Of a stretch of 64,000 nucleotides of DNA, positions 1-64,000 are shown piece after piece. The stretch comes from an uncultured Treponema sp. Lineage in GTDB: Bacteria > Spirochaetota > Spirochaetia > Treponematales > Treponemataceae. The first letter of the stretch is position 1, and every line of letters begins with the position of its first letter. Made by a program: the position numbers and the translations under genes. The stretch spans positions 1 through 64,000 of the forward strand of contig NZ_CAMCEC010000004.1 of assembly GCF_945873775.1 (NCBI RefSeq), read 5' to 3'. The notes below the pieces were generated by a model that saw nothing but the letters and a program-made list of their open reading frames with translations, was not told where the DNA came from and ran no database searches.

Positions 1-123
1 AAGTTGCTCTGTTCAAATCGTTTTATTCAATTTTCAATAAAAAATAATTTCTATAATTTAATGCTTTTTTAATTGACATTATTTCAATGTTTATAGTATT
101 GTTTTTGAATCGGAGGTTTTAAA

Positions 124-876
124 TTGAAACACTTAGTTAAATGTGTAGCTGTTGCTTTTTCAGTAATAGCACTTGCTTCATGCGGAACAACAAAAGAAAC
201 TGTAAAGGTTGTAACAGGAGCTTATGAGCGTTTGGACTGGCAGGGAAGAGCTACTGGAGCAGAAGTACCGAATTGGGTTGTTGCTGTAGGCGACAATAAC
301 AAAAGACAGATTGTAAAAGAACTTGATCTTGATGGCTATATGGTTTGGACTTTCAACTCAAACGGACCGGATTTGGATTTTCTCCAGAACTGGACAGACA
401 AAGTTGACCTTCAGAGCAATGTTGCACAGTCTATCAGCACTTCAATTGGACGCGCTACAGAAGCTTCTTTGAAAGCAGAACAGAGCATTGATGCAACAAA
501 AAGCGACAAGGCTCTCAAAGATGTTACAACAGTTCTTTCAAATGTACGTGTAAACGGACTTGAGAAAATTGCTTCATATTGGATTAAGAGCCGCTTCTCT
601 GAATCTGCAAAGCCAAAGGCTGATTCTGATTACAAGACAATGTATACTTACTATTCAGTATGGGCTTTGAAGAGCGATTTGTATCAGAGACAGATTAACG
701 CAGCAATGCAGGATCTTCCTGAAAACACAGCACAGGATCCACTTCTTATGAAACTTATCACAAGATCAATCGAAAAGACTATTCTTAACGAAGATGCAGA
801 TGCAAATGTCAGTGCTATATCTTATGATGCAGAAACAGATACTGTAACTTATGAAGAGCCTGGAGCTGAATTCTAA
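124..876 (+). CDS. putative lipoprotein (TTG start; lipobox LASC)
   Basis: ORF with signal peptide ending ALASC|G; GGAGG upstream of the TTG start; first of four consecutive envelope-protein ORFs. Confidence 0.7.
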   Translation: MKHLVKCVAVAFSVIALASCGTTKETVKVVTGAYERLDWQGRATGAEVPNWVVAVGDNNKRQIVKELDLDGYMVWTFNSNGPDLDFLQNWTDKVDLQSNVAQSISTSIGRATEASLKAEQSIDATKSDKALKDVTTVLSNVRVNGLEKIASYWIKSRFSESAKPKADSDYKTMYTYYSVWALKSDLYQRQINAAMQDLPENTAQDPLLMKLITRSIEKTILNEDADANVSAISYDAETDTVTYEEPGAEF

Positions 877-1482
877 ATGAAGAAGTTTGCTTTTTTGTTT
901 GCAGCTGTTTTCAGTGGTCTTATGATGGTTTCATGCGGAAGCACAAAAGTTTCCCGCGTTGATGCTGATGAGGTCATTGACTTGGACGGCTACTGGAACG
1001 AAAGCGATGTCCGCATCGTTTGTGATTCTCTTATTGAAGAATGTATAAGTTCTCCTAGAATTGCAAAGTTTGAAGGACAGCAAGGACACGCTCCAGTTGT
1101 TATAATTGATTCTATACGCAATCAGAGCAGCGAGCATATTGACACTTCAATTGTTGAAAAGAAATTTCAGACAGCAATAATTAATTCTGGTGTTATGGAA
1201 TTTGTTTCTAGCAGCACAGAAAGACAGGCTCTTAGAGAGGAAAAGGCTGATCAGGCTGATCATTCAACTTACGATACTGCGAAGGAAATGGATCAGGAAA
1301 CTGGAGCTGACTTCATGCTTAAAGGTTCTGTTAAGACTATTGTTCAGTCTGCTGGCGACAAAACTGTAAGAACTTACTATGTTTATGCAGAGTTGCATGA
1401 CATTAAAACAAATAAAATTGTTTGGATGGCAGAAAACGACAGCATAAAGAAAGTTATTAAACGTCAGAAAGCAAAGCTCTAA
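877..1482 (+). CDS. penicillin-binding protein activator LpoB-like lipoprotein
   Basis: Lipobox MVSC|G; 'VVIIDSIRNQSSEHID..FQTAIINSG' and 'GADFMLKGSVKTI' resemble the LpoB/YcfM family. Confidence 0.7.
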   Translation: MKKFAFLFAAVFSGLMMVSCGSTKVSRVDADEVIDLDGYWNESDVRIVCDSLIEECISSPRIAKFEGQQGHAPVVIIDSIRNQSSEHIDTSIVEKKFQTAIINSGVMEFVSSSTERQALREEKADQADHSTYDTAKEMDQETGADFMLKGSVKTIVQSAGDKTVRTYYVYAELHDIKTNKIVWMAENDSIKKVIKRQKAKL

Positions 1483-1493
1483 TTTGCACAACA

Positions 1494-1521
1494 GGCATCT
1501 TCAGAAGTTTCTGGAGATGCC
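1494..1521 (+). terminator. hairpin, possible terminator or attenuator between lipoprotein genes
   Basis: GGCATCT..AGATGCC inverted repeat; no strong U tract. Confidence 0.4.
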
Positions 1522-1547
1522 ATTTACTTTAGGTCGGAGAAGTTTTC

Positions 1548-2954
1548 ATGAAAAAGCTCTCGCTTCTTTCTTTGCTTTTTGTATTTTTTTTTCTAGTTGG
1601 ATGCGCTTCTACAAAAGTTGACTTGGAGGCTGAAAAATATTTTTCTGAAGGAAATTATTCAGCATCTGCATCCGTTATTCAAAAATCAATAAATAAAAAA
1701 AATCCGCCGATAGACAAAGCTCTTGACGTGGCGATTCTAAATCATTATTCAAGAAATTATTTGCAGTCTTCAAAAGATTTTAATCAGACTGACCGTCAGA
1801 TTGAAGATGCCTATACAAAAAGCATTTCAAAATCTACTGGCGCCGCTTCCTTAAATGAAAATATTTCTGATTACACTGGAAATATTTATGAATATCTTTT
1901 GCTAAATGCATTTAATTCTTTGAACTATTACAACCTGGGCGAATTTGACGAAGCTCTTGTTGAAATCAGAAAAATTGAAAATAAACAAAAAGAATATATT
2001 TCAAAATATGGCGAGCTCGCTTTGCAGGATTTGGAAGTAGACACAGAAGCTCTTGCAGATTCCGCAAAGACAATGAATATAAATATGCGTGAAGTTTATA
2101 GGCAGACTCCGCGGAAACCTACGGAAGCTGATGTCTATAAAGATTCTGCATTTGCGCATTATCTTGCGGCGTTGATGTATATTCAAGATAAAAGCGGAAC
2201 TCCGGAACTTCATGTCCGCGAATATGAGGCGATAAACCGTGGCGTAAAATGCGCTTCTTTGCGAGATGACTTGAAAATTCCATCTGGAATGGGAAGGTTG
2301 GATTTCGTTTCGTTAGCTGGAAAAATCATTTGCCGGAAAGAAGGAACTGTTTATTTTCCAAGTTTTGCGGCGAATGGAACTCCGATTTTTTTAACTTCTG
2401 TAACGATTGGAGACATTACGATTCCGGCTTTTAGACTGAAATATGTTTACCCTTATGTTGAAGCAGATAAAAACGGCAATCTTATAAAGCCTAGCGATTC
2501 AATTTCTTCTATAAAAGTTACGCTTTCTGACGGAAGCACTGCGCGCCTCAACCTTATTGAATGGTTTGATGAAGCTGTTCAAAAAGATGTTGCTTTAAGA
2601 GCACGCAAGGATTTTACAAGAAGCATATTCCGCAGTACAACAAAAAAAGCTGCCGCTGTAACTTCTGCCGCTGTTGCCATAAGAGCTACTCCTGAAAAGT
2701 TCCGGTCAATTACAGAAATTGCGGTTACTAAGGCTCTTGATGCTGTGGATTTAGCTGAAACTGCTGATATTCGTCAGTGCCGTTATTTTCCGAGCTTTGC
2801 GGCTGGCGGAGGTTTTACTTTAAAGCCTGGAATTTATTCAGCGAAAGTTGAATATTTTGATACAAATGAAAATCTTGTCGGAACAGAAACTTTTGAAAAT
2901 TTGGAAGTAAAAGCTGGTCGTCCGACTATTGTGGAGTCAATATGCGTAAAATAG
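1548..2954 (+). CDS. COG3014-like lipoprotein
   Basis: Lipobox LVGC|A; TPR-like N-terminus; 'DSAFAHYLAALMYIQDK'; upstream of an LPP20-like gene. Confidence 0.65.
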   Translation: MKKLSLLSLLFVFFFLVGCASTKVDLEAEKYFSEGNYSASASVIQKSINKKNPPIDKALDVAILNHYSRNYLQSSKDFNQTDRQIEDAYTKSISKSTGAASLNENISDYTGNIYEYLLLNAFNSLNYYNLGEFDEALVEIRKIENKQKEYISKYGELALQDLEVDTEALADSAKTMNINMREVYRQTPRKPTEADVYKDSAFAHYLAALMYIQDKSGTPELHVREYEAINRGVKCASLRDDLKIPSGMGRLDFVSLAGKIICRKEGTVYFPSFAANGTPIFLTSVTIGDITIPAFRLKYVYPYVEADKNGNLIKPSDSISSIKVTLSDGSTARLNLIEWFDEAVQKDVALRARKDFTRSIFRSTTKKAAAVTSAAVAIRATPEKFRSITEIAVTKALDAVDLAETADIRQCRYFPSFAAGGGFTLKPGIYSAKVEYFDTNENLVGTETFENLEVKAGRPTIVESICVK

Positions 2955-3976
2955 CTAATTTTTTTGCATTGCTTATTTGTGGAATTTCAGTTTGTTTTGC
3001 TGCCCATGTAAAAGAACCTGCCTGGGTAAGCGTTCCGAAGAAAGTTTACGATCCTGAAAAATATCTTTCTTATGTTGGAAAGGCAAAAGATAAATCTCAG
3101 GCGGAGCTTCTTGCGGTTGAAGGAATTGCTTCTGTTTTTGAGCAGGATGTCGCTTCTGCTTCTGTGTCTTCTTCAAGAATGGAACAGGCGAGCAATGAAG
3201 GAAAAGTCGCAATTGCAAAGTCTCAGAATTTCAATTCAAAGATAATGCGAAAAGTTGACGTTGATTCTCTTATTGGCATTGAAATCAAGGAATATTGGAC
3301 TGATGCTGATAAAAATATTTACGTTCTTGCGGTTCTTGACAAGCCGAAAACTTCGCTCCTTTATTCTAATATGATTGAAAAAAATAATGTGGAAATCAAA
3401 AAGCTTTTGAATGCTAAAACTGATGATGAGTTTTCTTTTGAAAATTATGCGCGGATTGATTTTGCTCGTGAAATTTCTGTTTTAAATGAAAAATATCTTT
3501 CACGTCTTTCTGTTATTGATTTTGACAAGGCTTCTGAATTGGAAAAGCAGACTGTGAGCGCATCTGATATAAATGCAATGTTGCTTCAGATTGCAAAGCA
3601 AATTCCTGTTTATGTTTATTTTCAGAATGATTCTGACGGCAGAGTTCGTTCCGCTTATGCAAAAATGCTGAATTCGTTTGGCTTTAGAACTTCGCAGGAA
3701 AGAAATGAACGTTATTCATTTACGGGAAGCATGAGTTTTGAACAGAATATTCCAAAAGATAAAAGTTCCGTTCAGTGCAGATACACTTTTAAGGCTGATT
3801 TGAAGGATTCTGCATTTGCGCAAAATCTTTTTACACTTTCATTTGATGGAAGAAATTCAAGCAATTCTTATTCTGATGCCCAGAACCGTGCTTTGCGCGC
3901 TATTGAAGCTCGTGCCGCAGGAAATTCTACAGAAGAATTTAGAAAATTTTTGCAGAATATTGTAGTTCATTATTGA
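2942..3976 (+). CDS. LPP20-like exported protein
   Basis: Signal peptide; 'PAWVSVPKKVYDPEKYLSYVGKAKDKSQAELLAVEGIASVF' is LPP20-like; overlaps the preceding ORF. Confidence 0.6.
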   Translation: MRKIANFFALLICGISVCFAAHVKEPAWVSVPKKVYDPEKYLSYVGKAKDKSQAELLAVEGIASVFEQDVASASVSSSRMEQASNEGKVAIAKSQNFNSKIMRKVDVDSLIGIEIKEYWTDADKNIYVLAVLDKPKTSLLYSNMIEKNNVEIKKLLNAKTDDEFSFENYARIDFAREISVLNEKYLSRLSVIDFDKASELEKQTVSASDINAMLLQIAKQIPVYVYFQNDSDGRVRSAYAKMLNSFGFRTSQERNERYSFTGSMSFEQNIPKDKSSVQCRYTFKADLKDSAFAQNLFTLSFDGRNSSNSYSDAQNRALRAIEARAAGNSTEEFRKFLQNIVVHY

Positions 3977-4023
3977 CAAAAAATTACATTTTCTGTACTA
4001 TATTTATACATTCGTAACTGAAT

Positions 4024-4096
4024 GCTCCCTTAGCTCAGTCGGTAGAGCAATGGACTGTTAATCCATGTGTCGCTGGTTCAAGCCCAGCAGGGGGCG
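4024..4096 (+). tRNA. tRNA-Asn (GTT)
   Basis: Cloverleaf: acceptor GCTCCCT/AGGGGGC, anticodon loop CTGTTAATC, T-arm GCTGG-TTCAAGC-CCAGC, discriminator G. Confidence 0.95.
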
Positions 4097-4101
4097 CATA
4101 T

Positions 4102-4128
4102 AAGGCAGCTGATTCGGCTGCCTTTTTT
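4102..4128 (+). terminator. Rho-independent terminator after tRNA-Asn
   Basis: AAGGCAGC-N7-GCTGCCTT followed by a T run. Confidence 0.85.
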
Positions 4129-4135
4129 GTTTATA

Positions 4136-4163
4136 GATTGTCGTATCAAGTATGACAATGACA
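4136..4163. repeat. dispersed hairpin-element copy
   Basis: GATTGTCGTA-TCAAG-TATGACAATGACA; reverse complement is TGTCATTGTCATA-CTTGA-TACGACAATC, matching the other copies in the window. Confidence 0.65.
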
Positions 4164-4335
4164 GAAAATCAAGTCTTACAATGACATTTTAAAATCGCAG
4201 TTAAAATTTGTTTTTTTCTTGAATTTTTATTATATTTATTGGCAATCAAAAAATTTTAAAATGTAGAACTTTTTTTCGCTCAATTTCTTGCTTTTAATTG
4301 AAGATTTTCAGCTTAAAAAGTTTTGGAGTAAAATC

Positions 4336-6306
4336 ATGGCAAAGTATCAGTTTCAGACGGAAGTTAATCAGCTTTTAAAACTTATCATTCATTCAATGTA
4401 TTCAAACAAGGATATTTTTTTACGTGAAATTGTTTCGAATGCTTCGGATGCTTTGGACAAATTGAAATATCTTACAGTTTCTGATGATAAATATAAGGAT
4501 GTTGCTTTTAATCCGCGTATAGATATTTCGTTCAATGAGGAAAAAAAGATTCTTTCAGTTCAGGATTCTGGAATTGGAATGGACGAAGAGGATCTTACAA
4601 ATAATTTGGGAACAATCGCGCGTTCTGGAACAAAAGCTTTTATCGATATGCTTTCTAAAAATGGAAGCGGCTCTTCAGATTTGATTGGTCAGTTTGGCGT
4701 TGGCTTTTACAGCGCATTTATGGCGGCAAGCAAAATTGATGTTTACACAAGAAAAGCTGCTGGCGACGGAAAAGTTCTGCACTGGTCAAGCGATGGAACA
4801 AATTCCTATGAAATTGAAGAACTCACAGAAAAATCCGAAGCCTATTGCCAGTACGGATTTGACAAGGCTGAAACTGTAGGTTCTGTTATTGAAATTCATT
4901 TGAATGATGATTCTAAAGATTATGCTTCAAGATGGAAAATTGACGAGCTCATAAAAAAATATTCAAATCATATTGCTTTCCCGATTTATCTTCATTATGT
5001 TCAGACAAAGTATAACAAGGACGGAAAGGCTGAAGGAACTGAAAATAAAGTTGAACAAGTGAATTCTGCCAGCGCGCTTTGGAAGCGGAACAAGAGCGAG
5101 CTTAAAAAAGAAGATTACAATGACTTTTATAAGACAATCAGCCATGACGGAACAGATCCGCTTATGTATGTTCATACTCATGCAGAAGGAACTCAGGAAT
5201 ACACGACTTTGTTTTATGTTCCTCGCACGGCTCCGTTTGATATGTATCAGGCTGACTACAAAAGCGGCGTTAAGCTTTATGTAAAGCGCGTTTTTATAAC
5301 TGATGATGACCGTGAACTTTTGCCGTCTTACTTGCGTTTTATCCGCGGCGTTATTGATTCTGAAGATTTGCCTTTGAATGTGAGCCGTGAAATTCTTCAG
5401 CAAAACAGAATTCTTGAAACTATAAAAACTCAGTCTGTAAAGAAGCTTTTAAGCGAATTTAAAAAGCTTGGCGATGAGGCAAAAAAACTTGAGTCAAAAA
5501 CGGAACTTTCCGATGCTGAAAAAGAAACTGTTGAAAAATGGCACGATTTTGTAAAATCATACAATCGTCCTTTAAAAGAAGGGCTTTATTCTGATTTTGC
5601 AAACCGCGATGAAATTGCAGAGATAATCCGCTTTAAGTCAACTGCAGATGAAGGCAATGGCGAAAACAAATGGACAAGTTTTGCCGATTATGTTCAACGC
5701 ATGAAAACTGATCAAAAGGCAATTTACTATATCAGTGGAAGCGATGAAAAAAATTTGCGTTCTTCTCCGTTGCTTGAGGCTTACAAAAAGAAAGGGTTTG
5801 AAGTTCTTATCATGGCGGATGACATAGACGACATTGTTATTCCTGCATACGGAAAATATAAAGACTTTGAACTGAAAGCAGTAAACCGCGCCGGAAGCGA
5901 TGAAGAGCTTGGCGTTGACAAAGAAGAAGCTAAGAAAAAAGAGGAAGCGTTCAAGCCTGTTCAGGAAAAAATAAAAAAAGCACTTGAAGGCCGTGTAAAG
6001 GATGTTGTTCTTTCAAAGCGTCTTTCTGACAGTCCGAGCTGCATTGTTGTGGACGAAAATGATCCGAGCCTTCAGATGGAACGCATGATGAAAGCGATGG
6101 GACAAGGCGGCGGAGATTTTGTAAAGCCGATTCTTGAAATAAATGCAGACCACGCAATTGTAAAAAAACTGGAAGGTCCTGTTTCAGAAGAGTTTGTAAA
6201 AAATGTAAGTGAAGTTCTTCTTGATCAGGCGCTTCTTGTAAGCGGCGCGGAATTAAAAGATCCTGCTGATTTTGTAAAATCACTGAATTCTTTGCTCGCT
6301 GAATAA
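4336..6306 (+). CDS. htpG: molecular chaperone HtpG (Hsp90)
   Basis: 'FQTEVNQLLKLIIHSMYSNKDIFLREIVSNASDALDKL', 'DSGIGMDEEDL', 'GQFGVGFYSAF'; GGAG upstream of ATG 4336. Confidence 0.97.
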   Translation: MAKYQFQTEVNQLLKLIIHSMYSNKDIFLREIVSNASDALDKLKYLTVSDDKYKDVAFNPRIDISFNEEKKILSVQDSGIGMDEEDLTNNLGTIARSGTKAFIDMLSKNGSGSSDLIGQFGVGFYSAFMAASKIDVYTRKAAGDGKVLHWSSDGTNSYEIEELTEKSEAYCQYGFDKAETVGSVIEIHLNDDSKDYASRWKIDELIKKYSNHIAFPIYLHYVQTKYNKDGKAEGTENKVEQVNSASALWKRNKSELKKEDYNDFYKTISHDGTDPLMYVHTHAEGTQEYTTLFYVPRTAPFDMYQADYKSGVKLYVKRVFITDDDRELLPSYLRFIRGVIDSEDLPLNVSREILQQNRILETIKTQSVKKLLSEFKKLGDEAKKLESKTELSDAEKETVEKWHDFVKSYNRPLKEGLYSDFANRDEIAEIIRFKSTADEGNGENKWTSFADYVQRMKTDQKAIYYISGSDEKNLRSSPLLEAYKKKGFEVLIMADDIDDIVIPAYGKYKDFELKAVNRAGSDEELGVDKEEAKKKEEAFKPVQEKIKKALEGRVKDVVLSKRLSDSPSCIVVDENDPSLQMERMMKAMGQGGGDFVKPILEINADHAIVKKLEGPVSEEFVKNVSEVLLDQALLVSGAELKDPADFVKSLNSLLAE

Positions 6307-6318
6307 AATTTTGTGCAG

Positions 6319-6358
6319 AAAGCTTTCCGATTTTTCTGGAAGGCTTTTTGCTTTTTTT
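6319..6358 (+). terminator. Rho-independent terminator after htpG
   Basis: AAAGCTTTCC..GGAAGGCTTT followed by TTGCTTTTTTT. Confidence 0.75.
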
Positions 6359-6405
6359 ATGAGAAATCATTTGTAACGATAATTGCGCATTTTTATTTTT
6401 TAGAT

Positions 6406-7137
6406 ATGGAAAAAATTGAAACTCCTGATGAGTATTTAGTGGAACATGACAACGATCATTTGCAGGGAAAAGAACTTGCAAAAATTTCATCATTGAACGA
6501 AATCAATTCGATGAATCCAAACGACTTTATAAAGATGGCTTTTGAATTTCAGAAGCTTATGATGATTTATGAAAGCGCGATAAAGCAAGTCGTTACAAAA
6601 CTTGAAATTTTAAACAAAGAATATAAAGTTACGGGCAGAAGAAATCCGATTGAAACAATAAAATCCAGAATAAAATCACCTGAAAGCATTGCCGAAAAAC
6701 TTGAAAAGCGGAAGTTGCCGTTTACATTTGAATCTATGACAGAAAATCTTACGGATGTCGCTGGCGTTCGTGTAATCTGCCCTTACATTTCGGACATTTA
6801 CACAATAAAGGACATTCTTTTAAAGCAGCCGGACATAAAACTTTTGAAGGAAAAAGATTACATAAAAGAGCCCAAGGAATCCGGCTACAGAAGCTTGCAC
6901 ATTGTTGTTGAAATAATTGTTTATCTTTCGAACACGGAGCACAGAGTTCCAGTTGAAATTCAGCTTAGGACAATTGCCATGGATTTTTGGGCGAGCCTTG
7001 AACATGAACTTAGATACAAAACTGAATCCCATATTCCAGCCGGAATCCGCCGTGAGCTTTTGAGATGCGCGGAAACAATCGCAATGACCGACCGTGAAAT
7101 GGAAGAAATTGCAATTGAACTTCAGGCGTTGGACTGA
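6406..7137 (+). CDS. RelA/SpoT-type small alarmone (p)ppGpp synthetase
   Basis: 'FESMTENLTDVAGVRVICPYISDIY', 'KEPKESGYRSLHIVVE', 'PVEIQLRTIAMDFWASLEHELRYK'; no HD or C-terminal regulatory domains. The upstream ORF extension runs through a terminator, so ATG 6406 is preferred. Confidence 0.88.
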   Translation: MEKIETPDEYLVEHDNDHLQGKELAKISSLNEINSMNPNDFIKMAFEFQKLMMIYESAIKQVVTKLEILNKEYKVTGRRNPIETIKSRIKSPESIAEKLEKRKLPFTFESMTENLTDVAGVRVICPYISDIYTIKDILLKQPDIKLLKEKDYIKEPKESGYRSLHIVVEIIVYLSNTEHRVPVEIQLRTIAMDFWASLEHELRYKTESHIPAGIRRELLRCAETIAMTDREMEEIAIELQALD

Positions 7138-7333
7138 TTTATTCGCTGTTTCTTTTGAATGCTTGGCATTACTAGAAAACTTTTTTTTTCTATAGTATGA
7201 TATGTTTGTCTTAGAAATTTCCTTTTGGCGATTTTTAGATGAAATATCTTATATCAACTGCGCATCTTCATTTGATTGCGGATGTGCTTAAAAAGTCAAG
7301 ATTTTTTTTGTTGGCTTTTTATGGGAGATTCAA

Positions 7334-7708
7334 TTGTCGGAATTACACGAGTCTGGTGAAGATTATCTTGAGGCAATTCTTAGATTAAAAGAAGAAAATG
7401 GAGTTGCAAGATCCGTTGATGTTGCAAAACGTCTTGGTGTTTCCAAGCCTAGTGTAAGCCGGGCGATGAGCATTTTGGGCGAAAATGGATATATTACAAC
7501 TGGCCACATCGGTTCTCTTGAGCTTACTGAAAAAGGTCAAAAAAAAGCCGAGTCCGTTTATGCGCGCCATGTTCTTCTCACAGATTTCCTTGTAAAAATT
7601 ACTGGCGTTGACAAAGCTCATGCTGAAGAAAATGCGTGCAGAATTGAGCATGACATTGATGAAGATATAAAAGACGGAATTCAAAAGTGGATGGAGCAAA
7701 ATAAATAA
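7334..7708 (+). CDS. DtxR/MntR-family metal-dependent transcriptional regulator
   Basis: 'SGEDYLEAILRLKEENG..RSVDVAKRLGVSKPSVSRAMSILGENGYI..LTEKG'; TTG start. Confidence 0.88.
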   Translation: MSELHESGEDYLEAILRLKEENGVARSVDVAKRLGVSKPSVSRAMSILGENGYITTGHIGSLELTEKGQKKAESVYARHVLLTDFLVKITGVDKAHAEENACRIEHDIDEDIKDGIQKWMEQNK

Positions 7709-7709
7709 A

Positions 7710-9149
7710 ATGTCAGACATAAATGAAAAAAATCACGGCACATTGACTGGCGACAACCATGCTGCTCTTTGGAGCGGAAGATTTGCAGAAGGACCAGATG
7801 CCGCTGCGGTTGAGTTTGAGACTTCTATCCGTGTTGATGAAAGAATGGCTCTTGATGACATTCACGGTTCGATTGCACATGCGCAAATGCTTGACGAGCA
7901 GAAAATAATTTCAAAATCAGAAAGCTCTGAAATTGTAAAAGGCTTAAAATCGATTGAAAAGGATTTGCTTTCCGGCGAGTTGAAAATTGACTATAGTGCT
8001 GAAGACATTCATTCATTTGTCGAAGCAGTTCTTACAGACCGCATCGGTGAGCCTGGAAAAAAACTTCACACAGGACGCAGCCGAAATGACCAGATTGCAC
8101 TGGACGAGCGTCTTTATTTGCGCCGCATGATTCCTTGCATTCAAAATGAAATTTTAACTCTTATAAAGGCACTTTCAGAAATCGCTTCTAAAAATAAAAA
8201 ATCTTTGCTGACTGGTTATACTCACATGCAGCATGCTCAGCCGGGAACTTTGGCTCAGCATCTTTTGGCGTGGGCTTCTATGCTAGTGCGCGACTGGGAG
8301 CGTCTTGAAGATTCACTTAAGCGCATTGAAAAGTCTCCGCTTGGATCTGGAGCTTTGCAGGGAAGCACATTGCCTCTTGACCGTGAGCTTGTTGCAAAAA
8401 AACTTGGATTTTCTGGTGTTACTGAAAATTCATTGGACACAGTTTCTGACAGAGATTACTGCATAGAATTTACTTCGGATTTTGCGCTGCTTCAAAGCCA
8501 CTTGAGCCGGATGTGCGAAGAAATTGTTTTGTGGTCAACAACAGAATTTTCATTTGTTGAGCTAAGCGAAAAATGGTCAACTGGCTCTTCAATTATGCCG
8601 CAGAAAAAAAATCCAGACTTTGCTGAATTAATCCGCGGAAGAACAGGAAAAGTTTACGGAGATTTGATAAATCTTCTTACAATGGTAAAAGGGCTTCCGC
8701 TTGCTTATGACCGGGATTTGCAGGAAGACAAAGAGCCTTTGTTTGATGCTTTTGACACTGTTGAAGCGAACTTAAAAGTTTTTACGGCAATGGTTTCTTC
8801 TGCAAAATGGAATCTTGAAAAAATGGCGGCGAGCTGTGAAGGCGGTTTTGCAAATGCCACGGATTTGGCTGAATATCTTGTGCGCAAAGGACTTCCGTTT
8901 AGAACTGCGCATGGAGTTTCGGCAAAAGCTGTCCGCATGGCAATTGATGCGGGGCTTTCAAAAATTGAATATTTGTGCGTGGAAGAATTTAAAAAATGCT
9001 CGCCTTTAATTGAAGATGACGTTTATGAAATTCTTTCGCCTGAAGCCTGCGTGGAAAACAGAAAGACAATCGGTGCGCCTTCTTCTGAATCAACTTCAGT
9101 TCAAATAAAAGCTTTGCTTGCGTTCTGTAAAAAAAGCTTAAAAAAATAA
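7710..9149 (+). CDS. argH: argininosuccinate lyase
   Basis: 'LWSGRFAEGPDAAAVEF', 'GRSRNDQIALDERLYLR', signature 'GSSIMPQKKNPD'. Confidence 0.97.
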   Translation: MSDINEKNHGTLTGDNHAALWSGRFAEGPDAAAVEFETSIRVDERMALDDIHGSIAHAQMLDEQKIISKSESSEIVKGLKSIEKDLLSGELKIDYSAEDIHSFVEAVLTDRIGEPGKKLHTGRSRNDQIALDERLYLRRMIPCIQNEILTLIKALSEIASKNKKSLLTGYTHMQHAQPGTLAQHLLAWASMLVRDWERLEDSLKRIEKSPLGSGALQGSTLPLDRELVAKKLGFSGVTENSLDTVSDRDYCIEFTSDFALLQSHLSRMCEEIVLWSTTEFSFVELSEKWSTGSSIMPQKKNPDFAELIRGRTGKVYGDLINLLTMVKGLPLAYDRDLQEDKEPLFDAFDTVEANLKVFTAMVSSAKWNLEKMAASCEGGFANATDLAEYLVRKGLPFRTAHGVSAKAVRMAIDAGLSKIEYLCVEEFKKCSPLIEDDVYEILSPEACVENRKTIGAPSSESTSVQIKALLAFCKKSLKK

Positions 9150-9171
9150 TTTTATAAAAGGAGTTTTCAAA

Positions 9172-9942
9172 ATGAAAAAAATTGTTGCAGTTATTTGCGG
9201 ACTTATGGTTTGCCTTTCAATGGCGAGCGCAAAAAAGAAATCGTCTGGAAAATTTGTTCTTGGCCTTGATGATTCGTTTCCGCCTCTTGGATTCCGCAAT
9301 GAAAATAATGAAATTGTAGGCTATGATATTGACCTTGCGCGCGAAGTTGCTTCACGTCTTGGGCTTGAACTTGTTTGCCAGCCGATTGACTGGTCTACAA
9401 AAGAAATGGAGCTTAACACTGGAAAAATCGACTGCATTTGGAACGGACTTACTTTGACAGAAGAAAGAAAACGCGCTATGGCTTGCTCTGAGCCTTATCT
9501 TGCAAATGCCCAGGTTGTTGTTGTCCGCAATAATGGTGAAGTAAAATCGCTTGCAGATTTGAAGGGAAAAAAAGTCGGTGTTCAGGCTGGCTCTTCTGCA
9601 CAGGAAGCGATTGACGGTGCGCCGGATTTCAAAAAAAGCCTAAAGGAAATTGTTGAGTTCAAGGAAAATGTTACGGCACTTAATGACCTTGAAGTTGGAA
9701 ATCTTGACGGCGTTGTAATGGATTTAGTTGTTGCGGGATATAGCATTACGCAGGGAAAAAAGCCGCTTGTTATTCTTGATGAAACTCTTGCTCCGGAAGA
9801 ATATGGAATTGCATTCAGCAGAAAAAATAAATCTCTCCGCGACAAAGTTCAGAAAACACTTTTAGAAATGCAGGCTGACGGAACTGTTGCAAAAATCTCA
9901 ACAAAGTGGTTCGGCTCTGATATTTCTACAATTGGAAAATAA
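9172..9942 (+). CDS. amino-acid ABC transporter substrate-binding protein
   Basis: Signal peptide; 'FVLGLDDSFPPLGFRNENNEIVGYDIDLAREVASRLG' SBP family 3. Confidence 0.93.
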   Translation: MKKIVAVICGLMVCLSMASAKKKSSGKFVLGLDDSFPPLGFRNENNEIVGYDIDLAREVASRLGLELVCQPIDWSTKEMELNTGKIDCIWNGLTLTEERKRAMACSEPYLANAQVVVVRNNGEVKSLADLKGKKVGVQAGSSAQEAIDGAPDFKKSLKEIVEFKENVTALNDLEVGNLDGVVMDLVVAGYSITQGKKPLVILDETLAPEEYGIAFSRKNKSLRDKVQKTLLEMQADGTVAKISTKWFGSDISTIGK

Positions 9943-9963
9943 TTGTATTTTATAAAATGCTTT

Positions 9964-9996
9964 TGCGTCTGGAAAAATTTCCGGGCGCATTTTTCT
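9964..9996 (+). terminator. terminator or attenuator between SBP and permease genes
   Basis: TGCGTCTGGAAA..TTTCCGGGCGCA with G-U pairs, then TTTTTC. Confidence 0.6.
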
Positions 9997-10010
9997 AAAC
10001 TAAACTTTAA

Positions 10011-10685
10011 ATGATTGAATTTTTATCTGAATATTTTCTAAGAATCAAAATCGGAAAACTTCTTGTTGTAATGCTTCAAAGCACTTGCGTTAGTTTGGAA
10101 GTTTTTTTTCTTACTCTGATTTTTTCTGTTCCGCTTGCGCTTTTTATTTGCTTTGGAAGAATGTCGGCTGTAAAAATTGTGGCTGGAGTTACAAATCTTT
10201 TTCTGCTGATAATCCGCGGAACTCCTCTCATGCTTCAGCTTATTTTTGTTTACTTTGCGCCCCAGATGATTTTTGGAATTGGCTTTGACAGATTTACAGC
10301 TGCAATTGTAGCGATGGTTATAAATTACGCGGCGTATTTTGCAGAAATTTACCGTGGAGGAATTCAGTCTATTCCGTTTGGCCAGTACGAGGCTGCGAAA
10401 GTTCTGGGCTTTACAAAAAATCAGACTTTTTTTCGCATTATAATTCCGCAGGTTGTAAAGCGAATAATTCCGCCGATGGGAAACGAAGTTATCACTCTTG
10501 TAAAAGACACTGCGCTTGTTCAGGTTTTGGGCGTGGCGGAACTTTTTCATGTTGCTCAGACTCAGAGCGGTCGGCTTGTTAGCGTTATGCCGCTTTTTAT
10601 TGCAGGCGTTTTTTATTTTATAATGAACTGGGCTGTTTCTAAAGCATTTGACTTTACGGAGAAAAAACTTGACTACTACAAATAG
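10011..10685 (+). CDS. amino-acid ABC transporter permease
   Basis: '[44 protein letters not shown]' HisM-type permease. Confidence 0.93.
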
Positions 10686-11427
10686 TGAAATTATAAAAGT
10701 TGAAAATCTGAAAAAAAATTTTAGCGGACTAGAAGTTTTAAAGGGCGTTTCATTTTCTTTGCACAAGGGCGAAGTTCTTGGAATAATCGGTCCGAGCGGA
10801 AGCGGAAAGTCCACATTGCTTCGTTGTGTCTGTCAGCTTGAAAAAATTACGGACGGTTCAATTTCTATTTGCGGACAAAACATGGTTACGGACGGCGTTT
10901 ATGTCGATAAAAAAACTTTGAGAAAAATCGGCTTGAACGTTGGACTTGTGTTTCAGAATTTCAATCTTTTTCCACATTTTTCAGTTTTAAAGAATATTAC
11001 TGAGGCGCAGAGAGTTGTCCTTGGAAAAGAAAAGTCCGAAGCGGAAGAAACTGCGATTTCACTTTTGAAAAAAATGAATCTTGAGCAGAAAGCGTCGTGT
11101 TATCCTTGCGAACTTTCTGGCGGACAGCAGCAGCGTGTTTCTATTGCGCGCGCATTGGCACTTAAGCCTGAAGTTTTGTTTTTTGACGAGCCTACATCTG
11201 CTTTAGATCCTGAGCTTACTGGAGAAATTCTTGCTGTAATCCGTGAACTTGCCGAGGAAAAAATGACAATGGTTGTTGTTACTCATGAAATGTCTTTTGC
11301 CCGGGACACAAGCGACACAATTATTTTTATGGACGGCGGAGTTATTGTTGAGCAGGGAAAAGAAGTCATTGAAAATCCAAGGGAAGAACGCACAAAGCTT
11401 TTCTTGAAGCGTTTTAATGAAAAATAA
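10669..11427 (+). CDS. amino-acid ABC transporter ATP-binding protein
   Basis: Walker [10 protein letters not shown], signature [15 protein letters not shown], Walker [18 protein letters not shown] start with GGAG inside the permease 3' end. Confidence 0.94.
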
Positions 11428-11496
11428 GTTTTTTGTGTTTTTAAGAAAAGCTATTGACAATATAAAGTGCTTTTTGATATGATATTATCACCTTTT

Positions 11497-11570
11497 GGGG
11501 TGTTAGCGAAGCTGGTTATCGCGCTGGCCTGTCACGCCGGAGACCACGAGTTCGAGTCTCGTACATCCCG
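11497..11570 (+). tRNA. tRNA-Asp (GTC)
   Basis: Acceptor GGGGTGT/ACATCCC, anticodon loop CTGTCAC, T-arm CGAG-TTCGAGT-CTCG, discriminator G. Confidence 0.95.
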
Positions 11571-11577
11571 AAGTCAA

Positions 11578-11608
11578 GCATCTGTTTTTATACAGGTGCT
11601 TTTTTTTT
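11578..11608 (+). terminator. Rho-independent terminator after tRNA-Asp
   Basis: GCATCTGT..ACAGGTGC followed by a long T run. Confidence 0.8.
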
Positions 11609-11641
11609 GCCTTGGTGCTATCATATTGTTGAGAGGAATTT

Positions 11642-13291
11642 ATGACAAATAAAGTTTACATAATCGGACACAGAAATCCCGATACTGATTCAGTTGTTGC
11701 GGCTGCTGCTTATGCAAGGCTCAAGCATCTTCTTGGAAAAAAAGAATACGTTGCTGCCCGCGCTGGAAAATTAGCTCCGCAGACAGAATATATTTTCAAG
11801 AGATTTAAAGTTGAGCCGCCTGAATATATTCCGGATTTGATTCCTAAAACTGAATATTACATGAGCGGAGAATATTCTTCTGTAGATCAGGATGTTCCGC
11901 TTTGGAATGCTGTGGACAAAATGATAAGCACAAATTCTTCTGTTCTTCCGATTGTCAATGTGGACGGAACTTATCAAGGACTTTTGAATTACAATGCGTT
12001 TGCCTTGAATTCATTTAAAATTCTAAGTCCGAAAAAAGATGACATTTTTTTAACAAGCATAAAGCTTATAGAAAAAACTTTGGGCGCAGTTCCGATTGTG
12101 GAATTTAACGCTGACGATTATTTTAAATGTTCTTTGATGGTTGGCGATGACGATGCTGATTCTTTTAAGAGCCTTCTTTCTGAGCACAAAAGTGAAAACA
12201 TTGTTGTTATTACAGGCGACCGTGAAGATATTCAGAAAATGTCAATTGAAGCAAAAGTGCGCGCGGTAATTGTTACCAAAGATTACGTTATAAAAAAAGA
12301 GCTTAGAGAACTTGCCCGCGAAAATAAAGTTTCAATTATTTCCGGCCATGACAGCACTGTTGCAACCGCGATGCTTGTAGAATATTCATCTCCTGTAAGT
12401 TCTATGGCTGACACGAAAATTCTTCCAGTGAAAGCAAGCGATACAGTGCAAAAAATCCGCGCCCAGCTTGCGCAAAGTCCCACCAGATGCTTGCCTGTTG
12501 TTGACGATGATTTTAAAGTTATCGGAATAATCAGTGAAAGCGATTTGCTGCACGAAGCGAATATTCAAGTTATTTTGGTTGATCACAATGAGCCGCAGCA
12601 GGCAGTTGAGGGAATTGAAAATTATATAATTCAGGAAATTATTGACCACCACAAAATAAATACGTTTGCAACCCGGATTCCAATTAATTTTATAAACAAG
12701 GCTGTCGGCTCAACAAGCACGATTATTGCGAATCTTTACCGCGAAAACAGAATTTCAATTCCGAAAGACATGGCTTCAATTCTTTTATGCGGAATTCTTA
12801 GCGACACTTTGATTCTTCAGTCTGCGACGACAACCGAATATGATGTTCTTACCGCTGAATATTTGAGCAACATTACCGAGCTTGACATAAAAACTTTGGG
12901 AAACGACATTATAAAAAGTGGAAGCCACATAGACGGACGTTCCGCGGAAGAAGTTGTGCATCAGGATATGAAAGAATATTCTGAAAACAAATTCAAATAT
13001 TCTGTGAGCCAGATAGAAGTTGACAGCACTCGTGAAATTGTTGAGCGCAAAAAAGAATTCCTTGATTGCCTTGAACAGGAACGAAAGTCGAAAGGAGCTT
13101 TATTCAGCGCGCTTCTTGTAACGGACATAACAAAATTGAGCTCGATAATGTTTTTGGCAAGCGATCCAAAATTTGAAGCCGTCATAAATTTCCCGAAACG
13201 TGATGAGCATATTTATTATATGAAAGATATTGTTTCGAGAAAAAAACAGCTGATTCCTTTGCTTTCTGAATTGACTGCAAAAGTGAATTAA
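11642..13291 (+). CDS. putative manganese-dependent inorganic diphosphatase with CBS and DRTGG domains
   Basis: 'IIGHRNPDTDSVVAAAAYA', 'LVDHNEPQQAVEGIENYIIQEIIDHHKI' (DHH family II PPase), internal CBS motif 'LPVVDDDFKVIGIISESDLL'. Confidence 0.92.
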   Translation: MTNKVYIIGHRNPDTDSVVAAAAYARLKHLLGKKEYVAARAGKLAPQTEYIFKRFKVEPPEYIPDLIPKTEYYMSGEYSSVDQDVPLWNAVDKMISTNSSVLPIVNVDGTYQGLLNYNAFALNSFKILSPKKDDIFLTSIKLIEKTLGAVPIVEFNADDYFKCSLMVGDDDADSFKSLLSEHKSENIVVITGDREDIQKMSIEAKVRAVIVTKDYVIKKELRELARENKVSIISGHDSTVATAMLVEYSSPVSSMADTKILPVKASDTVQKIRAQLAQSPTRCLPVVDDDFKVIGIISESDLLHEANIQVILVDHNEPQQAVEGIENYIIQEIIDHHKINTFATRIPINFINKAVGSTSTIIANLYRENRISIPKDMASILLCGILSDTLILQSATTTEYDVLTAEYLSNITELDIKTLGNDIIKSGSHIDGRSAEEVVHQDMKEYSENKFKYSVSQIEVDSTREIVERKKEFLDCLEQERKSKGALFSALLVTDITKLSSIMFLASDPKFEAVINFPKRDEHIYYMKDIVSRKKQLIPLLSELTAKVN

Positions 13292-13297
13292 AATTTT

Positions 13298-13651
13298 CTA
13301 CAGATATTTTTTTATTGTTTCTACGATTTTATTCTGAACCGGAAGAATTTCCTGAAGCTTTGCTTTTGCTTCTGGAATTTTTCCTTGGCGCAGAAAGTCT
13401 GTAATTTCAGTGTAAGATTTGTAAAGCGGAGTTACAGAAAGATTTCCTGCGTTTCCTTTTAATGTGTGCGACTTGGAAATTGCATTGCTAAGATTTCCAC
13501 TTGCGATGTCTTGCTCAATTCCGCTGTTCTGTTCAATTGAATCTGGAAATTTTTTCAGCATCATTTCCAAAAGCTGGCTGTTGCCCATAAACCGTTCGAG
13601 AGCAGAATCCATGTCGGCGCCAAGATTTTTCATCTCGTTTATCAAATCCAC
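13298..13651 (-). CDS. Hpt-domain protein
   Basis: 'SKSHTLKGNAGNLSVTPLYKSYTEI' histidine phosphotransfer motif. Confidence 0.75.
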   Translation of the reverse strand: MDLINEMKNLGADMDSALERFMGNSQLLEMMLKKFPDSIEQNSGIEQDIASGNLSNAISKSHTLKGNAGNLSVTPLYKSYTEITDFLRQGKIPEAKAKLQEILPVQNKIVETIKKYL

Positions 13652-13721
13652 AAAATCCCTCTAAGAAAAAAATTATTTTACTAGATTAAGTTTCAAGTTT
13701 TTGTAAAAGTAATTGCTAAAC

Positions 13722-13790
13722 TGTCATTCTCATGCTATGACACGAGAATCTTTGTAAATTTAGATTATCGGGTCAATCCCGATAATGACA
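13722..13790. repeat. composite element: two hairpin copies in inverted orientation
   Basis: TGTCATTCTCATG-CTATGA-CACGAGAATC ... GATTATCGGG-TCAAT-CCCGATAATGACA. Confidence 0.75.
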
Positions 13791-13947
13791 TTTAGAGTTT
13801 ATCAAAACAATGAAAATTTGTATCTGACATAATTATATATCAATTTTTTATTATTTCAAATTTATTTTTTGCTTGAATTTCCGGCTGAATATAACCTTGT
13901 GAAGTTTAGTTTGTTTTATTATATTAGTAAAAATTAATGAGGTTGAT

Positions 13948-14910
13948 ATGATTGAAGTTGAAAATGTGTCCAAGCTATTCGGAAATTTCCGGGCGGTAGA
14001 CGGCATAAGTTTTTCTATTCAGACTGGAGAAATTGTGGGACTGCTTGGTCCGAACGGCGCTGGAAAAACAACAACGATGCGAATGATTTCCGGTTTTCTT
14101 GAGCCTGATTCTGGAACTGTGAAAATTGACGGGCTTGATGTCTTGAAAAATCCGGTTGAAACAAAAAGAAAAATTGGATATATGCCGGAAAGTGCGCCGA
14201 TGTATTCCGACATGATTGTTGCTGATTATTTAAAATATATTGCTGAAATTGAAAATCAGAATCCTGCGGAAAAATGCCGGGAACTTGCCGAAGTCTGTGG
14301 ACTGAAAGAAGTCATGCACAAAAATATTGGAGAGCTTAGCCGCGGAAACAGGCAGCGCGTTGGTCTTGCCCATGCTCTTATGGGAAATCCTGAAATTCTT
14401 ATTCTTGATGAGCCGACAAGCGGACTTGATCCAAACCAAGTTTTGGAAGTGCGCAGTTTGATTAAGCAGATTGGAAAAACTCATACTGTAATTATTTCAA
14501 CGCATATTCTTAGCGAAGTTGAAATGCTTTGCGGAAGAGTTATTATTATTTCCGGCGGAAAAAAAGTTGCCGACAGTCCGACAGAAGAACTTCGTGAGCA
14601 TTTTGGAAATTCGTCTGAAGTCCAGATTTGTGTTTCCGGGGCTTCCACAGAAGAGGCTGAAAAAATATTCCGTGGAATAAATGGCGTTTCAAAAATTCAT
14701 TCAAGTTTAAATGATGGGAAAATTGAATTTAGAATTTCAGTTGAAAAAAACATTGAAGTTAGACCAGAACTTGCAAAGGCTTGCGTGCAGAACGGCTTGG
14801 AGCTTTTTGAAATGCAGCAGAAAAAGAACAGTCTTGAAGATGTGTTTAGAAGTTTAACTTCTGCACATGATTCTGAAAATGGAGTGTATGATAAAAATGA
14901 AGAAAAATAA
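13948..14910 (+). CDS. ABC transporter ATP-binding protein (GldA-like)
   Basis: 'GPNGAGKTTTMRMISGFLEPDSG', 'LSRGNRQRVGLAHALMGNPEILILDEPTSGLDPNQ'; followed by GldF- and GldG-like genes. Confidence 0.9.
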   Translation: MIEVENVSKLFGNFRAVDGISFSIQTGEIVGLLGPNGAGKTTTMRMISGFLEPDSGTVKIDGLDVLKNPVETKRKIGYMPESAPMYSDMIVADYLKYIAEIENQNPAEKCRELAEVCGLKEVMHKNIGELSRGNRQRVGLAHALMGNPEILILDEPTSGLDPNQVLEVRSLIKQIGKTHTVIISTHILSEVEMLCGRVIIISGGKKVADSPTEELREHFGNSSEVQICVSGASTEEAEKIFRGINGVSKIHSSLNDGKIEFRISVEKNIEVRPELAKACVQNGLELFEMQQKKNSLEDVFRSLTSAHDSENGVYDKNEEK

Positions 14911-15622
14911 ATCTTGGATAGTCATTATGAAACGGGAACTCTGCTCGTATTTTACAAGTCCTGTTGCTTACATTGTTGGCGCGTTGTTTCTTTTGTTCAG
15001 CGGATTTTTATTTTTTTCCACATTCTTTTTGGTGAATCGTCCTGAACTTAGAAATTTTTTTGAGTTGCTTCCTATATTGTTCAGTTTTTTTATTCCGGCT
15101 ATGACGATGCGAATTTTCAGCGAGGAAAAAAAGAGCGGAACAATGGAAACTTTGGTTACGCTGCCTGTTACAAATTTCGACATTGTTGCAGGAAAATATC
15201 TTGCAACTTTTGTTTCTAGCATTGCGCTTTTGATTCCGACTTTTTTTTATGTTGCAGCTTGCGCAATTTTTGCATCTTCGCGGATTGATTTTGGTCCTAT
15301 TGTCGGCGGATATTTAGGAGCAGTGCTTTTGGCTTCGGCTTTTTGTGCGATTGGAATTTTCGCTTCGTCTGTTACAAAAAATCAGATTATCGCATTTTTT
15401 CTTGCGTTTGCAATTTGTATTTTCCTTACGATGATTACAGTTTTTTCTGTTTTGCTTCCGGGAATTTTCGTTGGATTCGCTTCGTTCATTTCTTCCACGA
15501 GCCACTTTATGTCAATTTCGAGAGGCATAATTGATTCGCGCGATATTTTGTATTTTGTTTCTTTGACAGCAGTTTTTGTTTCTCTGACAGTCTGCGTAAT
15601 TTCAAATCAAAGGAAAGGTTGA
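14888..15622 (+). CDS. ABC-2 type permease (GldF-like)
   Basis: Six predicted TM stretches; 'MKRELCSYFTSPVAYIVGALFLLFSGFLFF', 'MRIFSEEKKSGTMETLVTLPVTNFDIVAGKYLA'. Confidence 0.85.
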   Translation: MIKMKKNKSWIVIMKRELCSYFTSPVAYIVGALFLLFSGFLFFSTFFLVNRPELRNFFELLPILFSFFIPAMTMRIFSEEKKSGTMETLVTLPVTNFDIVAGKYLATFVSSIALLIPTFFYVAACAIFASSRIDFGPIVGGYLGAVLLASAFCAIGIFASSVTKNQIIAFFLAFAICIFLTMITVFSVLLPGIFVGFASFISSTSHFMSISRGIIDSRDILYFVSLTAVFVSLTVCVISNQRKG

Positions 15623-15625
15623 AAA

Positions 15626-17692
15626 ATGAAAAAGGAAAATAAATTTATTTCATGGATAAAAAATCCTTCCGCGGACATCTGGCTTTTTATAGTTGCCGTT
15701 GTTCTTTTAAATCTTGTTGCTTCCCGCGCTTTTTTTAGAATCGACTTGACTGAATCCAAATCATATTCGCTTTCATCTTCGAGCAAGGAAATTGTAAAAA
15801 ATCTTGAAGAGCCGCTGAACGTAAAAATTTTCTTTTCTGCAAATCTTCCGTCGCCTTATTCGAATGTTGAGCAGTACGTAAAAGATATTTTAGCTGAATA
15901 CGGAAATTCCGCGAACAAAAATTTCAGCTGCGAATTTTTTGACATGGAAGATTACGACAACCAGAGAATTGCAAGATGCTACGGACTGAATCAAATTCAA
16001 ATCCGCGAGCTAAAGAATAATGAAGTCGGCTTGAAAAATGCGTTCATGGGAATTGTTCTTTCTTATGCGGACCAGATAGAAAAAATTGACGGCATTTCTT
16101 CAAGCGATGGATTGGAATATAAAATTACTTCCGCCATTGGAAAAATTATTTCCAGCACAAATATTCTTGCGGGACTTTCTGACAATGTAAAGCTTTCGCT
16201 TTACAAATCTGAATCGCTTGAGCAGTTTAATATTGCTGACTTTGAAAAAATTGACGATGAAGTTGGCAAGGCTTTTTCTGCGGCGAACAAAAAATTTAAA
16301 GGCCGGCTTGATTTTAAATCTGAAAATCCTGACTCTGAAACTTCTCTTGCGCTCGGAAAAAAATATGGAATCCAGTCAGTGTCTTGGAAAAATTCGGATG
16401 GCGAAATTGAATACGGAACAATCGGGCTTGTTGTTGAGTACGGCCAAAAAGTTCAAGTTGTTCCGCTTAGACTTACGAATGCAATTTTTCAGTATGTTGT
16501 TTCTGGGCTTGACGACTTGGAAGAAAATATTGAAGAGTGCGTGAAAACTGTTGTTTCAAAAACTGATGTGATTGCTTATGTTACGGGGCACGGCGAGCAT
16601 TCCCTTGAGGACAAAAACGATTCAATGTATTTGAAAACCCTTCTTGCTGACACTTATGATTTGCAGGAAGTAAATCTTCTGGAAAATGAAATTCCGATTT
16701 CTGCGCAGTCGCTTATTGTAAACGGTCCGAAAGAAAAATTTTCAGATGTGGAGCTTTATAAAATTGATCAGTTTGTTTTGCGCGGCGGAAACGCAATTTT
16801 CTTTGTTGATTCAATTGACGAGATTATGCCTTATGGCGAAATGGCTTATTACAGCCAGCCTGAATATGTTCCTGTTGAAAACGGACTTGAAAAACTTTTT
16901 GACAGCTACGGAATAAAAGTCGGCAGTGAATATGTTATGGACGAAAAATGTTTTTCCCAGCTAACCCAGCAGTATGGAAAACTTGACTTTTACTATACGC
17001 CTCTGATTCAGAAAAATTGCCTTGACCAGAAAAATCTTATATCAAAAAATCTTGGCAATATTTTCTTTCCGCAGACTTTTGAAATTGATATTTCTGGCGC
17101 AAAAGAAAACAAAGATGCAAAAGTTTCTGTCATTGCAAAAACTTCTGAAAAATCCTGGACTGTTCCTGTCGCAGAAAATTTTGTTTTAAGTCCTATGTCA
17201 ATTTTCCCTCCGAAAGAAGAAGATAAGTTCAGTTCTAAAAATGTTGCAGTTTTACTTGAAGGAAAATTTAAAAGCGCGTTTGAAAAATCTCCTCTTGAAA
17301 GTGATTCTGAAAATGTCTTGGCTGCAAAAAATCATTTGGACTCAAGCATTCAAAGTTCCAAAATATTTATTGCTTCTACATCTTGCATTGCAACCGCAAA
17401 GTTTGGTCTGCTTCAGGAAGATTCACAAACTCCAAATTCATATTTTGTCCGCAATGCAGTTGACTACATGAACGGCAAAGAAGATTTTTGCTCAATGCGC
17501 ACAAAGAACCTTTCGCTTAACACGCTCAAAATGTCTTCTGGAAAATTTGCGCTTGCAGTGAAATATTTTAATCAGGTTGGGCTTGCAGTTCTTGTAGCCT
17601 TGGGCGGACTTTGCGTGTTTGTTCTGCGCCGCCAGCACCGTGAAAAAATTCGAATGGCTTACGACCCGGAAGATCCACGGCAAAAACAATAA
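15626..17692 (+). CDS. GldG-like ABC-associated periplasmic protein
   Basis: 'RIDLTESKSYSLSSSSKEIVKNLEEPLNVKIFFSANLPSPY' and a C-terminal TM helix followed by a basic tail. Confidence 0.82.
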   Translation: MKKENKFISWIKNPSADIWLFIVAVVLLNLVASRAFFRIDLTESKSYSLSSSSKEIVKNLEEPLNVKIFFSANLPSPYSNVEQYVKDILAEYGNSANKNFSCEFFDMEDYDNQRIARCYGLNQIQIRELKNNEVGLKNAFMGIVLSYADQIEKIDGISSSDGLEYKITSAIGKIISSTNILAGLSDNVKLSLYKSESLEQFNIADFEKIDDEVGKAFSAANKKFKGRLDFKSENPDSETSLALGKKYGIQSVSWKNSDGEIEYGTIGLVVEYGQKVQVVPLRLTNAIFQYVVSGLDDLEENIEECVKTVVSKTDVIAYVTGHGEHSLEDKNDSMYLKTLLADTYDLQEVNLLENEIPISAQSLIVNGPKEKFSDVELYKIDQFVLRGGNAIFFVDSIDEIMPYGEMAYYSQPEYVPVENGLEKLFDSYGIKVGSEYVMDEKCFSQLTQQYGKLDFYYTPLIQKNCLDQKNLISKNLGNIFFPQTFEIDISGAKENKDAKVSVIAKTSEKSWTVPVAENFVLSPMSIFPPKEEDKFSSKNVAVLLEGKFKSAFEKSPLESDSENVLAAKNHLDSSIQSSKIFIASTSCIATAKFGLLQEDSQTPNSYFVRNAVDYMNGKEDFCSMRTKNLSLNTLKMSSGKFALAVKYFNQVGLAVLVALGGLCVFVLRRQHREKIRMAYDPEDPRQKQ

Positions 17693-17697
17693 TTTAA

Positions 17698-18252
17698 ATG
17701 GAGCTAGGAATGAAAAATATTTACACAAGAAAAATAGTTCTTCTTTCATCGATTGCAGTTCTGCTCGTGATTTACATTCTGCAGATTTCTTTTTTGGGCA
17801 GATCGAAAGTAAAGACCGTTTACACAAATGAAGAAATTGATTCTGTTGAAATAACAAAAAACGGCGGACACATTCTTTCTCTTAAAAAAGAAAATGAAAA
17901 ATGGCTTGTTGAAAATTTTCCTGCCATGGAAAACCGCGCGAACAGAATTGTGAATTCAGTTAACGAAATAAAAATTCTTTCAACAGTGTCTTATGATTTA
18001 AGCGACTTGGAACGCTACGGCTTGACTGATGAGAATGCTGTAAAAGTTGTGGCTTCTTCCGGCGGAAAAATTTTGCGCACTTTGTATGTGGGCAAAGACT
18101 CTGTTGCAGGAAGCCAGTGCTACGTGCGCCTCGATGACGAAAAGAAAATTTATCTTGCGCAAGGTTCATTGAAGTCAACTTTTGAAGTTTCCGTTGACGA
18201 AATAAAAGAAAAGCCCAAGACGGAAAATTCGCAAGAGGCAGAAGCTGAATAA
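17698..18252 (+). CDS. DUF4340-like protein
   Basis: N-terminal TM plus 'DSVEITKNGGHILSLKKENEKWLVENFPAMENRANRIVNSVNEIKIL'; linked to the Gld-like cassette. Confidence 0.75.
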   Translation: MELGMKNIYTRKIVLLSSIAVLLVIYILQISFLGRSKVKTVYTNEEIDSVEITKNGGHILSLKKENEKWLVENFPAMENRANRIVNSVNEIKILSTVSYDLSDLERYGLTDENAVKVVASSGGKILRTLYVGKDSVAGSQCYVRLDDEKKIYLAQGSLKSTFEVSVDEIKEKPKTENSQEAEAE

Positions 18253-18259
18253 AATCTTA

Positions 18260-19027
18260 TCACTTGAACAGCAGGGAAAGTTCTTCACTTGAAAGTTCTC
18301 TGCTGTCTCCCGGCGCAAGCTTTTCATCCAGCGCAAGGCTTCCGATTGAAATTCTTTTTAAGAAGATAACTTTGTTTCCTTGTGCGCTGAACATCCGCTT
18401 TACTTGATGAAATTTTCCTTCTGTTATTGTGAGGCGGCAGGAGTTTGCGCTGTTCCATTCCAAAATTGCCGGCCTTGAAATAAATTCCCTTTCATTTTTT
18501 TCAGGCGGAATAAAAAATCCTTCGCTGAATTTTTTTTCAAGGAATTTTCTTTGCTCTTCTGGTTCACTTTTTTCAAGCTCAACGTAGTAAGTTTTTTTTA
18601 CATGGAAAAGCGGATTTGCAAGGCTGTGCGAAAAGTCCCCGTTCGTTGTAAAAATCAAAAGACCTTCCGTGTCTGTGTCCAGCCGTCCAACCGTGTGAAT
18701 TTTTTGCAGCGAATTTTCTTTTGCATAGTAAAAATATTTTTGCGGAATAAAACTGTAGACCGTTTTGTAAAGCCCGTCGTCTTTTGTGGAGCAGATAGTT
18801 TTCGCCTTTTTGTTCATCATAAGATAGATGTCCGGCGCAAGATTTTTTCTGATTCCGTCTATGGAAATTTCATCCGCCGCCAAGTTCAGTCTGAATCCGC
18901 TTTCAAGAACTCTTGTGCCGTTTACGCATACATTGTGCTTCTGCAAAAGCCTGCGCACTCTTCTGTGCGTGCTGATTCCACGCCGGATAAAAACCGTGTC
19001 CAGCCGTTCCTTAAAAAGTCCGTCCAT
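18260..19027 (-). CDS. RsuA/RluB-family pseudouridine synthase
   Basis: S4-like N-terminus 'MDGLFKERLDTVFIRRGISTHRRVRRLLQKHNVCVNG', catalytic 'VGRLDTDTEGLLIFTTNGDFSHSLANP', 'KFHQVKRMF'; start placed at 19027, where a promoter abuts it. Confidence 0.88.
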   Translation of the reverse strand: MDGLFKERLDTVFIRRGISTHRRVRRLLQKHNVCVNGTRVLESGFRLNLAADEISIDGIRKNLAPDIYLMMNKKAKTICSTKDDGLYKTVYSFIPQKYFYYAKENSLQKIHTVGRLDTDTEGLLIFTTNGDFSHSLANPLFHVKKTYYVELEKSEPEEQRKFLEKKFSEGFFIPPEKNEREFISRPAILEWNSANSCRLTITEGKFHQVKRMFSAQGNKVIFLKRISIGSLALDEKLAPGDSRELSSEELSLLFK

Positions 19028-19034
19028 TTGCAAA

Positions 19035-19063
19035 AGTATATATGTGCGCTCCCAAAAAATCAA
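19035..19063 (-). promoter_or_regulatory. sigma-70-type promoter abutting the RsuA-family start codon
   Basis: TTGATT-N17-TATACT, 7 nt before ATG 19027 on the minus strand. Confidence 0.7.
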
Positions 19064-19098
19064 TTTTGTTTTTTTATGAAAAAAATGTTTTCCGTTTA

Positions 19099-19383
19099 TG
19101 AAATTTCTGCATTGTATGGCAAAACACATTTTCTGCGAATGAAATAATTTCACGCTTCGCCCAGTGTGTTTTCTGTCCGTGCGGAAAATTTCACGAGCCG
19201 CCCAACGCATTTTTTACTTGTGAAATTTCTGCATTGTACGGCAAAAGGCATTTTCTGCAAATGAAATTATTTCATGGCTTGCCCAGCACGTTTTTTTAGA
19301 ATGAAATTATTTCACAAGTTGGAAAAATCCGTTTTTTGGAAATGCAGGAATTTCATTCACTGCCCAAGCCGTTTTCGTGTTAA
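19099..19383. repeat. degenerate tandem array, seven units of 40-41 bp
   Basis: Units start at 19099, 19140, 19180, 19221, 19262, 19302 and 19343; consensus about TGAAATTATTTCAYGGCTTGCCCAGCACGTTTTCTGNAA. Confidence 0.75.
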
Positions 19384-19470
19384 GAAATGTATATTTTTAC
19401 AATCTGTGTGGCAATTTAAAGCTGCGCCGCCTCTCTTTTTTTTAGTTTCAAGCTGTGGTAAAATCATTTC

Positions 19471-22260
19471 ATGGCAGAAGAAAAAACTGAAGATAAGACT
19501 GTATATATTCTTGATTCCTATGGCTTGATTTACAGGGCGTACTTTGCGCTTTTGAATCATCCTCTTACAAATCCTGGCGGAGACAATATAAGCGCGCTGG
19601 TTATTTTCTTTAAAAATTTGAAGGCGCTTATTTCAAAATACAATCCGTGCTATCTTGCTGCGGCGTTTGATTCGCGTGTCAAGACATTCCGGCATGAGCT
19701 TTATGCGGAGTACAAGGCCAACCGTGCCAAGACTCCAGAAGATTTGCACGCTCAGGTTCCTTGGATAGAAGAAATTCTTGAGGCGTTGGAAATTCCTGTT
19801 TTGCGCTACGATGGATTTGAAGCTGATGATATTATTGCGACTGTTGCCCAAAAATGCGCGCAGGAAAACCGGCCGTGTAGAATTCTTAGTGGAGACAAGG
19901 ATTTGCTTCAGCTTGTTACGGACTCTTGCTTGGAAATGCAGCCGGACAGAGCCAATGGCGGCTGGGAAGTTATTGGCGCGCAGGAGGTTCTTGAAAAGTG
20001 GGGAATTCCGCCTGAAAAAATTCTTGACTACCTTTCGCTTGTGGGTGATGCTTCTGACAATGTTCCGGGCGTGAAGGGTGTGGGCGACAAGACTGCGATA
20101 AAACTTTTGACCCAGTACGGAACTCTCGATGAAATTTATGCTCATGCTTCTGAAATAAAAGGTGCACTTGGAGAAAAAATCAGGAACGACAAGGACAACG
20201 CTTATTTTTCAAAGCAGCTTATAACGTTAAGATACGATGTTCCTGTTGAAATTGATTTTGAATCTTTCTGCACAAAAAATATAAATTTTAAGTCAGGCGC
20301 GGAAGTTCTTGAAAAATACGGAGCTTATGCGATTGCAAAAAGTTTTGCTTCGGAAACAGCGGCGGAAATTCATTCAGAAGAAAAATCAGCTTTACAAGAA
20401 GAGCCCGAAGAAAAAAAAGTTCTGCCTGTAAAGCAAAATGAAGGCGACTACAAGCCTTGCACAAATCTTGACGAGCTGAAAAATTTTGCGCAGAGCGTTT
20501 TGGATTCCGCGGAAAAAGTTGTGGCGTTTGACACAGAAACCGACAGCCTGAATACGCACGAGGCGAATCTTGTTGGCTTTAGTCTGAGTGTTGAAAAAGG
20601 AAAGGGAATTTATGTTCCTGTTGTTTTGAGCGGCGGAATGTTTGCTCCAGAGACGATTTCTAAAAAAGATTGCCTTTCTATTCTTGAAAAGCTTTTTGCG
20701 GAAAAAGAACTTACGCTTGTAATGCACAATGGAAAATTCGACCTTGAAGTTCTTGCCGCAAACGGAATGAGCCCAAAAACTGAATGTAAAATTTTTGATA
20801 CGATGATTGCCGCATGGCTTTTGAATCCTGCCGCTTCTGGAAAATCTCCGTACAGCCTTGAATTTCTTGCGGAAACAAAACTCGGGCTTAAAGGAATTGA
20901 GTTCAAGGACATTGTTCAGAAGAACCAGACTTTTGCGGATGTTCCTTTGGAGAAGGCTTTTAAATACGGCGCGGAAGATTCTGATTTTACATTGCAGCTT
21001 TACTATCTTTTAAAAGATGAAATAAAAAAATCAAATCTTGAAAAGCTTTTTTATGAAATGGAAATGAAAGTTCTTCCGATTCTTGTTTCCATGGAAATTC
21101 AGGGAATCCATCTGGATAAGAAAAAACTGAATGAGTATAAAGATGAGCTTGCAGTTTTGATTTCAGAAAAGGAAAAAGAAATTTACAAAGAGGCCGGCTG
21201 CGAATTTAACATTGCCTCTCCAAAGCAGCTTCAAGAAATTTTATTTGAAAAACGAAATCTTCCTCATGGTAAAAAAACGAAGACTGGCTACAGCACAGAT
21301 ACAGCCGTTCTTGAAGAGCTTGTGTTTTCTACAAATGATCCTCTTCCAAAAATGATTCTTGATTACCGTTCGTACACAAAACTTCAAAGCACTTATGTTG
21401 AAGCATTGCCTTTGCTGGCGGACAAGAACGGCAGAATCCATACTTCGTTTTTGCAGACGGGAACTGCCACAGGTCGTCTTTCAAGCCGCGATCCAAATTT
21501 GCAGAACATTCCGGTGCGCGACGAGTCTGGAAGAAGAATTCGTTCTGCGTTTACAGCTGTGCCTGGAACAGTTCTTATTTCCGCGGATTATTCTCAAATT
21601 GAACTTGTTGTTCTTGCGCATTTGAGTGGCGATAAAAATCTTTGCTCTGCGTTTATAAATGGAATCGATGTCCATAAATCTACAGCCGCATTGATTTACG
21701 GAATTTCCCCAGAGCAAGTAAAGCCTGAGCAACGACGTTTTGCAAAGACTGTAAACTTCGGTGTGATGTACGGAATGAGCGCGTTTCGTCTTGCAAATGA
21801 ACTGAACATAAGCCGGACTGAAGCAAAGAATTTCATTGACCAATATTTTTCAACGTATTCCGATGTTAAAAAATTTCTTGATGAAACAAAACGCATGGCA
21901 AGAGAAAACGGCTATGTTGAAACGATTACCGGGCGCAGACGTTATATCCCGGAAATAAAAAGCTCAAGCAAAATTGTGCTTCAGGGAGCTGAAAGAATTG
22001 CGATAAATACTCCGATTCAGGGAAGCGCGGCTGATATTGTAAAAACTGCGATGATAAAAGTTCAGGCTGCATTGGAAAAATCCGGCACGGGCGCAAAGAT
22101 GCTTTTGCAGGTTCACGATGAATTGATTTTTGAATGCCCGGAAGACAATGCGGGAAATGCAATTTCAATTATTCAGCGCGAAATGGAAAATGCCTTTCAG
22201 CTGAAAATTCCATTGCGTGTGAGTGTTGAGCGCGGAAAAAACTGGGGAGAATTCCACTGA
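19471..22260 (+). CDS. polA: DNA polymerase I
   Basis: 5' nuclease 'YILDSYGLIYRAYFAL', 3'-5' exo 'VVAFDTETDSLNT', polymerase 'RRFAKTVNFGVMYGMSAFRLANEL', 'LLQVHDELIFECP'. Confidence 0.97.
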   Translation: MAEEKTEDKTVYILDSYGLIYRAYFALLNHPLTNPGGDNISALVIFFKNLKALISKYNPCYLAAAFDSRVKTFRHELYAEYKANRAKTPEDLHAQVPWIEEILEALEIPVLRYDGFEADDIIATVAQKCAQENRPCRILSGDKDLLQLVTDSCLEMQPDRANGGWEVIGAQEVLEKWGIPPEKILDYLSLVGDASDNVPGVKGVGDKTAIKLLTQYGTLDEIYAHASEIKGALGEKIRNDKDNAYFSKQLITLRYDVPVEIDFESFCTKNINFKSGAEVLEKYGAYAIAKSFASETAAEIHSEEKSALQEEPEEKKVLPVKQNEGDYKPCTNLDELKNFAQSVLDSAEKVVAFDTETDSLNTHEANLVGFSLSVEKGKGIYVPVVLSGGMFAPETISKKDCLSILEKLFAEKELTLVMHNGKFDLEVLAANGMSPKTECKIFDTMIAAWLLNPAASGKSPYSLEFLAETKLGLKGIEFKDIVQKNQTFADVPLEKAFKYGAEDSDFTLQLYYLLKDEIKKSNLEKLFYEMEMKVLPILVSMEIQGIHLDKKKLNEYKDELAVLISEKEKEIYKEAGCEFNIASPKQLQEILFEKRNLPHGKKTKTGYSTDTAVLEELVFSTNDPLPKMILDYRSYTKLQSTYVEALPLLADKNGRIHTSFLQTGTATGRLSSRDPNLQNIPVRDESGRRIRSAFTAVPGTVLISADYSQIELVVLAHLSGDKNLCSAFINGIDVHKSTAALIYGISPEQVKPEQRRFAKTVNFGVMYGMSAFRLANELNISRTEAKNFIDQYFSTYSDVKKFLDETKRMARENGYVETITGRRRYIPEIKSSSKIVLQGAERIAINTPIQGSAADIVKTAMIKVQAALEKSGTGAKMLLQVHDELIFECPEDNAGNAISIIQREMENAFQLKIPLRVSVERGKNWGEFH

Positions 22261-22856
22261 TGGTTTTGTGTGTTACAGGACCGATGGCGGCAGGAAAAAA
22301 TGCGGCAAGTTCAATTCTTGAAAGCATGGGATTTGCTTCGATTGATGCGGACTTGATTGGCCATGACGCAGTTGAAATTTGCAAGGGAAAAATTCTTGAG
22401 GAATTTTCTTCTTTGGCGCAGAAAAATAAAATTCAGCTTTTAAATCCAGATGGAAAAATCAACAGAAAAAATCTTGGGCAGCTTATATTTAAAGATAAAA
22501 TGCTTGTGAAAAAACAGGAGAACATTGTATTTCCGTATATAAATTCAGTTTTGGAAAAATTCATAGATGCCAATTCTGAAAAAAATATTGCGGTCAATGC
22601 GACTGTTTTGTACAAAGTGAATGCAATGAAAAAAATTGATAAAATTCTTTTTATTGACAGTCCGGCTCTTGTTAGATTTTTGCGCGCTAAAAAAAGAGAC
22701 AGAATGAAATCGCTTCAGATTATTGAAAGATTTTTTTCTCAAAGATTTTTGTTCAGCCAATATAAAAAAACTGGAATTGAAATTTTCAGAATCATAAACT
22801 GCGGAAATCTTTCTTCGCTTCAAAAAAAAATTGAGCGCGTAGTTTTTAAGAATTAA
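22260..22856 (+). CDS. coaE: dephospho-CoA kinase (divergent)
   Basis: 'MVLCVTGPMAAGKNAASSILESMGFASIDADLIGH'; overlaps the polA stop. Confidence 0.8.
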   Translation: MVLCVTGPMAAGKNAASSILESMGFASIDADLIGHDAVEICKGKILEEFSSLAQKNKIQLLNPDGKINRKNLGQLIFKDKMLVKKQENIVFPYINSVLEKFIDANSEKNIAVNATVLYKVNAMKKIDKILFIDSPALVRFLRAKKRDRMKSLQIIERFFSQRFLFSQYKKTGIEIFRIINCGNLSSLQKKIERVVFKN

Positions 22857-22902
22857 TAGGCTTTTTAAACTTTAATTTTCCTCTAAATATCTTTTTTTTA
22901 AT

Positions 22903-22937
22903 GCCGATATTCTTTGTATGGAATACCGGCTTTTTGT
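22903..22937 (+). terminator. Rho-independent terminator after coaE
   Basis: GCCGATATTC..GAATACCGGC then TTTTTG. Confidence 0.65.
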
Positions 22938-22969
22938 TTTATTTTTGAAAGCTGGCAGGGGATAAGATT

Positions 22970-23908
22970 ATGGAACAGAAAAGAACTATTTGGATTGTAC
23001 TTGCGGCTGGAATTTTTTTGTCAGTTGTGCTTGGTGCCGCTGTAATTCTTTATGCGTCTGAAGCTAAAAAAAATACAACTGCTCTCTATCAGCGTTCTGC
23101 TGGCTCGGTTTGGATGTCTCCAGAAACTGCACAGCAAAAACACGCGGAATCATTTTCAAATGGAATTGATTTTCCGAGCGAGCCTCCTGTTGAAGAAAAA
23201 AACATAAATCCTGCGGAAGTAAATAATTCTTCTGTAACTTCAAATATTGAATCTCCTGCGGAAGGAAAAACTTCTATTGAAAATACTGACTCAAGAATTG
23301 CGCAGACAGACAACGTTACTGTTATTTCTACAGGAAACACAAGCGTTTATAATGTTGGAGACACATCGACTACAACAATTGATTTGAACGCATTGAAAAA
23401 CACAGCTTCCGCATCTAGCAATGTTACAGCTCAGAACAAGGCTGCTGAAACTGCAATCAGAGAAACAAATGCCGTTCACCGCAATGTTGAAAAAGATTCT
23501 CCTGTAGTTGAAAAGAAAATTTCTTCACCAAAGGCTTCTGCGTCTAGCAATAAAAATTCAATTTCTTCAAAAAGCTCTGCGCAAGTTTCTTCAGCTCCAA
23601 AAAAATCAACACAGTCTTCTGCTTCAAAAACTGCGCCGGCAAAAAAAGTTTCCGACAGATTCTGGGTTCAGGCTGGCTCTTACACAACGACAAAAAATGC
23701 TGACGAAGCCAGAGGAATTCTTGAGTCGAATAAAATTCCATGCGAAGTCTTTACATTTACAGATGCAAAAGGCGTGCTTCATTACCGCGTAAGAGTCGGA
23801 CCTTATACAACAAAAAGTGAAGCAGAATATTGGAAGCAAAGAATCGATACAATTTCTTTGTTTGCAAAAAATGGAACTTACGTTACAAATACTAGCGCGG
23901 CAAAATAA
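22970..23908 (+). CDS. SPOR-domain membrane protein
   Basis: N-terminal TM, Ser/Lys-rich linker, C-terminal 'FWVQAGSYTTTKNADEARGILESNKIPCEVF..YRVRVGPYTTKSEAEYWK'. Confidence 0.88.
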   Translation: MEQKRTIWIVLAAGIFLSVVLGAAVILYASEAKKNTTALYQRSAGSVWMSPETAQQKHAESFSNGIDFPSEPPVEEKNINPAEVNNSSVTSNIESPAEGKTSIENTDSRIAQTDNVTVISTGNTSVYNVGDTSTTTIDLNALKNTASASSNVTAQNKAAETAIRETNAVHRNVEKDSPVVEKKISSPKASASSNKNSISSKSSAQVSSAPKKSTQSSASKTAPAKKVSDRFWVQAGSYTTTKNADEARGILESNKIPCEVFTFTDAKGVLHYRVRVGPYTTKSEAEYWKQRIDTISLFAKNGTYVTNTSAAK

Positions 23909-23913
23909 CTAAA

Positions 23914-24396
23914 ATGAAAAAAACAAATGCAATGCGCATTTTAGACAGTTTGGAAATTCCTTATGAAACAAAAGAGTACGACGATGACGGAGAGCATTTG
24001 CTTCATAAGGGAGCTGCCTTGGAGCTTTCTGAAAAACTTGGAATAAATCCTGAATGCGTTTTTAAAACGATAGTCATGCGCACGGATTCAAAAGAGACTG
24101 TTGTTTTTTGCCAGAGCGCGGTTTATGAAATCAACTTGAAAAAGGCCAGAGCTGCTTGTGGCGCAAAAGAAGTTCATCCTGCTAAGCCTGAGGAACTTTT
24201 GTCGCTTACAGGATATATCCGAGGCGGCTGTTCTCCAATTGGAATGAAACGGAAATACAGAACTTTTATTGATGAAACAGTTTCGCTTTATGAAAAGGTT
24301 TATGTCAGCGCAGGAATCCGCGGACTTCAGCTTGTGATTTCTCCTTCTGATTTGATAAAAGCCAGCGATGCTCAGCCTGTTGATTTAATTCTTTAA
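23914..24396 (+). CDS. YbaK/EbsC-type aminoacyl-tRNA deacylase
   Basis: 'YDDDGEHLLHKGAALELSEKLGINPECVFKTIVMR', 'RGGCSPIGMKRKYRTFIDETV'. Confidence 0.88.
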   Translation: MKKTNAMRILDSLEIPYETKEYDDDGEHLLHKGAALELSEKLGINPECVFKTIVMRTDSKETVVFCQSAVYEINLKKARAACGAKEVHPAKPEELLSLTGYIRGGCSPIGMKRKYRTFIDETVSLYEKVYVSAGIRGLQLVISPSDLIKASDAQPVDLIL

Positions 24397-24495
24397 CTTG
24401 AATTTTTGCCGGATATATTTTCAGCGGATTTCAAAATAGGAATTCGTTGTTTGAAATTATCGACTTTTTGCGATTTCTATAGTAAAATTATTTCC

Positions 24496-25845
24496 ATGAA
24501 AACACACACTTTTAAAGGCGGAATCTTTCCGTTGGAAATGAAGGAGCTTACAAATAAATGCCCTATAAAAGAGGCGTTTCCTTCTTCAAAAACGGTTACG
24601 ATTCCAATCACCATGGGCGGCGCACCAAACACTCCGCTCGTAAAAGTTGGAGATTCTGTTGCAAAAGGACAGAAAATAGCTTCGGGTGAAAAATTCATGT
24701 CAGTGCCCGTCCATTCTTCTATTTCAGGAAAAGTAAAGAAGATTCAGAATTTTACCGTTACTGGCGGAATGACTGCGCCTTGCATTGTTATCGAGTCTGA
24801 CGGTTCGGACAATGTTGAATTCCTGGAGCCGCTAGATCCGTTTACCTGTGGAAAAGAAAAAGTTCTTGAGCGGATAAAAGATGCTGGAATTGTCGGAATG
24901 GGCGGCGCGTCTTTTCCTGCGCATGTAAAATTAAATCCTCCAGAAGATAAAGAAATAGATTACGTTCTTGTCAATGCCGCTGAATGTGAGCCTTATCTTA
25001 CTTGCGATGAACGCACAATGATTGAAACTCCGGAAAAACTTATAGACGGGCTTGCGATTATTTTGAATCTTGTTGGCGCGGCTGGAATAATTGCGCTTGA
25101 AGACAACAAGGCTTATATAAAACCTTCCCTTGAAAAAATTATAGTTGAAAAAGGCTATGCGGATGATATTCGCGTGATGCTTGTCAAAACAAAATATCCG
25201 CAGGGTTCTGAAAAATTTATAGTTTCGTCTTGCCTTGGCGTTGAAATTCCTTCGGGAAAACTTCCTGCCGATGCTGGCGTGATTATTTCAAATGTTGGAA
25301 CTGTCTGCGCGATAAGCGATGCTTTTAGGCTTGGAAAACCTTTGATTGAACGCAGCCTTACAATTTCAGGCGGCGCAGTAGAAAATCCATGCAATTTAAG
25401 AGTTCCAGTCGGAACAATGATTTCAGATTTGTCTCCTGAATTTTTTTCTTTAAAAGAAAATTCAGCTGTGAAAATTATTTCCGGCGGTCCGATGATGGGC
25501 TTTACGATGCCTGATATGAATTTTCCAGTTGCAAAGGGAACAAGCGGAATTACTTTCCTTACAAAAGATGAAACTTATCTTGTTGATGAAGAGCAGTGCA
25601 TTGGCTGCGGAATGTGTGTGTCTGTCTGCGCAATGCATTTAAGCCCGGTTCTTATGGTTCGTGAGCTTAAGGCTGAAAATATTTCAAATGCTAAAAAACT
25701 TGGTCTTATGGACTGCATTGAATGCGGTTGCTGTGCTTATGCTTGTCCGGCGAATGTTAGGCTTGTTCAGCGTTTCAGAATTGGAAAGTCTATTGTAAGA
25801 GAACAGATTGCGGCGGCAAAAGCAAAGGAGGCTGTAAAAAAATGA
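24496..25845 (+). CDS. rnfC: electron transport complex subunit RnfC
   Basis: 'HTFKGGIFPLEMKELT', 'GIVGMGGASFPAHVKL', two 4Fe-4S motifs; start chosen at ATG 24496. Confidence 0.95.
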   Translation: MKTHTFKGGIFPLEMKELTNKCPIKEAFPSSKTVTIPITMGGAPNTPLVKVGDSVAKGQKIASGEKFMSVPVHSSISGKVKKIQNFTVTGGMTAPCIVIESDGSDNVEFLEPLDPFTCGKEKVLERIKDAGIVGMGGASFPAHVKLNPPEDKEIDYVLVNAAECEPYLTCDERTMIETPEKLIDGLAIILNLVGAAGIIALEDNKAYIKPSLEKIIVEKGYADDIRVMLVKTKYPQGSEKFIVSSCLGVEIPSGKLPADAGVIISNVGTVCAISDAFRLGKPLIERSLTISGGAVENPCNLRVPVGTMISDLSPEFFSLKENSAVKIISGGPMMGFTMPDMNFPVAKGTSGITFLTKDETYLVDEEQCIGCGMCVSVCAMHLSPVLMVRELKAENISNAKKLGLMDCIECGCCAYACPANVRLVQRFRIGKSIVREQIAAAKAKEAVKK

Positions 25846-26873
25846 ACTCTGAAAATAAAATGTTTCTTTCTTCTAGCCCGCATTTTACAGCTGGGCTTTC
25901 AACTCAAAAAATAATGCTTGCAGTTTTGATTTCTCTGCTTCCTGAATGTATTTATGGCGTTATTGTTTTTGGACTTCCTGCTTTGGCGACAATTCTTGTT
26001 TCTGTTGCTTCGTGCTTTGTTTTTGAATTTTTGTTTCAGAAAATCACTCGTCAAAAAATTGTTGTTTCAAATTTGTCTTGCTGTTTAACAGGCGTCTTGC
26101 TTGCTCTTGTAATTCCGTCTACAACGCCTTTGTGGATGACAGTTCTTGGCGCGTTGGTTGCGATTGTTATTGCAAAGGGACTTTTTGGAGGAATCGGAAG
26201 CAACGTTTTTAATCCGGCGCTTACTGGACGTGCTTTTATGTTTATAAGTTTTCCAGTTGCTTTGGGCGCGTCTTGGTTTAATCCGGCGACCGATGCAATT
26301 TCAAGCGCAACAGTTTTGAGTCAAGTTAAGGCAGGCTCTTTTGTTGCTGACAGTTCAGTTTATCTTCAATATTTTTTTGGAAACCGAGCCGGCTGCATTG
26401 GCGAAACTTCAATTCTTTTGATTTTGCTTTCGTTTGCATTTCTTGCTTTTACAAAAATAATCGACTGGAGAGCACCAATTGCAATGGTTGGAACTGTTGC
26501 TGTCTGCACATTTGTTTCCGGCGGAGATGTTCTTTTTGCGCTTTTGAGCGGAGGACTTTTGTTTGGAGCAACTTTTATGGTTACTGACTATTCAACTGCT
26601 CCTGTTACAAAAAAAGGCCGTCTTGTTTTTGGCTTTGGCTGCGGACTTATAACTTTCCTGATAAGAAAATTCGGCGGATACCCAGAAGGTGTAATGTTCA
26701 GCATTTTGATTATGAATGCAGTAGCTCCGTTCTTGAATAATCTTTCAGCAAGAAAATATGGCTACGGAAAAAAAGGAAACAGAAAGCCTGCTCCTAAAAA
26801 AATAATTCAGGATTTTGATGTTTCAAATACAGTTCCTTTAGAACAGAAAAAAAATGCGGAGGCTGAAAAATGA
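25842..26873 (+). CDS. rnfD: electron transport complex subunit RnfD
   Basis: NqrB/RnfD-like TM protein, 'GGIGSNVFNPALTGRAFMFISFP', 'TDYSTAPVTKKGRLVFGFGCG'. Confidence 0.94.
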   Translation: MNSENKMFLSSSPHFTAGLSTQKIMLAVLISLLPECIYGVIVFGLPALATILVSVASCFVFEFLFQKITRQKIVVSNLSCCLTGVLLALVIPSTTPLWMTVLGALVAIVIAKGLFGGIGSNVFNPALTGRAFMFISFPVALGASWFNPATDAISSATVLSQVKAGSFVADSSVYLQYFFGNRAGCIGETSILLILLSFAFLAFTKIIDWRAPIAMVGTVAVCTFVSGGDVLFALLSGGLLFGATFMVTDYSTAPVTKKGRLVFGFGCGLITFLIRKFGGYPEGVMFSILIMNAVAPFLNNLSARKYGYGKKGNRKPAPKKIIQDFDVSNTVPLEQKKNAEAEK

Positions 26874-27472
26874 GCCAGAAAAATTCAGTCTTGGAAATGC
26901 TTGGACTTGGAATTGTCCTTGCGATTTATGCAATGGCGGCTTGCACAGTTCTTGCTGTTGTAAATAATTTTACTTACGGACGGATTGCGCAGAATAAACT
27001 TAACAAAGCGAATGCCGCAATGAAAGCTGTTGTAAAAGACGCAGATTCTTTTGAGGCTGTTGATTCATTTCCTGCAGCATCAAATTCTTCTATTACAATA
27101 CAAAATATTTTTATCGCAAAACAGGGTGGAAACGTGATTGGCGGAGTTGCCCAAGTTACAGGTCCAACTTATGACAAAGGCACAATCATGGTTGGAATGA
27201 AATCCGACGGAACTGTTACAGGCTTGCAGTTTTTGGAGCTTACTGATTCTCCAGGATTCGGCTTGAAGGCAAATGATCCGACTTTTACTCTTGCCAGCGG
27301 AAAAACGTTTTACGGACAATTTGAAGGAAAAAATGCCAAAGACGGGTTTGTTGCTGGTCAGACTTTTGACTCTATTTCCGGGGCGACAATAACTAGCGTT
27401 GGCATTGGCAATCTTATTTCCGCAGGAACAGAATGCCTTTTAAAAGTTCTTGATGGACAGGAGTTTAATTAA
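26870..27472 (+). CDS. rnfG: electron transport complex subunit RnfG
   Basis: Single TM plus FMN-binding 'DSISGATITSVGIGNLI'. Confidence 0.92.
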   Translation: MSQKNSVLEMLGLGIVLAIYAMAACTVLAVVNNFTYGRIAQNKLNKANAAMKAVVKDADSFEAVDSFPAASNSSITIQNIFIAKQGGNVIGGVAQVTGPTYDKGTIMVGMKSDGTVTGLQFLELTDSPGFGLKANDPTFTLASGKTFYGQFEGKNAKDGFVAGQTFDSISGATITSVGIGNLISAGTECLLKVLDGQEFN

Positions 27473-27473
27473 T

Positions 27474-28091
27474 ATGAACAAGCAGCTTCAAATTTTTACA
27501 AACGGTTTCTTAAAGGAAAATCCGCTTTTGGTTTTAAATATCGGCTTGTGTTCTTCGCTTGGAGTTACAACAAGTATTTTTAACGGACTTGGAATGGGAA
27601 TGAGCATGACATTTGTTCTTCTTATGAGCGAGCTTGTAATCAGCGTTTTTAGAAAATGCATTCCCAATGCAATCCGCCTTCCAATTTTTATAATTATTAT
27701 TGCGGCGTTTACAACTATTGTTCAGTTTGTGCTTCAGGCTTATGTTGAATCTTTGTATGATGCGCTTGGAGTTTTTCTTCCGCTGATTGTTGTAAACTGC
27801 ATTATCATGGGACGCGTTGAATCTTTCGCTTCAAAAAACAATGTCGGAAATTCTATTCTTGATGCGCTCGGAATGGGAATTGGCTACACTTGCGTTCTCG
27901 TTGTGATTTCGCTTGTGCGTGAATTTTTTGGCGGCGGAACTTTGATGGCTGGAACTTCTGTAAAGCTTGAGCTTATTCCTGAAGCGTACAGAATTGGAAT
28001 TTTAAACAGCGCGCCGGGCGGCTTCATTGTTTTTGGACTTCTTGGTGCGGCAGTTCAGGCTTTAAAAAATAAAAAGGAGGCTGCAAAATGA
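27474..28091 (+). CDS. rnfE: electron transport complex subunit RnfE
   Basis: 'NGFLKENPLLVLNIGLCSSLGVTTSIFNGLGMG', 'VESFASKNNVGNSILDALGMGIGYT'; ATG 27474. Confidence 0.93.
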   Translation: MNKQLQIFTNGFLKENPLLVLNIGLCSSLGVTTSIFNGLGMGMSMTFVLLMSELVISVFRKCIPNAIRLPIFIIIIAAFTTIVQFVLQAYVESLYDALGVFLPLIVVNCIIMGRVESFASKNNVGNSILDALGMGIGYTCVLVVISLVREFFGGGTLMAGTSVKLELIPEAYRIGILNSAPGGFIVFGLLGAAVQALKNKKEAAK

Positions 28092-28666
28092 CTGATATGA
28101 TTCAGCTTTTTATAAAGTCAGCAATTGTTGACAATGTTGTTTTTATTCAGTATTTGGCAATCTGTCCTTTTATTGGAATGACTGCTGAAACTGGCAAGGC
28201 TTCTGGAATGGGACTTGCTACAACTTTTGTTATCATTCTTGCAACTGTTGTTACTTGGCCTTTGTATAAATTTGTGATGATTCCGCTTGGATTGGAATTT
28301 TTGCAGACATTGTTTTTCATTCTTGTAATTGCATCTCTTGTTCAGCTTGTTGAATTTTATCTGAAAAAATCCGCGCCTGGACTTTATTCTTCAATGGGCG
28401 TTTATCTTGCGCTGATTACAACAAACTGCGCGGTTCTTGGCGTTACAATAAACTGCATAAGCAAAGACTACAATTATATTCAGAGCATTGTTTATGCTTT
28501 TGGAACAGCCTGCGGATTTCTTTTGAGCATGGTGATTATGTCGGGCGTAAGAAGTAGAATCAAAATTGCAAGAATTCCTGAAGCTTTTAAGGGAACTCCA
28601 ATTCTTTATGTTGCCGCCGGACTTTTGAGCCTTGCATTCTTAGGCTTTAAAGGTCTTATAAAATAA
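28088..28666 (+). CDS. rnfA: electron transport complex subunit RnfA
   Basis: 'SAIVDNVVFIQYLAICPFIG', 'YLALITTNCAVLGV'. Confidence 0.93.
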   Translation: MTDMIQLFIKSAIVDNVVFIQYLAICPFIGMTAETGKASGMGLATTFVIILATVVTWPLYKFVMIPLGLEFLQTLFFILVIASLVQLVEFYLKKSAPGLYSSMGVYLALITTNCAVLGVTINCISKDYNYIQSIVYAFGTACGFLLSMVIMSGVRSRIKIARIPEAFKGTPILYVAAGLLSLAFLGFKGLIK

Positions 28667-28683
28667 TTCAGCGGAGGAACTTT

Positions 28684-29505
28684 ATGAATACGATTATTTT
28701 TACAGTTGTTATTGCTCTGCTGATTGGTTTTGTTCTTGGCACTCTGTTAGGGCTTTTTAAAAAAATATTTTCAGTTGAAGTTGATCCAAAAGTTTCCCAT
28801 GTAAGAGAAGCTCTTCCTGGCGCTAACTGCGGAGGCTGCGGATATGCCGGCTGCGATTCTTTTGCTGTGGCTGTTGTAAAAGGCGAAGCTCCTGCAAATG
28901 GATGCGTTGCAGGCGGACCGTCAGTTTCAGCGGCGTTAAATAAAATTTTAGGCTTGACAGGCGATGAATCTGATGCTGTAAAAAAGGCTGCAGTTCTTGC
29001 TTGCCACGGAACAAATGAATGCGCTGGAACAAAAGGAATTTACAACGGCGTTCAGACTTGCAAAGCTGCCCAGCTTTCTGTGAATGGAACAAAGCTTTGC
29101 GCTTTTGGCTGCATTGGTCTTGGCGACTGCGTTTCATCTTGTCCGTTCGGCGCATTGTCAATGGGAGACGACGGGCTTCCTCATGTTGATTATTCAAAAT
29201 GTGTTGGCTGCGGAAAATGTGCAAAGGCTTGTCCGAAAAAACTTTTCAGCATTACAAACATTGAATTAAAAGGTCCTGTCGCGCTTTGTTCTTGCCATAA
29301 CGACAATAAGCCTCAGATTAGAAAAGACTGTTCTGCCGGATGCTTTAAATGCGGAATTTGCGCAAAAAAATGTCCTGAGCAGTGCATTGATCTTTCTTCT
29401 GGAATTCCTGCGGTTGATTATTCAAAATGTACAAGCTGCGGAACTTGTGTTTCCTCTTGCCCTGACAAAGTTTTGAAATTCATGCAGGAACTTACTGCTG
29501 TATAA
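28684..29505 (+). CDS. rnfB: electron transport complex subunit RnfB
   Basis: 'VREALPGANCGGCGYAGCDSFA' plus several ferredoxin motifs. Confidence 0.95.
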   Translation: MNTIIFTVVIALLIGFVLGTLLGLFKKIFSVEVDPKVSHVREALPGANCGGCGYAGCDSFAVAVVKGEAPANGCVAGGPSVSAALNKILGLTGDESDAVKKAAVLACHGTNECAGTKGIYNGVQTCKAAQLSVNGTKLCAFGCIGLGDCVSSCPFGALSMGDDGLPHVDYSKCVGCGKCAKACPKKLFSITNIELKGPVALCSCHNDNKPQIRKDCSAGCFKCGICAKKCPEQCIDLSSGIPAVDYSKCTSCGTCVSSCPDKVLKFMQELTAV

Positions 29506-29532
29506 AATTTGTTTTATAGATAGGAGGTTTCT

Positions 29533-29697
29533 ATGACAAATGTTCAGGTCATAAAAGAACTGACAAATTTAAAAACTTATTGTTCTGCAACTTCTTTGGA
29601 TGTAGTTGAGTATGCAATAAAAGTTTTTCAGAAACTTGAAAGCTGCGGAATTTCAGAGCCGCTGGAAACTGAATTTAAGAAAGAGGAAGAAAAATGA
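29533..29697 (+). CDS. uncharacterised 54-aa small protein coupled to the NhaC-type gene
   Basis: TAGGAGG SD; ATG 29533 encodes MTNVQVIKELTNLKTYCSATSLDVVEYAIKVFQKLESCGISEPLETEFKKEEEK; stop overlaps the next start as ATGA; absent from the ORF track (too short). Confidence 0.72.
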   Translation: MTNVQVIKELTNLKTYCSATSLDVVEYAIKVFQKLESCGISEPLETEFKKEEEK

Positions 29698-31187
29698 TAG
29701 GAACATTTTGGTCTTTAGTTCCGCCGGTCGTAGCAATTTGTCTGGCGCTTATAACAAAGGAAGTTTATTCTTCTTTATTTATCGGAATTTTAATTGGCGG
29801 TCTTTTTTATTCAGGATTCAGTTTTGCAGGAACAATAAATCATGTTTTTAAAGACGGGTTCGTAGGCTCTCTGTCTGATTCTTACAACGTAGGAATTTTG
29901 ATTTTCCTTGTTATTCTTGGAATAATGGTTGCGCTCATGAACAAGGCTGGTGGTTCTGCGGCTTTTGGTGAATGGGCAAAAAAACGCATAAAGTCAAAAA
30001 AGAATGCGCAGATTGCAACTATTTTTCTTGGAATAATTGTTTTCATTGATGACTATTTTAACTGCCTCACAGTTGGAAGCGTAATGCGCCCGATTACAGA
30101 CAGATATAAAGTTTCAAAAGAAAAACTTGCTTATCTTATTGATTCAACTGCGGCTCCAGTTTGCATTATTGCGCCTATCAGTTCTTGGGCTGCGGCTGTA
30201 ACAGGATTTGTTGAAGGCGAAGACGGATTTCAGCTTTTTATAAAAGCGATTCCTTATAATTTTTACGCGCTTCTTACAATTTTTGCTCTTTTTGCAATTG
30301 TTATTTCCGGAGTTGATTTTGGTCCTATGAAAGGCTTTGAAGCTTTGTCATCTTCATCTTCTTCCAATGAACTTGAAGAGGAAAAACTTCCAACTGCAAA
30401 AGGAAAAGTTCTGGATCTTGTGTTCCCTATAATTTCGCTCATCGTTTTCTGCGTAATTGGAATGATTTATACAGGCGGATTTTTTGCTTCAGGCGAAGAC
30501 CACCGCGGATTTGTTGCGGCTTTTTCTGGCTGTGATGCTTCTGTCGGACTTATGTACGGTTCTTTTGGCGCGCTGATTTTAACTTTGATTGTTTTTGTTT
30601 TGCGCCGTGTTTTGAGTTTTAAAGACTGCATGTCTTGTATTCCAGACGGATTTAAAGCCATGGTTCCTGCGATTTTGATTTTGACGCTCGCCTGGACTTT
30701 GAAATCTATGACAGACAGTCTTGGCTCAAAAGAATTTGTTTCATCATTTGTTCAGACTTATGCTTCTGGAATGCTGAATTTTCTTCCTGCGATTGTATTC
30801 GTAATTGGCGCGTTCCTTGCATTTGCAACTGGAACTTCCTGGGGAACTTTTGGAATTCTTATTCCTATTGTAGTCGCCGTGTTTAACGGAAGTGATTACA
30901 ACCTTATGATTATTTCAATTTCAGCGTGCATGGCAGGAGCTGTTTGCGGAGACCACTGTTCGCCGATTTCTGATACAACTATAATGGCAAGCGCTGGCGC
31001 GGAATGTGTTCACGTGAACCATGTTAATTCGCAGCTTCCTTATGCGCTTTCTGTTGCAAGCGTTTCTTTTATTTGCTATCTGATTGCCGGTCTTGTAAAA
31101 AATCCAATTCTTCCTATTTTGTTCGGAATGATTGTAATTGCAGGATTTTTGTTTTTTCTTAAAAAACATCAGAAAGCAGAAGCTTAA
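29694..31187 (+). CDS. NhaC-family Na+/H+ antiporter
   Basis: 'VPPVVAICLALITKEVYSSLFIGILIGG', 'VFIDDYFNCLTVGSVMRPITDRYKVSKEKLAYLIDSTAAPVC', 'FATGTSWGTFGILIPI'. Confidence 0.88.
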   Translation: MIGTFWSLVPPVVAICLALITKEVYSSLFIGILIGGLFYSGFSFAGTINHVFKDGFVGSLSDSYNVGILIFLVILGIMVALMNKAGGSAAFGEWAKKRIKSKKNAQIATIFLGIIVFIDDYFNCLTVGSVMRPITDRYKVSKEKLAYLIDSTAAPVCIIAPISSWAAAVTGFVEGEDGFQLFIKAIPYNFYALLTIFALFAIVISGVDFGPMKGFEALSSSSSSNELEEEKLPTAKGKVLDLVFPIISLIVFCVIGMIYTGGFFASGEDHRGFVAAFSGCDASVGLMYGSFGALILTLIVFVLRRVLSFKDCMSCIPDGFKAMVPAILILTLAWTLKSMTDSLGSKEFVSSFVQTYASGMLNFLPAIVFVIGAFLAFATGTSWGTFGILIPIVVAVFNGSDYNLMIISISACMAGAVCGDHCSPISDTTIMASAGAECVHVNHVNSQLPYALSVASVSFICYLIAGLVKNPILPILFGMIVIAGFLFFLKKHQKAEA

Positions 31188-31199
31188 ACTTAGGAGTGT

Positions 31200-31237
31200 A
31201 ACAAAAACTTTGACTGAAATAGCGTCAAAGTTTTTGT
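31200..31237 (+). terminator. strong hairpin after the antiporter gene
   Basis: AACAAAAACTTTGAC-N8-GTCAAAGTTTTTGTT, perfect 15-bp stem. Confidence 0.6.
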
Positions 31238-31354
31238 TCACAAGTTTGCGTTGCAAACTTCTTGTTGATTGCATATTCTCATTTCATTGCGAATATGCTT
31301 AAAAAGCCAAATCGAAAGTTTATACTTTCTCATTGACTTTTTATTGGAGTAAAA

Positions 31355-32650
31355 ATGTCTAATGATAATTTAAATGCGGTTTATGATGCGCGCACTTTGG
31401 GAAAGCCTAGAATGCTTGCGCTTGGTGTGCAGCACATGTTTGCAATGTTCGGCGCAACGGTTCTTGTTCCGCAGCTTACGGGGCTTAGCGTTTCTTCTAC
31501 GCTTTTGTTTGCCGGAATCGGAACTCTTATATTTCACTTTTTTACAAAAGGAAAAGTTCCGGCTTTCTTAGGCTCGTCTTTTGCGTTTCTTGCCGGCTAC
31601 ATGACAATCGCCCCGAATGGTGAAAAACATCTTTTGCCTTATGCATGTCTTGGCGTTGCTTGTTCTGCGGCTTTGTATTTTCTGCTTGCTGTTCTTGTAA
31701 AAGTTTTCGGTGTAAAAAAAGTAATGCGCTTCTTTCCGCCGGTTGTTACAGGTCCGATTATAATTTCGATTGGACTTACGCTTTCACAGTCGGCAGTAGA
31801 CAATTGTTCAAGAAACTGGCTTGTCGCTTTTTCTGCGGTTCTTGTAATTGTTGCCTGCGTTATCTGGGGAAGGAGAATGATAAAAATTATTCCGATTCTT
31901 CTTGCGGCTGTCGTTTCTTATGTCTTTGCAGGAATTCTTGGCGAAGTTGATTTCACATCTGTAAAAAACGCGGCTTGGATTGGACTTCCAGTTATTAAAG
32001 AAAACACTGTTTTTGCAATTTTTGAAAATCCCGACACTTCATTAATTATAACTTCCATAGTTACGATTGTTCCGATTGCGATTGCAACCATGATGGAGCA
32101 CATCGGAGACATTGCCGCCATTTCATCAACTGTGAACAGAAATTATTTTGAAAATCCCGGACTTCACAGAACACTTTTGGGAGACGGACTTGCAACTCTT
32201 GTAGCTTCACTTTTCGGCGCGCCTGCGAACACGACTTACGGCGAAAACACTGGCGTTCTCACTTTGTCAAGAGTTTACGATCCGCGTGTAATCAGAATTG
32301 CGGCAGTGATTGCGATTTTGTTTTCGTTCTCTCCAAAATTTGCGGCGTTAATAAGCGCGATGCCAGCTGCAACTTGCGGCGGAATTTCAATTGTTCTATA
32401 TGGAATGATTTCCGCAGTCGGCGTAAGAAATATTGTTGAAAGCCAAGTTGATTTCAAGGATTCACGCAACGTAATTATTGCGGCTCTGATTCTCGTTCTT
32501 TCAATCGGAATAAAATATAGTTCCGCTGGAGCTGTAAACATTCACATCGGCGGACTGACTCTCGGACTTTCTGGCTTGGCGACAGGAGCTTTGGTTGGAA
32601 TCATTTTGAATATGCTTTTGCCTGAAAAAAAGGCTTCGGAAAAAGAGTAA
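31355..32650 (+). CDS. uraA: uracil permease
   Basis: NCS2 family 'LGVQHMFAMFGATVLVPQLTGL', 'GAPANTTYGENTGVLTLSRVYDP'; adjacent to upp. Confidence 0.93.
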   Translation: MSNDNLNAVYDARTLGKPRMLALGVQHMFAMFGATVLVPQLTGLSVSSTLLFAGIGTLIFHFFTKGKVPAFLGSSFAFLAGYMTIAPNGEKHLLPYACLGVACSAALYFLLAVLVKVFGVKKVMRFFPPVVTGPIIISIGLTLSQSAVDNCSRNWLVAFSAVLVIVACVIWGRRMIKIIPILLAAVVSYVFAGILGEVDFTSVKNAAWIGLPVIKENTVFAIFENPDTSLIITSIVTIVPIAIATMMEHIGDIAAISSTVNRNYFENPGLHRTLLGDGLATLVASLFGAPANTTYGENTGVLTLSRVYDPRVIRIAAVIAILFSFSPKFAALISAMPAATCGGISIVLYGMISAVGVRNIVESQVDFKDSRNVIIAALILVLSIGIKYSSAGAVNIHIGGLTLGLSGLATGALVGIILNMLLPEKKASEKE

Positions 32651-32653
32651 TTT

Positions 32654-33289
32654 ATGGAAAATAAAAATGTAGTTTTTTTAAATCATCCGTTGATTCAGCA
32701 TAAAATTTCGATGCTCCGTGATGAAAAAACTGGAACAAATGAATTCAGAAAACTTGTTGAAGAAATTGCAGTTTTGATGGGATACGAAGCTTTGCGGGAT
32801 CTTCCAGTTGAAGATGTTGAAGTAAAAACTCCGATTGAAGTTTGCAAAACGCCGATGCTTTCTGGAAAAAAACTTGTTGTTGTTCCGATTCTTCGCGCCG
32901 GACTTGGAATGATGAACGGAATGCTGACTCTTGTTCCTTCCGCAAAAGTCGGGCACATTGGTTTGAGCCGCAATGAAAAAACTCATCAGGCTGAAGAATA
33001 TTATTGCAAAATGCCGGATTCTCTTGATCAGCGTCAGATTGTAATTGTTGATCCTATGCTTGCTACTGGAGGCTCTGCTGTTTCCGCAGTTGATTTTATA
33101 AAAAAGCGCGGCGGAAAAAACATAAAATTTATGTGCATAATTGCAGCTCCAGAAGGCGTTGACGTTCTGACAAAAGCTCATCCTGATGTAAAACTTTACA
33201 TTGGCCACCTTGACCGCTGCCTGAATGAAAACGCATATATTTGCCCTGGTCTTGGAGATGCTGGCGATAGAATTTTTGGAACAAACTGA
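32654..33289 (+). CDS. upp: uracil phosphoribosyltransferase
   Basis: '[39 protein letters not shown]', '[24 protein letters not shown]'. Confidence 0.96.
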
Positions 33290-33351
33290 TTCCTTATAAA
33301 AAAGCGTAAAATTCATGCTTCGTTGATTTTTGGCGGAGCATGAATCCACAA

Positions 33352-33380
33352 TTGACTATTTAAGTATTTAGTTTTACTAT
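33352..33380 (+). promoter_or_regulatory. sigma-70-type promoter abutting the alaS start codon
   Basis: TTGACT-N17-TACTAT, 8 nt before ATG 33389. Confidence 0.6.
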
Positions 33381-33388
33381 AGATTGCT

Positions 33389-35206
33389 ATGACTGCAAAC
33401 GAGTTACGTTCAAAATATATTGAATTTTTTAAATCAAAGAACCATGTTGAAATTTCAGGCCAGTCTTTAATTCCTGAAAACGATCCTTCTGTACTTTTTA
33501 CAACCGCCGGAATGCATCCGCTTGTTCCGTATCTTTTGGGAGAAAAACATCCGGCCGGAACACGCCTTACAGATTACCAGAAATGCATCCGCACAGGTGA
33601 TATTGATGAAGTCGGCGATCCAAGCCATCTTACTTGCTTTGAAATGCTTGGAAACTGGTCTTTGGGCGATTATTTCAAGAAAGAATCAATCGGATTTTCT
33701 TACGAATTCCTTACAAGTCCAAAATGGCTCGGTCTTGATCCTAGAAAAATTTCTGTAACAGTTTTTGCCGGTGATGACAATGCTCCGCGCGATGAAGAGG
33801 CTGCTACTTACTGGAAAGAAAACGGAATGCCGGAAGACAAAATCGCATATCTTCCTGCAAGCGACAACTGGTGGGCTGCAGGTCCAACCGGTCCATGCGG
33901 TCCTGACACAGAAATTTTCTACTGGGTTGGCGAAGGACTTCCGCCGGCTGGCTCAAATAAAGGCACAGACAGCGAAAACTGGATGGAAATCTGGAACAAT
34001 GTTTTTATGCAGTACAACCGCGTTGATGAAAAAACTCTTGTGCCGCTTCCAAAGAAAAATGTTGATACAGGAATGGGACTTGAGCGCACAAACTGCATCC
34101 TGCAGGGAAAAACTTCGGTTTATCTCACAGAAGTTTTCCAGCCAATAATTGCGAAAATAGAGGAACTTTCTTCCTATAAATACGGCACAGATGCAGAAAA
34201 AGACAGAAGCGTCCGGATTATCGCCGACCATTCACGTTCAGCGGTTTTTATTCTCGGTGACCAGAAAGGCGTTTCCCCTTCAAATGTCGGTGCGGGCTAC
34301 GTTCTCCGCCGTCTGATCCGCCGTGCAGTCCGCCACGGAATGAAGCTTGGAATCGAAAAGAATTTTCTTGCGGAAATCGCGCAGGCAGTAATTGAGAATT
34401 TCAAGTGCGCATATCCGGAGCTTGAGCAGAACAAGGAAAAGATTTTCACGGAACTTTCCGCGGAAGAAAACAAATTCCGCGACACGTTGCGCAAGGGCGA
34501 GGCTGAATTCCAGAAGCTTCTTCCGAACCTGATGAAAAATCCAAAGAAGGAAATTTCAGGAAAAATCGCATTCAGGCTTTACGATACATTCGGATTCCCG
34601 CTTGAGCTTACTCAGGAGCTTGGAGCCGAAAACGGGTTCACCGTCGATGTCGAGGGATTCAAGGAGGCCGAGCGCAAGCATCAGGAGGCTTCAAAAACTC
34701 AGGATGCCGGAGCTGCAAAGGGCGGACTTGCCGAACAGTCGGACACAACAACAAAATACCACACGGCGACTCACTTGCTTCAGCAGGCGCTTGTCAATGT
34801 TCTTGGAGATAAGGTTGCGCAGAAAGGCTCGAACATCACGAATGAGCGTATGCGCTTTGACTTCACGTTTGACCGCCCGATGACAAAAGAGGAAATCCAG
34901 AAAGTTGAGGACATTGTGAACGAGCAGATAAAAAAAGATTTGCCGGTTACAATGGAAGTCATGCCGCTTGAAAAGGCGAAGGCGGAAGGCGCGCGCGCAC
35001 TGTTCACGAACAAATACGGCGAGGATGTAAAAGTCTACACAATCGGCGAAAAGGACAATTGGTTCAGCAAGGAAGTCTGTGGCGGACCGCACGTCCAGCA
35101 CACGGCGCAGATCGGCGAATTCAAAATCCAGAAGGAGCAGTCATCTTCCGCAGGAGTGCGCAGAATCAGAGCCGTAATTTCCGGCGGTCTTCCGTTGGAA
35201 AAATAA
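33389..35206 (+). CDS. alaS: alanyl-tRNA synthetase (short form)
   Basis: 'FTTAGMHPLVPYLLGEKHPAGTRLTDYQKCIRTGDIDEVGD', editing-site 'THLLQQALV' and 'CGGPHVQHT'; 605 aa, ends after the editing domain. Confidence 0.95.
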   Translation: MTANELRSKYIEFFKSKNHVEISGQSLIPENDPSVLFTTAGMHPLVPYLLGEKHPAGTRLTDYQKCIRTGDIDEVGDPSHLTCFEMLGNWSLGDYFKKESIGFSYEFLTSPKWLGLDPRKISVTVFAGDDNAPRDEEAATYWKENGMPEDKIAYLPASDNWWAAGPTGPCGPDTEIFYWVGEGLPPAGSNKGTDSENWMEIWNNVFMQYNRVDEKTLVPLPKKNVDTGMGLERTNCILQGKTSVYLTEVFQPIIAKIEELSSYKYGTDAEKDRSVRIIADHSRSAVFILGDQKGVSPSNVGAGYVLRRLIRRAVRHGMKLGIEKNFLAEIAQAVIENFKCAYPELEQNKEKIFTELSAEENKFRDTLRKGEAEFQKLLPNLMKNPKKEISGKIAFRLYDTFGFPLELTQELGAENGFTVDVEGFKEAERKHQEASKTQDAGAAKGGLAEQSDTTTKYHTATHLLQQALVNVLGDKVAQKGSNITNERMRFDFTFDRPMTKEEIQKVEDIVNEQIKKDLPVTMEVMPLEKAKAEGARALFTNKYGEDVKVYTIGEKDNWFSKEVCGGPHVQHTAQIGEFKIQKEQSSSAGVRRIRAVISGGLPLEK

Positions 35207-35269
35207 TTGCGTAACCTAACTGAATAATAACTGTTTATTAATAAATGAATTATATAAGGATGAATTTTC

Positions 35270-36349
35270 ATGAAAAAAATTTCTATTGGACTATTGATTT
35301 TTTTTGCTGCATTCGGAGCTTTTGCCCAAAGTGATTTGCAGCCTCTTGCAGTTGTAAAACTTAATAAATCAGAAACAATTACTGTAAAGCAGCTCAAGAC
35401 ACGCGCAAGTTTTATTCAAAAGCAGTACGGAATGGAATCTCTTCCTATTGAGCAAAAACAGGCTCTTTTGGAAAATCTTATCGCTGAAAAATTGATTACT
35501 CAGGCGGCGGCAAAAGAAGGTCTTTCCGTTACAGACAGCCAGGTTGATGACGCTTTCTTGAATACTTTTAGCCAGCAGCTTGGAACTCGTGTTTCAGAAG
35601 CTCAGCTTGAAGACTTGATAAAAAAGCAGACTGGAAAATCCCTGGATGAATATATAAAAGAATACAGCGGAATGTCAAAGTCTGAATACAAGGCTTACTT
35701 GAAAAATCAGCTTATCATTCAGCAGTATGTATTTTCAAAAAAACAGTCTGAAATTCAGGCGGTAGCAGCAACTGATGAAGAGATCCGCAATGCTTATGAA
35801 ATGAACAAGTCAACTTTTGTTTGGAACGACATGATGAAACTTTTCCTTGTTATGGTTCCAAAGGGAAGCAATGATATGGCGGCTCGTGCTTTGGCAACAG
35901 ACTTGAGAAACAAGTACAAAGGCGATTCTAAAAAATCCGAAGAGATTAAAAATTCAAACGAAAATGGAACTAATTACAGAGCTGGCGACATTACAGTTGC
36001 AAAAACAGCTCAGCAAGCGCAGCAGCTTGGCTGGTCAATCGACAAGCTTAATGAGCTCTTTGGAAAATCAGCTGGCTATCTTTCTGAAGTTACAGAAACT
36101 GCTTCTGACTTCCAGTTTTACGCTGTCCTAAAAAAATATGATGCAAAAATGCTTTCAATCAGCGATGTTGTTCAGCCGGAAACAACTGTAACTGTTTACG
36201 ATTATCTAAAGCGCAACATTACTTCTCAAAAACAGAGCCAGTATTTTACAGAAGCTGCCCAGGAAATTTCAAAGTCGCTTGATATTCCTTCAAATGTTGA
36301 GCGCAAAAAAACTGGCGACGCTCTAAAAAAGCTCCTTAATTGGCAATAG
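35270..36349 (+). CDS. SurA-like exported chaperone/peptidyl-prolyl isomerase
   Basis: Signal peptide; SurA_N-like 'KQALLENLIAEKLITQAAAKEGLSVTDSQVDDAF'. Confidence 0.72.
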   Translation: MKKISIGLLIFFAAFGAFAQSDLQPLAVVKLNKSETITVKQLKTRASFIQKQYGMESLPIEQKQALLENLIAEKLITQAAAKEGLSVTDSQVDDAFLNTFSQQLGTRVSEAQLEDLIKKQTGKSLDEYIKEYSGMSKSEYKAYLKNQLIIQQYVFSKKQSEIQAVAATDEEIRNAYEMNKSTFVWNDMMKLFLVMVPKGSNDMAARALATDLRNKYKGDSKKSEEIKNSNENGTNYRAGDITVAKTAQQAQQLGWSIDKLNELFGKSAGYLSEVTETASDFQFYAVLKKYDAKMLSISDVVQPETTVTVYDYLKRNITSQKQSQYFTEAAQEISKSLDIPSNVERKKTGDALKKLLNWQ

Positions 36350-36358
36350 GAGTTTGTT

Positions 36359-36844
36359 GTGTCCAGAAGAAATGGTCGTATTTTTGCAGTTCAGGCTTTG
36401 TATTCCTATGATGTCGGCAAGGCGTCCCTTGATGATTTGCTAAAGCTTGAATGGCTGAAAGAAGATTCTGAAAATAATTCAAATGGAAAATTTGTTCTGC
36501 CCGAAACTGTAACAGAAAATTCTGAAACTGAAGATTTTTCCCAGTCGCGGGCGGAATCTTATGATTTTGCACGTTTGCTGATTTCAGGAACAATAAATCA
36601 TATTCAGGAAATTGATGAAAAAATAAAGGCGCATTTGACTGCAAACTGGAATTTTGACCGCTTGAACAGAGTTACACTTTCTATTTTGCGTATCAGTGTT
36701 TTTGCCTTGCTTTATCAAAAAGAACTTAAGCCTACAATAATTATTGATGAAGCCATTGCAATTTCAAAAGAATTTGGAACAGACGATTCTTTTAAATTTA
36801 TAAATGCAATCCTTGATACAATCAGCAAAGAAGAGGTAGCGTGA
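36359..36844 (+). CDS. nusB: transcription antitermination protein NusB
   Basis: 'SRRNGRIFAVQALYSYDVG', 'ANWNFDRLNRVTLSILRISVFALLYQKELKPTIIIDEAIAISKEFGTDDSFKFINAILD'; GTG start. Confidence 0.93.
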   Translation: MSRRNGRIFAVQALYSYDVGKASLDDLLKLEWLKEDSENNSNGKFVLPETVTENSETEDFSQSRAESYDFARLLISGTINHIQEIDEKIKAHLTANWNFDRLNRVTLSILRISVFALLYQKELKPTIIIDEAIAISKEFGTDDSFKFINAILDTISKEEVA

Positions 36845-38703
36845 GCAAAAAATCAATCTGCGTTGCGGCTTTTTGCTGCTTGGCTGCAGTTTTAATTTGT
36901 TCGTGCTCTTCTCATTCTGAAGGTTCATCTTTTACTTCCGCACTGGATTCTGTTGATGCTGCTGTTTCTCAGAATTCTGCGGAAGATGCTTTAAAAGCAC
37001 TAAAAAAACTTGAAAAAAAAGCCTATGCTTCCTACGAATATCTTGGAATTGCAAAACGTTATTTTTTTCTTGGCGAAACAAAATCCGCAGAACGTGTTTT
37101 AAAAAAAAGTCTTAAAAAAAATCAAAAAAATCCAGAGCTTTCCGCTGTGTATGCGAATTTTCTTTTGCGGGAAAATCGTCTTGAAGAAGCGTTTCAAATT
37201 TCACTTTGCTTAAAAGATTCCAGATATTCTTCGATTTATGCGGAATGTGTTTTAAGAAAGGCTTTGCTTGCTGTAGAAAATGGCGAGCCTGTTTTAAAAT
37301 CAGCATTCAATTCTGTTTCATCAAAAAAGAAAAATAAATCTGCGGAAATAAAAACTTCGGAAGAAATAAAAGAAATTTTTTGCAATCCGGCTTTTATTTC
37401 TGTGTACAAAAACGCTTTTGACGGTTCAGATGAAAGCATTTGGATTTTTAATGCCGCTTCAATTTTTATGCGCAGCGGTGAATTTAAAAATGCTGTTGCT
37501 TTGTATCCAAAGAAAATTTCGAGCGGCAAGGAAAGTCTTTTTTGGGGCTGTGTTTTTTTTGATTCAGGACTTTACGCTGAAAGCATTGCGGCTTTGGAAG
37601 CTAGTTCAAAACTTGCTTCGTTTGCGGAAAAAACTGATTTGACTGCAAAGATTGAAATTCTTTCGCTTGAATCGGACGGATTTTATATTGAAGGCGAGGA
37701 AAATTCTTCTGAAGAAATTCGGCAGAAACTTATTCAGAATTTCAGCGAAATTCCGCCGCGGATATACATGAACAGTGCGATGTTTGCCAAACGGAACGGG
37801 AACTTTGAAACCGAGCAAAAACTTCTTGATTTTCTTTCTGTTAATTTCCCTGATTATTTGCCTGGGCTTGCGGCTCTTGGAGAATTTTCACTTGATCAGA
37901 TAAAAAATCAGCATGAAGATTTTCTTTCGCAAAAAATTAGAAACGCCGGATTAAAAACTTTGAGCATGGAAAAAAAAGACAAAGTTCCGGTTGTGCCTTT
38001 TGATTCCGTTCTTGAAAAACTTGATACCCTTATTGCATCCCAAAATTCAGAAGCCTTGGTTTTAAAGGACGCGCTTGTTGCTCAAAAAAGCAAACTTGAC
38101 AAAACTGAAAAGCCTGTTTCTGATATTTGGCTGATGCTTGAAAAAAATGTTTCCGCGGAAAATATTTATCCTGAATCTGTTTTAAAGCACTGCGTTTTTT
38201 CTCTTCTAAACGAAAATTCCGAGCCGGATGCAGAAGCTCTTTTTGATTCTTATTATAAGTCGAAGTATGATTTTTTGCCTGAAGATTCTCCGGAAAATCT
38301 TGAGCTTTGGGAATGTGAACTTTGCGCCTGGTTCGCCTGTAAAAAGGAAAATTTTAAATCTGGAATTTCTCTTTATAATTTTATCGCTGAAAATTATGGA
38401 AACCGAATCGCCGCATTGAATTCATCTTCAAAAAATTCTTCAATTATAAATGCGTTTGTCAATCTTGGCGTTTTGTATGCTAGCGTTGACCGCCTGCCAG
38501 AAGCTTTGGATTCGCTTAACACGGCTTCTGCAAAATCATCTGAAGGAAAAGAAAAGGCTGAAATTTTGTTTAGAATTGCGCAGCTTGAATGGAAGCAGGG
38601 AAATTTATATGGAGCTTCAAGGGCTTTAAAATATGCGCTTTCGTTGGATTCTGAAAATAACAAGGTGCGTTTGCTTCAGAAAAAAATTCAAGCGGAAAAA
38701 TGA
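36841..38703 (+). CDS. TPR-repeat lipoprotein
   Basis: Lipobox LICS|C; TPR-like repeats to the C-terminus; overlaps the nusB stop. Confidence 0.72.
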   Translation: MSKKSICVAAFCCLAAVLICSCSSHSEGSSFTSALDSVDAAVSQNSAEDALKALKKLEKKAYASYEYLGIAKRYFFLGETKSAERVLKKSLKKNQKNPELSAVYANFLLRENRLEEAFQISLCLKDSRYSSIYAECVLRKALLAVENGEPVLKSAFNSVSSKKKNKSAEIKTSEEIKEIFCNPAFISVYKNAFDGSDESIWIFNAASIFMRSGEFKNAVALYPKKISSGKESLFWGCVFFDSGLYAESIAALEASSKLASFAEKTDLTAKIEILSLESDGFYIEGEENSSEEIRQKLIQNFSEIPPRIYMNSAMFAKRNGNFETEQKLLDFLSVNFPDYLPGLAALGEFSLDQIKNQHEDFLSQKIRNAGLKTLSMEKKDKVPVVPFDSVLEKLDTLIASQNSEALVLKDALVAQKSKLDKTEKPVSDIWLMLEKNVSAENIYPESVLKHCVFSLLNENSEPDAEALFDSYYKSKYDFLPEDSPENLELWECELCAWFACKKENFKSGISLYNFIAENYGNRIAALNSSSKNSSIINAFVNLGVLYASVDRLPEALDSLNTASAKSSEGKEKAEILFRIAQLEWKQGNLYGASRALKYALSLDSENNKVRLLQKKIQAEK

Positions 38704-38837
38704 AACTTATTTTCTATAGAATTTGACTTTAAGGAAAAAAATTTGTATTTTTATAGTGTAAAAAAAAGAGCGTGCCTAATTTATGTTGTACGCTCAAAAT
38801 TTTAAAAAATTTTCAAATATAGATTTGGAGGATTTAA

Positions 38838-39110
38838 ATGAAAGTAAAACCATTGGCAGACAGAGTTTTGGTAAAGCAGGTTGCCGCAGAAACAAAAACA
38901 GCTGGCGGACTTATTATTCCAGACACAGCGCAGGAAAAAACTCAGCAGGCTGTTGTTGAGGCTGTTGGACCTGGAACTGAAAAGGAAAAAATCACTGTAA
39001 AGCCTGGTGAAAAAATTTTGTATGATAAGTATGCTGGAACAGGAATTAAGATTGACGGCGAAGACTATCTTATTCTTAAAAACTGCGACATTATTGCTGT
39101 TGTAGAGTAA
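38838..39110 (+). CDS. groES: co-chaperonin GroES
   Basis: 'KVKPLADRVLVKQVAAETKTAGGLIIPDTAQEKTQQAVVEAVGPG', GGAGG upstream. Confidence 0.96.
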   Translation: MKVKPLADRVLVKQVAAETKTAGGLIIPDTAQEKTQQAVVEAVGPGTEKEKITVKPGEKILYDKYAGTGIKIDGEDYLILKNCDIIAVVE

Positions 39111-39274
39111 TTTTTTGTTTTTAGTGGGGCATTTTGACTCACTTTGAATCAACACTTTATGGGCTGTGTCATTTTGATGCAGCCTTATTTGTTTTTAAAG
39201 GCTTTTAAAATCTAAAAAACTGCATTCAAATCAGCTTTTTTACTGTTGAAACGTAAAAAGTTGCTTACCCTTAA

Positions 39275-39400
39275 TTTCGAGTTTTATAATTTAATGTCAT
39301 TATCGGGCTTGACCCGATAATCTATTGAAAATTTTCAACAGATTCCAGTGTCGTAGCACGGGAATGACACTTAAACTACTGTCATTATCAAAACTCGATA
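39275..39400. repeat. nested composite hairpin element
   Basis: Two hairpin copies (39295-39322 and, inverted, 39341-39369) inside outer inverted arms TTTCGAGTTTTATAAT / ATTATCAAAACTCGATA. Confidence 0.72.
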
Positions 39401-39444
39401 TTTGGGCTGTTTATTTTATTTTTTTTCTTGCTTTTTTGTATGAC

Positions 39445-39461
39445 TTGGCACGTTTTATGCT
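39445..39461 (+). promoter_or_regulatory. candidate sigma-54 (-24/-12) promoter
   Basis: TTGGCACGTTTTATGCT; GG-to-GC separation of 12 nt as in TTGGCACGN4TTGCW, one mismatch in the -12 box. Confidence 0.72.
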
Positions 39462-39499
39462 ATTTATTAAGTAAATAAAAGCATACTGGAGGCAAAAAA

Positions 39500-40351
39500 A
39501 TGGCTAATGTTTCAGCAAAAGATTTAGACGTTGTGAGGATTCATCTTAATGAAATAACGAAGATTCCTCTTCTTACGAATGACGAAGAAACTCAGCTTGC
39601 AACAAAAGCCGCTGCTGGGGACAAAGCTGCAAGAGACAAACTTTTGACTTCCAATATGCGCTTTGTTATAAAAATTGCTTCACAGTATTTGAACAAAGGT
39701 CTTGAATACGAAGACTTGATAAGTGAAGGCTATCTTGGACTTATGAAGGCGCTTGATCATTTTGATGTAAGCAAAGGTTATCATTTTATATCTTATGCTG
39801 TTTGGTGGATTCGCCAGAGCATAATGAAAGCGATTGTTGATTTTGGCCGCCCGATTCGCCTGCCTGTAAATAAAGATGCTGAGCTTACTGAAATAAAAAG
39901 AGCGTGCCACAGTGTGAATCCGCATGGAAAAAAATCCGAGGAAGAAGAGCTTGAAGAAGTTGCGCTTAAACTTGGAATGACAAAGCACCACATAAGAGAA
40001 ATGCTTAATATTTCGCAGGAAATGATAAGCTTGGATTCTCCTGTTGGCGGCGATTCTGATACTGCTCTTGTTGATACAGTTTCTGCCGGAACTTTTACAC
40101 CTGAAGATGCGGCAATTGATGCTTCCTTGAAAACTGAAATTGACAAGGCTCTTGCGGGCTTGGATAAAAAGTCTATTGAAGTTCTTAATATGCGCTACGG
40201 TCTTAATGGTCAAGGCGAACGAACATTAAAAGAAGTCGGCGAGAAAATGAATCTTTCAAGAGAGCGTGTCCGCCAGATTGAAAAACATGCGATTGCAAAA
40301 ATCCGTGCAAACAAAATCTGCGATATTTCTCTTAAGGATTACGTTGCTTAA
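39500..40351 (+). CDS. sigma-70-family RNA polymerase sigma factor (short, group 2-like)
   Basis: 'LLTSNMRFVIKIASQYLNKGLEYEDLISEGYLGLMKALDHFDVSKGYHFISYAVWWIRQSI', region 4.2 'TLKEVGEKMNLSRERVRQIEKHAIAKIR'; 283 aa, lacks region 1.1 and a long non-conserved region. Confidence 0.92.
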   Translation: MANVSAKDLDVVRIHLNEITKIPLLTNDEETQLATKAAAGDKAARDKLLTSNMRFVIKIASQYLNKGLEYEDLISEGYLGLMKALDHFDVSKGYHFISYAVWWIRQSIMKAIVDFGRPIRLPVNKDAELTEIKRACHSVNPHGKKSEEEELEEVALKLGMTKHHIREMLNISQEMISLDSPVGGDSDTALVDTVSAGTFTPEDAAIDASLKTEIDKALAGLDKKSIEVLNMRYGLNGQGERTLKEVGEKMNLSRERVRQIEKHAIAKIRANKICDISLKDYVA

Positions 40352-42518
40352 GCTGGCATAAAGCGTCGTAACGTGTGGTCTTGAGAATTTCTTTATCACG
40401 GCTTAAGTCGGCTATGTTCAATGCAAAATATCCTGACTGGGCTGTTCCAAAAACTTCTCCAGGACCGCGCAGCTTTAAATCTTCTTCTGCAATAAAAAAT
40501 CCGTCGTTGCTTTGATGCAGTGCCTTTAATCGTGATATTCCAGTTTCGGTGATGTTTTTGCTGTAAGTTAAAAAACAGTATGACTGAAATTTTCCACGCC
40601 CGACTCTTCCGCGCAGCTGATGAAGCTCCGCAAGTCCAAAACGTTCGGCGTGCTCAATTGCAATGCAGGTTGCGTTTGGAACATCGACTCCGACTTCAAC
40701 AACTGTTGTTGCAACGAGAACTTGAATGTTTCCGCTTGAAAAATTTTTTAGTATTTCAGCTTGCTGCTCATCGTCAGTTCTTCCGTGGATAAGCGCGCAT
40801 TTAAAATTCGGATAAACTTCCTTTGAAAGAAAATCAAACATTTCTTCTGCGGACTTTAAAGAGGCTTTGTCTGTTTGTTCTGCCTGCGGATTTTCTGCGA
40901 TTCTTGGATAAACAAAATATGCCTGATGGCCTGCATTCAGTTCTTTTCTTATGGCTTCGTAAACATTGCGTTCGTTTCCAAAAACTGTAAGATAAGTTTT
41001 TACAGGAAGCCTTCCCTTGGGCATTGTTTTTATCACGCTTGTGTCAAGGTCGCCGAATGCAGTCAGCGCCAATGTCTGCGGAATCGGTGTTGCGCTCATC
41101 ATTAAAAGATCCGGAGAATGCGCCATGTGCTTGAATGAGATTCTTCCCTTTGAAATAATCGATTCTCTTTGCGTTACTCCAAATTTATGCTGCTCATCTA
41201 TTACCGCAAGCTGAAGATTTTTATACTGTGTGTTTCTGCTGAAAAGCGCATGAGTTCCAATTACAATGTCAATGTTTCCGTCTCTAAGAGCATTTAAAAG
41301 AGGCTGCCTGCCAGAAGCTTTTAAATTTCCTGTGAGAAACGCTGTTTTTATTCCGGCTGGCTCTAAAAGTTTTGCGGCGTTTTCTGCGTGCTGGCGAGCA
41401 AGAAGTTCTGTGGGAGCAAGAATAGCGCATTGTCCGCCGTAGTCAATTGTCCGTGCGCAGACAAAAAAAGATACAAGGGTTTTTCCAGAGCCGACATCTC
41501 CTTGCAAAAGCCGCTGCATGGAAAACGGAGGCTTTGAAAGTTTTTGCGGAGCATTCAGCATTGTGTTGCATTCCGTTTGGCTTTTATCAATGTCGCGGTT
41601 CATTTCTAAAATTGAATTCATCTGATCCAACGTAAGCTCAAAATTCAGGCTGCTGAAAATTTGCTTTTGACGCGGCGAAAGGCTTTTCTGGAATTCATTT
41701 TTTATCTGCTCAAGTCCTGTTTCTGAATCTGGCGTGGAAAAGTACGGATATGCTTCTGGAACAAAATCCTGCAAAGGCAAAGTTCCGCGGTGCATAAGAG
41801 CGCGTTCGAGCATTTTGTATTCAAAAAGATAAAGCTCTTCGTAAATTAAAGTTTTTCTAGCTTCCTGCGCCTGATTCAAATTTTGCGGCTGATGAACAAA
41901 AAGAATTGCTTCGCTTTTATTTAAAAGATTCCGCTCTTTTATGATTTGCTCTGGAATTTCATTGCTTATATTTTTTGCGTATTGCCTTAAAGCCTGCGCT
42001 ACAGTTTTTCTGTAGACTTTTTGCGTGAGCCCTTCTGTAAGCGGATAAATTGGAATTACCGCGCTGTCTGGAACTGGAATGTTTTCAAAATCCTCTAAGT
42101 TTCCGTCGAACGAAATTCTTGTCGCTTCAAAAGATGAAGACTGAAGCTCGTTGTATTTTGTTTCAAATTTTCCAGTTACGGCGATTATGCTTCCTTCTGG
42201 CAGTGATTTTGCAAGAAAGTCCCGGTTGAATGCAACAAGCCAGGCATTTGCGCTTCCGTCGCTTATTGCGATTTTCAAGGTTTTCATTTTGCCGTAGCCA
42301 AACCACTGGTGAGCCGTCACTTTGCAGATTGTGTGGACTTTTGGAAAATTTGCGTAATCCCTTAGCTGAATCCGCTTAGTTCTGTCTTCGTAGTCGCGTG
42401 GAAAAACAGAAAGCAAATCGGCTACTGTGAAAATATTTAGGCTGGCGAATTTTTTTGCCGCTGCCGGACCTACACCAGAAAGTGTTTCTACAGCGGCTCC
42501 AAGTTCAGAAAGAATCAT
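40332..42518 (-). CDS. recG: ATP-dependent DNA helicase RecG
   Basis: 'MQRLLQGDVGSGKTLVSFFV', 'APTELLARQHAENA', 'LAVIDEQHKFGVTQRE', 'ELHQLRGRVGRG'. Confidence 0.96.
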   Translation of the reverse strand: MILSELGAAVETLSGVGPAAAKKFASLNIFTVADLLSVFPRDYEDRTKRIQLRDYANFPKVHTICKVTAHQWFGYGKMKTLKIAISDGSANAWLVAFNRDFLAKSLPEGSIIAVTGKFETKYNELQSSSFEATRISFDGNLEDFENIPVPDSAVIPIYPLTEGLTQKVYRKTVAQALRQYAKNISNEIPEQIIKERNLLNKSEAILFVHQPQNLNQAQEARKTLIYEELYLFEYKMLERALMHRGTLPLQDFVPEAYPYFSTPDSETGLEQIKNEFQKSLSPRQKQIFSSLNFELTLDQMNSILEMNRDIDKSQTECNTMLNAPQKLSKPPFSMQRLLQGDVGSGKTLVSFFVCARTIDYGGQCAILAPTELLARQHAENAAKLLEPAGIKTAFLTGNLKASGRQPLLNALRDGNIDIVIGTHALFSRNTQYKNLQLAVIDEQHKFGVTQRESIISKGRISFKHMAHSPDLLMMSATPIPQTLALTAFGDLDTSVIKTMPKGRLPVKTYLTVFGNERNVYEAIRKELNAGHQAYFVYPRIAENPQAEQTDKASLKSAEEMFDFLSKEVYPNFKCALIHGRTDDEQQAEILKNFSSGNIQVLVATTVVEVGVDVPNATCIAIEHAERFGLAELHQLRGRVGRGKFQSYCFLTYSKNITETGISRLKALHQSNDGFFIAEEDLKLRGPGEVFGTAQSGYFALNIADLSRDKEILKTTRYDALCQLKQRNP

Positions 42519-43100
42519 TTATAAAATTATCGACAAAATAAGTGCTAAAAGAATTCTTAATGCAAACTGCAAAAATAAAAGGGCGATTATTGAAATTATC
42601 AAGGCGGCTTTGTAAGTTATGCGTCTGCCCATTGCGAATGTTCTTGCGATTCTGTAGACAATCGGTGAAATTGAGCTGTCAATTTGGTTCGCCATGAATC
42701 CGCTTGTGTTGTAAGAATCTCTGTTTATCATTATCAAAATAAGTCTTATTGCAAAAAGGATTATCAAAAAGAAAATGAGCGATGACAGAATTGAAAAGAA
42801 AATCCCAAGAATCATTGCCAGAATCATCTGGAGGTTTATGTAGCCTCCGTTTGCAAGGCTTGAAAAAAGCTGGGAGCCTGCGCCTAAAATGCACAAAGCG
42901 AGAGCGGGGCTAAAGTCAAAGCTTCCGAACCTAAGCCATTTTATTCCGCGGAAAAGATTCATGTACGGATCGCATATTTGCGCCAGAATGTCCGCCGGTT
43001 TGCTGTATGAATAATTTGGAATCCAAGTGATTATTATTCGCAAAAGACATAAAAGAGAATATAGCGATAAAAATGCTGAAATTATTCTTAAGATAAACAT
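42519..43100 (-). CDS. YggT-family membrane protein
   Basis: 'LYSLLCLLRIIITWIPN..PADILAQICDPYMNLFRGIKWLRFGSFDFSPALALCIL'. Confidence 0.82.
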   Translation of the reverse strand: MFILRIISAFLSLYSLLCLLRIIITWIPNYSYSKPADILAQICDPYMNLFRGIKWLRFGSFDFSPALALCILGAGSQLFSSLANGGYINLQMILAMILGIFFSILSSLIFFLIILFAIRLILIMINRDSYNTSGFMANQIDSSISPIVYRIARTFAMGRRITYKAALIISIIALLFLQFALRILLALILSIIL

Positions 43101-43122
43101 GGCGTAAAAACCTCCTGTGCCA

Positions 43123-46100
43123 TTATTCAGTCCAGACTTCCTGAACTCCGGAAATATCTTTTATGTTGTCTATGTATTCCTTTGTGTTTGGAACAGTCAG
43201 CTGAGTGTTCGCTTTTACGACATAAGTTTTTCCGTCTATTTCTATATGAAAATATACTAACAAAGTTCCCGTTCCGCCAAACAAAATGTCCCTAAGCGGC
43301 GCGATTTCTTTTACGGAAGAAAAGCCTTGTTCAAGCTGAATGTGAACACTTGAAATTGCCTTTTGCTGCAAAGTTGCAATGTCTTCAATTGATTCTACAA
43401 GAAAACTTGGAACTTCTCTTGAGCCGTCAACTTTGCCTTTGAACGCGTAAACTTTTTCGGCTTCAATTTGGCTTGAATATTTTTCCCAAACAGCAGGAAA
43501 GAATGTTACATCAATAAATCCTTTGTAGTCGGCAAGTTTTGCAAATGCCATCTGCTTGCCTTTTTTTGTCATTATGATTTTTAAATCCTGAAGCATTCCG
43601 ATTGCAACATAAGTTTTGCCGGAATTTCTTGACTGCCAAGATGACCTTCCGCTTGATTCCAGCGATGCTTTTTCTGCCTTGTCGATTTTTGCCCAGCGTC
43701 CGATATTTTCGCTGTTGCAGGTTGCGCAAGTTTCTATTGCGGTTTTGTAATCGTCCAGCGGATGCCCCGAAACAAAGCAGCCTATTAGTTCCTTTTCCAT
43801 GTTAAGACGCTCCATTTTTGGAAGGTCTTCACATTCTTCAAACTTAAAGTCTTCAAATTCTTTTATTCCGGCGTCTTCAAAAAGGCTTGCCTGACCGTAT
43901 TCCTTGGAAGCGTTCTTTTTGTCTTCGTATTCAATTACGCGCTCAAGGTTCATGGTAAGAGTTGCGCGGTTTTGTCCCAAGTTGTCAAATGCACCGGTTT
44001 TTATAAGGACTTCTATCGCTTTTTTGTTTACGTCTTTGTTGCTCAATCGTTCAATAAAATCCACAAAAGATTTGTAAGGTCCGTTTTGCTCGCGTTCTTC
44101 AACAATAGCTCTTGCGGCTCCTTCGCCCATTCCTTTTATTCCTTTAAGACCGAAAACAATATGACCGTCAATAACATCAAAAATTGAGTCGGAGCGGTTT
44201 ACGTCCGGCGGATCAACTTGAATTCCCATTTTGCGGGCTTCTTCAATGTATTCAGGAAGCGTATCTGTGGAAGTGATTTCGTTGGTAAGGTTTGCCGCCA
44301 TGAATTCAGCTTTCTTGTGGGTTTTAAGCCAGCCGGTTCTGTATGCAAGAACTGTGTAGGCCGCCGCATGGGACTTGTTAAATCCGTAGCCAGCGAACGG
44401 CACCATTATGTCAAAAATTTCATCAGCGTGCTCTTTTGTGTAGCCTTGCTTTATTGCGCCTTCTTCAAATTCAACTTTTTTGCCCATGAGGACTTCAAGC
44501 TTCTTTTTTCCCATGGCACGCCTAAGCATATCCGCGCCGCCAAGAGAAAAGCCCGCAATCTTCTGCGCAACCTGCATAACCTGTTCCTGATAAACCATAA
44601 CGCCGTAAGTTTCCTTTAGGATTCCTTCAAGGCACGGATCTGGGTAGTGAACGGTTTCTGGCTTCCATTTGCCTTCAATGTACTGCGGAATATAATCAAG
44701 CGGACCAGGACGGTAAAGCGCGTTCAAGGCGACAAGTTCTTCCACGCATCTTGGCTGGCACTGGCGCAATATTTTCTGCATTCCCGGAGATTCAAACTGG
44801 AAAATTGCAACAGAGTCTCCGCGGCAGAACAAGTCGAATGTCTCGGAGTCGGTTTCACTTACGTTTTCTGTCTTGAATTCCGGCTCGTCTGGCTTTTTAT
44901 GCTTGTTGATTATGTTTTCGGCATAGCGGATTAGAGAAAGTGTTTTAAGCCCAAGGTAGTCGAACTTTACAAGTCCGCACGGCTCAATTATGTCCATTGT
45001 ATACTGAACCGCAACTTCGCCTGTCTTTGGATCTTTGAAAACCGGCGCCCAGTCTGGAAGGGCAGTAAGTCCGATTACCATTCCAGAAGCGTGAAGACCA
45101 GTGTTTCTGATTAAGCCTTCAAGTTTTTTGCAAAGAGCAATCCAGCGGTCAAAAGTTTTTTTATCCAGCCCGATTGTCGTTTCTGGATTTTCGCTGATTG
45201 GAATAAGCTGTCCGCCGTCTGGAAATTTGTCTGTAGGCGGCTCAAGCGCGTTTTTCAGTTTTGCCTTTGGATTGTCTGGAATGCAGGCTTTTACTTTTGT
45301 AACAATTGAAAGCGGAATGTTCAGGATTCGTCCGACATCGGCAAGACAGTTCTTGGGCTTTAAAGTTCCGAACGTTACAATGTGGCCAACCTGCGGCTCT
45401 CCGTAAGTTTCTCTTGTATGCTGAATGATGTTCTGCCTAAAATCGAAGTCCATGTCTATATCAAAATCCGGCATGGAAACGCGCTCTGGATTTAAGAAAC
45501 GCTCGAAAATCAGCTTGAACCTGAACGGATCAATGTCTGTTATAGTCATGCAGTACGCAACTAGAGAGCCTGCGCCTGAACCGCGCCCCGGACCAATTGG
45601 AATGCCGTGTTCTTTTGCCCAGTTTATGAATTCCCAAACAATCAGGAAGTAGCCCGAAAATCCCATCTTAAAGATAATTCCAAGCTCGTATTCGCACCGC
45701 CGCCTTATTGCCTGCGTGATTTCCGGGTAGCGCACTCTAAGGCCTTTTTCTACAAGACAGCGCACGTAGTCGTCCTGATTTTCCGTGTAGTCTTCGTGCT
45801 TTTGAAATTCGATTGGAAGTGAAAACCGCGGAAGGCAGCCTTTTAATTCCGGCGTTGTGTACTGATGAATTGTAAGGTTGCACATATTGGCGATTTTTAT
45901 TGTGTTCGCCATAGCTTCCGGGTAGTTCGGAAAAAGAATTGACATTTCCTGTTCTGTCTTTAAGTACCATTCTTTTCTTCCGCCGCCCATTGTCTGATGA
46001 GGCTCGTCCAAAAGCTTCTTGAATCCAATGCACCTTAAAGCGTCTTGAGCTTCCGCATCGTCCTTGTTGCAGTAATGGACATCGTTTGTAAGAACAAGCG

Positions 46101-46764
46101 GAATGTCCAAGTCTTTGGAAAGTTTTATGAGCTTGACTGCGACTTCTTTTTGCTCGTCAAGTCCGTGGTCTTGAATTTCAATGTAGTAGCGGTCCGGCCC
46201 GAAAAGTTCCTTGTATTCTTTTGCGACCCGGTATGCGTCTTCGTCCCTTCCATTTAAAAGCAGCTGCGGAAGTTCTCCTTGAATGCACGCGCTTAGGCAG
46301 ATAAGTCCTTCATGGTACTTTTTTAGAAGCTCAAAGTCTATTCTTGGTTTTCCGTAGTAAAGTCCTTCCGTGTATGCGATTGAAGAAAGCCATGACATAT
46401 TTTTGTAGCCGGTTTGGTTTTCGCACAAAAGAATAAGATGAAAGTAGTGGCTGTTTTTTCCATTGCGCCCGAACGGAACATCGTTGTGCTCTGTGTGGTT
46501 TCCCCAGGCAACATAAAATTCTTCGCCTACAATCGGGTTGATTCCGTTTACGTGGCAGAGCTTTTCAAAGTTGAGCGAGCCGAACATATTTCCGTGGTCA
46601 GTAAGAGCCAGTGCCGGCATATTAAGCTCTTTTGCCCTTGCAACAAGCGTGTCAATTTTGCTTGCGCCGTCCAAAATTGAATAGTCTGAATGGACGTGAA
46701 GATGAACAAAATTGCTAACCGGAGTTCCTTCCGGGGCGTCAGGAAATTTATGATAGTCAGCCAA
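43123..46764 (-). CDS. dnaE: DNA polymerase III alpha subunit
   Basis: PHP domain '[23 protein letters not shown]', '[12 protein letters not shown]', '[11 protein letters not shown]' region and OB fold; TTG start with AAGGAG. Confidence 0.97.
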
Positions 46765-46844
46765 GCCAAGCTCCTTGCAGTTTTTTTAGATGACCTTATT
46801 CTAATAGAAAAAGCCTCTTTTTGCTAGGCAGATTCCCTTGTCTA

Positions 46845-46941
46845 GCCTTTTGTCATTATCCAGCTTGACTGGATAATCCCCTGCAATCTTTCTTTTCATT
46901 GTGCATTTCGTTTTTAGGTGATAAAATAGCGCATTATGAAA
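46845..46941 (+). repeat. 97-bp direct repeat, left copy (hairpin plus promoter plus start codon)
   Basis: About 92% identical to 50303-50399 by manual alignment (8 mismatches, no gaps). Confidence 0.85.
46899..46927 (+). promoter_or_regulatory. promoter abutting the start of the SUMF1-domain gene
   Basis: TTGTGC-N17-TAAAAT, 8 nt before ATG 46936. Confidence 0.65.
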
Positions 46942-48099
46942 GCAACAATAAAACAATTAAAACTTTTTGCCGTGTTTGCGGCTATGTCGCTTATGTTTGC
47001 AGAAAACGGATATTCACAAAACACTGGTTCTGATTTTGTGAGAATTTCGGCTGTTACCCTTGAAAGGGCTTTCTATATGTGCGACCACGAGGTAACGCAA
47101 AAGGAATATCAGGACATAATGGGAACAAACCCAAGCAAATTCAAAAACAACCCGGACAAAGGCGAGGTTCAGGAAAACCGCCCTGTAGAGCGTGTAAGCT
47201 GGTTTGACGCGATTGAATACTGCAACAAGCGTTCCATAAAAGAAGGACTCACACCATGCTACAGAGCCAATGACAGTACAGACACGAGCAAGTGGGGAAT
47301 AGAGCCTACAGCGGACACAAGCAAATGGGGCATAAAGCCCACAATGACAATCAGAAAAGAAGGTTACATTTTTAACCAATCGACGTGGTTTGAAGTTGAA
47401 TGCGACTGGAACGCGAACGGCTATCGCCTGCCAACGAATCTGGAATGGGAATATGCCGCAAGCGCAGGAAATTCTTTAGGCAAAGATGTTTACAGCGGAA
47501 CGGACGATGAGTCAAAACTTGATGATTACGCCTGGTACATTCGCAACAGCCGCAACAAGACGCACGAAGTAAAAAAGAAGAAGCCTAATGCTTTTGGACT
47601 TTATGACATGAGCGGCAACGTAGAGGAATGGTGCTGGGAAAACGAGGGTGATTATGTCAGCGGTTTGCACGGCGGTTACTGGGGCGTTAAAAATGGAAGA
47701 TACTGGCATGTTGGGAATGGGAAGGATGGTATTATAACTTGGAAGAGCACGAATCCTAGCTGGACAGTTCCTGAACAGTTTTATGTTCTCGACAAAGACT
47801 ATTGCTTGCCATATAAATACGCAACCGCCTGCTTTGGATTCCGTGTAGTGCGCACAGACACAACAAGCACAGTTCCCCAAGAGCATAAAAAGCAGGTAGC
47901 AAATCAAAAAGAAGCAGAGAGTAAAACTCAAGAGGAATATCAAGAAAGAAGAGTACAATCCAGAAGATCTATGGAAGAAGCAACATTGGATATGGCAAAA
48001 AAATTTCTTTTAGATGGCATTCCTCCGAAAAAAGTTGCAAAGATAATGGGGCTTGAACTTTCTCAAGTTAAAGAACTTCAAAAATCTATTAAAAAATAG
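46936..48099 (+). CDS. exported formylglycine-generating-enzyme (SUMF1/FGE-sulfatase) domain protein with a helical C-terminal tail
   Basis: Signal peptide; 'FYMCDHEVTQKEYQDIMGTNPS', 'RPVERVSWFDAIEYCNKRSIKEGLTPCY', 'YRLPTNLEWEYAASAG', 'NAFGLYDMSGNVEEWCWE', 'ACFGFRVVR'. Confidence 0.9.
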   Translation: MKATIKQLKLFAVFAAMSLMFAENGYSQNTGSDFVRISAVTLERAFYMCDHEVTQKEYQDIMGTNPSKFKNNPDKGEVQENRPVERVSWFDAIEYCNKRSIKEGLTPCYRANDSTDTSKWGIEPTADTSKWGIKPTMTIRKEGYIFNQSTWFEVECDWNANGYRLPTNLEWEYAASAGNSLGKDVYSGTDDESKLDDYAWYIRNSRNKTHEVKKKKPNAFGLYDMSGNVEEWCWENEGDYVSGLHGGYWGVKNGRYWHVGNGKDGIITWKSTNPSWTVPEQFYVLDKDYCLPYKYATACFGFRVVRTDTTSTVPQEHKKQVANQKEAESKTQEEYQERRVQSRRSMEEATLDMAKKFLLDGIPPKKVAKIMGLELSQVKELQKSIKK

Positions 48100-48128
48100 C
48101 TGATTTACTCTGTTCTAAGGAGATTTAC

Positions 48129-50075
48129 ATGAAAAAGACTTTGAAAATTGCAACGCTTTCAACTTTGATTATGGGCTTTTTTGCAAGCGTTGCTTCAGCA
48201 AAAGATATTTCTACATATATAAATGAAGCAGTTAAAGAAGTTACAGAAAATCAAATCTACAGCGAAAAGCAGGCTGATTCCTTATGGTGGAAGACGAACG
48301 AGCGTGAAATGGTTTTGACTCCTATCGAGGAATACGATGACCTTGGCGATAGCTTCTATGAATCAAAACTGTGGAAAGATGACTCCCTTTATATCACAAG
48401 GTTGCTTGTTGATTATCCTTCAGCTACTGCCAGCTATTTGCATCAGATATATAATGGGAGATATGACTGCCTTAGAAATGTCAGAGAGGTTTGGCTTAGT
48501 CCCCAAGTTGACGCCTGGGCTTTCATAGATGAGTTGCAGGATGAGTTTGTTGAAGAGGAATATCGGGCAGGAACTAAAGGCGACTTTATAAAATACAAAG
48601 ATAGATTATGGTTTGACAGCGGCATGATGAACGGCTCTTGCACTATTTATGTGCCTGAAAGCGAATTGCCAAAAGGTCTTTTAAGCTACAGTTCAAAGCC
48701 TTTGTCGCCTGTATATTTTGTGAAAGTTTATTCTGGAGATGTGTACGAGGCGTTCAAAAAAGGGGACTCTGCCGCAAGAGAATGGTGTCCGGGGCACGTC
48801 TATACTGGAAAAGCATATACTGCAAGCCGCATGAAGCAGCACATGACTTGCCAACAGCCAAACGAGTGGTATTATTCTTGCAAATGGTGCGGAAAGTGCG
48901 AGTACAATCCAAAGCACACTTTCTCGGACGGTGTGCCTAAGTCTCCTGTCCACGACTTTGCAAGGTTTGACATTTCCGACAAGAACTTTGCAGGCACAAA
49001 CAAGCAGGGAGAAAAAGTCTACTATATTTCATGCAGATGGTGCGGCATTAACAAGCGCGATTCTGACTTGTCTGATTTTACATACGAGTATTTCCGTTAT
49101 AACACAGGCCACAAGGATTCCCCGGAAGTTAGAGCGGCATACAATATGTACATGGAGCAGAAGAAGGACAGCTGGAAAAAAGGCGGCACAAACTACGAAA
49201 TGGCTTTGGATGTTTCAACAAAAGTCAATTTAAATCCGTGGTCTTTTGCAGTTTCAAAAAGCAAGGACGTAAAAGCAAAGATAAGCGAAAATGCTCAAGA
49301 CGGAGTTTACTGGGCGGCACGAAACGGATTGGTGGACGAATCTGTTCTAGGCGATGACTTTACAAAGCCTCTTACACGATTGCAGGCCAGCGCAATTGCG
49401 GTAACTCTTGCGGAAAAACTTTCGGGCAAGTCAGTTTCATCTGCAAAATCAAAGACATATTCCGACACAAAAAATAAATACGCTCTAAAAGCGGCTGGGG
49501 CTGGAATTTACGGCGGAGCTTCGGACGGGAAATTTAATCTGGATGGCATAGTTGACCGCCAGCAGCTTGCAACTTTCTTTTATCAGGCTTTGATGTACGC
49601 AAAAAAGAATAAAAATGTCCGCTACACGCCTTATGAGTCAAAGCTCGCTCGGTATTCAGACAATGCAGAGATTGCAGACTGGGCAAAAGAAGCGGCGGCT
49701 TTTATGGACGCTCTTGGTCTTGTTGAAGGCTCAAGCAACACAAAATTTTCACCAGAAGAAACATTGACTATTGAGCAGGCTTTGGCAATAGCAAACAACA
49801 GCCTTGACGCGCCGAATATCGGCTGGTATCAGAGCGGTCCGTCAAATACTGACAAGCTCGGATTCTCTAATTCTACAAATGACTTTCAGGCACAAAACTG
49901 TGGTGTCCCAACTTTGCTTGAATACCGAAATTATGAACGCTTTTGGCGGCCTGTTGCTATGCCAGAAGTTCCGGCCGCAGCTTCAATATTGGAAAGATTT
50001 GCAATACTCGACCCATACACAAACGATCGGCTTTATGTGAAGAAAATCAACTTTTTTGCAGTAAAGGCGGATTAG
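48129..50075 (+). CDS. exported protein with paired CxxC motifs and C-terminal SLH-like repeats
   Basis: Signal peptide; 'CKWCGKCEYNPKHTF' and 'CRWCGINKRD'; SLH-like 'YWAARNGLVDESVLGDDFTKPLTRLQASAIAVTLAEKL', 'AAGAGIYGGASDGKFNLDGIVDRQQLATFFYQAL', 'AAAFMDALGLVEGSSNTKFSPEETLTIEQALAIA'. Confidence 0.78.
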   Translation: MKKTLKIATLSTLIMGFFASVASAKDISTYINEAVKEVTENQIYSEKQADSLWWKTNEREMVLTPIEEYDDLGDSFYESKLWKDDSLYITRLLVDYPSATASYLHQIYNGRYDCLRNVREVWLSPQVDAWAFIDELQDEFVEEEYRAGTKGDFIKYKDRLWFDSGMMNGSCTIYVPESELPKGLLSYSSKPLSPVYFVKVYSGDVYEAFKKGDSAAREWCPGHVYTGKAYTASRMKQHMTCQQPNEWYYSCKWCGKCEYNPKHTFSDGVPKSPVHDFARFDISDKNFAGTNKQGEKVYYISCRWCGINKRDSDLSDFTYEYFRYNTGHKDSPEVRAAYNMYMEQKKDSWKKGGTNYEMALDVSTKVNLNPWSFAVSKSKDVKAKISENAQDGVYWAARNGLVDESVLGDDFTKPLTRLQASAIAVTLAEKLSGKSVSSAKSKTYSDTKNKYALKAAGAGIYGGASDGKFNLDGIVDRQQLATFFYQALMYAKKNKNVRYTPYESKLARYSDNAEIADWAKEAAAFMDALGLVEGSSNTKFSPEETLTIEQALAIANNSLDAPNIGWYQSGPSNTDKLGFSNSTNDFQAQNCGVPTLLEYRNYERFWRPVAMPEVPAAASILERFAILDPYTNDRLYVKKINFFAVKAD

Positions 50076-50102
50076 TTTGCAAGCATAATGAGAGTATGTG
50101 TA

Positions 50103-50137
50103 TCATTCTAATGATGTGGTGTGCGCCATTAGAATGA
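50103..50137. repeat. hairpin related to the dispersed family (long loop)
   Basis: TCATTCTAATG-N13-CATTAGAATGA perfect 11-bp stem. Confidence 0.55.
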
Positions 50138-50199
50138 CGCAGAGTGTATCAGCATAATGAATTTGTGTGATAAAATGGAATGTACAGAAATCCTGCATG

Positions 50200-50227
50200 G
50201 ATTCCCTTGTCAAGCAAGGGAATGACA
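50200..50227. repeat. dispersed hairpin-element copy
   Basis: GATTCCCTTG-TCAAG-CAAGGGAATGACA. Confidence 0.75.
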
Positions 50228-50264
50228 AATAACAGTCTATCATTGCCATGCCAGACTAGCTTTT

Positions 50265-50308
50265 TGTCATTGCCGGAGTTGCCCTTTGTCATTGCCTTGC
50301 TTGCCTTT
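50265..50308. repeat. two 22-bp tandem half-copies of the hairpin left arm
   Basis: TGTCATTGCCGGAGTTGCCCTT / TGTCATTGCCTTGCTTGCCTTT, followed in phase by the full hairpin at 50309. Confidence 0.6.
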
Positions 50309-50399
50309 TGTCATTATCTAGCTTGACTAGATAATCCCCTGCAATCTTTCTTTTCATTGTGCATTTCTTTTTAAAGTGGTAGAATGGCGCATTATGAAA
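50303..50399 (+). repeat. 97-bp direct repeat, right copy
   Basis: Matches 46845-46941; hairpin differs by a paired C-G to T-A exchange. Confidence 0.85.
50357..50385 (+). promoter_or_regulatory. promoter abutting the murE start codon
   Basis: TTGTGC-N17-TAGAAT, 8 nt before ATG 50394. Confidence 0.65.
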
Positions 50400-52100
50400 A
50401 AGAATTTGTGCGCGCTTTTGAAGTCGCTTGGCTCGGAAGATACTGATTATAAGATTGTGGCGGAAGACGGAATTTCTTCCCCAAAGAATACAGATATTTG
50501 CATAGAAGGTCTTGCTTTTGACAGCCGGGATGTAAAAGAAAACTATTTGTTTTTTGCTTTGCCCGGAACTCATACAACTGGCAACAAGTTTATAGCACAG
50601 GCTGTTTCTTGCGGGGCTGGCGCAGTTGTTTTTCAGGATGAAATCACGCAGGAAGAGCAGTCGCAAATCAAGGCGGCTTTGGCATCCTCTTCAAAAAATG
50701 TTGTGTTTGTAAAAGTTCCTTCTGCCCGGTTTGCAATGTCGCCTGTAAGCTCGTGCTTTTATGACAATCCTTCTTCAAAACTTGTTGTCTACGGAGTTAC
50801 AGGAACGGAAGGTAAGTCTTCCACAGTTTCGTTTATATGGCAGTTCTTGCGCCTGAACGGAATCATGGCGGGCTTTATTTCCACAGTTCAGTATTCGCTT
50901 GGAGGAGACGCCATAGATAATCCGCAGCACCAGACAACCCCGGAATCTCCTATTGTTCAGCGCGAGCTTTACGAGATGGTTTGCAACGGATGCACTCACG
51001 CTGTTGTAGAATCTTCCAGCCACGGCTTGAGTAAAAAACTAAACAGGCTTGGCGATGTTCTTTTTGACTGTGCTGTTTTTATGAATGTTACGCTTGAGCA
51101 TCTGGAATTCCACGGGACTTACGAGCAGTACAAAAGCGATAAAGCAAATTTGTTCCGCGCATTGGATTTGCATAATCACGAAAAAACAATTGCCGGTGTT
51201 GCAACAAAAGTTCCTGCGTTTGGCGTTGTGAACTTGGAAGATCCTGCGGCATCTTATTTTGCTTCCTGCACCAAGCACAAAACTATAGGATTCACTACGG
51301 AAGGAAAGGCAGGCAAGCAGGCTGCTTTGGGGCTTTCATCTCCTCCGCTTCCAGAAATTCCAAAAGACATGCCGTACTTTTCGTGTAGAAATATAGCTTC
51401 GGCAAGATTCGGGCTTGCGTTTAGCATTCACCGTTTTGAAACCCACGATTCACTCAACAACGAAAATTCTGTTGTCCATGTAAAGGCTTCTGTTCCGGGA
51501 GCATTCAATGCGTACAATATAACCGCCGCGATTTTGGCTGTGCACGGAACAACCGGCATTTCAATAGAAAAACTTGCTTTGTGCGCGCAAAAACTTACAA
51601 GCGTAAAAGGCCGCATGACTGTAATTGATGAAGGTCAGCCTTTTGAAGTGATTGTGGACTATGCCCATACGCCTTCGAGTTTTGAGACAATTTTTCCGCC
51701 TGTAAAAAACCGCTCCATGGGCAAGATGATTTGCGTGTTCGGCTCTGGCGGTGAACGCGACACAACAAAGCGTCCTCTTCAAGGTGAAATTGCCGCCCGC
51801 TTCTGCGACACTGTTATTCTTACAGATGAAGATCCGCGCAAGGAAGACAGAATGGCGATTATTGAACAGATTGCTTTGGGCGCAAGAAAAGAAGGCAAAA
51901 AAGACAACTTGGATTTGTTCCTTGTTCCAGACCGTCCGCAGGCAATCAGAAAAGCGTTCAGCATGGCAAAGGAAAACGACATTGTGCTTCTTCTTGGAAA
52001 AAGCCATGAAAATTCTATAATTTACGCCGACAATGCTATAAAGTACGATGAAATTTCAGAAGCAAAGAAAGCTTTAAAAGAAATGAGGTTTGCAAAATGA
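50394..52100 (+). CDS. murE: UDP-N-acetylmuramoyl-tripeptide synthetase, MurE family
   Basis: 'VYGVTGTEGKSSTVSFIWQFLRLNG', 'HAVVESSSHGLSKKL', 'VDYAHTPSSFETIF', 'LTDEDPRKED'. Confidence 0.92.
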   Translation: MKKNLCALLKSLGSEDTDYKIVAEDGISSPKNTDICIEGLAFDSRDVKENYLFFALPGTHTTGNKFIAQAVSCGAGAVVFQDEITQEEQSQIKAALASSSKNVVFVKVPSARFAMSPVSSCFYDNPSSKLVVYGVTGTEGKSSTVSFIWQFLRLNGIMAGFISTVQYSLGGDAIDNPQHQTTPESPIVQRELYEMVCNGCTHAVVESSSHGLSKKLNRLGDVLFDCAVFMNVTLEHLEFHGTYEQYKSDKANLFRALDLHNHEKTIAGVATKVPAFGVVNLEDPAASYFASCTKHKTIGFTTEGKAGKQAALGLSSPPLPEIPKDMPYFSCRNIASARFGLAFSIHRFETHDSLNNENSVVHVKASVPGAFNAYNITAAILAVHGTTGISIEKLALCAQKLTSVKGRMTVIDEGQPFEVIVDYAHTPSSFETIFPPVKNRSMGKMICVFGSGGERDTTKRPLQGEIAARFCDTVILTDEDPRKEDRMAIIEQIALGARKEGKKDNLDLFLVPDRPQAIRKAFSMAKENDIVLLLGKSHENSIIYADNAIKYDEISEAKKALKEMRFAK

Positions 52101-53227
52101 ATGTAGTTTTAATATACGGTGGAAAATCCGGCGAGCATGAAATTTCACTTTTGTCATGCGCATCTGTAATCAGAAATATCAGCGCAAAGCACAACGTTTC
52201 TCTCATTTCAATTTCCAAAGGCGGAAAATGGTATCTTGAGGACAATTCAGTTTTTGAGGAAGTAAGAAACAACCCGGAAGCCGCTCTTTGTGTGCATGAA
52301 GATGAAAGCCGCGAAGTAAAAGTTTCGTTCGGGCGCGGAAAAGACAATGTGTTTTTTGCCTGCGGAAATTATATTCCGTGCGATGTTGTGTTTCCTGTTC
52401 TGCATGGAACTTACGGCGAGGACGGAACTGTTCAGGGCGTGTTTGAAATGGCTGGCGTTCCTTTTGTTGGCTGCGGTGTTTTGGCTTCAAGCGTGGCAAT
52501 GGACAAGGAAACTACAAAAATTCTTTTAAAGAACGCAGGAATTCCTGTTGTTCCGTATATGTGCCTTTCAAGAAGCCAGATAAATTCAAGTTCTCTTTAC
52601 GACAAGCTGATTGAAGAGGCGGTTGAAAAACTTGAATTTCCGCTTTTTGTAAAGCCGTGCGCCGCAGGTTCAAGTGACGGAGCAAGCCTTGCCCGGAATA
52701 AAAAAGAGCTTTCGTTTGCGCTCATGGAAGCATTCAGCTGGGATAACAAAGTTCTTATTGAAAAGGCGATTGACGCGCGTGAAGTTGAATGCTCTGTAAC
52801 AGGAAACTCTGTAACGGCGACTTCGGAAACTGACTGCACGCTTTTAAAGGCTTACGGTCCTGGTGAAATCGTTCCAAAGCATGATTTTTATGACTACGAT
52901 GCAAAATACAATGATCCGGATGGTGCAGAACTAAAAATTCCCGCTCTTCTTTCAGATGACAAGCTTGAGTTTATAAGGGAAACTGCAAAAAAAGCGTATT
53001 CTGCAATAAACGCATCTGGCTTGAGCCGCGTGGATTTTTTTGTAGACCGCAAGACTGGCGAAATTTACCTGAACGAAATAAATACAATTCCTGGCTTTAC
53101 AAAAATCAGTATGTTCCCAAAGATGTGCGCTGCGGACGGCTTGGAATATTCTGAACTTATTGATTATCTTCTTGAAGAAGGAATTGAAAGTTTCAAGGCA
53201 AAACAGAGCCTTTGCACTTCAAGATAA
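52097..53227 (+). CDS. ddl: D-alanine--D-alanine ligase
   Basis: 'VVLIYGGKSGEHEISLLSCASV', 'VFPVLHGTYGEDGTVQGVFEMAGVPFVGCGVLASSVAMDK', 'YLNEINTIPGFT'. Confidence 0.96.
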   Translation: MNVVLIYGGKSGEHEISLLSCASVIRNISAKHNVSLISISKGGKWYLEDNSVFEEVRNNPEAALCVHEDESREVKVSFGRGKDNVFFACGNYIPCDVVFPVLHGTYGEDGTVQGVFEMAGVPFVGCGVLASSVAMDKETTKILLKNAGIPVVPYMCLSRSQINSSSLYDKLIEEAVEKLEFPLFVKPCAAGSSDGASLARNKKELSFALMEAFSWDNKVLIEKAIDAREVECSVTGNSVTATSETDCTLLKAYGPGEIVPKHDFYDYDAKYNDPDGAELKIPALLSDDKLEFIRETAKKAYSAINASGLSRVDFFVDRKTGEIYLNEINTIPGFTKISMFPKMCAADGLEYSELIDYLLEEGIESFKAKQSLCTSR

Positions 53228-53251
53228 AAAAGTAAAATTGGGAGGAGAAAA

Positions 53252-54853
53252 ATGCCGCATATTTATCCGCATGGATGTTATTTTAATTCGCTTGATGAAA
53301 TAAAGGGCAAAAAAATTACCATAATGGGGCTTGGTCTTAACGGCGGCGGGGAAGCTTGCGTCCGCTTTTTTTTAAGGCATGGAGCTTTTGTTACCGTTAC
53401 CGACATGAAGACTGCTGAACAGCTTGCGCCCACACTTGAATCTCTTGCAAAAGACAGGTTTCTTGACAAGTCCAGGCTTCGCTTTGTATTAGGCGGACAT
53501 AATATTGAAGATTTTTCCAATGCAGACTGCGTTATAAAAAATCCCGGCGTAAAAATTGAAGGCAATAAATTTCTTGCAGCTGCAAAATCAATTGAAACGG
53601 ACATCAGCATTTTTTTGCGCTTTACAAAAGCTCCTATAATTGCAGTTACAGGAAGCAAGGGAAAATCCAGCACAGTTAGCGCGCTTTCCTACGGACTGAA
53701 TCAGGCTGGCTTTAAGTGCTTCTTAGGCGGAAACATTACTGTAAGCCCGCTTTCGTTTCTTGAAAAAACAGACGGAACTACTCCTGTTGTGCTTGAACTT
53801 TCTAGCTGGCAGCTTGCGGATTTGCGCGGAAGAAAACTTTTAAAGCCAAAAATTTCTATAATCACAAAGATTGTTCCAGACCACCAGAACTGGTACGGCG
53901 ACATGGACAGCTACGTGGAAGACAAAAAACTGATTTTTGTTGACCAAGATAAAAACGATTTTACAATCCTTGACTTTGATGAAGACAACTACCTTAAAGA
54001 AACTGCTTGTCCAAAAAGAGGCTGCCGTTGCTGGGGCGATTTATTTGCAAGCGAGACAAAAGCCAAAGTTCTTAGATACAGCAAGGCTCTTTTGCCAAAA
54101 GGTGTTTTTGGAGCTTACTTGGAAAAAAGCGGTTCTTCCTATAAAGGCGTTGCTCGTGTTCCTTCAGAATTTGTAAAGCCTAGCTTAAAGGAAAAGATTG
54201 TTCTTGAAGAAGTTGTAATGGAAAGTCTGCAAGTTCCGGGCGAGCACATGAGAGCAAACGTTTTGAATGCCAGTCTTGCAATGTATCTTATGGGAGTTGC
54301 TCCGGCTCAAATTTGCACCGTGATGGGACAGTGGAAAGGAATTCCTCACCGCCTTGAAAAGTTCTACGACTGGAAAAGCCCTTCCGACGGACGCAAGGTT
54401 ATCTTTTACAATGACAGCTGCTCAACAGTTCCAGAAGCGTGCGCGGCGGCAAGCCAGTCATTTGATCAGCGTGTTGTTCTTATTGCTGGCGGAACAGATA
54501 AAGGTCTGGACTTTCTTCCGCTTGCAAGATGCCTTGATCCTGAAAACAACACAAAGTTTCCGCCTTACGAAATCTATTTGCTTTCCGGCAGTGGAACAGA
54601 CAAACTTGTTTCCATGCTTGATGAGCGCGGTGTAAAATATGAAGGCCCGTTCGATTCTTTGCAGATTCTTCTTGATGTTCTTAAAACCTGCCTTATGTCT
54701 GAAAACGCAAGCCGAAACTATGGCGAAGTTTTTTCGGACACCTGGCTGCCAGTAGTCTTTTCTCCGGGCGCAACTTCATTTGGAATGTTCTTAAACGAAT
54801 TTGACCGCGGCGACAAGTTTAAATCCCTTGTAAAGTCAATATTTCAGGAATAA
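53252..54853 (+). CDS. murD: UDP-N-acetylmuramoylalanine--D-glutamate ligase
   Basis: 'ITIMGLGLNGGGEACVRFFLRHGAFVTVTDMK', 'AVTGSKGKSSTVSAL', 'LELSSWQLADLRG', 'YNDSCSTVPEACAAA'. Confidence 0.93.
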   Translation: MPHIYPHGCYFNSLDEIKGKKITIMGLGLNGGGEACVRFFLRHGAFVTVTDMKTAEQLAPTLESLAKDRFLDKSRLRFVLGGHNIEDFSNADCVIKNPGVKIEGNKFLAAAKSIETDISIFLRFTKAPIIAVTGSKGKSSTVSALSYGLNQAGFKCFLGGNITVSPLSFLEKTDGTTPVVLELSSWQLADLRGRKLLKPKISIITKIVPDHQNWYGDMDSYVEDKKLIFVDQDKNDFTILDFDEDNYLKETACPKRGCRCWGDLFASETKAKVLRYSKALLPKGVFGAYLEKSGSSYKGVARVPSEFVKPSLKEKIVLEEVVMESLQVPGEHMRANVLNASLAMYLMGVAPAQICTVMGQWKGIPHRLEKFYDWKSPSDGRKVIFYNDSCSTVPEACAAASQSFDQRVVLIAGGTDKGLDFLPLARCLDPENNTKFPPYEIYLLSGSGTDKLVSMLDERGVKYEGPFDSLQILLDVLKTCLMSENASRNYGEVFSDTWLPVVFSPGATSFGMFLNEFDRGDKFKSLVKSIFQE

Positions 54854-54869
54854 AACTATTAAAAACTGG

Positions 54870-55024
54870 AGGAATACTTTCTAAGAGGCTAAGTAATATT
54901 TCCTAAGAGCCGTAGAGATACTTTCTAAGACCCTTAGGAATACTCACTCAGGGGCTTAGGAATATTCACTTAGGGCTTTAGGAATACTCACTTCAGGTCT
55001 TAGGAAGTATTCCTTCAGAATTAG
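54870..55024. repeat. tandem array of seven 21-23-bp units
   Basis: Units such as AGGAATACTCACTCAGGGGCTT, AGGAATATTCACTTAGGGCTTT and AGGAATACTCACTTCAGGTCTT in direct succession. Confidence 0.8.
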
Positions 55025-55059
55025 ATAAAGCATGTCTGGTTAAGGAGAGGAGTACAATA

Positions 55060-55194
55060 TTGACTAAAACAAAAGAGAATGATGTCATCGACCAGTTACT
55101 GGACAGAATTGATTTCCATGGGATGACAGCAGAAGAGTTGGCAGGAGAAAACGGTCTGCTTAAGAAACTAGCAAGCCGTTTTTTAGGATTTTGA
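55060..55194 (+). pseudogene. N-terminal remnant of an IS256-family transposase
   Basis: TTG start with GGAGAGG SD; LTKTKENDVIDQLLDRIDFHGMTAEELAGENGLLKKLASRFLGF*; 'GENGLLKKL' is typical of the IS256 transposase N-terminus, then the frame ends. Confidence 0.7.
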
Positions 55195-55198
55195 TAAA

Positions 55199-55234
55199 TC
55201 CAAAATAAAAAATCCCGCGCTTAATGCGGGATTT
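55199..55234 (-). terminator. Rho-independent terminator of purC
   Basis: Minus strand AAATCCCGC-N7-GCGGGATTT then TTTATTTTGG. Confidence 0.8.
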
Positions 55235-55254
55235 ACATTTATTCTGCTCGAAAA

Positions 55255-56100
55255 TTATTTATGACAAATCTTTTCTTCACATTCCTTGTAGATTGCGCTT
55301 GTCTTAGCAACAACGTCTGCAGGAATTTCCTTGATGTTCGGGTCGCCTGCAAGGTTGTTTTCCTTCAGCCAGTCGCGGATAAACTGCTTGTCGTAAGAAG
55401 CTGGGCTTCCGCCAACCTTGTATTTGCTTAAATCCCAGAAGCGGCTTGAATCTGGAGTTAAAACTTCATCTCCAAGAACAAGCTCGCCGTTTTCGTCCAA
55501 GCCGAATTCAAATTTTGTATCAGCGATTATAATTCCGTTCTTGTATGCGTGCTCGTAGCATTTCTTGTAGATTGCAAGGGCAGCTTTTTCAATCTTTGTT
55601 CCAAGCTCTTCGCCTAAGTCTTTTTTCATGTAATCCAAAGTTACGTTTATGTCGTGTCCTTCCGCCGCTTTTGTGGAAGGAGTTACAATCGGCTCGTCAA
55701 GTTTTTCTGCCTGCTGGTATTCTTTTTCAAACTTGTGGCCAAGGAACGGCTCGCCTTTTTTGTAGGCTTCGTACATTGAACCGAACATATATCCGCGTAC
55801 AATCACTTCGTAAGGAATCATCTTAAGTTTTTTTACAAGAATTGTTCTTCCTTCAAATTCAGGCTTCTGGAATTCAGCCGGCATATCTTTTAAATTTGAA
55901 GAAATCATGTGGTTTTTTACAATGTCTTTTGTGTAGTCAAACCAGAAATTCGCAAGAGCGTTCAAAACCTTGCCTTTGTCTGTAATCATAGTTGGAAGAA
56001 TCACATCAAATGCGCTGATTCGGTCTGTTGTAACAATGACCATTCTTCCATCTTCCAAATCGTAAACTTCTCGGACTTTTCCGCTAGCATATTTTTTCAT
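55255..56100 (-). CDS. purC: phosphoribosylaminoimidazole-succinocarboxamide synthase
   Basis: 'ASGKVREVYDLEDGRMVIVTTDRISAFDVILPTMITDKGKVLNALANFWF', 'EVIVRGYMFGSMYEAYKKGE'. Confidence 0.96.
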   Translation of the reverse strand: MKKYASGKVREVYDLEDGRMVIVTTDRISAFDVILPTMITDKGKVLNALANFWFDYTKDIVKNHMISSNLKDMPAEFQKPEFEGRTILVKKLKMIPYEVIVRGYMFGSMYEAYKKGEPFLGHKFEKEYQQAEKLDEPIVTPSTKAAEGHDINVTLDYMKKDLGEELGTKIEKAALAIYKKCYEHAYKNGIIIADTKFEFGLDENGELVLGDEVLTPDSSRFWDLSKYKVGGSPASYDKQFIRDWLKENNLAGDPNIKEIPADVVAKTSAIYKECEEKICHK

Positions 56101-56167
56101 GTCGAACCTCTTGGCTTTATTCTATAGAATGCTTTTATTATAAATCTTTTGTTGATTTGAATTCAAG

Positions 56168-56812
56168 TTAGTTTGAGTTTTGCAAAAATCCTTTCTTTAC
56201 GAGCGGAACTAGCATTCCTCCAAACGCGTTTCCTATTGTCATTATAATCAGGCAGAAAAAGTTGTGCGCTGTCCAAGTGCGGGAAACTGAAAAATAAAAC
56301 ATATCGGCGATGCTGTGTTCAAATCCGCTTAGAATGAACGCCATTACAGGAAGAAAAATTGCCAGAACTTTTCCAACTGGATTTTCAATTGTCTTGAATC
56401 CGTCCGCGGCAATGAACATGAGGATTCCGCAGAAAAAAGACAAAACAAGAAGGCTTAAAGGCGTGTCTGCTGATTTTACCGCGCACATTGCGGCTGCCTT
56501 TTGTGCCATTGAGCTTGTTCTTGTGCAAAGAATGAGGAAAGCGAAAACAAATGTTCCTGCAAAGTTTCCAAGCCAGATTAGCGCGACTTCTGCAATATAC
56601 GAAGGCTTTTTTTCAACAATGTAGCCGACTTTTCCAGTGTAAAGATAAAATCCGAAGTTCAGGATTATAAAAAGTCCAGTTCCGAATAAAAATGCGCCTG
56701 AGATTTTGCTTTCGCACGAAAGAAATGCTGTTGCGCCGATTCCGATTGCGATTCCAGTCATAAATGAGCGCAAGATGATATTAAGCAGTTTTGATTTTAT
56801 TGAATTTTCCAT
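56168..56812 (-). CDS. formate/nitrite transporter (FNT) family protein
   Basis: Six TM stretches; 'LSGFEHSIADMFYF' and 'IGNAFGGMLVP' motifs. Confidence 0.85.
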   Translation of the reverse strand: MENSIKSKLLNIILRSFMTGIAIGIGATAFLSCESKISGAFLFGTGLFIILNFGFYLYTGKVGYIVEKKPSYIAEVALIWLGNFAGTFVFAFLILCTRTSSMAQKAAAMCAVKSADTPLSLLVLSFFCGILMFIAADGFKTIENPVGKVLAIFLPVMAFILSGFEHSIADMFYFSVSRTWTAHNFFCLIIMTIGNAFGGMLVPLVKKGFLQNSN

Positions 56813-56987
56813 GCGCCGATTCTACTTTTTTTTGTGATTTTTGTCTTTAGCGGAATATAATAAAATTCTTTTCTTGCGTAAAATAAATTGTAAATTTTTT
56901 ATTGTATGATATACTTAGATAGTTTCAAATGTTTTCGTCTGTAAGGATGATTTGTTTTTGCCAGAATTATTGAAATAGGTTTAAATT

Positions 56988-59006
56988 ATGAAAAAAAGAA
57001 CCGGTGTTGTAGTTCCGCTTTCGGCGTTGTATACAAAAGACTGCGCTGCCTGCGGAGATTTTCTTGCGTTGAAAAATCTTGCTGACTTCTGTGAAAAGGC
57101 GGGATTTTCTGTTGTTCAGCTTCTTCCTGTAAATGATACGGGAACTCAGTCTTCGCCTTATTCGGGGCTTTCTGCGTTTGCGCTTCATCCGCTTTTTATA
57201 AGAATTAATGCGCTGCCGGAATTTGAAGCGGCTCTAAAGGGAAGCAAGCAGTTTGCTTCGGCGTACAAGAATTTTGAAAAGAATTTTACATACAAGCGGC
57301 GGTTTGACTATGACGCTGTTGTAAATGAAAAAAATCAGCTCTTGCATCTTTTGTACAATTATATAGAAAAAACTTCTGCAAAATCAGAAAACGAATCTAT
57401 GCAGAAACTTCCGGCGCAAATGGAAAAGTTTATCCGCGCAAACAACTGGATTATTCCTTATGCGGTTTTCAAAAATATAAAAGACGAAAATATGCAGGCT
57501 TCCTGGAAAAGCTGGGATGAGCAGGTGCGCAATATAAGCCGCGAAAAAATCATGCTCAAATGGAACAATAAGGCAAAAAAATCCAGCCACAATTTTTTTG
57601 TCTGGTGCCAGATGCGGGCAAGCGAGCAGTTTAAAGAAAGCGCGGAATATCTTCGCTCAAAAGGAATAATTTTAAAAGGCGACATTCCGATTTTGATGAA
57701 CGAAGACAGCGTTGACTGCTGGACTTACCCTGAATTCTTTAGACAGGACTTGCGCGCTGGTTCTCCGCCAGATGGAGAAAATCCGCTTGGACAAAACTGG
57801 GGATTTCCAACTTATGACTGGGAGCGTCTTGAAGCAGACGGATTTGCTTGGTGGAAAGACAGAATAAAAGTTTCTTCTCAATATTATGACGCATTCCGAA
57901 TCGACCATGTTTTGGGCTTTTTTAGAATTTGGGCTGCAAAAGAATCTGAAACAACCGCTTATCTTGGACACACAGTTCCATATTCTGATTTTTCAAGAAA
58001 AGCCTTGAACGACTTGGGATTTTCTGACGACAGAATCAAATGGATTTCTGAGCCACATATTCCGACCGGGCTTATTGAAGAGATAACTTGGAACCATGAC
58101 GAAGCTGTTGCGTTCCTTGAGCAAGTTTGCGACCGTGTGAACAACGAGGAGCTTTGGAACTTTAAAAAAGAAATTTCTGGCGACAAGGAAATTTATTCCA
58201 AGAAGTTCTGCGATGATGAGCGCAAGGATTCCGCAGTGAAAAATGCGCTTGCTGAAAAATGGCGCGACCGTTCATTGATTCAAATTAAAAAAGACAGATT
58301 CATAAAAGTCTTTACGTTTGAAAAATCTTCAGCCTGGAAAACTTTAAGCTGGGATGAGCAGGAAAAACTGAAAAATCTTTTTGCCCAGACAGAAGAAAAA
58401 GAAAACGAGCTTTGGAAGCAGCAGGCTCTTTCTACTTTGGGCGCGATTGTCCATGCTTCTGACATGATTCCTTGCGCGGAAGATTTGGGCGTTAATTTAA
58501 AAGTTATGCCTGAAGTTCTTCAAAAACTTGAAATTCTTTCGCTTAAAGTTGTGCGCTGGTGCCGTGAGTGGGAAAAAGACGGACAGCCTTACATTCCGTT
58601 TGACCAGTATCCATCTTTGAGCGTTGCAACAACTTCTGTGCATGACAGTTCAACTTTGCGCCAGTGGTGGAATTCCGAAAAAGACAGCGTAAGAGCGTTC
58701 TTGTCTGCCTGCAAAACTGAAAACTGTCCTGATGCGAATTCAGCTTTTACTCCTGACATTGCAGAATTTATCTTGAAGACTGTTGCAAAATGCGAAAGCT
58801 CACTTCTTATAAATCCGCTTCAGGATTATTTGTTCCTTGAGCATTGCTTTTATCTTGAAAATGAAAATGACGAGCGCATCAATGTTCCGGGCAGCGTAAA
58901 CAGCTTTAACTGGACTTATAGAATTCCTGCTTTAATTGAAGAAATGTCTGAAAACAAATCTTTGATGAACAAGATAAAAACTGTGGTTCAGCTGCACGAC
59001 AAATAA
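56988..59006 (+). CDS. malQ: 4-alpha-glucanotransferase
   Basis: 'RTGVVVPLSALYTKDCAACGDF', 'FVWCQMRASEQFKESAEYLRSKGIILKGDIPILMNEDSVDCW', 'YDAFRIDHVLGFFRIW', 'AEDLGVNL'. Confidence 0.93.
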   Translation: MKKRTGVVVPLSALYTKDCAACGDFLALKNLADFCEKAGFSVVQLLPVNDTGTQSSPYSGLSAFALHPLFIRINALPEFEAALKGSKQFASAYKNFEKNFTYKRRFDYDAVVNEKNQLLHLLYNYIEKTSAKSENESMQKLPAQMEKFIRANNWIIPYAVFKNIKDENMQASWKSWDEQVRNISREKIMLKWNNKAKKSSHNFFVWCQMRASEQFKESAEYLRSKGIILKGDIPILMNEDSVDCWTYPEFFRQDLRAGSPPDGENPLGQNWGFPTYDWERLEADGFAWWKDRIKVSSQYYDAFRIDHVLGFFRIWAAKESETTAYLGHTVPYSDFSRKALNDLGFSDDRIKWISEPHIPTGLIEEITWNHDEAVAFLEQVCDRVNNEELWNFKKEISGDKEIYSKKFCDDERKDSAVKNALAEKWRDRSLIQIKKDRFIKVFTFEKSSAWKTLSWDEQEKLKNLFAQTEEKENELWKQQALSTLGAIVHASDMIPCAEDLGVNLKVMPEVLQKLEILSLKVVRWCREWEKDGQPYIPFDQYPSLSVATTSVHDSSTLRQWWNSEKDSVRAFLSACKTENCPDANSAFTPDIAEFILKTVAKCESSLLINPLQDYLFLEHCFYLENENDERINVPGSVNSFNWTYRIPALIEEMSENKSLMNKIKTVVQLHDK

Positions 59007-59033
59007 AATAAAACTTTTTTATTGGAGTTAAAT

Positions 59034-62000
59034 ATGAAGATTTCTTACAATGAATTTCACATCAGCCGGAAAGTAAGAGAGGAATGCAATTTTGAAGATT
59101 CGCTTTTTTCTTCTGCTGGAAATGTTGTTTTTGCAAACTTCAAGGCTGTGCATAAATTTCAGACAAAACTGAATGAGCTTTTTGACAAACGCGGTCAAAG
59201 TGAAAAAAAAGTTTCCGCAGGCTCTTTGAACGCAATGGGACTTATCGATGAAATTTTCCATTACGTTTGCATGATTTATAGAAGAGACAAAGCTCCTGAT
59301 TGCTTTAAAAATCTTCTTGCTGATTTGGACAGAAATTTTTCACAAGTAAAAATTGACAAATTGCTTTTGCAGTTCATGGAAGAATTTCCGCCTGTGGAAG
59401 TGTTTAAAAATAAAATTTCCGCGGAAGAATTTTTAGCGCAGAACTGCATTGATGCCGGCACAAAAATGGAACGCTCAAACCGGGAGCAGGTTTTGGAAGA
59501 GCTTGTGATGCTTCATCTTGCAAATGAAAATCCGGCGTTTTATCCGTTTGCAATTTTGTTTGACGATTCAAATCTTGCCGCCAATGCTGACTACATTAAA
59601 ACTTGGAATCAGATTAAGGCGTTCTTTTTAACTCAGCCTGTCTTTGGTCCTAAAAATAATTCGCTTATAAATATGCTTAAAGAGCCGGTTGTTGCTTCTC
59701 CGACTTCTTTAAAAGGCCAGTTGGATTATATCCGCACTTACTGGAGCGATGTTCTTGGCGAATGGATTCGTCGTCTTCTTGAGGGAATCGATACAATTTC
59801 CGAGGAAGAAAAAGCTGCGTGGCATCCTACAAACGGCGGTGAGGTTTCCATGGAAGCCTACACTTACGATGAAGAAAATCTGATGAAAGAATACGAGCGG
59901 TTCAGTCCTGACCGTGAATGGATGCCAAAAGTTGTTTTGATGGCAAAAACTGTTCTTGTATGGCTTTATCAGCTTTCTAAAAAATACAACCGCGATATTT
60001 CACGCCTTGACCAGATTCCAGATGAAGAGCTTGATGCTTTGCGCGATGAAGGATTTACAGGGCTTTGGCTGATTGGACTTTGGGAGCGCAGTTATGCTTC
60101 AAAAAGAATCAAGCAGATAAACGGAAATCCAGAGGCAGCCGCTTCTGCATATTCTTTGCTTGACTATGAAATTGCAGGAAATCTTGGCGGATGGCAGGCT
60201 TTGGAAAATCTTCGCTACAGATGCTGGATCCGCGGAATTCGTCTTGCAAGCGACATGGTTCCAAACCACACTGGAATGGACGGAACTTGGGTTACAGAGC
60301 ATCCTGATTATTTTATAACAACAAAGGAATGTCCGTTTCCTGGCTACACTTTTAATGGAGAAAATTTGAGCCGCGATGGTCGTGTTTCAATTTACCTTGA
60401 AGACCATTATTATTCAAAAAGCGACTGCGCAGTTTGCTTTAAGCGCGTGGACAATGCGACAGGAGACGTTACTTATATTTACCACGGAAACGACGGAACT
60501 GGAATGCCTTGGAATGACACAGCCCAAATTGACTTTTTGAATCCAGTTGCGCGCGAAGCCGTTATGCAGCAAATTTTAAAAGTTGCCCGGAATTTCCCGA
60601 TTATCAGATTTGATGCCGCGATGGTTCTTGCAAAAAAACATATCCGCCGCCTTTGGTATCCAGAGCCAGGACACGGAGGAGACATTGCAAGCCGTAGCCG
60701 TTATGCTTTGACTTCCGCGGAATTTGAAAAACGCATTCCAAATGAATTCTGGCGCGAAGTTGTTGACCGTTGCGCTCAGGAAATGCCGGACACGCTTTTG
60801 CTTGCTGAAGCGTTCTGGATGATGGAAGGATATTTTACACGAACTCTTGGAATGCACCGTGTTTACAATTCCGCCTTTATGAATATGCTCAAGAAGGAAG
60901 AAAATCAAAAGTACCGCGACACTGTAAAAAACACAATAAAATTTGATCCGCAGATTCTAAAGCGTTTTGTAAACTTTATGAACAACCCGGATGAAGAAAC
61001 TGCTGTGGCTCAATTCGGAAAGGGCGACAAATATTTTGGTGTCTGCACGCTGATGATTACAATGCCTGGACTTCCAATGTTCGGACACGGTCAGCTTGAA
61101 GGCTTTGAAGAAAAGTACGGAATGGAATACACAAAGGCCTACAAAGATGAAAAAGTTGATCAGGATTTGATGAACCGCCATTGGCACGATATTTTCCCTC
61201 TCATGCACAAGCGTTATCTTTTTGCGCCTGTTGAAAACTTTTTGTTCTATGATGTTTGGGACAACGGAACTGTAAATGAAAATATTTTTGCTTACTCAAA
61301 TGTCGTAGGCAACGAGCGCACAATTGTTTTCTATAACAATAAATATGAACGTGCCCAAGGCTGGATAAAGCAGTCGTGCGAGTACGCTGTAAAAACCGGC
61401 TCTGACGAAAATGACAAAGTGATGGTTTCAAAATCTTTGGCTGAAAGCATGGGATTCACTTATGGTTACAATCACTATGTAATTTTCCGTGAGCACAGAA
61501 GCGGACTTTGGTTTGTACGCAGAAGCGATGATTTGATTAACAACGGAATGTTTGTTGCTCTCAATGGATTTGAATATCAGGTTTATCTTGATGTGCAGCA
61601 GGTTGTTGACGGCGCGGATGGAAAATACTTTAAGCTTAATGAACTTTTGAACGGTTCTGGTGTTCCTGACCTTGAAATTGCATGGCAGGAATTCCGCTAC
61701 AAGGATTTGTTTGCCGCTCTTAAAAATTTCGTCACAAAAGAATTTATTCAGGATATTCATGCTTTGTTCTCTAGCGATTCTTCAAAAGAATTCAAGCTTG
61801 AAAACAAAGAGCCAACATCGCTCAAAAAAGTTCTAAAATCTGCAAAAGAAGCCGCTCTTGCTTACTACGAAAAAGAAAGCGAGTTTGCGCTTGAAGAAGA
61901 AAAACTTGCATCTGAAAATTCCAAGAAGAAAGCAAAGTCAAAGAAAACTGAATCATCTCTTGACCTTGATCAGAAATTCAAGGCATTTGAAAAGTGCGTT

Positions 62001-62678
62001 GAATATTTATACGAAGCTTATTCTGCGCCGGAAGATGAAGATTCTCCAAACAACTTGGAGCTTGAAATTTCTTCTGGAATCAAGTCGAATGAATTTAGCG
62101 CGGAAATTCTGTGTGCCTTTGCAGCAGTTGCTTCAGCTGGCGGTGAAAACTGCAAGAAGTGGGGCTACAGCCGCAAACTTTCTGAAATAATCGAAAGCGC
62201 AGGTTTCTTCAATTCAGAAATGAGAAACAACTTTATCCGCATTTTTGAAAGCATGAAGATAAGCGACTTGAACTTTGGAACTTCTGGATTTGTAAAGTCA
62301 ACATATACTGTGGCGAAATCACTTGTGGACTCTGAAAATTCATTTGTTCTTACAGGCGCAAATGAATTCAACGGAGTGCGCTGGTTCAACAAGGAAAAAA
62401 TGGATGCCACACTTTGGTATGCGTTTGCTTCCAACTGCATGACAAGCAAAAGAATTCTCCGCGAGCAGATTTTCAGACTTTACAGAACTTTGTTTGCTTC
62501 AAAGGAACTTGCTGAATACAAGTGCGAGCAGTTTACAGAAGCCGTAAAGCCCGTGAAGATGCCAGCTCCAAAAACAGAGAAGGCAAAAGCAAAAAAATCT
62601 TCCGCGGAAAAAACTGATGCTAAAAAATCAGCTGTGAAAAAAACTAAGAAAGATTCAAAGAGTTCAAAATCGAAATAA
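59034..62678 (+). CDS. large alpha-amylase (GH13)-family glycosidase with a Lys-rich C-terminal tail
   Basis: 'GIRLASDMVPNHTGMDGTWV', 'IIRFDAAMVLAKKHIRRLW', 'LLAEAFWMMEGYF'; C-terminus KAKAKKSSAEKTDAKKSAVKKTKKDSKSSKSK. Confidence 0.87.
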   Translation: MKISYNEFHISRKVREECNFEDSLFSSAGNVVFANFKAVHKFQTKLNELFDKRGQSEKKVSAGSLNAMGLIDEIFHYVCMIYRRDKAPDCFKNLLADLDRNFSQVKIDKLLLQFMEEFPPVEVFKNKISAEEFLAQNCIDAGTKMERSNREQVLEELVMLHLANENPAFYPFAILFDDSNLAANADYIKTWNQIKAFFLTQPVFGPKNNSLINMLKEPVVASPTSLKGQLDYIRTYWSDVLGEWIRRLLEGIDTISEEEKAAWHPTNGGEVSMEAYTYDEENLMKEYERFSPDREWMPKVVLMAKTVLVWLYQLSKKYNRDISRLDQIPDEELDALRDEGFTGLWLIGLWERSYASKRIKQINGNPEAAASAYSLLDYEIAGNLGGWQALENLRYRCWIRGIRLASDMVPNHTGMDGTWVTEHPDYFITTKECPFPGYTFNGENLSRDGRVSIYLEDHYYSKSDCAVCFKRVDNATGDVTYIYHGNDGTGMPWNDTAQIDFLNPVAREAVMQQILKVARNFPIIRFDAAMVLAKKHIRRLWYPEPGHGGDIASRSRYALTSAEFEKRIPNEFWREVVDRCAQEMPDTLLLAEAFWMMEGYFTRTLGMHRVYNSAFMNMLKKEENQKYRDTVKNTIKFDPQILKRFVNFMNNPDEETAVAQFGKGDKYFGVCTLMITMPGLPMFGHGQLEGFEEKYGMEYTKAYKDEKVDQDLMNRHWHDIFPLMHKRYLFAPVENFLFYDVWDNGTVNENIFAYSNVVGNERTIVFYNNKYERAQGWIKQSCEYAVKTGSDENDKVMVSKSLAESMGFTYGYNHYVIFREHRSGLWFVRRSDDLINNGMFVALNGFEYQVYLDVQQVVDGADGKYFKLNELLNGSGVPDLEIAWQEFRYKDLFAALKNFVTKEFIQDIHALFSSDSSKEFKLENKEPTSLKKVLKSAKEAALAYYEKESEFALEEEKLASENSKKKAKSKKTESSLDLDQKFKAFEKCVEYLYEAYSAPEDEDSPNNLELEISSGIKSNEFSAEILCAFAAVASAGGENCKKWGYSRKLSEIIESAGFFNSEMRNNFIRIFESMKISDLNFGTSGFVKSTYTVAKSLVDSENSFVLTGANEFNGVRWFNKEKMDATLWYAFASNCMTSKRILREQIFRLYRTLFASKELAEYKCEQFTEAVKPVKMPAPKTEKAKAKKSSAEKTDAKKSAVKKTKKDSKSSKSK

Positions 62679-63963
62679 CTGAATCTATATCGTCCGGGGC
62701 AATTGGAGCTTTGTCAAGTTTGACTGGCTTGAATGCCTCGGTGATATTGTTCGGCATTGCAGGAGATTCTCCTAAGTTGTGCATAAGAAAATCTTTGCTA
62801 AGCGCAGGCGAGTCTCTTGCAACAAGAACAATTGCTCCGTCTTCTTCCGCGGCAACATCACTTCTTTTTAGAACTGCCGCATAAGTTGCCGCTGTGTCAT
62901 GGTCTGCATAGACTTTGTATTGCATAAAAAGCTTTTTGCAGGCTGCTTCAACTTCTTTTTCCGAAACTGCCGCTGGGTAAACAAAGCTTCTAAGCATAAG
63001 CGAATTTGCCTTGAAAATCTGTTCAAGCCTTTCTATGTTTGAAGGCGAAGCTGGATCTGCAGGCGTGCGTTTTTCAAGAGGAATCATGCTGTTCATAACC
63101 ATGCAGTTTCCGCCGGCATCAAGAGTAAGTTCCGGTGTTGAAGGAACGATGAATCCGTTTACAGGAAGTGCCATTCTCCAGCCGTAAAGACCTGAAACAA
63201 GATTTCCGTAGTTGCCAGCAGGAACGGCATAAAAAATGTCTCCGTTTATAATTCCCTTGAGCCTTGAAAATGCGAATGTGTAGAAAAATGACTGCGGTAA
63301 AAGCCGCCCGATGTTTGCTGTGTTTGCCACTGTCAGGCTGAGTTTTTTTACAAGCTGCTTGTCTGCAAAAATTTTCCTTACGATTTTGTGGCAGTCCTGT
63401 TCTGTTCCGTCTATTTCAATTGGATAAATATTTCCGCCGTTCCAAACAAAGCTTTTTTCATCAATTCCGCGCAATTTTCCTTTTGGCGCAAGAAGCACAG
63501 ATTTTAGAAGTTTTTTTCCGTCGATAGCTTTTGCCATGCACGCTCCAAGTTCGCCCGTAGTCGCATCGAGCAGAATGGCTTTTTTTCCGTCCATCTGTAG
63601 AATCGTTTCCAATGCAGAAGTTAAATAAGAAACTCCGAAGTCTTTAAAAGTTCCAGTTGCGCCGTGATAAAGCTCAAGAATAAAAAGATTTTTGTCCAGC
63701 TGCCTAAAAACTGGATCTTTTGGAAATGCGTGAGTTGCAATTGCTTCGCATATTACAGGGCTGAATTCTTCATTTATCATTGCGGAAGTGAGCGCGCCTG
63801 AAAGAGAAGCGAATGTTGTTTTTTCGTTTGTATAATAAATCCAGCGGCGCAAATCGTCTGTGTCGTCTGGAACGTAAAGTCCGCCATCAGAAGGAATGCA
63901 GTCCAAAACTGCCTGTTTGAATCCTACGATATTCCGGGCATCACGTGTGCTAAAAAATTTCAT
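62644..63963 (-). CDS. thrC: threonine synthase
   Basis: 'MKFFSTRDARNIVGFKQAVLDCIPSDGGLYVPDD', 'ELYHGATGTFKDFGVSYL', 'AVPAGNYGNLVSGLYG'. Confidence 0.95.
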   Translation of the reverse strand: MKFFSTRDARNIVGFKQAVLDCIPSDGGLYVPDDTDDLRRWIYYTNEKTTFASLSGALTSAMINEEFSPVICEAIATHAFPKDPVFRQLDKNLFILELYHGATGTFKDFGVSYLTSALETILQMDGKKAILLDATTGELGACMAKAIDGKKLLKSVLLAPKGKLRGIDEKSFVWNGGNIYPIEIDGTEQDCHKIVRKIFADKQLVKKLSLTVANTANIGRLLPQSFFYTFAFSRLKGIINGDIFYAVPAGNYGNLVSGLYGWRMALPVNGFIVPSTPELTLDAGGNCMVMNSMIPLEKRTPADPASPSNIERLEQIFKANSLMLRSFVYPAAVSEKEVEAACKKLFMQYKVYADHDTAATYAAVLKRSDVAAEEDGAIVLVARDSPALSKDFLMHNLGESPAMPNNITEAFKPVKLDKAPIAPDDIDSVISILNSLNLS

Positions 63964-64000
63964 TTATGTATCCCCAACCATTTTTATTATTCAAAATAAT

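Follow-up and report, generated by a model that had tools for sequence, protein, structure and literature searches.

REP hairpins of the CGTC superfamily in an uncultured Treponema, and their head-to-head pairs as the likely core of a MITE mobilised by an IS982-type transposase

Short hairpins carrying an unpaired CGTC or TGTC tag have been grouped by Di Nocera et al. (2013; PMC3733652) into a superfamily of REPs that covers dRS3 of Neisseria as well as RPE-4 and RPE-6 of Rickettsia, with hosts in many phyla, Spirochaetes being among those listed. In the sections of that survey on which we draw, a CGTC REP is defined by the unpaired tag, an 8-9 bp stem that starts with the complementary pairs A-T and T-A, a loop of 4-5 nt (a few hosts have other lengths), a predominance of head-to-head pairs, and a short unpaired 3' tail that reads CCA in most, but not all, cases. 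The same sections describe these REPs as lacking an associated transposase, and pose the question whether other transposases move them. Non-autonomous DNA transposons (MITEs) derived from IS982 are likewise known, for instance MITECca01 of Cardinium (PMC9769881, in the part considered here).

The hairpins dispersed through the window, the 64-kb stretch of Treponema DNA analysed here, are REPs of this already described kind. Eight TGTC-tagged units had been claimed from the letters alone (hereafter the sequence-only reading), and all eight were located, one of them starting at 46851 instead of 46850. Two are single units found by pattern scan, at 4136-4163 (minus strand) and 46851-46878 (plus strand); comparison with related genomes revealed that the former is kept in G099 and is missing together with its surroundings in G160, and that the G099 orthologue of the latter has a mismatched 3' arm. 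A relaxed scan located the units at 13722-13750 (plus strand, loop CTATGA) and 13763-13790 (minus strand, loop ATTGA). In the composite flagged by the sequence-only reading, a plus-strand unit at 39295-39322 (TGTC tag, stem ATTATCGGG, loop CTTGA; pattern scan and fold) and a minus-strand unit at 39341-39369 (stem ATTCCCGTG with one mismatch, 6-nt loop CTACGA; sequence and relaxed scan) are separated by the spacer TATTGAAAATTTTCAACA (39323-39340), which is palindromic in itself as judged from sequence and fold. The remaining two units, at 50200-50227 (minus strand) and 50309-50336 (plus strand), both found by pattern scan, enclose plus-strand tandem half-REPs (50228-50308), recognised from the sequence, that consist of tag, 5' arm and loop without the 3' arm; fewer of these half-REPs are present at the matching place in G160. 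All five loci lie outside genes according to ORF calling, as had been proposed.

A pattern that fixes tag, loop and tail and leaves the stem unconstrained matches the window seven times (six of the matches are listed units), compared with 1.06 times in dinucleotide shuffles, of which 0 out of 100 reached seven. The whole-genome scan suggested with the initial claim yielded at least 170 strict copies in 2.59 Mb (82 forward and 88 reverse), the reversed-pattern control giving 0, and a relaxed scan of 805 kb found 103 units versus one in the reversed sequence. The 196 congeneric (Treponema-type) genomes have between 0 and 250 copies each, with a control near zero. The named records that carry an identical 28-mer are mostly Treponema, and this exact 28-mer is also found in genomes classified under Patescibacteria, Komeilibacteria, Dehalococcoidales and Thiovulum. 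About 24 viral contigs in IMG/VR (e.g. L265, L278, L294, L312 and L336) possess a REP unit with 5-6 arm positions paired; many of the remaining matches in that scan are unpaired and probably due to chance.

In the units studied here, the TGTC tag is fixed, the first stem pair is A-T in 96 of 98 units and the second T-A in 97 of 98, the loop measures 5 nt in 73 of 103 units and 6 nt in 25, and 22 of 38 neighbouring pairs are arranged head-to-head. They thus share with the CGTC REPs, as portrayed in the relevant sections of the survey, the TGTC/CGTC tag, a 9-bp stem opening with AT, the 5-nt loop, the head-to-head pairing of unlike units and the intergenic location (PMC3733652). Unlike the units described there, some have 6-nt loops, and the tail after AATC (an unpaired C, with T as the next base in 73%) mostly brings a T instead of the usual CCA; furthermore, some pairs reside in a MITE of the IS982 type that is flanked by target duplications, and a 55-nt form with a three-way junction exists. 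A comparable published arrangement is that of the CGTC-1 pairs of H. neapolitanus, which lie in 41-bp palindromes and hence, as here, have an outer inverted repeat around the two REPs; in contrast to the MITE reported below, the sections of the survey considered assign them neither a transposase family nor a target duplication (PMC3733652).

The inverted pair and the further inverted repeat surrounding it, which the sequence-only reading had placed at 39275-39400, are real, and the full element is a 140-bp MITE (39268-39407). End comparison identified its left terminal inverted repeat, CCCTTAATTTCGAGTTTT (39268-39285, plus strand), which agrees with the NN(N)6T(N)5TT register of IS982, and its right one, GCCCAAATATCGAGTTTT (39390-39407, minus strand), in which this register is off by one base; by flank alignment, the element is bordered by the target-site duplications TGCTTA (39262-39267) and TGTTTA (39408-39413), which match at five of six positions. 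A 2-kb query around this copy aligns with G160 at 93-94% on either flank, with no match across 39260-39444, and alignment shows the orthologous site to be empty. The second MITE of the window (13684-13829), again with an inverted REP pair, is bordered by a left duplication that now reads TTACTA (13678-13683) and a right one, TAATTA (13830-13835); the empty G099 site possesses TAATTA once. A third empty orthologous site, that of C4:70507, was found in G160. The unit of about 140 bp recurs at other places in G000 and G099 with approximately 94% identity, and sampling of the MITE ends in three related genomes provided 12 distinct intact relatives, all 12 of which have 5-6 bp target duplications (six exact 6-bp, two exact 5-bp and four with one mismatch). 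Most of these duplications read TANNTA or TANTA, and in 30 of 32 MITE copies the left end is preceded by TA. Hence, the flagged copy is very probably an inserted MITE, and the proposal of a selfish palindromic (REP/MITE-like) element is borne out in a more specific form, namely as CGTC-superfamily REPs, two of which sit head-to-head inside a MITE of the IS982 type. A search of plasmid and phage records for this MITE found none. The Correia elements of Neisseria are likewise palindromic MITEs with terminal repeats, 100-150 bp in length, and duplicate TA, unlike the 5-6 bp duplicated here. Another nested set consists of REP pairs within a different inverted repeat, TGTTCCAAAAGTATC, at G000 C1:70899-70984, C1:108236-108318 and C2:190470-190552 (L006, L008 and L024); no recognisable target duplication was found at these three loci.

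Head-to-head hairpin pairs with a fixed foot and loop, and with stems that are variable yet paired, have the look of REPINs, in which an inverted hairpin pair is the mobile unit, as here, and whose movement is due to a RAYT (Y1/HUH) transposase, an enzyme that recognises single-stranded hairpin DNA. We regard this explanation as highly improbable for the Treponema family, since its tag is TGTC and not GTAG, the Y1 transposase is missing from the high-copy genomes tested, and 5-6 bp target duplications are seen. To our knowledge, such duplications are not expected of the Y1/HUH enzyme class, and for family A they largely refute a RAYT. The expectation that a RAYT/Y1 gene would track copy number failed as well: PF01797 has no match in the high-copy genomes G000, G001, G005 and G019 and is present in several low-copy ones. 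Low-copy genomes also lack a transposase beside their few copies, the genes neighbouring their REPs having no transposase in common, and no multi-copy transposase was found within 31% of G000. A MITE of the IS630/Tc1-mariner type was rejected in view of the duplications of 5-6 bp, not TA only, and of the lack of DDE_3 in 29 of 30 genomes; likewise, the gene counts of Rpn/PDDEXK_2 nucleases fail to track REP copy number. The sampled 31% contains only one strongly similar gene pair, ATPase-like genes at G000:C2:118435-119799 and C4:100190-101521 that are 93% identical.

The terminal repeats lead to IS982, whose consensus end is AC(N)6T(N)5TT and whose direct repeats measure 2-10 bp (PMC7335449), a range that includes the duplications reported here. 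The ends of the MITE family, (A/C/G)CCYWAAHTTCGAGTTTT, fit this consensus; the end ACCTTAATTTCGAGTTTT matches it, and other copies begin with CC or GC. A decayed IS of 845 bp with the ends GGTCAAAWTTCGAGTTTY was detected in the 96% identical relative G099 (G099:C55; L381:689-1533). It contains two reading frames, the second of which matches the NCBIfam IS982 model (E 1.2e-12) and Pfam PF13612 (E 7.8e-14); a second IS982 remnant is present in the same genome (L383). A REP-MITE of G160 (L389) has an 18-bp end identical to that of the decayed IS, and the likeness between IS and MITE is one of the 18-bp ends (14 to 18 of 18 positions identical), not of internal sequence. No intact IS982 copy was found; remnants were seen only in G099, and none within the 31% of G000 examined. 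Next to one of them, L381:1640-2400 resembles a CRISPR repeat array, as judged from its repeated translation alone.

The fit of the ends, the remnants in G099 and the absence of Y1 and IS630 candidates from the high-copy genomes tested therefore make IS982 a good identification for the MITE family of the window copy, and, judging from sequence comparison, an IS982-type enzyme probably moved the flagged copy. Because IS982-type ends are recognisable in only 10 of 71 REP clusters (about 14%; 805 kb; control 0), the model does not yet account for all REPs, and our confidence that the same route lies behind all of them is low. We consider it likely that the CGTC REP pair sits at the centre of a non-autonomous transposon mobilised in trans by an IS982-type transposase, a reading based on the terminal repeats and target duplications, on the vacant orthologous sites of sister species, and on a decayed IS with matching ends and an IS982 transposase fragment. 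The MITE core of the flagged copy would consist of two unlike REPs in head-to-head arrangement; a DDE transposase of the IS982 type, provided in trans, would bind the 18-bp terminal repeats, cut the target at TANNTA with a stagger of 5-6 bp and insert the element. An intact IS982 relative would have moved the copies in the genome studied. For a subset of CGTC REPs, the question of mobility thereby receives a concrete and testable answer in the form of IS982-type ends, 5-6 bp duplications and empty sites. Like MITECca01, the element is short and non-coding with IS982-family-like ends; unlike it, its core is a CGTC REP pair, REP hairpins not being described inside the Cardinium element in the part of the source drawn on, and the putative parental IS found here is decayed (PMC9769881). 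The REP pair in an IS982-type MITE, the decayed IS982 with similar ends and the 55-nt long form go beyond the literature considered here.

That pairing is kept while the arms vary, as the sequence-only reading held, was confirmed when distinct units of several genomes, the present one included, were compared: at the six variable positions, 88% are Watson-Crick paired, compared with 52% after column shuffling (maximum 57%), a control in which the kinship of the copies is left in. Among orthologous units of sister genomes, six have stem differences, all of them one-sided, and two further ones differ essentially in the loop. On this small sample, the one-sided changes are taken to mean that fixed copies decay freely. 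The suggested target under selection for pairing thus applies, at most, to the family as it spreads and fails for fixed copies, whose orthologues change one arm only; the paired variety across the family would be created or filtered as copies spread. Spreading presumably requires the hairpin structure, in its short or long form; such a requirement would explain the paired arms across families, with fixed copies decaying one arm at a time.

About 90% of the REP units are intergenic, and 27 of 85 lie between convergent genes, which account for 17% of intergenic bases (p = 0.0005). Such a distribution might be produced by cis-acting regulatory or terminator RNA hairpins maintained by host selection, although the convergent-gene enrichment fits a weak terminator effect and mere insertion at harmless sites equally well. 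Against host-maintained RNA hairpins, which we judge very unlikely, speak the gain and loss of copies between genomes that are 93-97% identical and the one-sided stem differences in all six orthologous units. The strand asymmetry that would mark RNA was not significant (36 G.T versus 24 A.C mismatches, p = 0.08), leaving RNA-level selection without clear support, and Rfam gave no match for the hairpins. Within 31% of G000, the genes that have a REP on either side are of the ordinary metabolic kind.

Host replication and recombination (template switching, slippage and gene conversion between hairpins) could also shape most units, with transposition merely seeding them. Chimeric units with mismatched arms, which the genome pattern scan detected, the half-REP arrays, the alternation of long and short forms in one slot, and the roughly 86% of clusters without recognisable ends would all be in keeping with such processes; the clean insertions of family A with target duplications and the near-identical copies at new sites are not, and we consider this account unlikely.

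Roughly one in eight units (14 long versus 103 short forms in 805 kb; none among the eight units of the window) contains TGCGATGTTT-NN-loop-NN-AAACTCGGT, an additional hairpin that separates the inner from the outer 3' arm and yields a three-way junction of approximately 55 nt. All three helices covary: 18 sequences score 0.336 versus 0.133 when shuffled, with 0 of 500 shuffles as high, and 44 distinct sequences from more species score 0.348 versus 0.143 in an alignment that was fitted to the structure. Folding as single-stranded DNA gives the three-way junction as the best structure of the commonest long form; the CTACGA variant alone does not adopt it. Matches occur in 28 of 196 genomes, at least 12 of them full-length and strong, and a search of 392 genomes of the phylum detected the form in only 2 of 167 genera. 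The literature consulted contains no description of it, which does not prove absence. One slot of one MITE holds either the long or the short form, and so do orthologous or transferred loci. It is conceivable, if doubtful, that this junction represents the complete element, that a putative dedicated factor of this bacterial family recognises it as a folded single strand of DNA or RNA, and that the short REPs and the IS982 MITEs serve as secondary vehicles; the branched form provides a sharply defined structure for finding a recognising factor.

A DUF6261 gene beside branched REPs was promising at first and was discarded, as it occurs also without them. The DUF6261 proteins of G018 and G099 (L399:1639-2319 and L148:10365-11045) are 94% identical, the two species looking far more distant elsewhere, and the REP upstream of the gene is long in G018 and short in G099. 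An unrelated dispersed repeat of about 210 bp (L059:6698-6907, i.e. G000:C1:166698-166907) is missing at the orthologous G099 site, where an overlap of about 13 bp is seen; about a dozen copies of it are present in G099 and at least 44 in G160.
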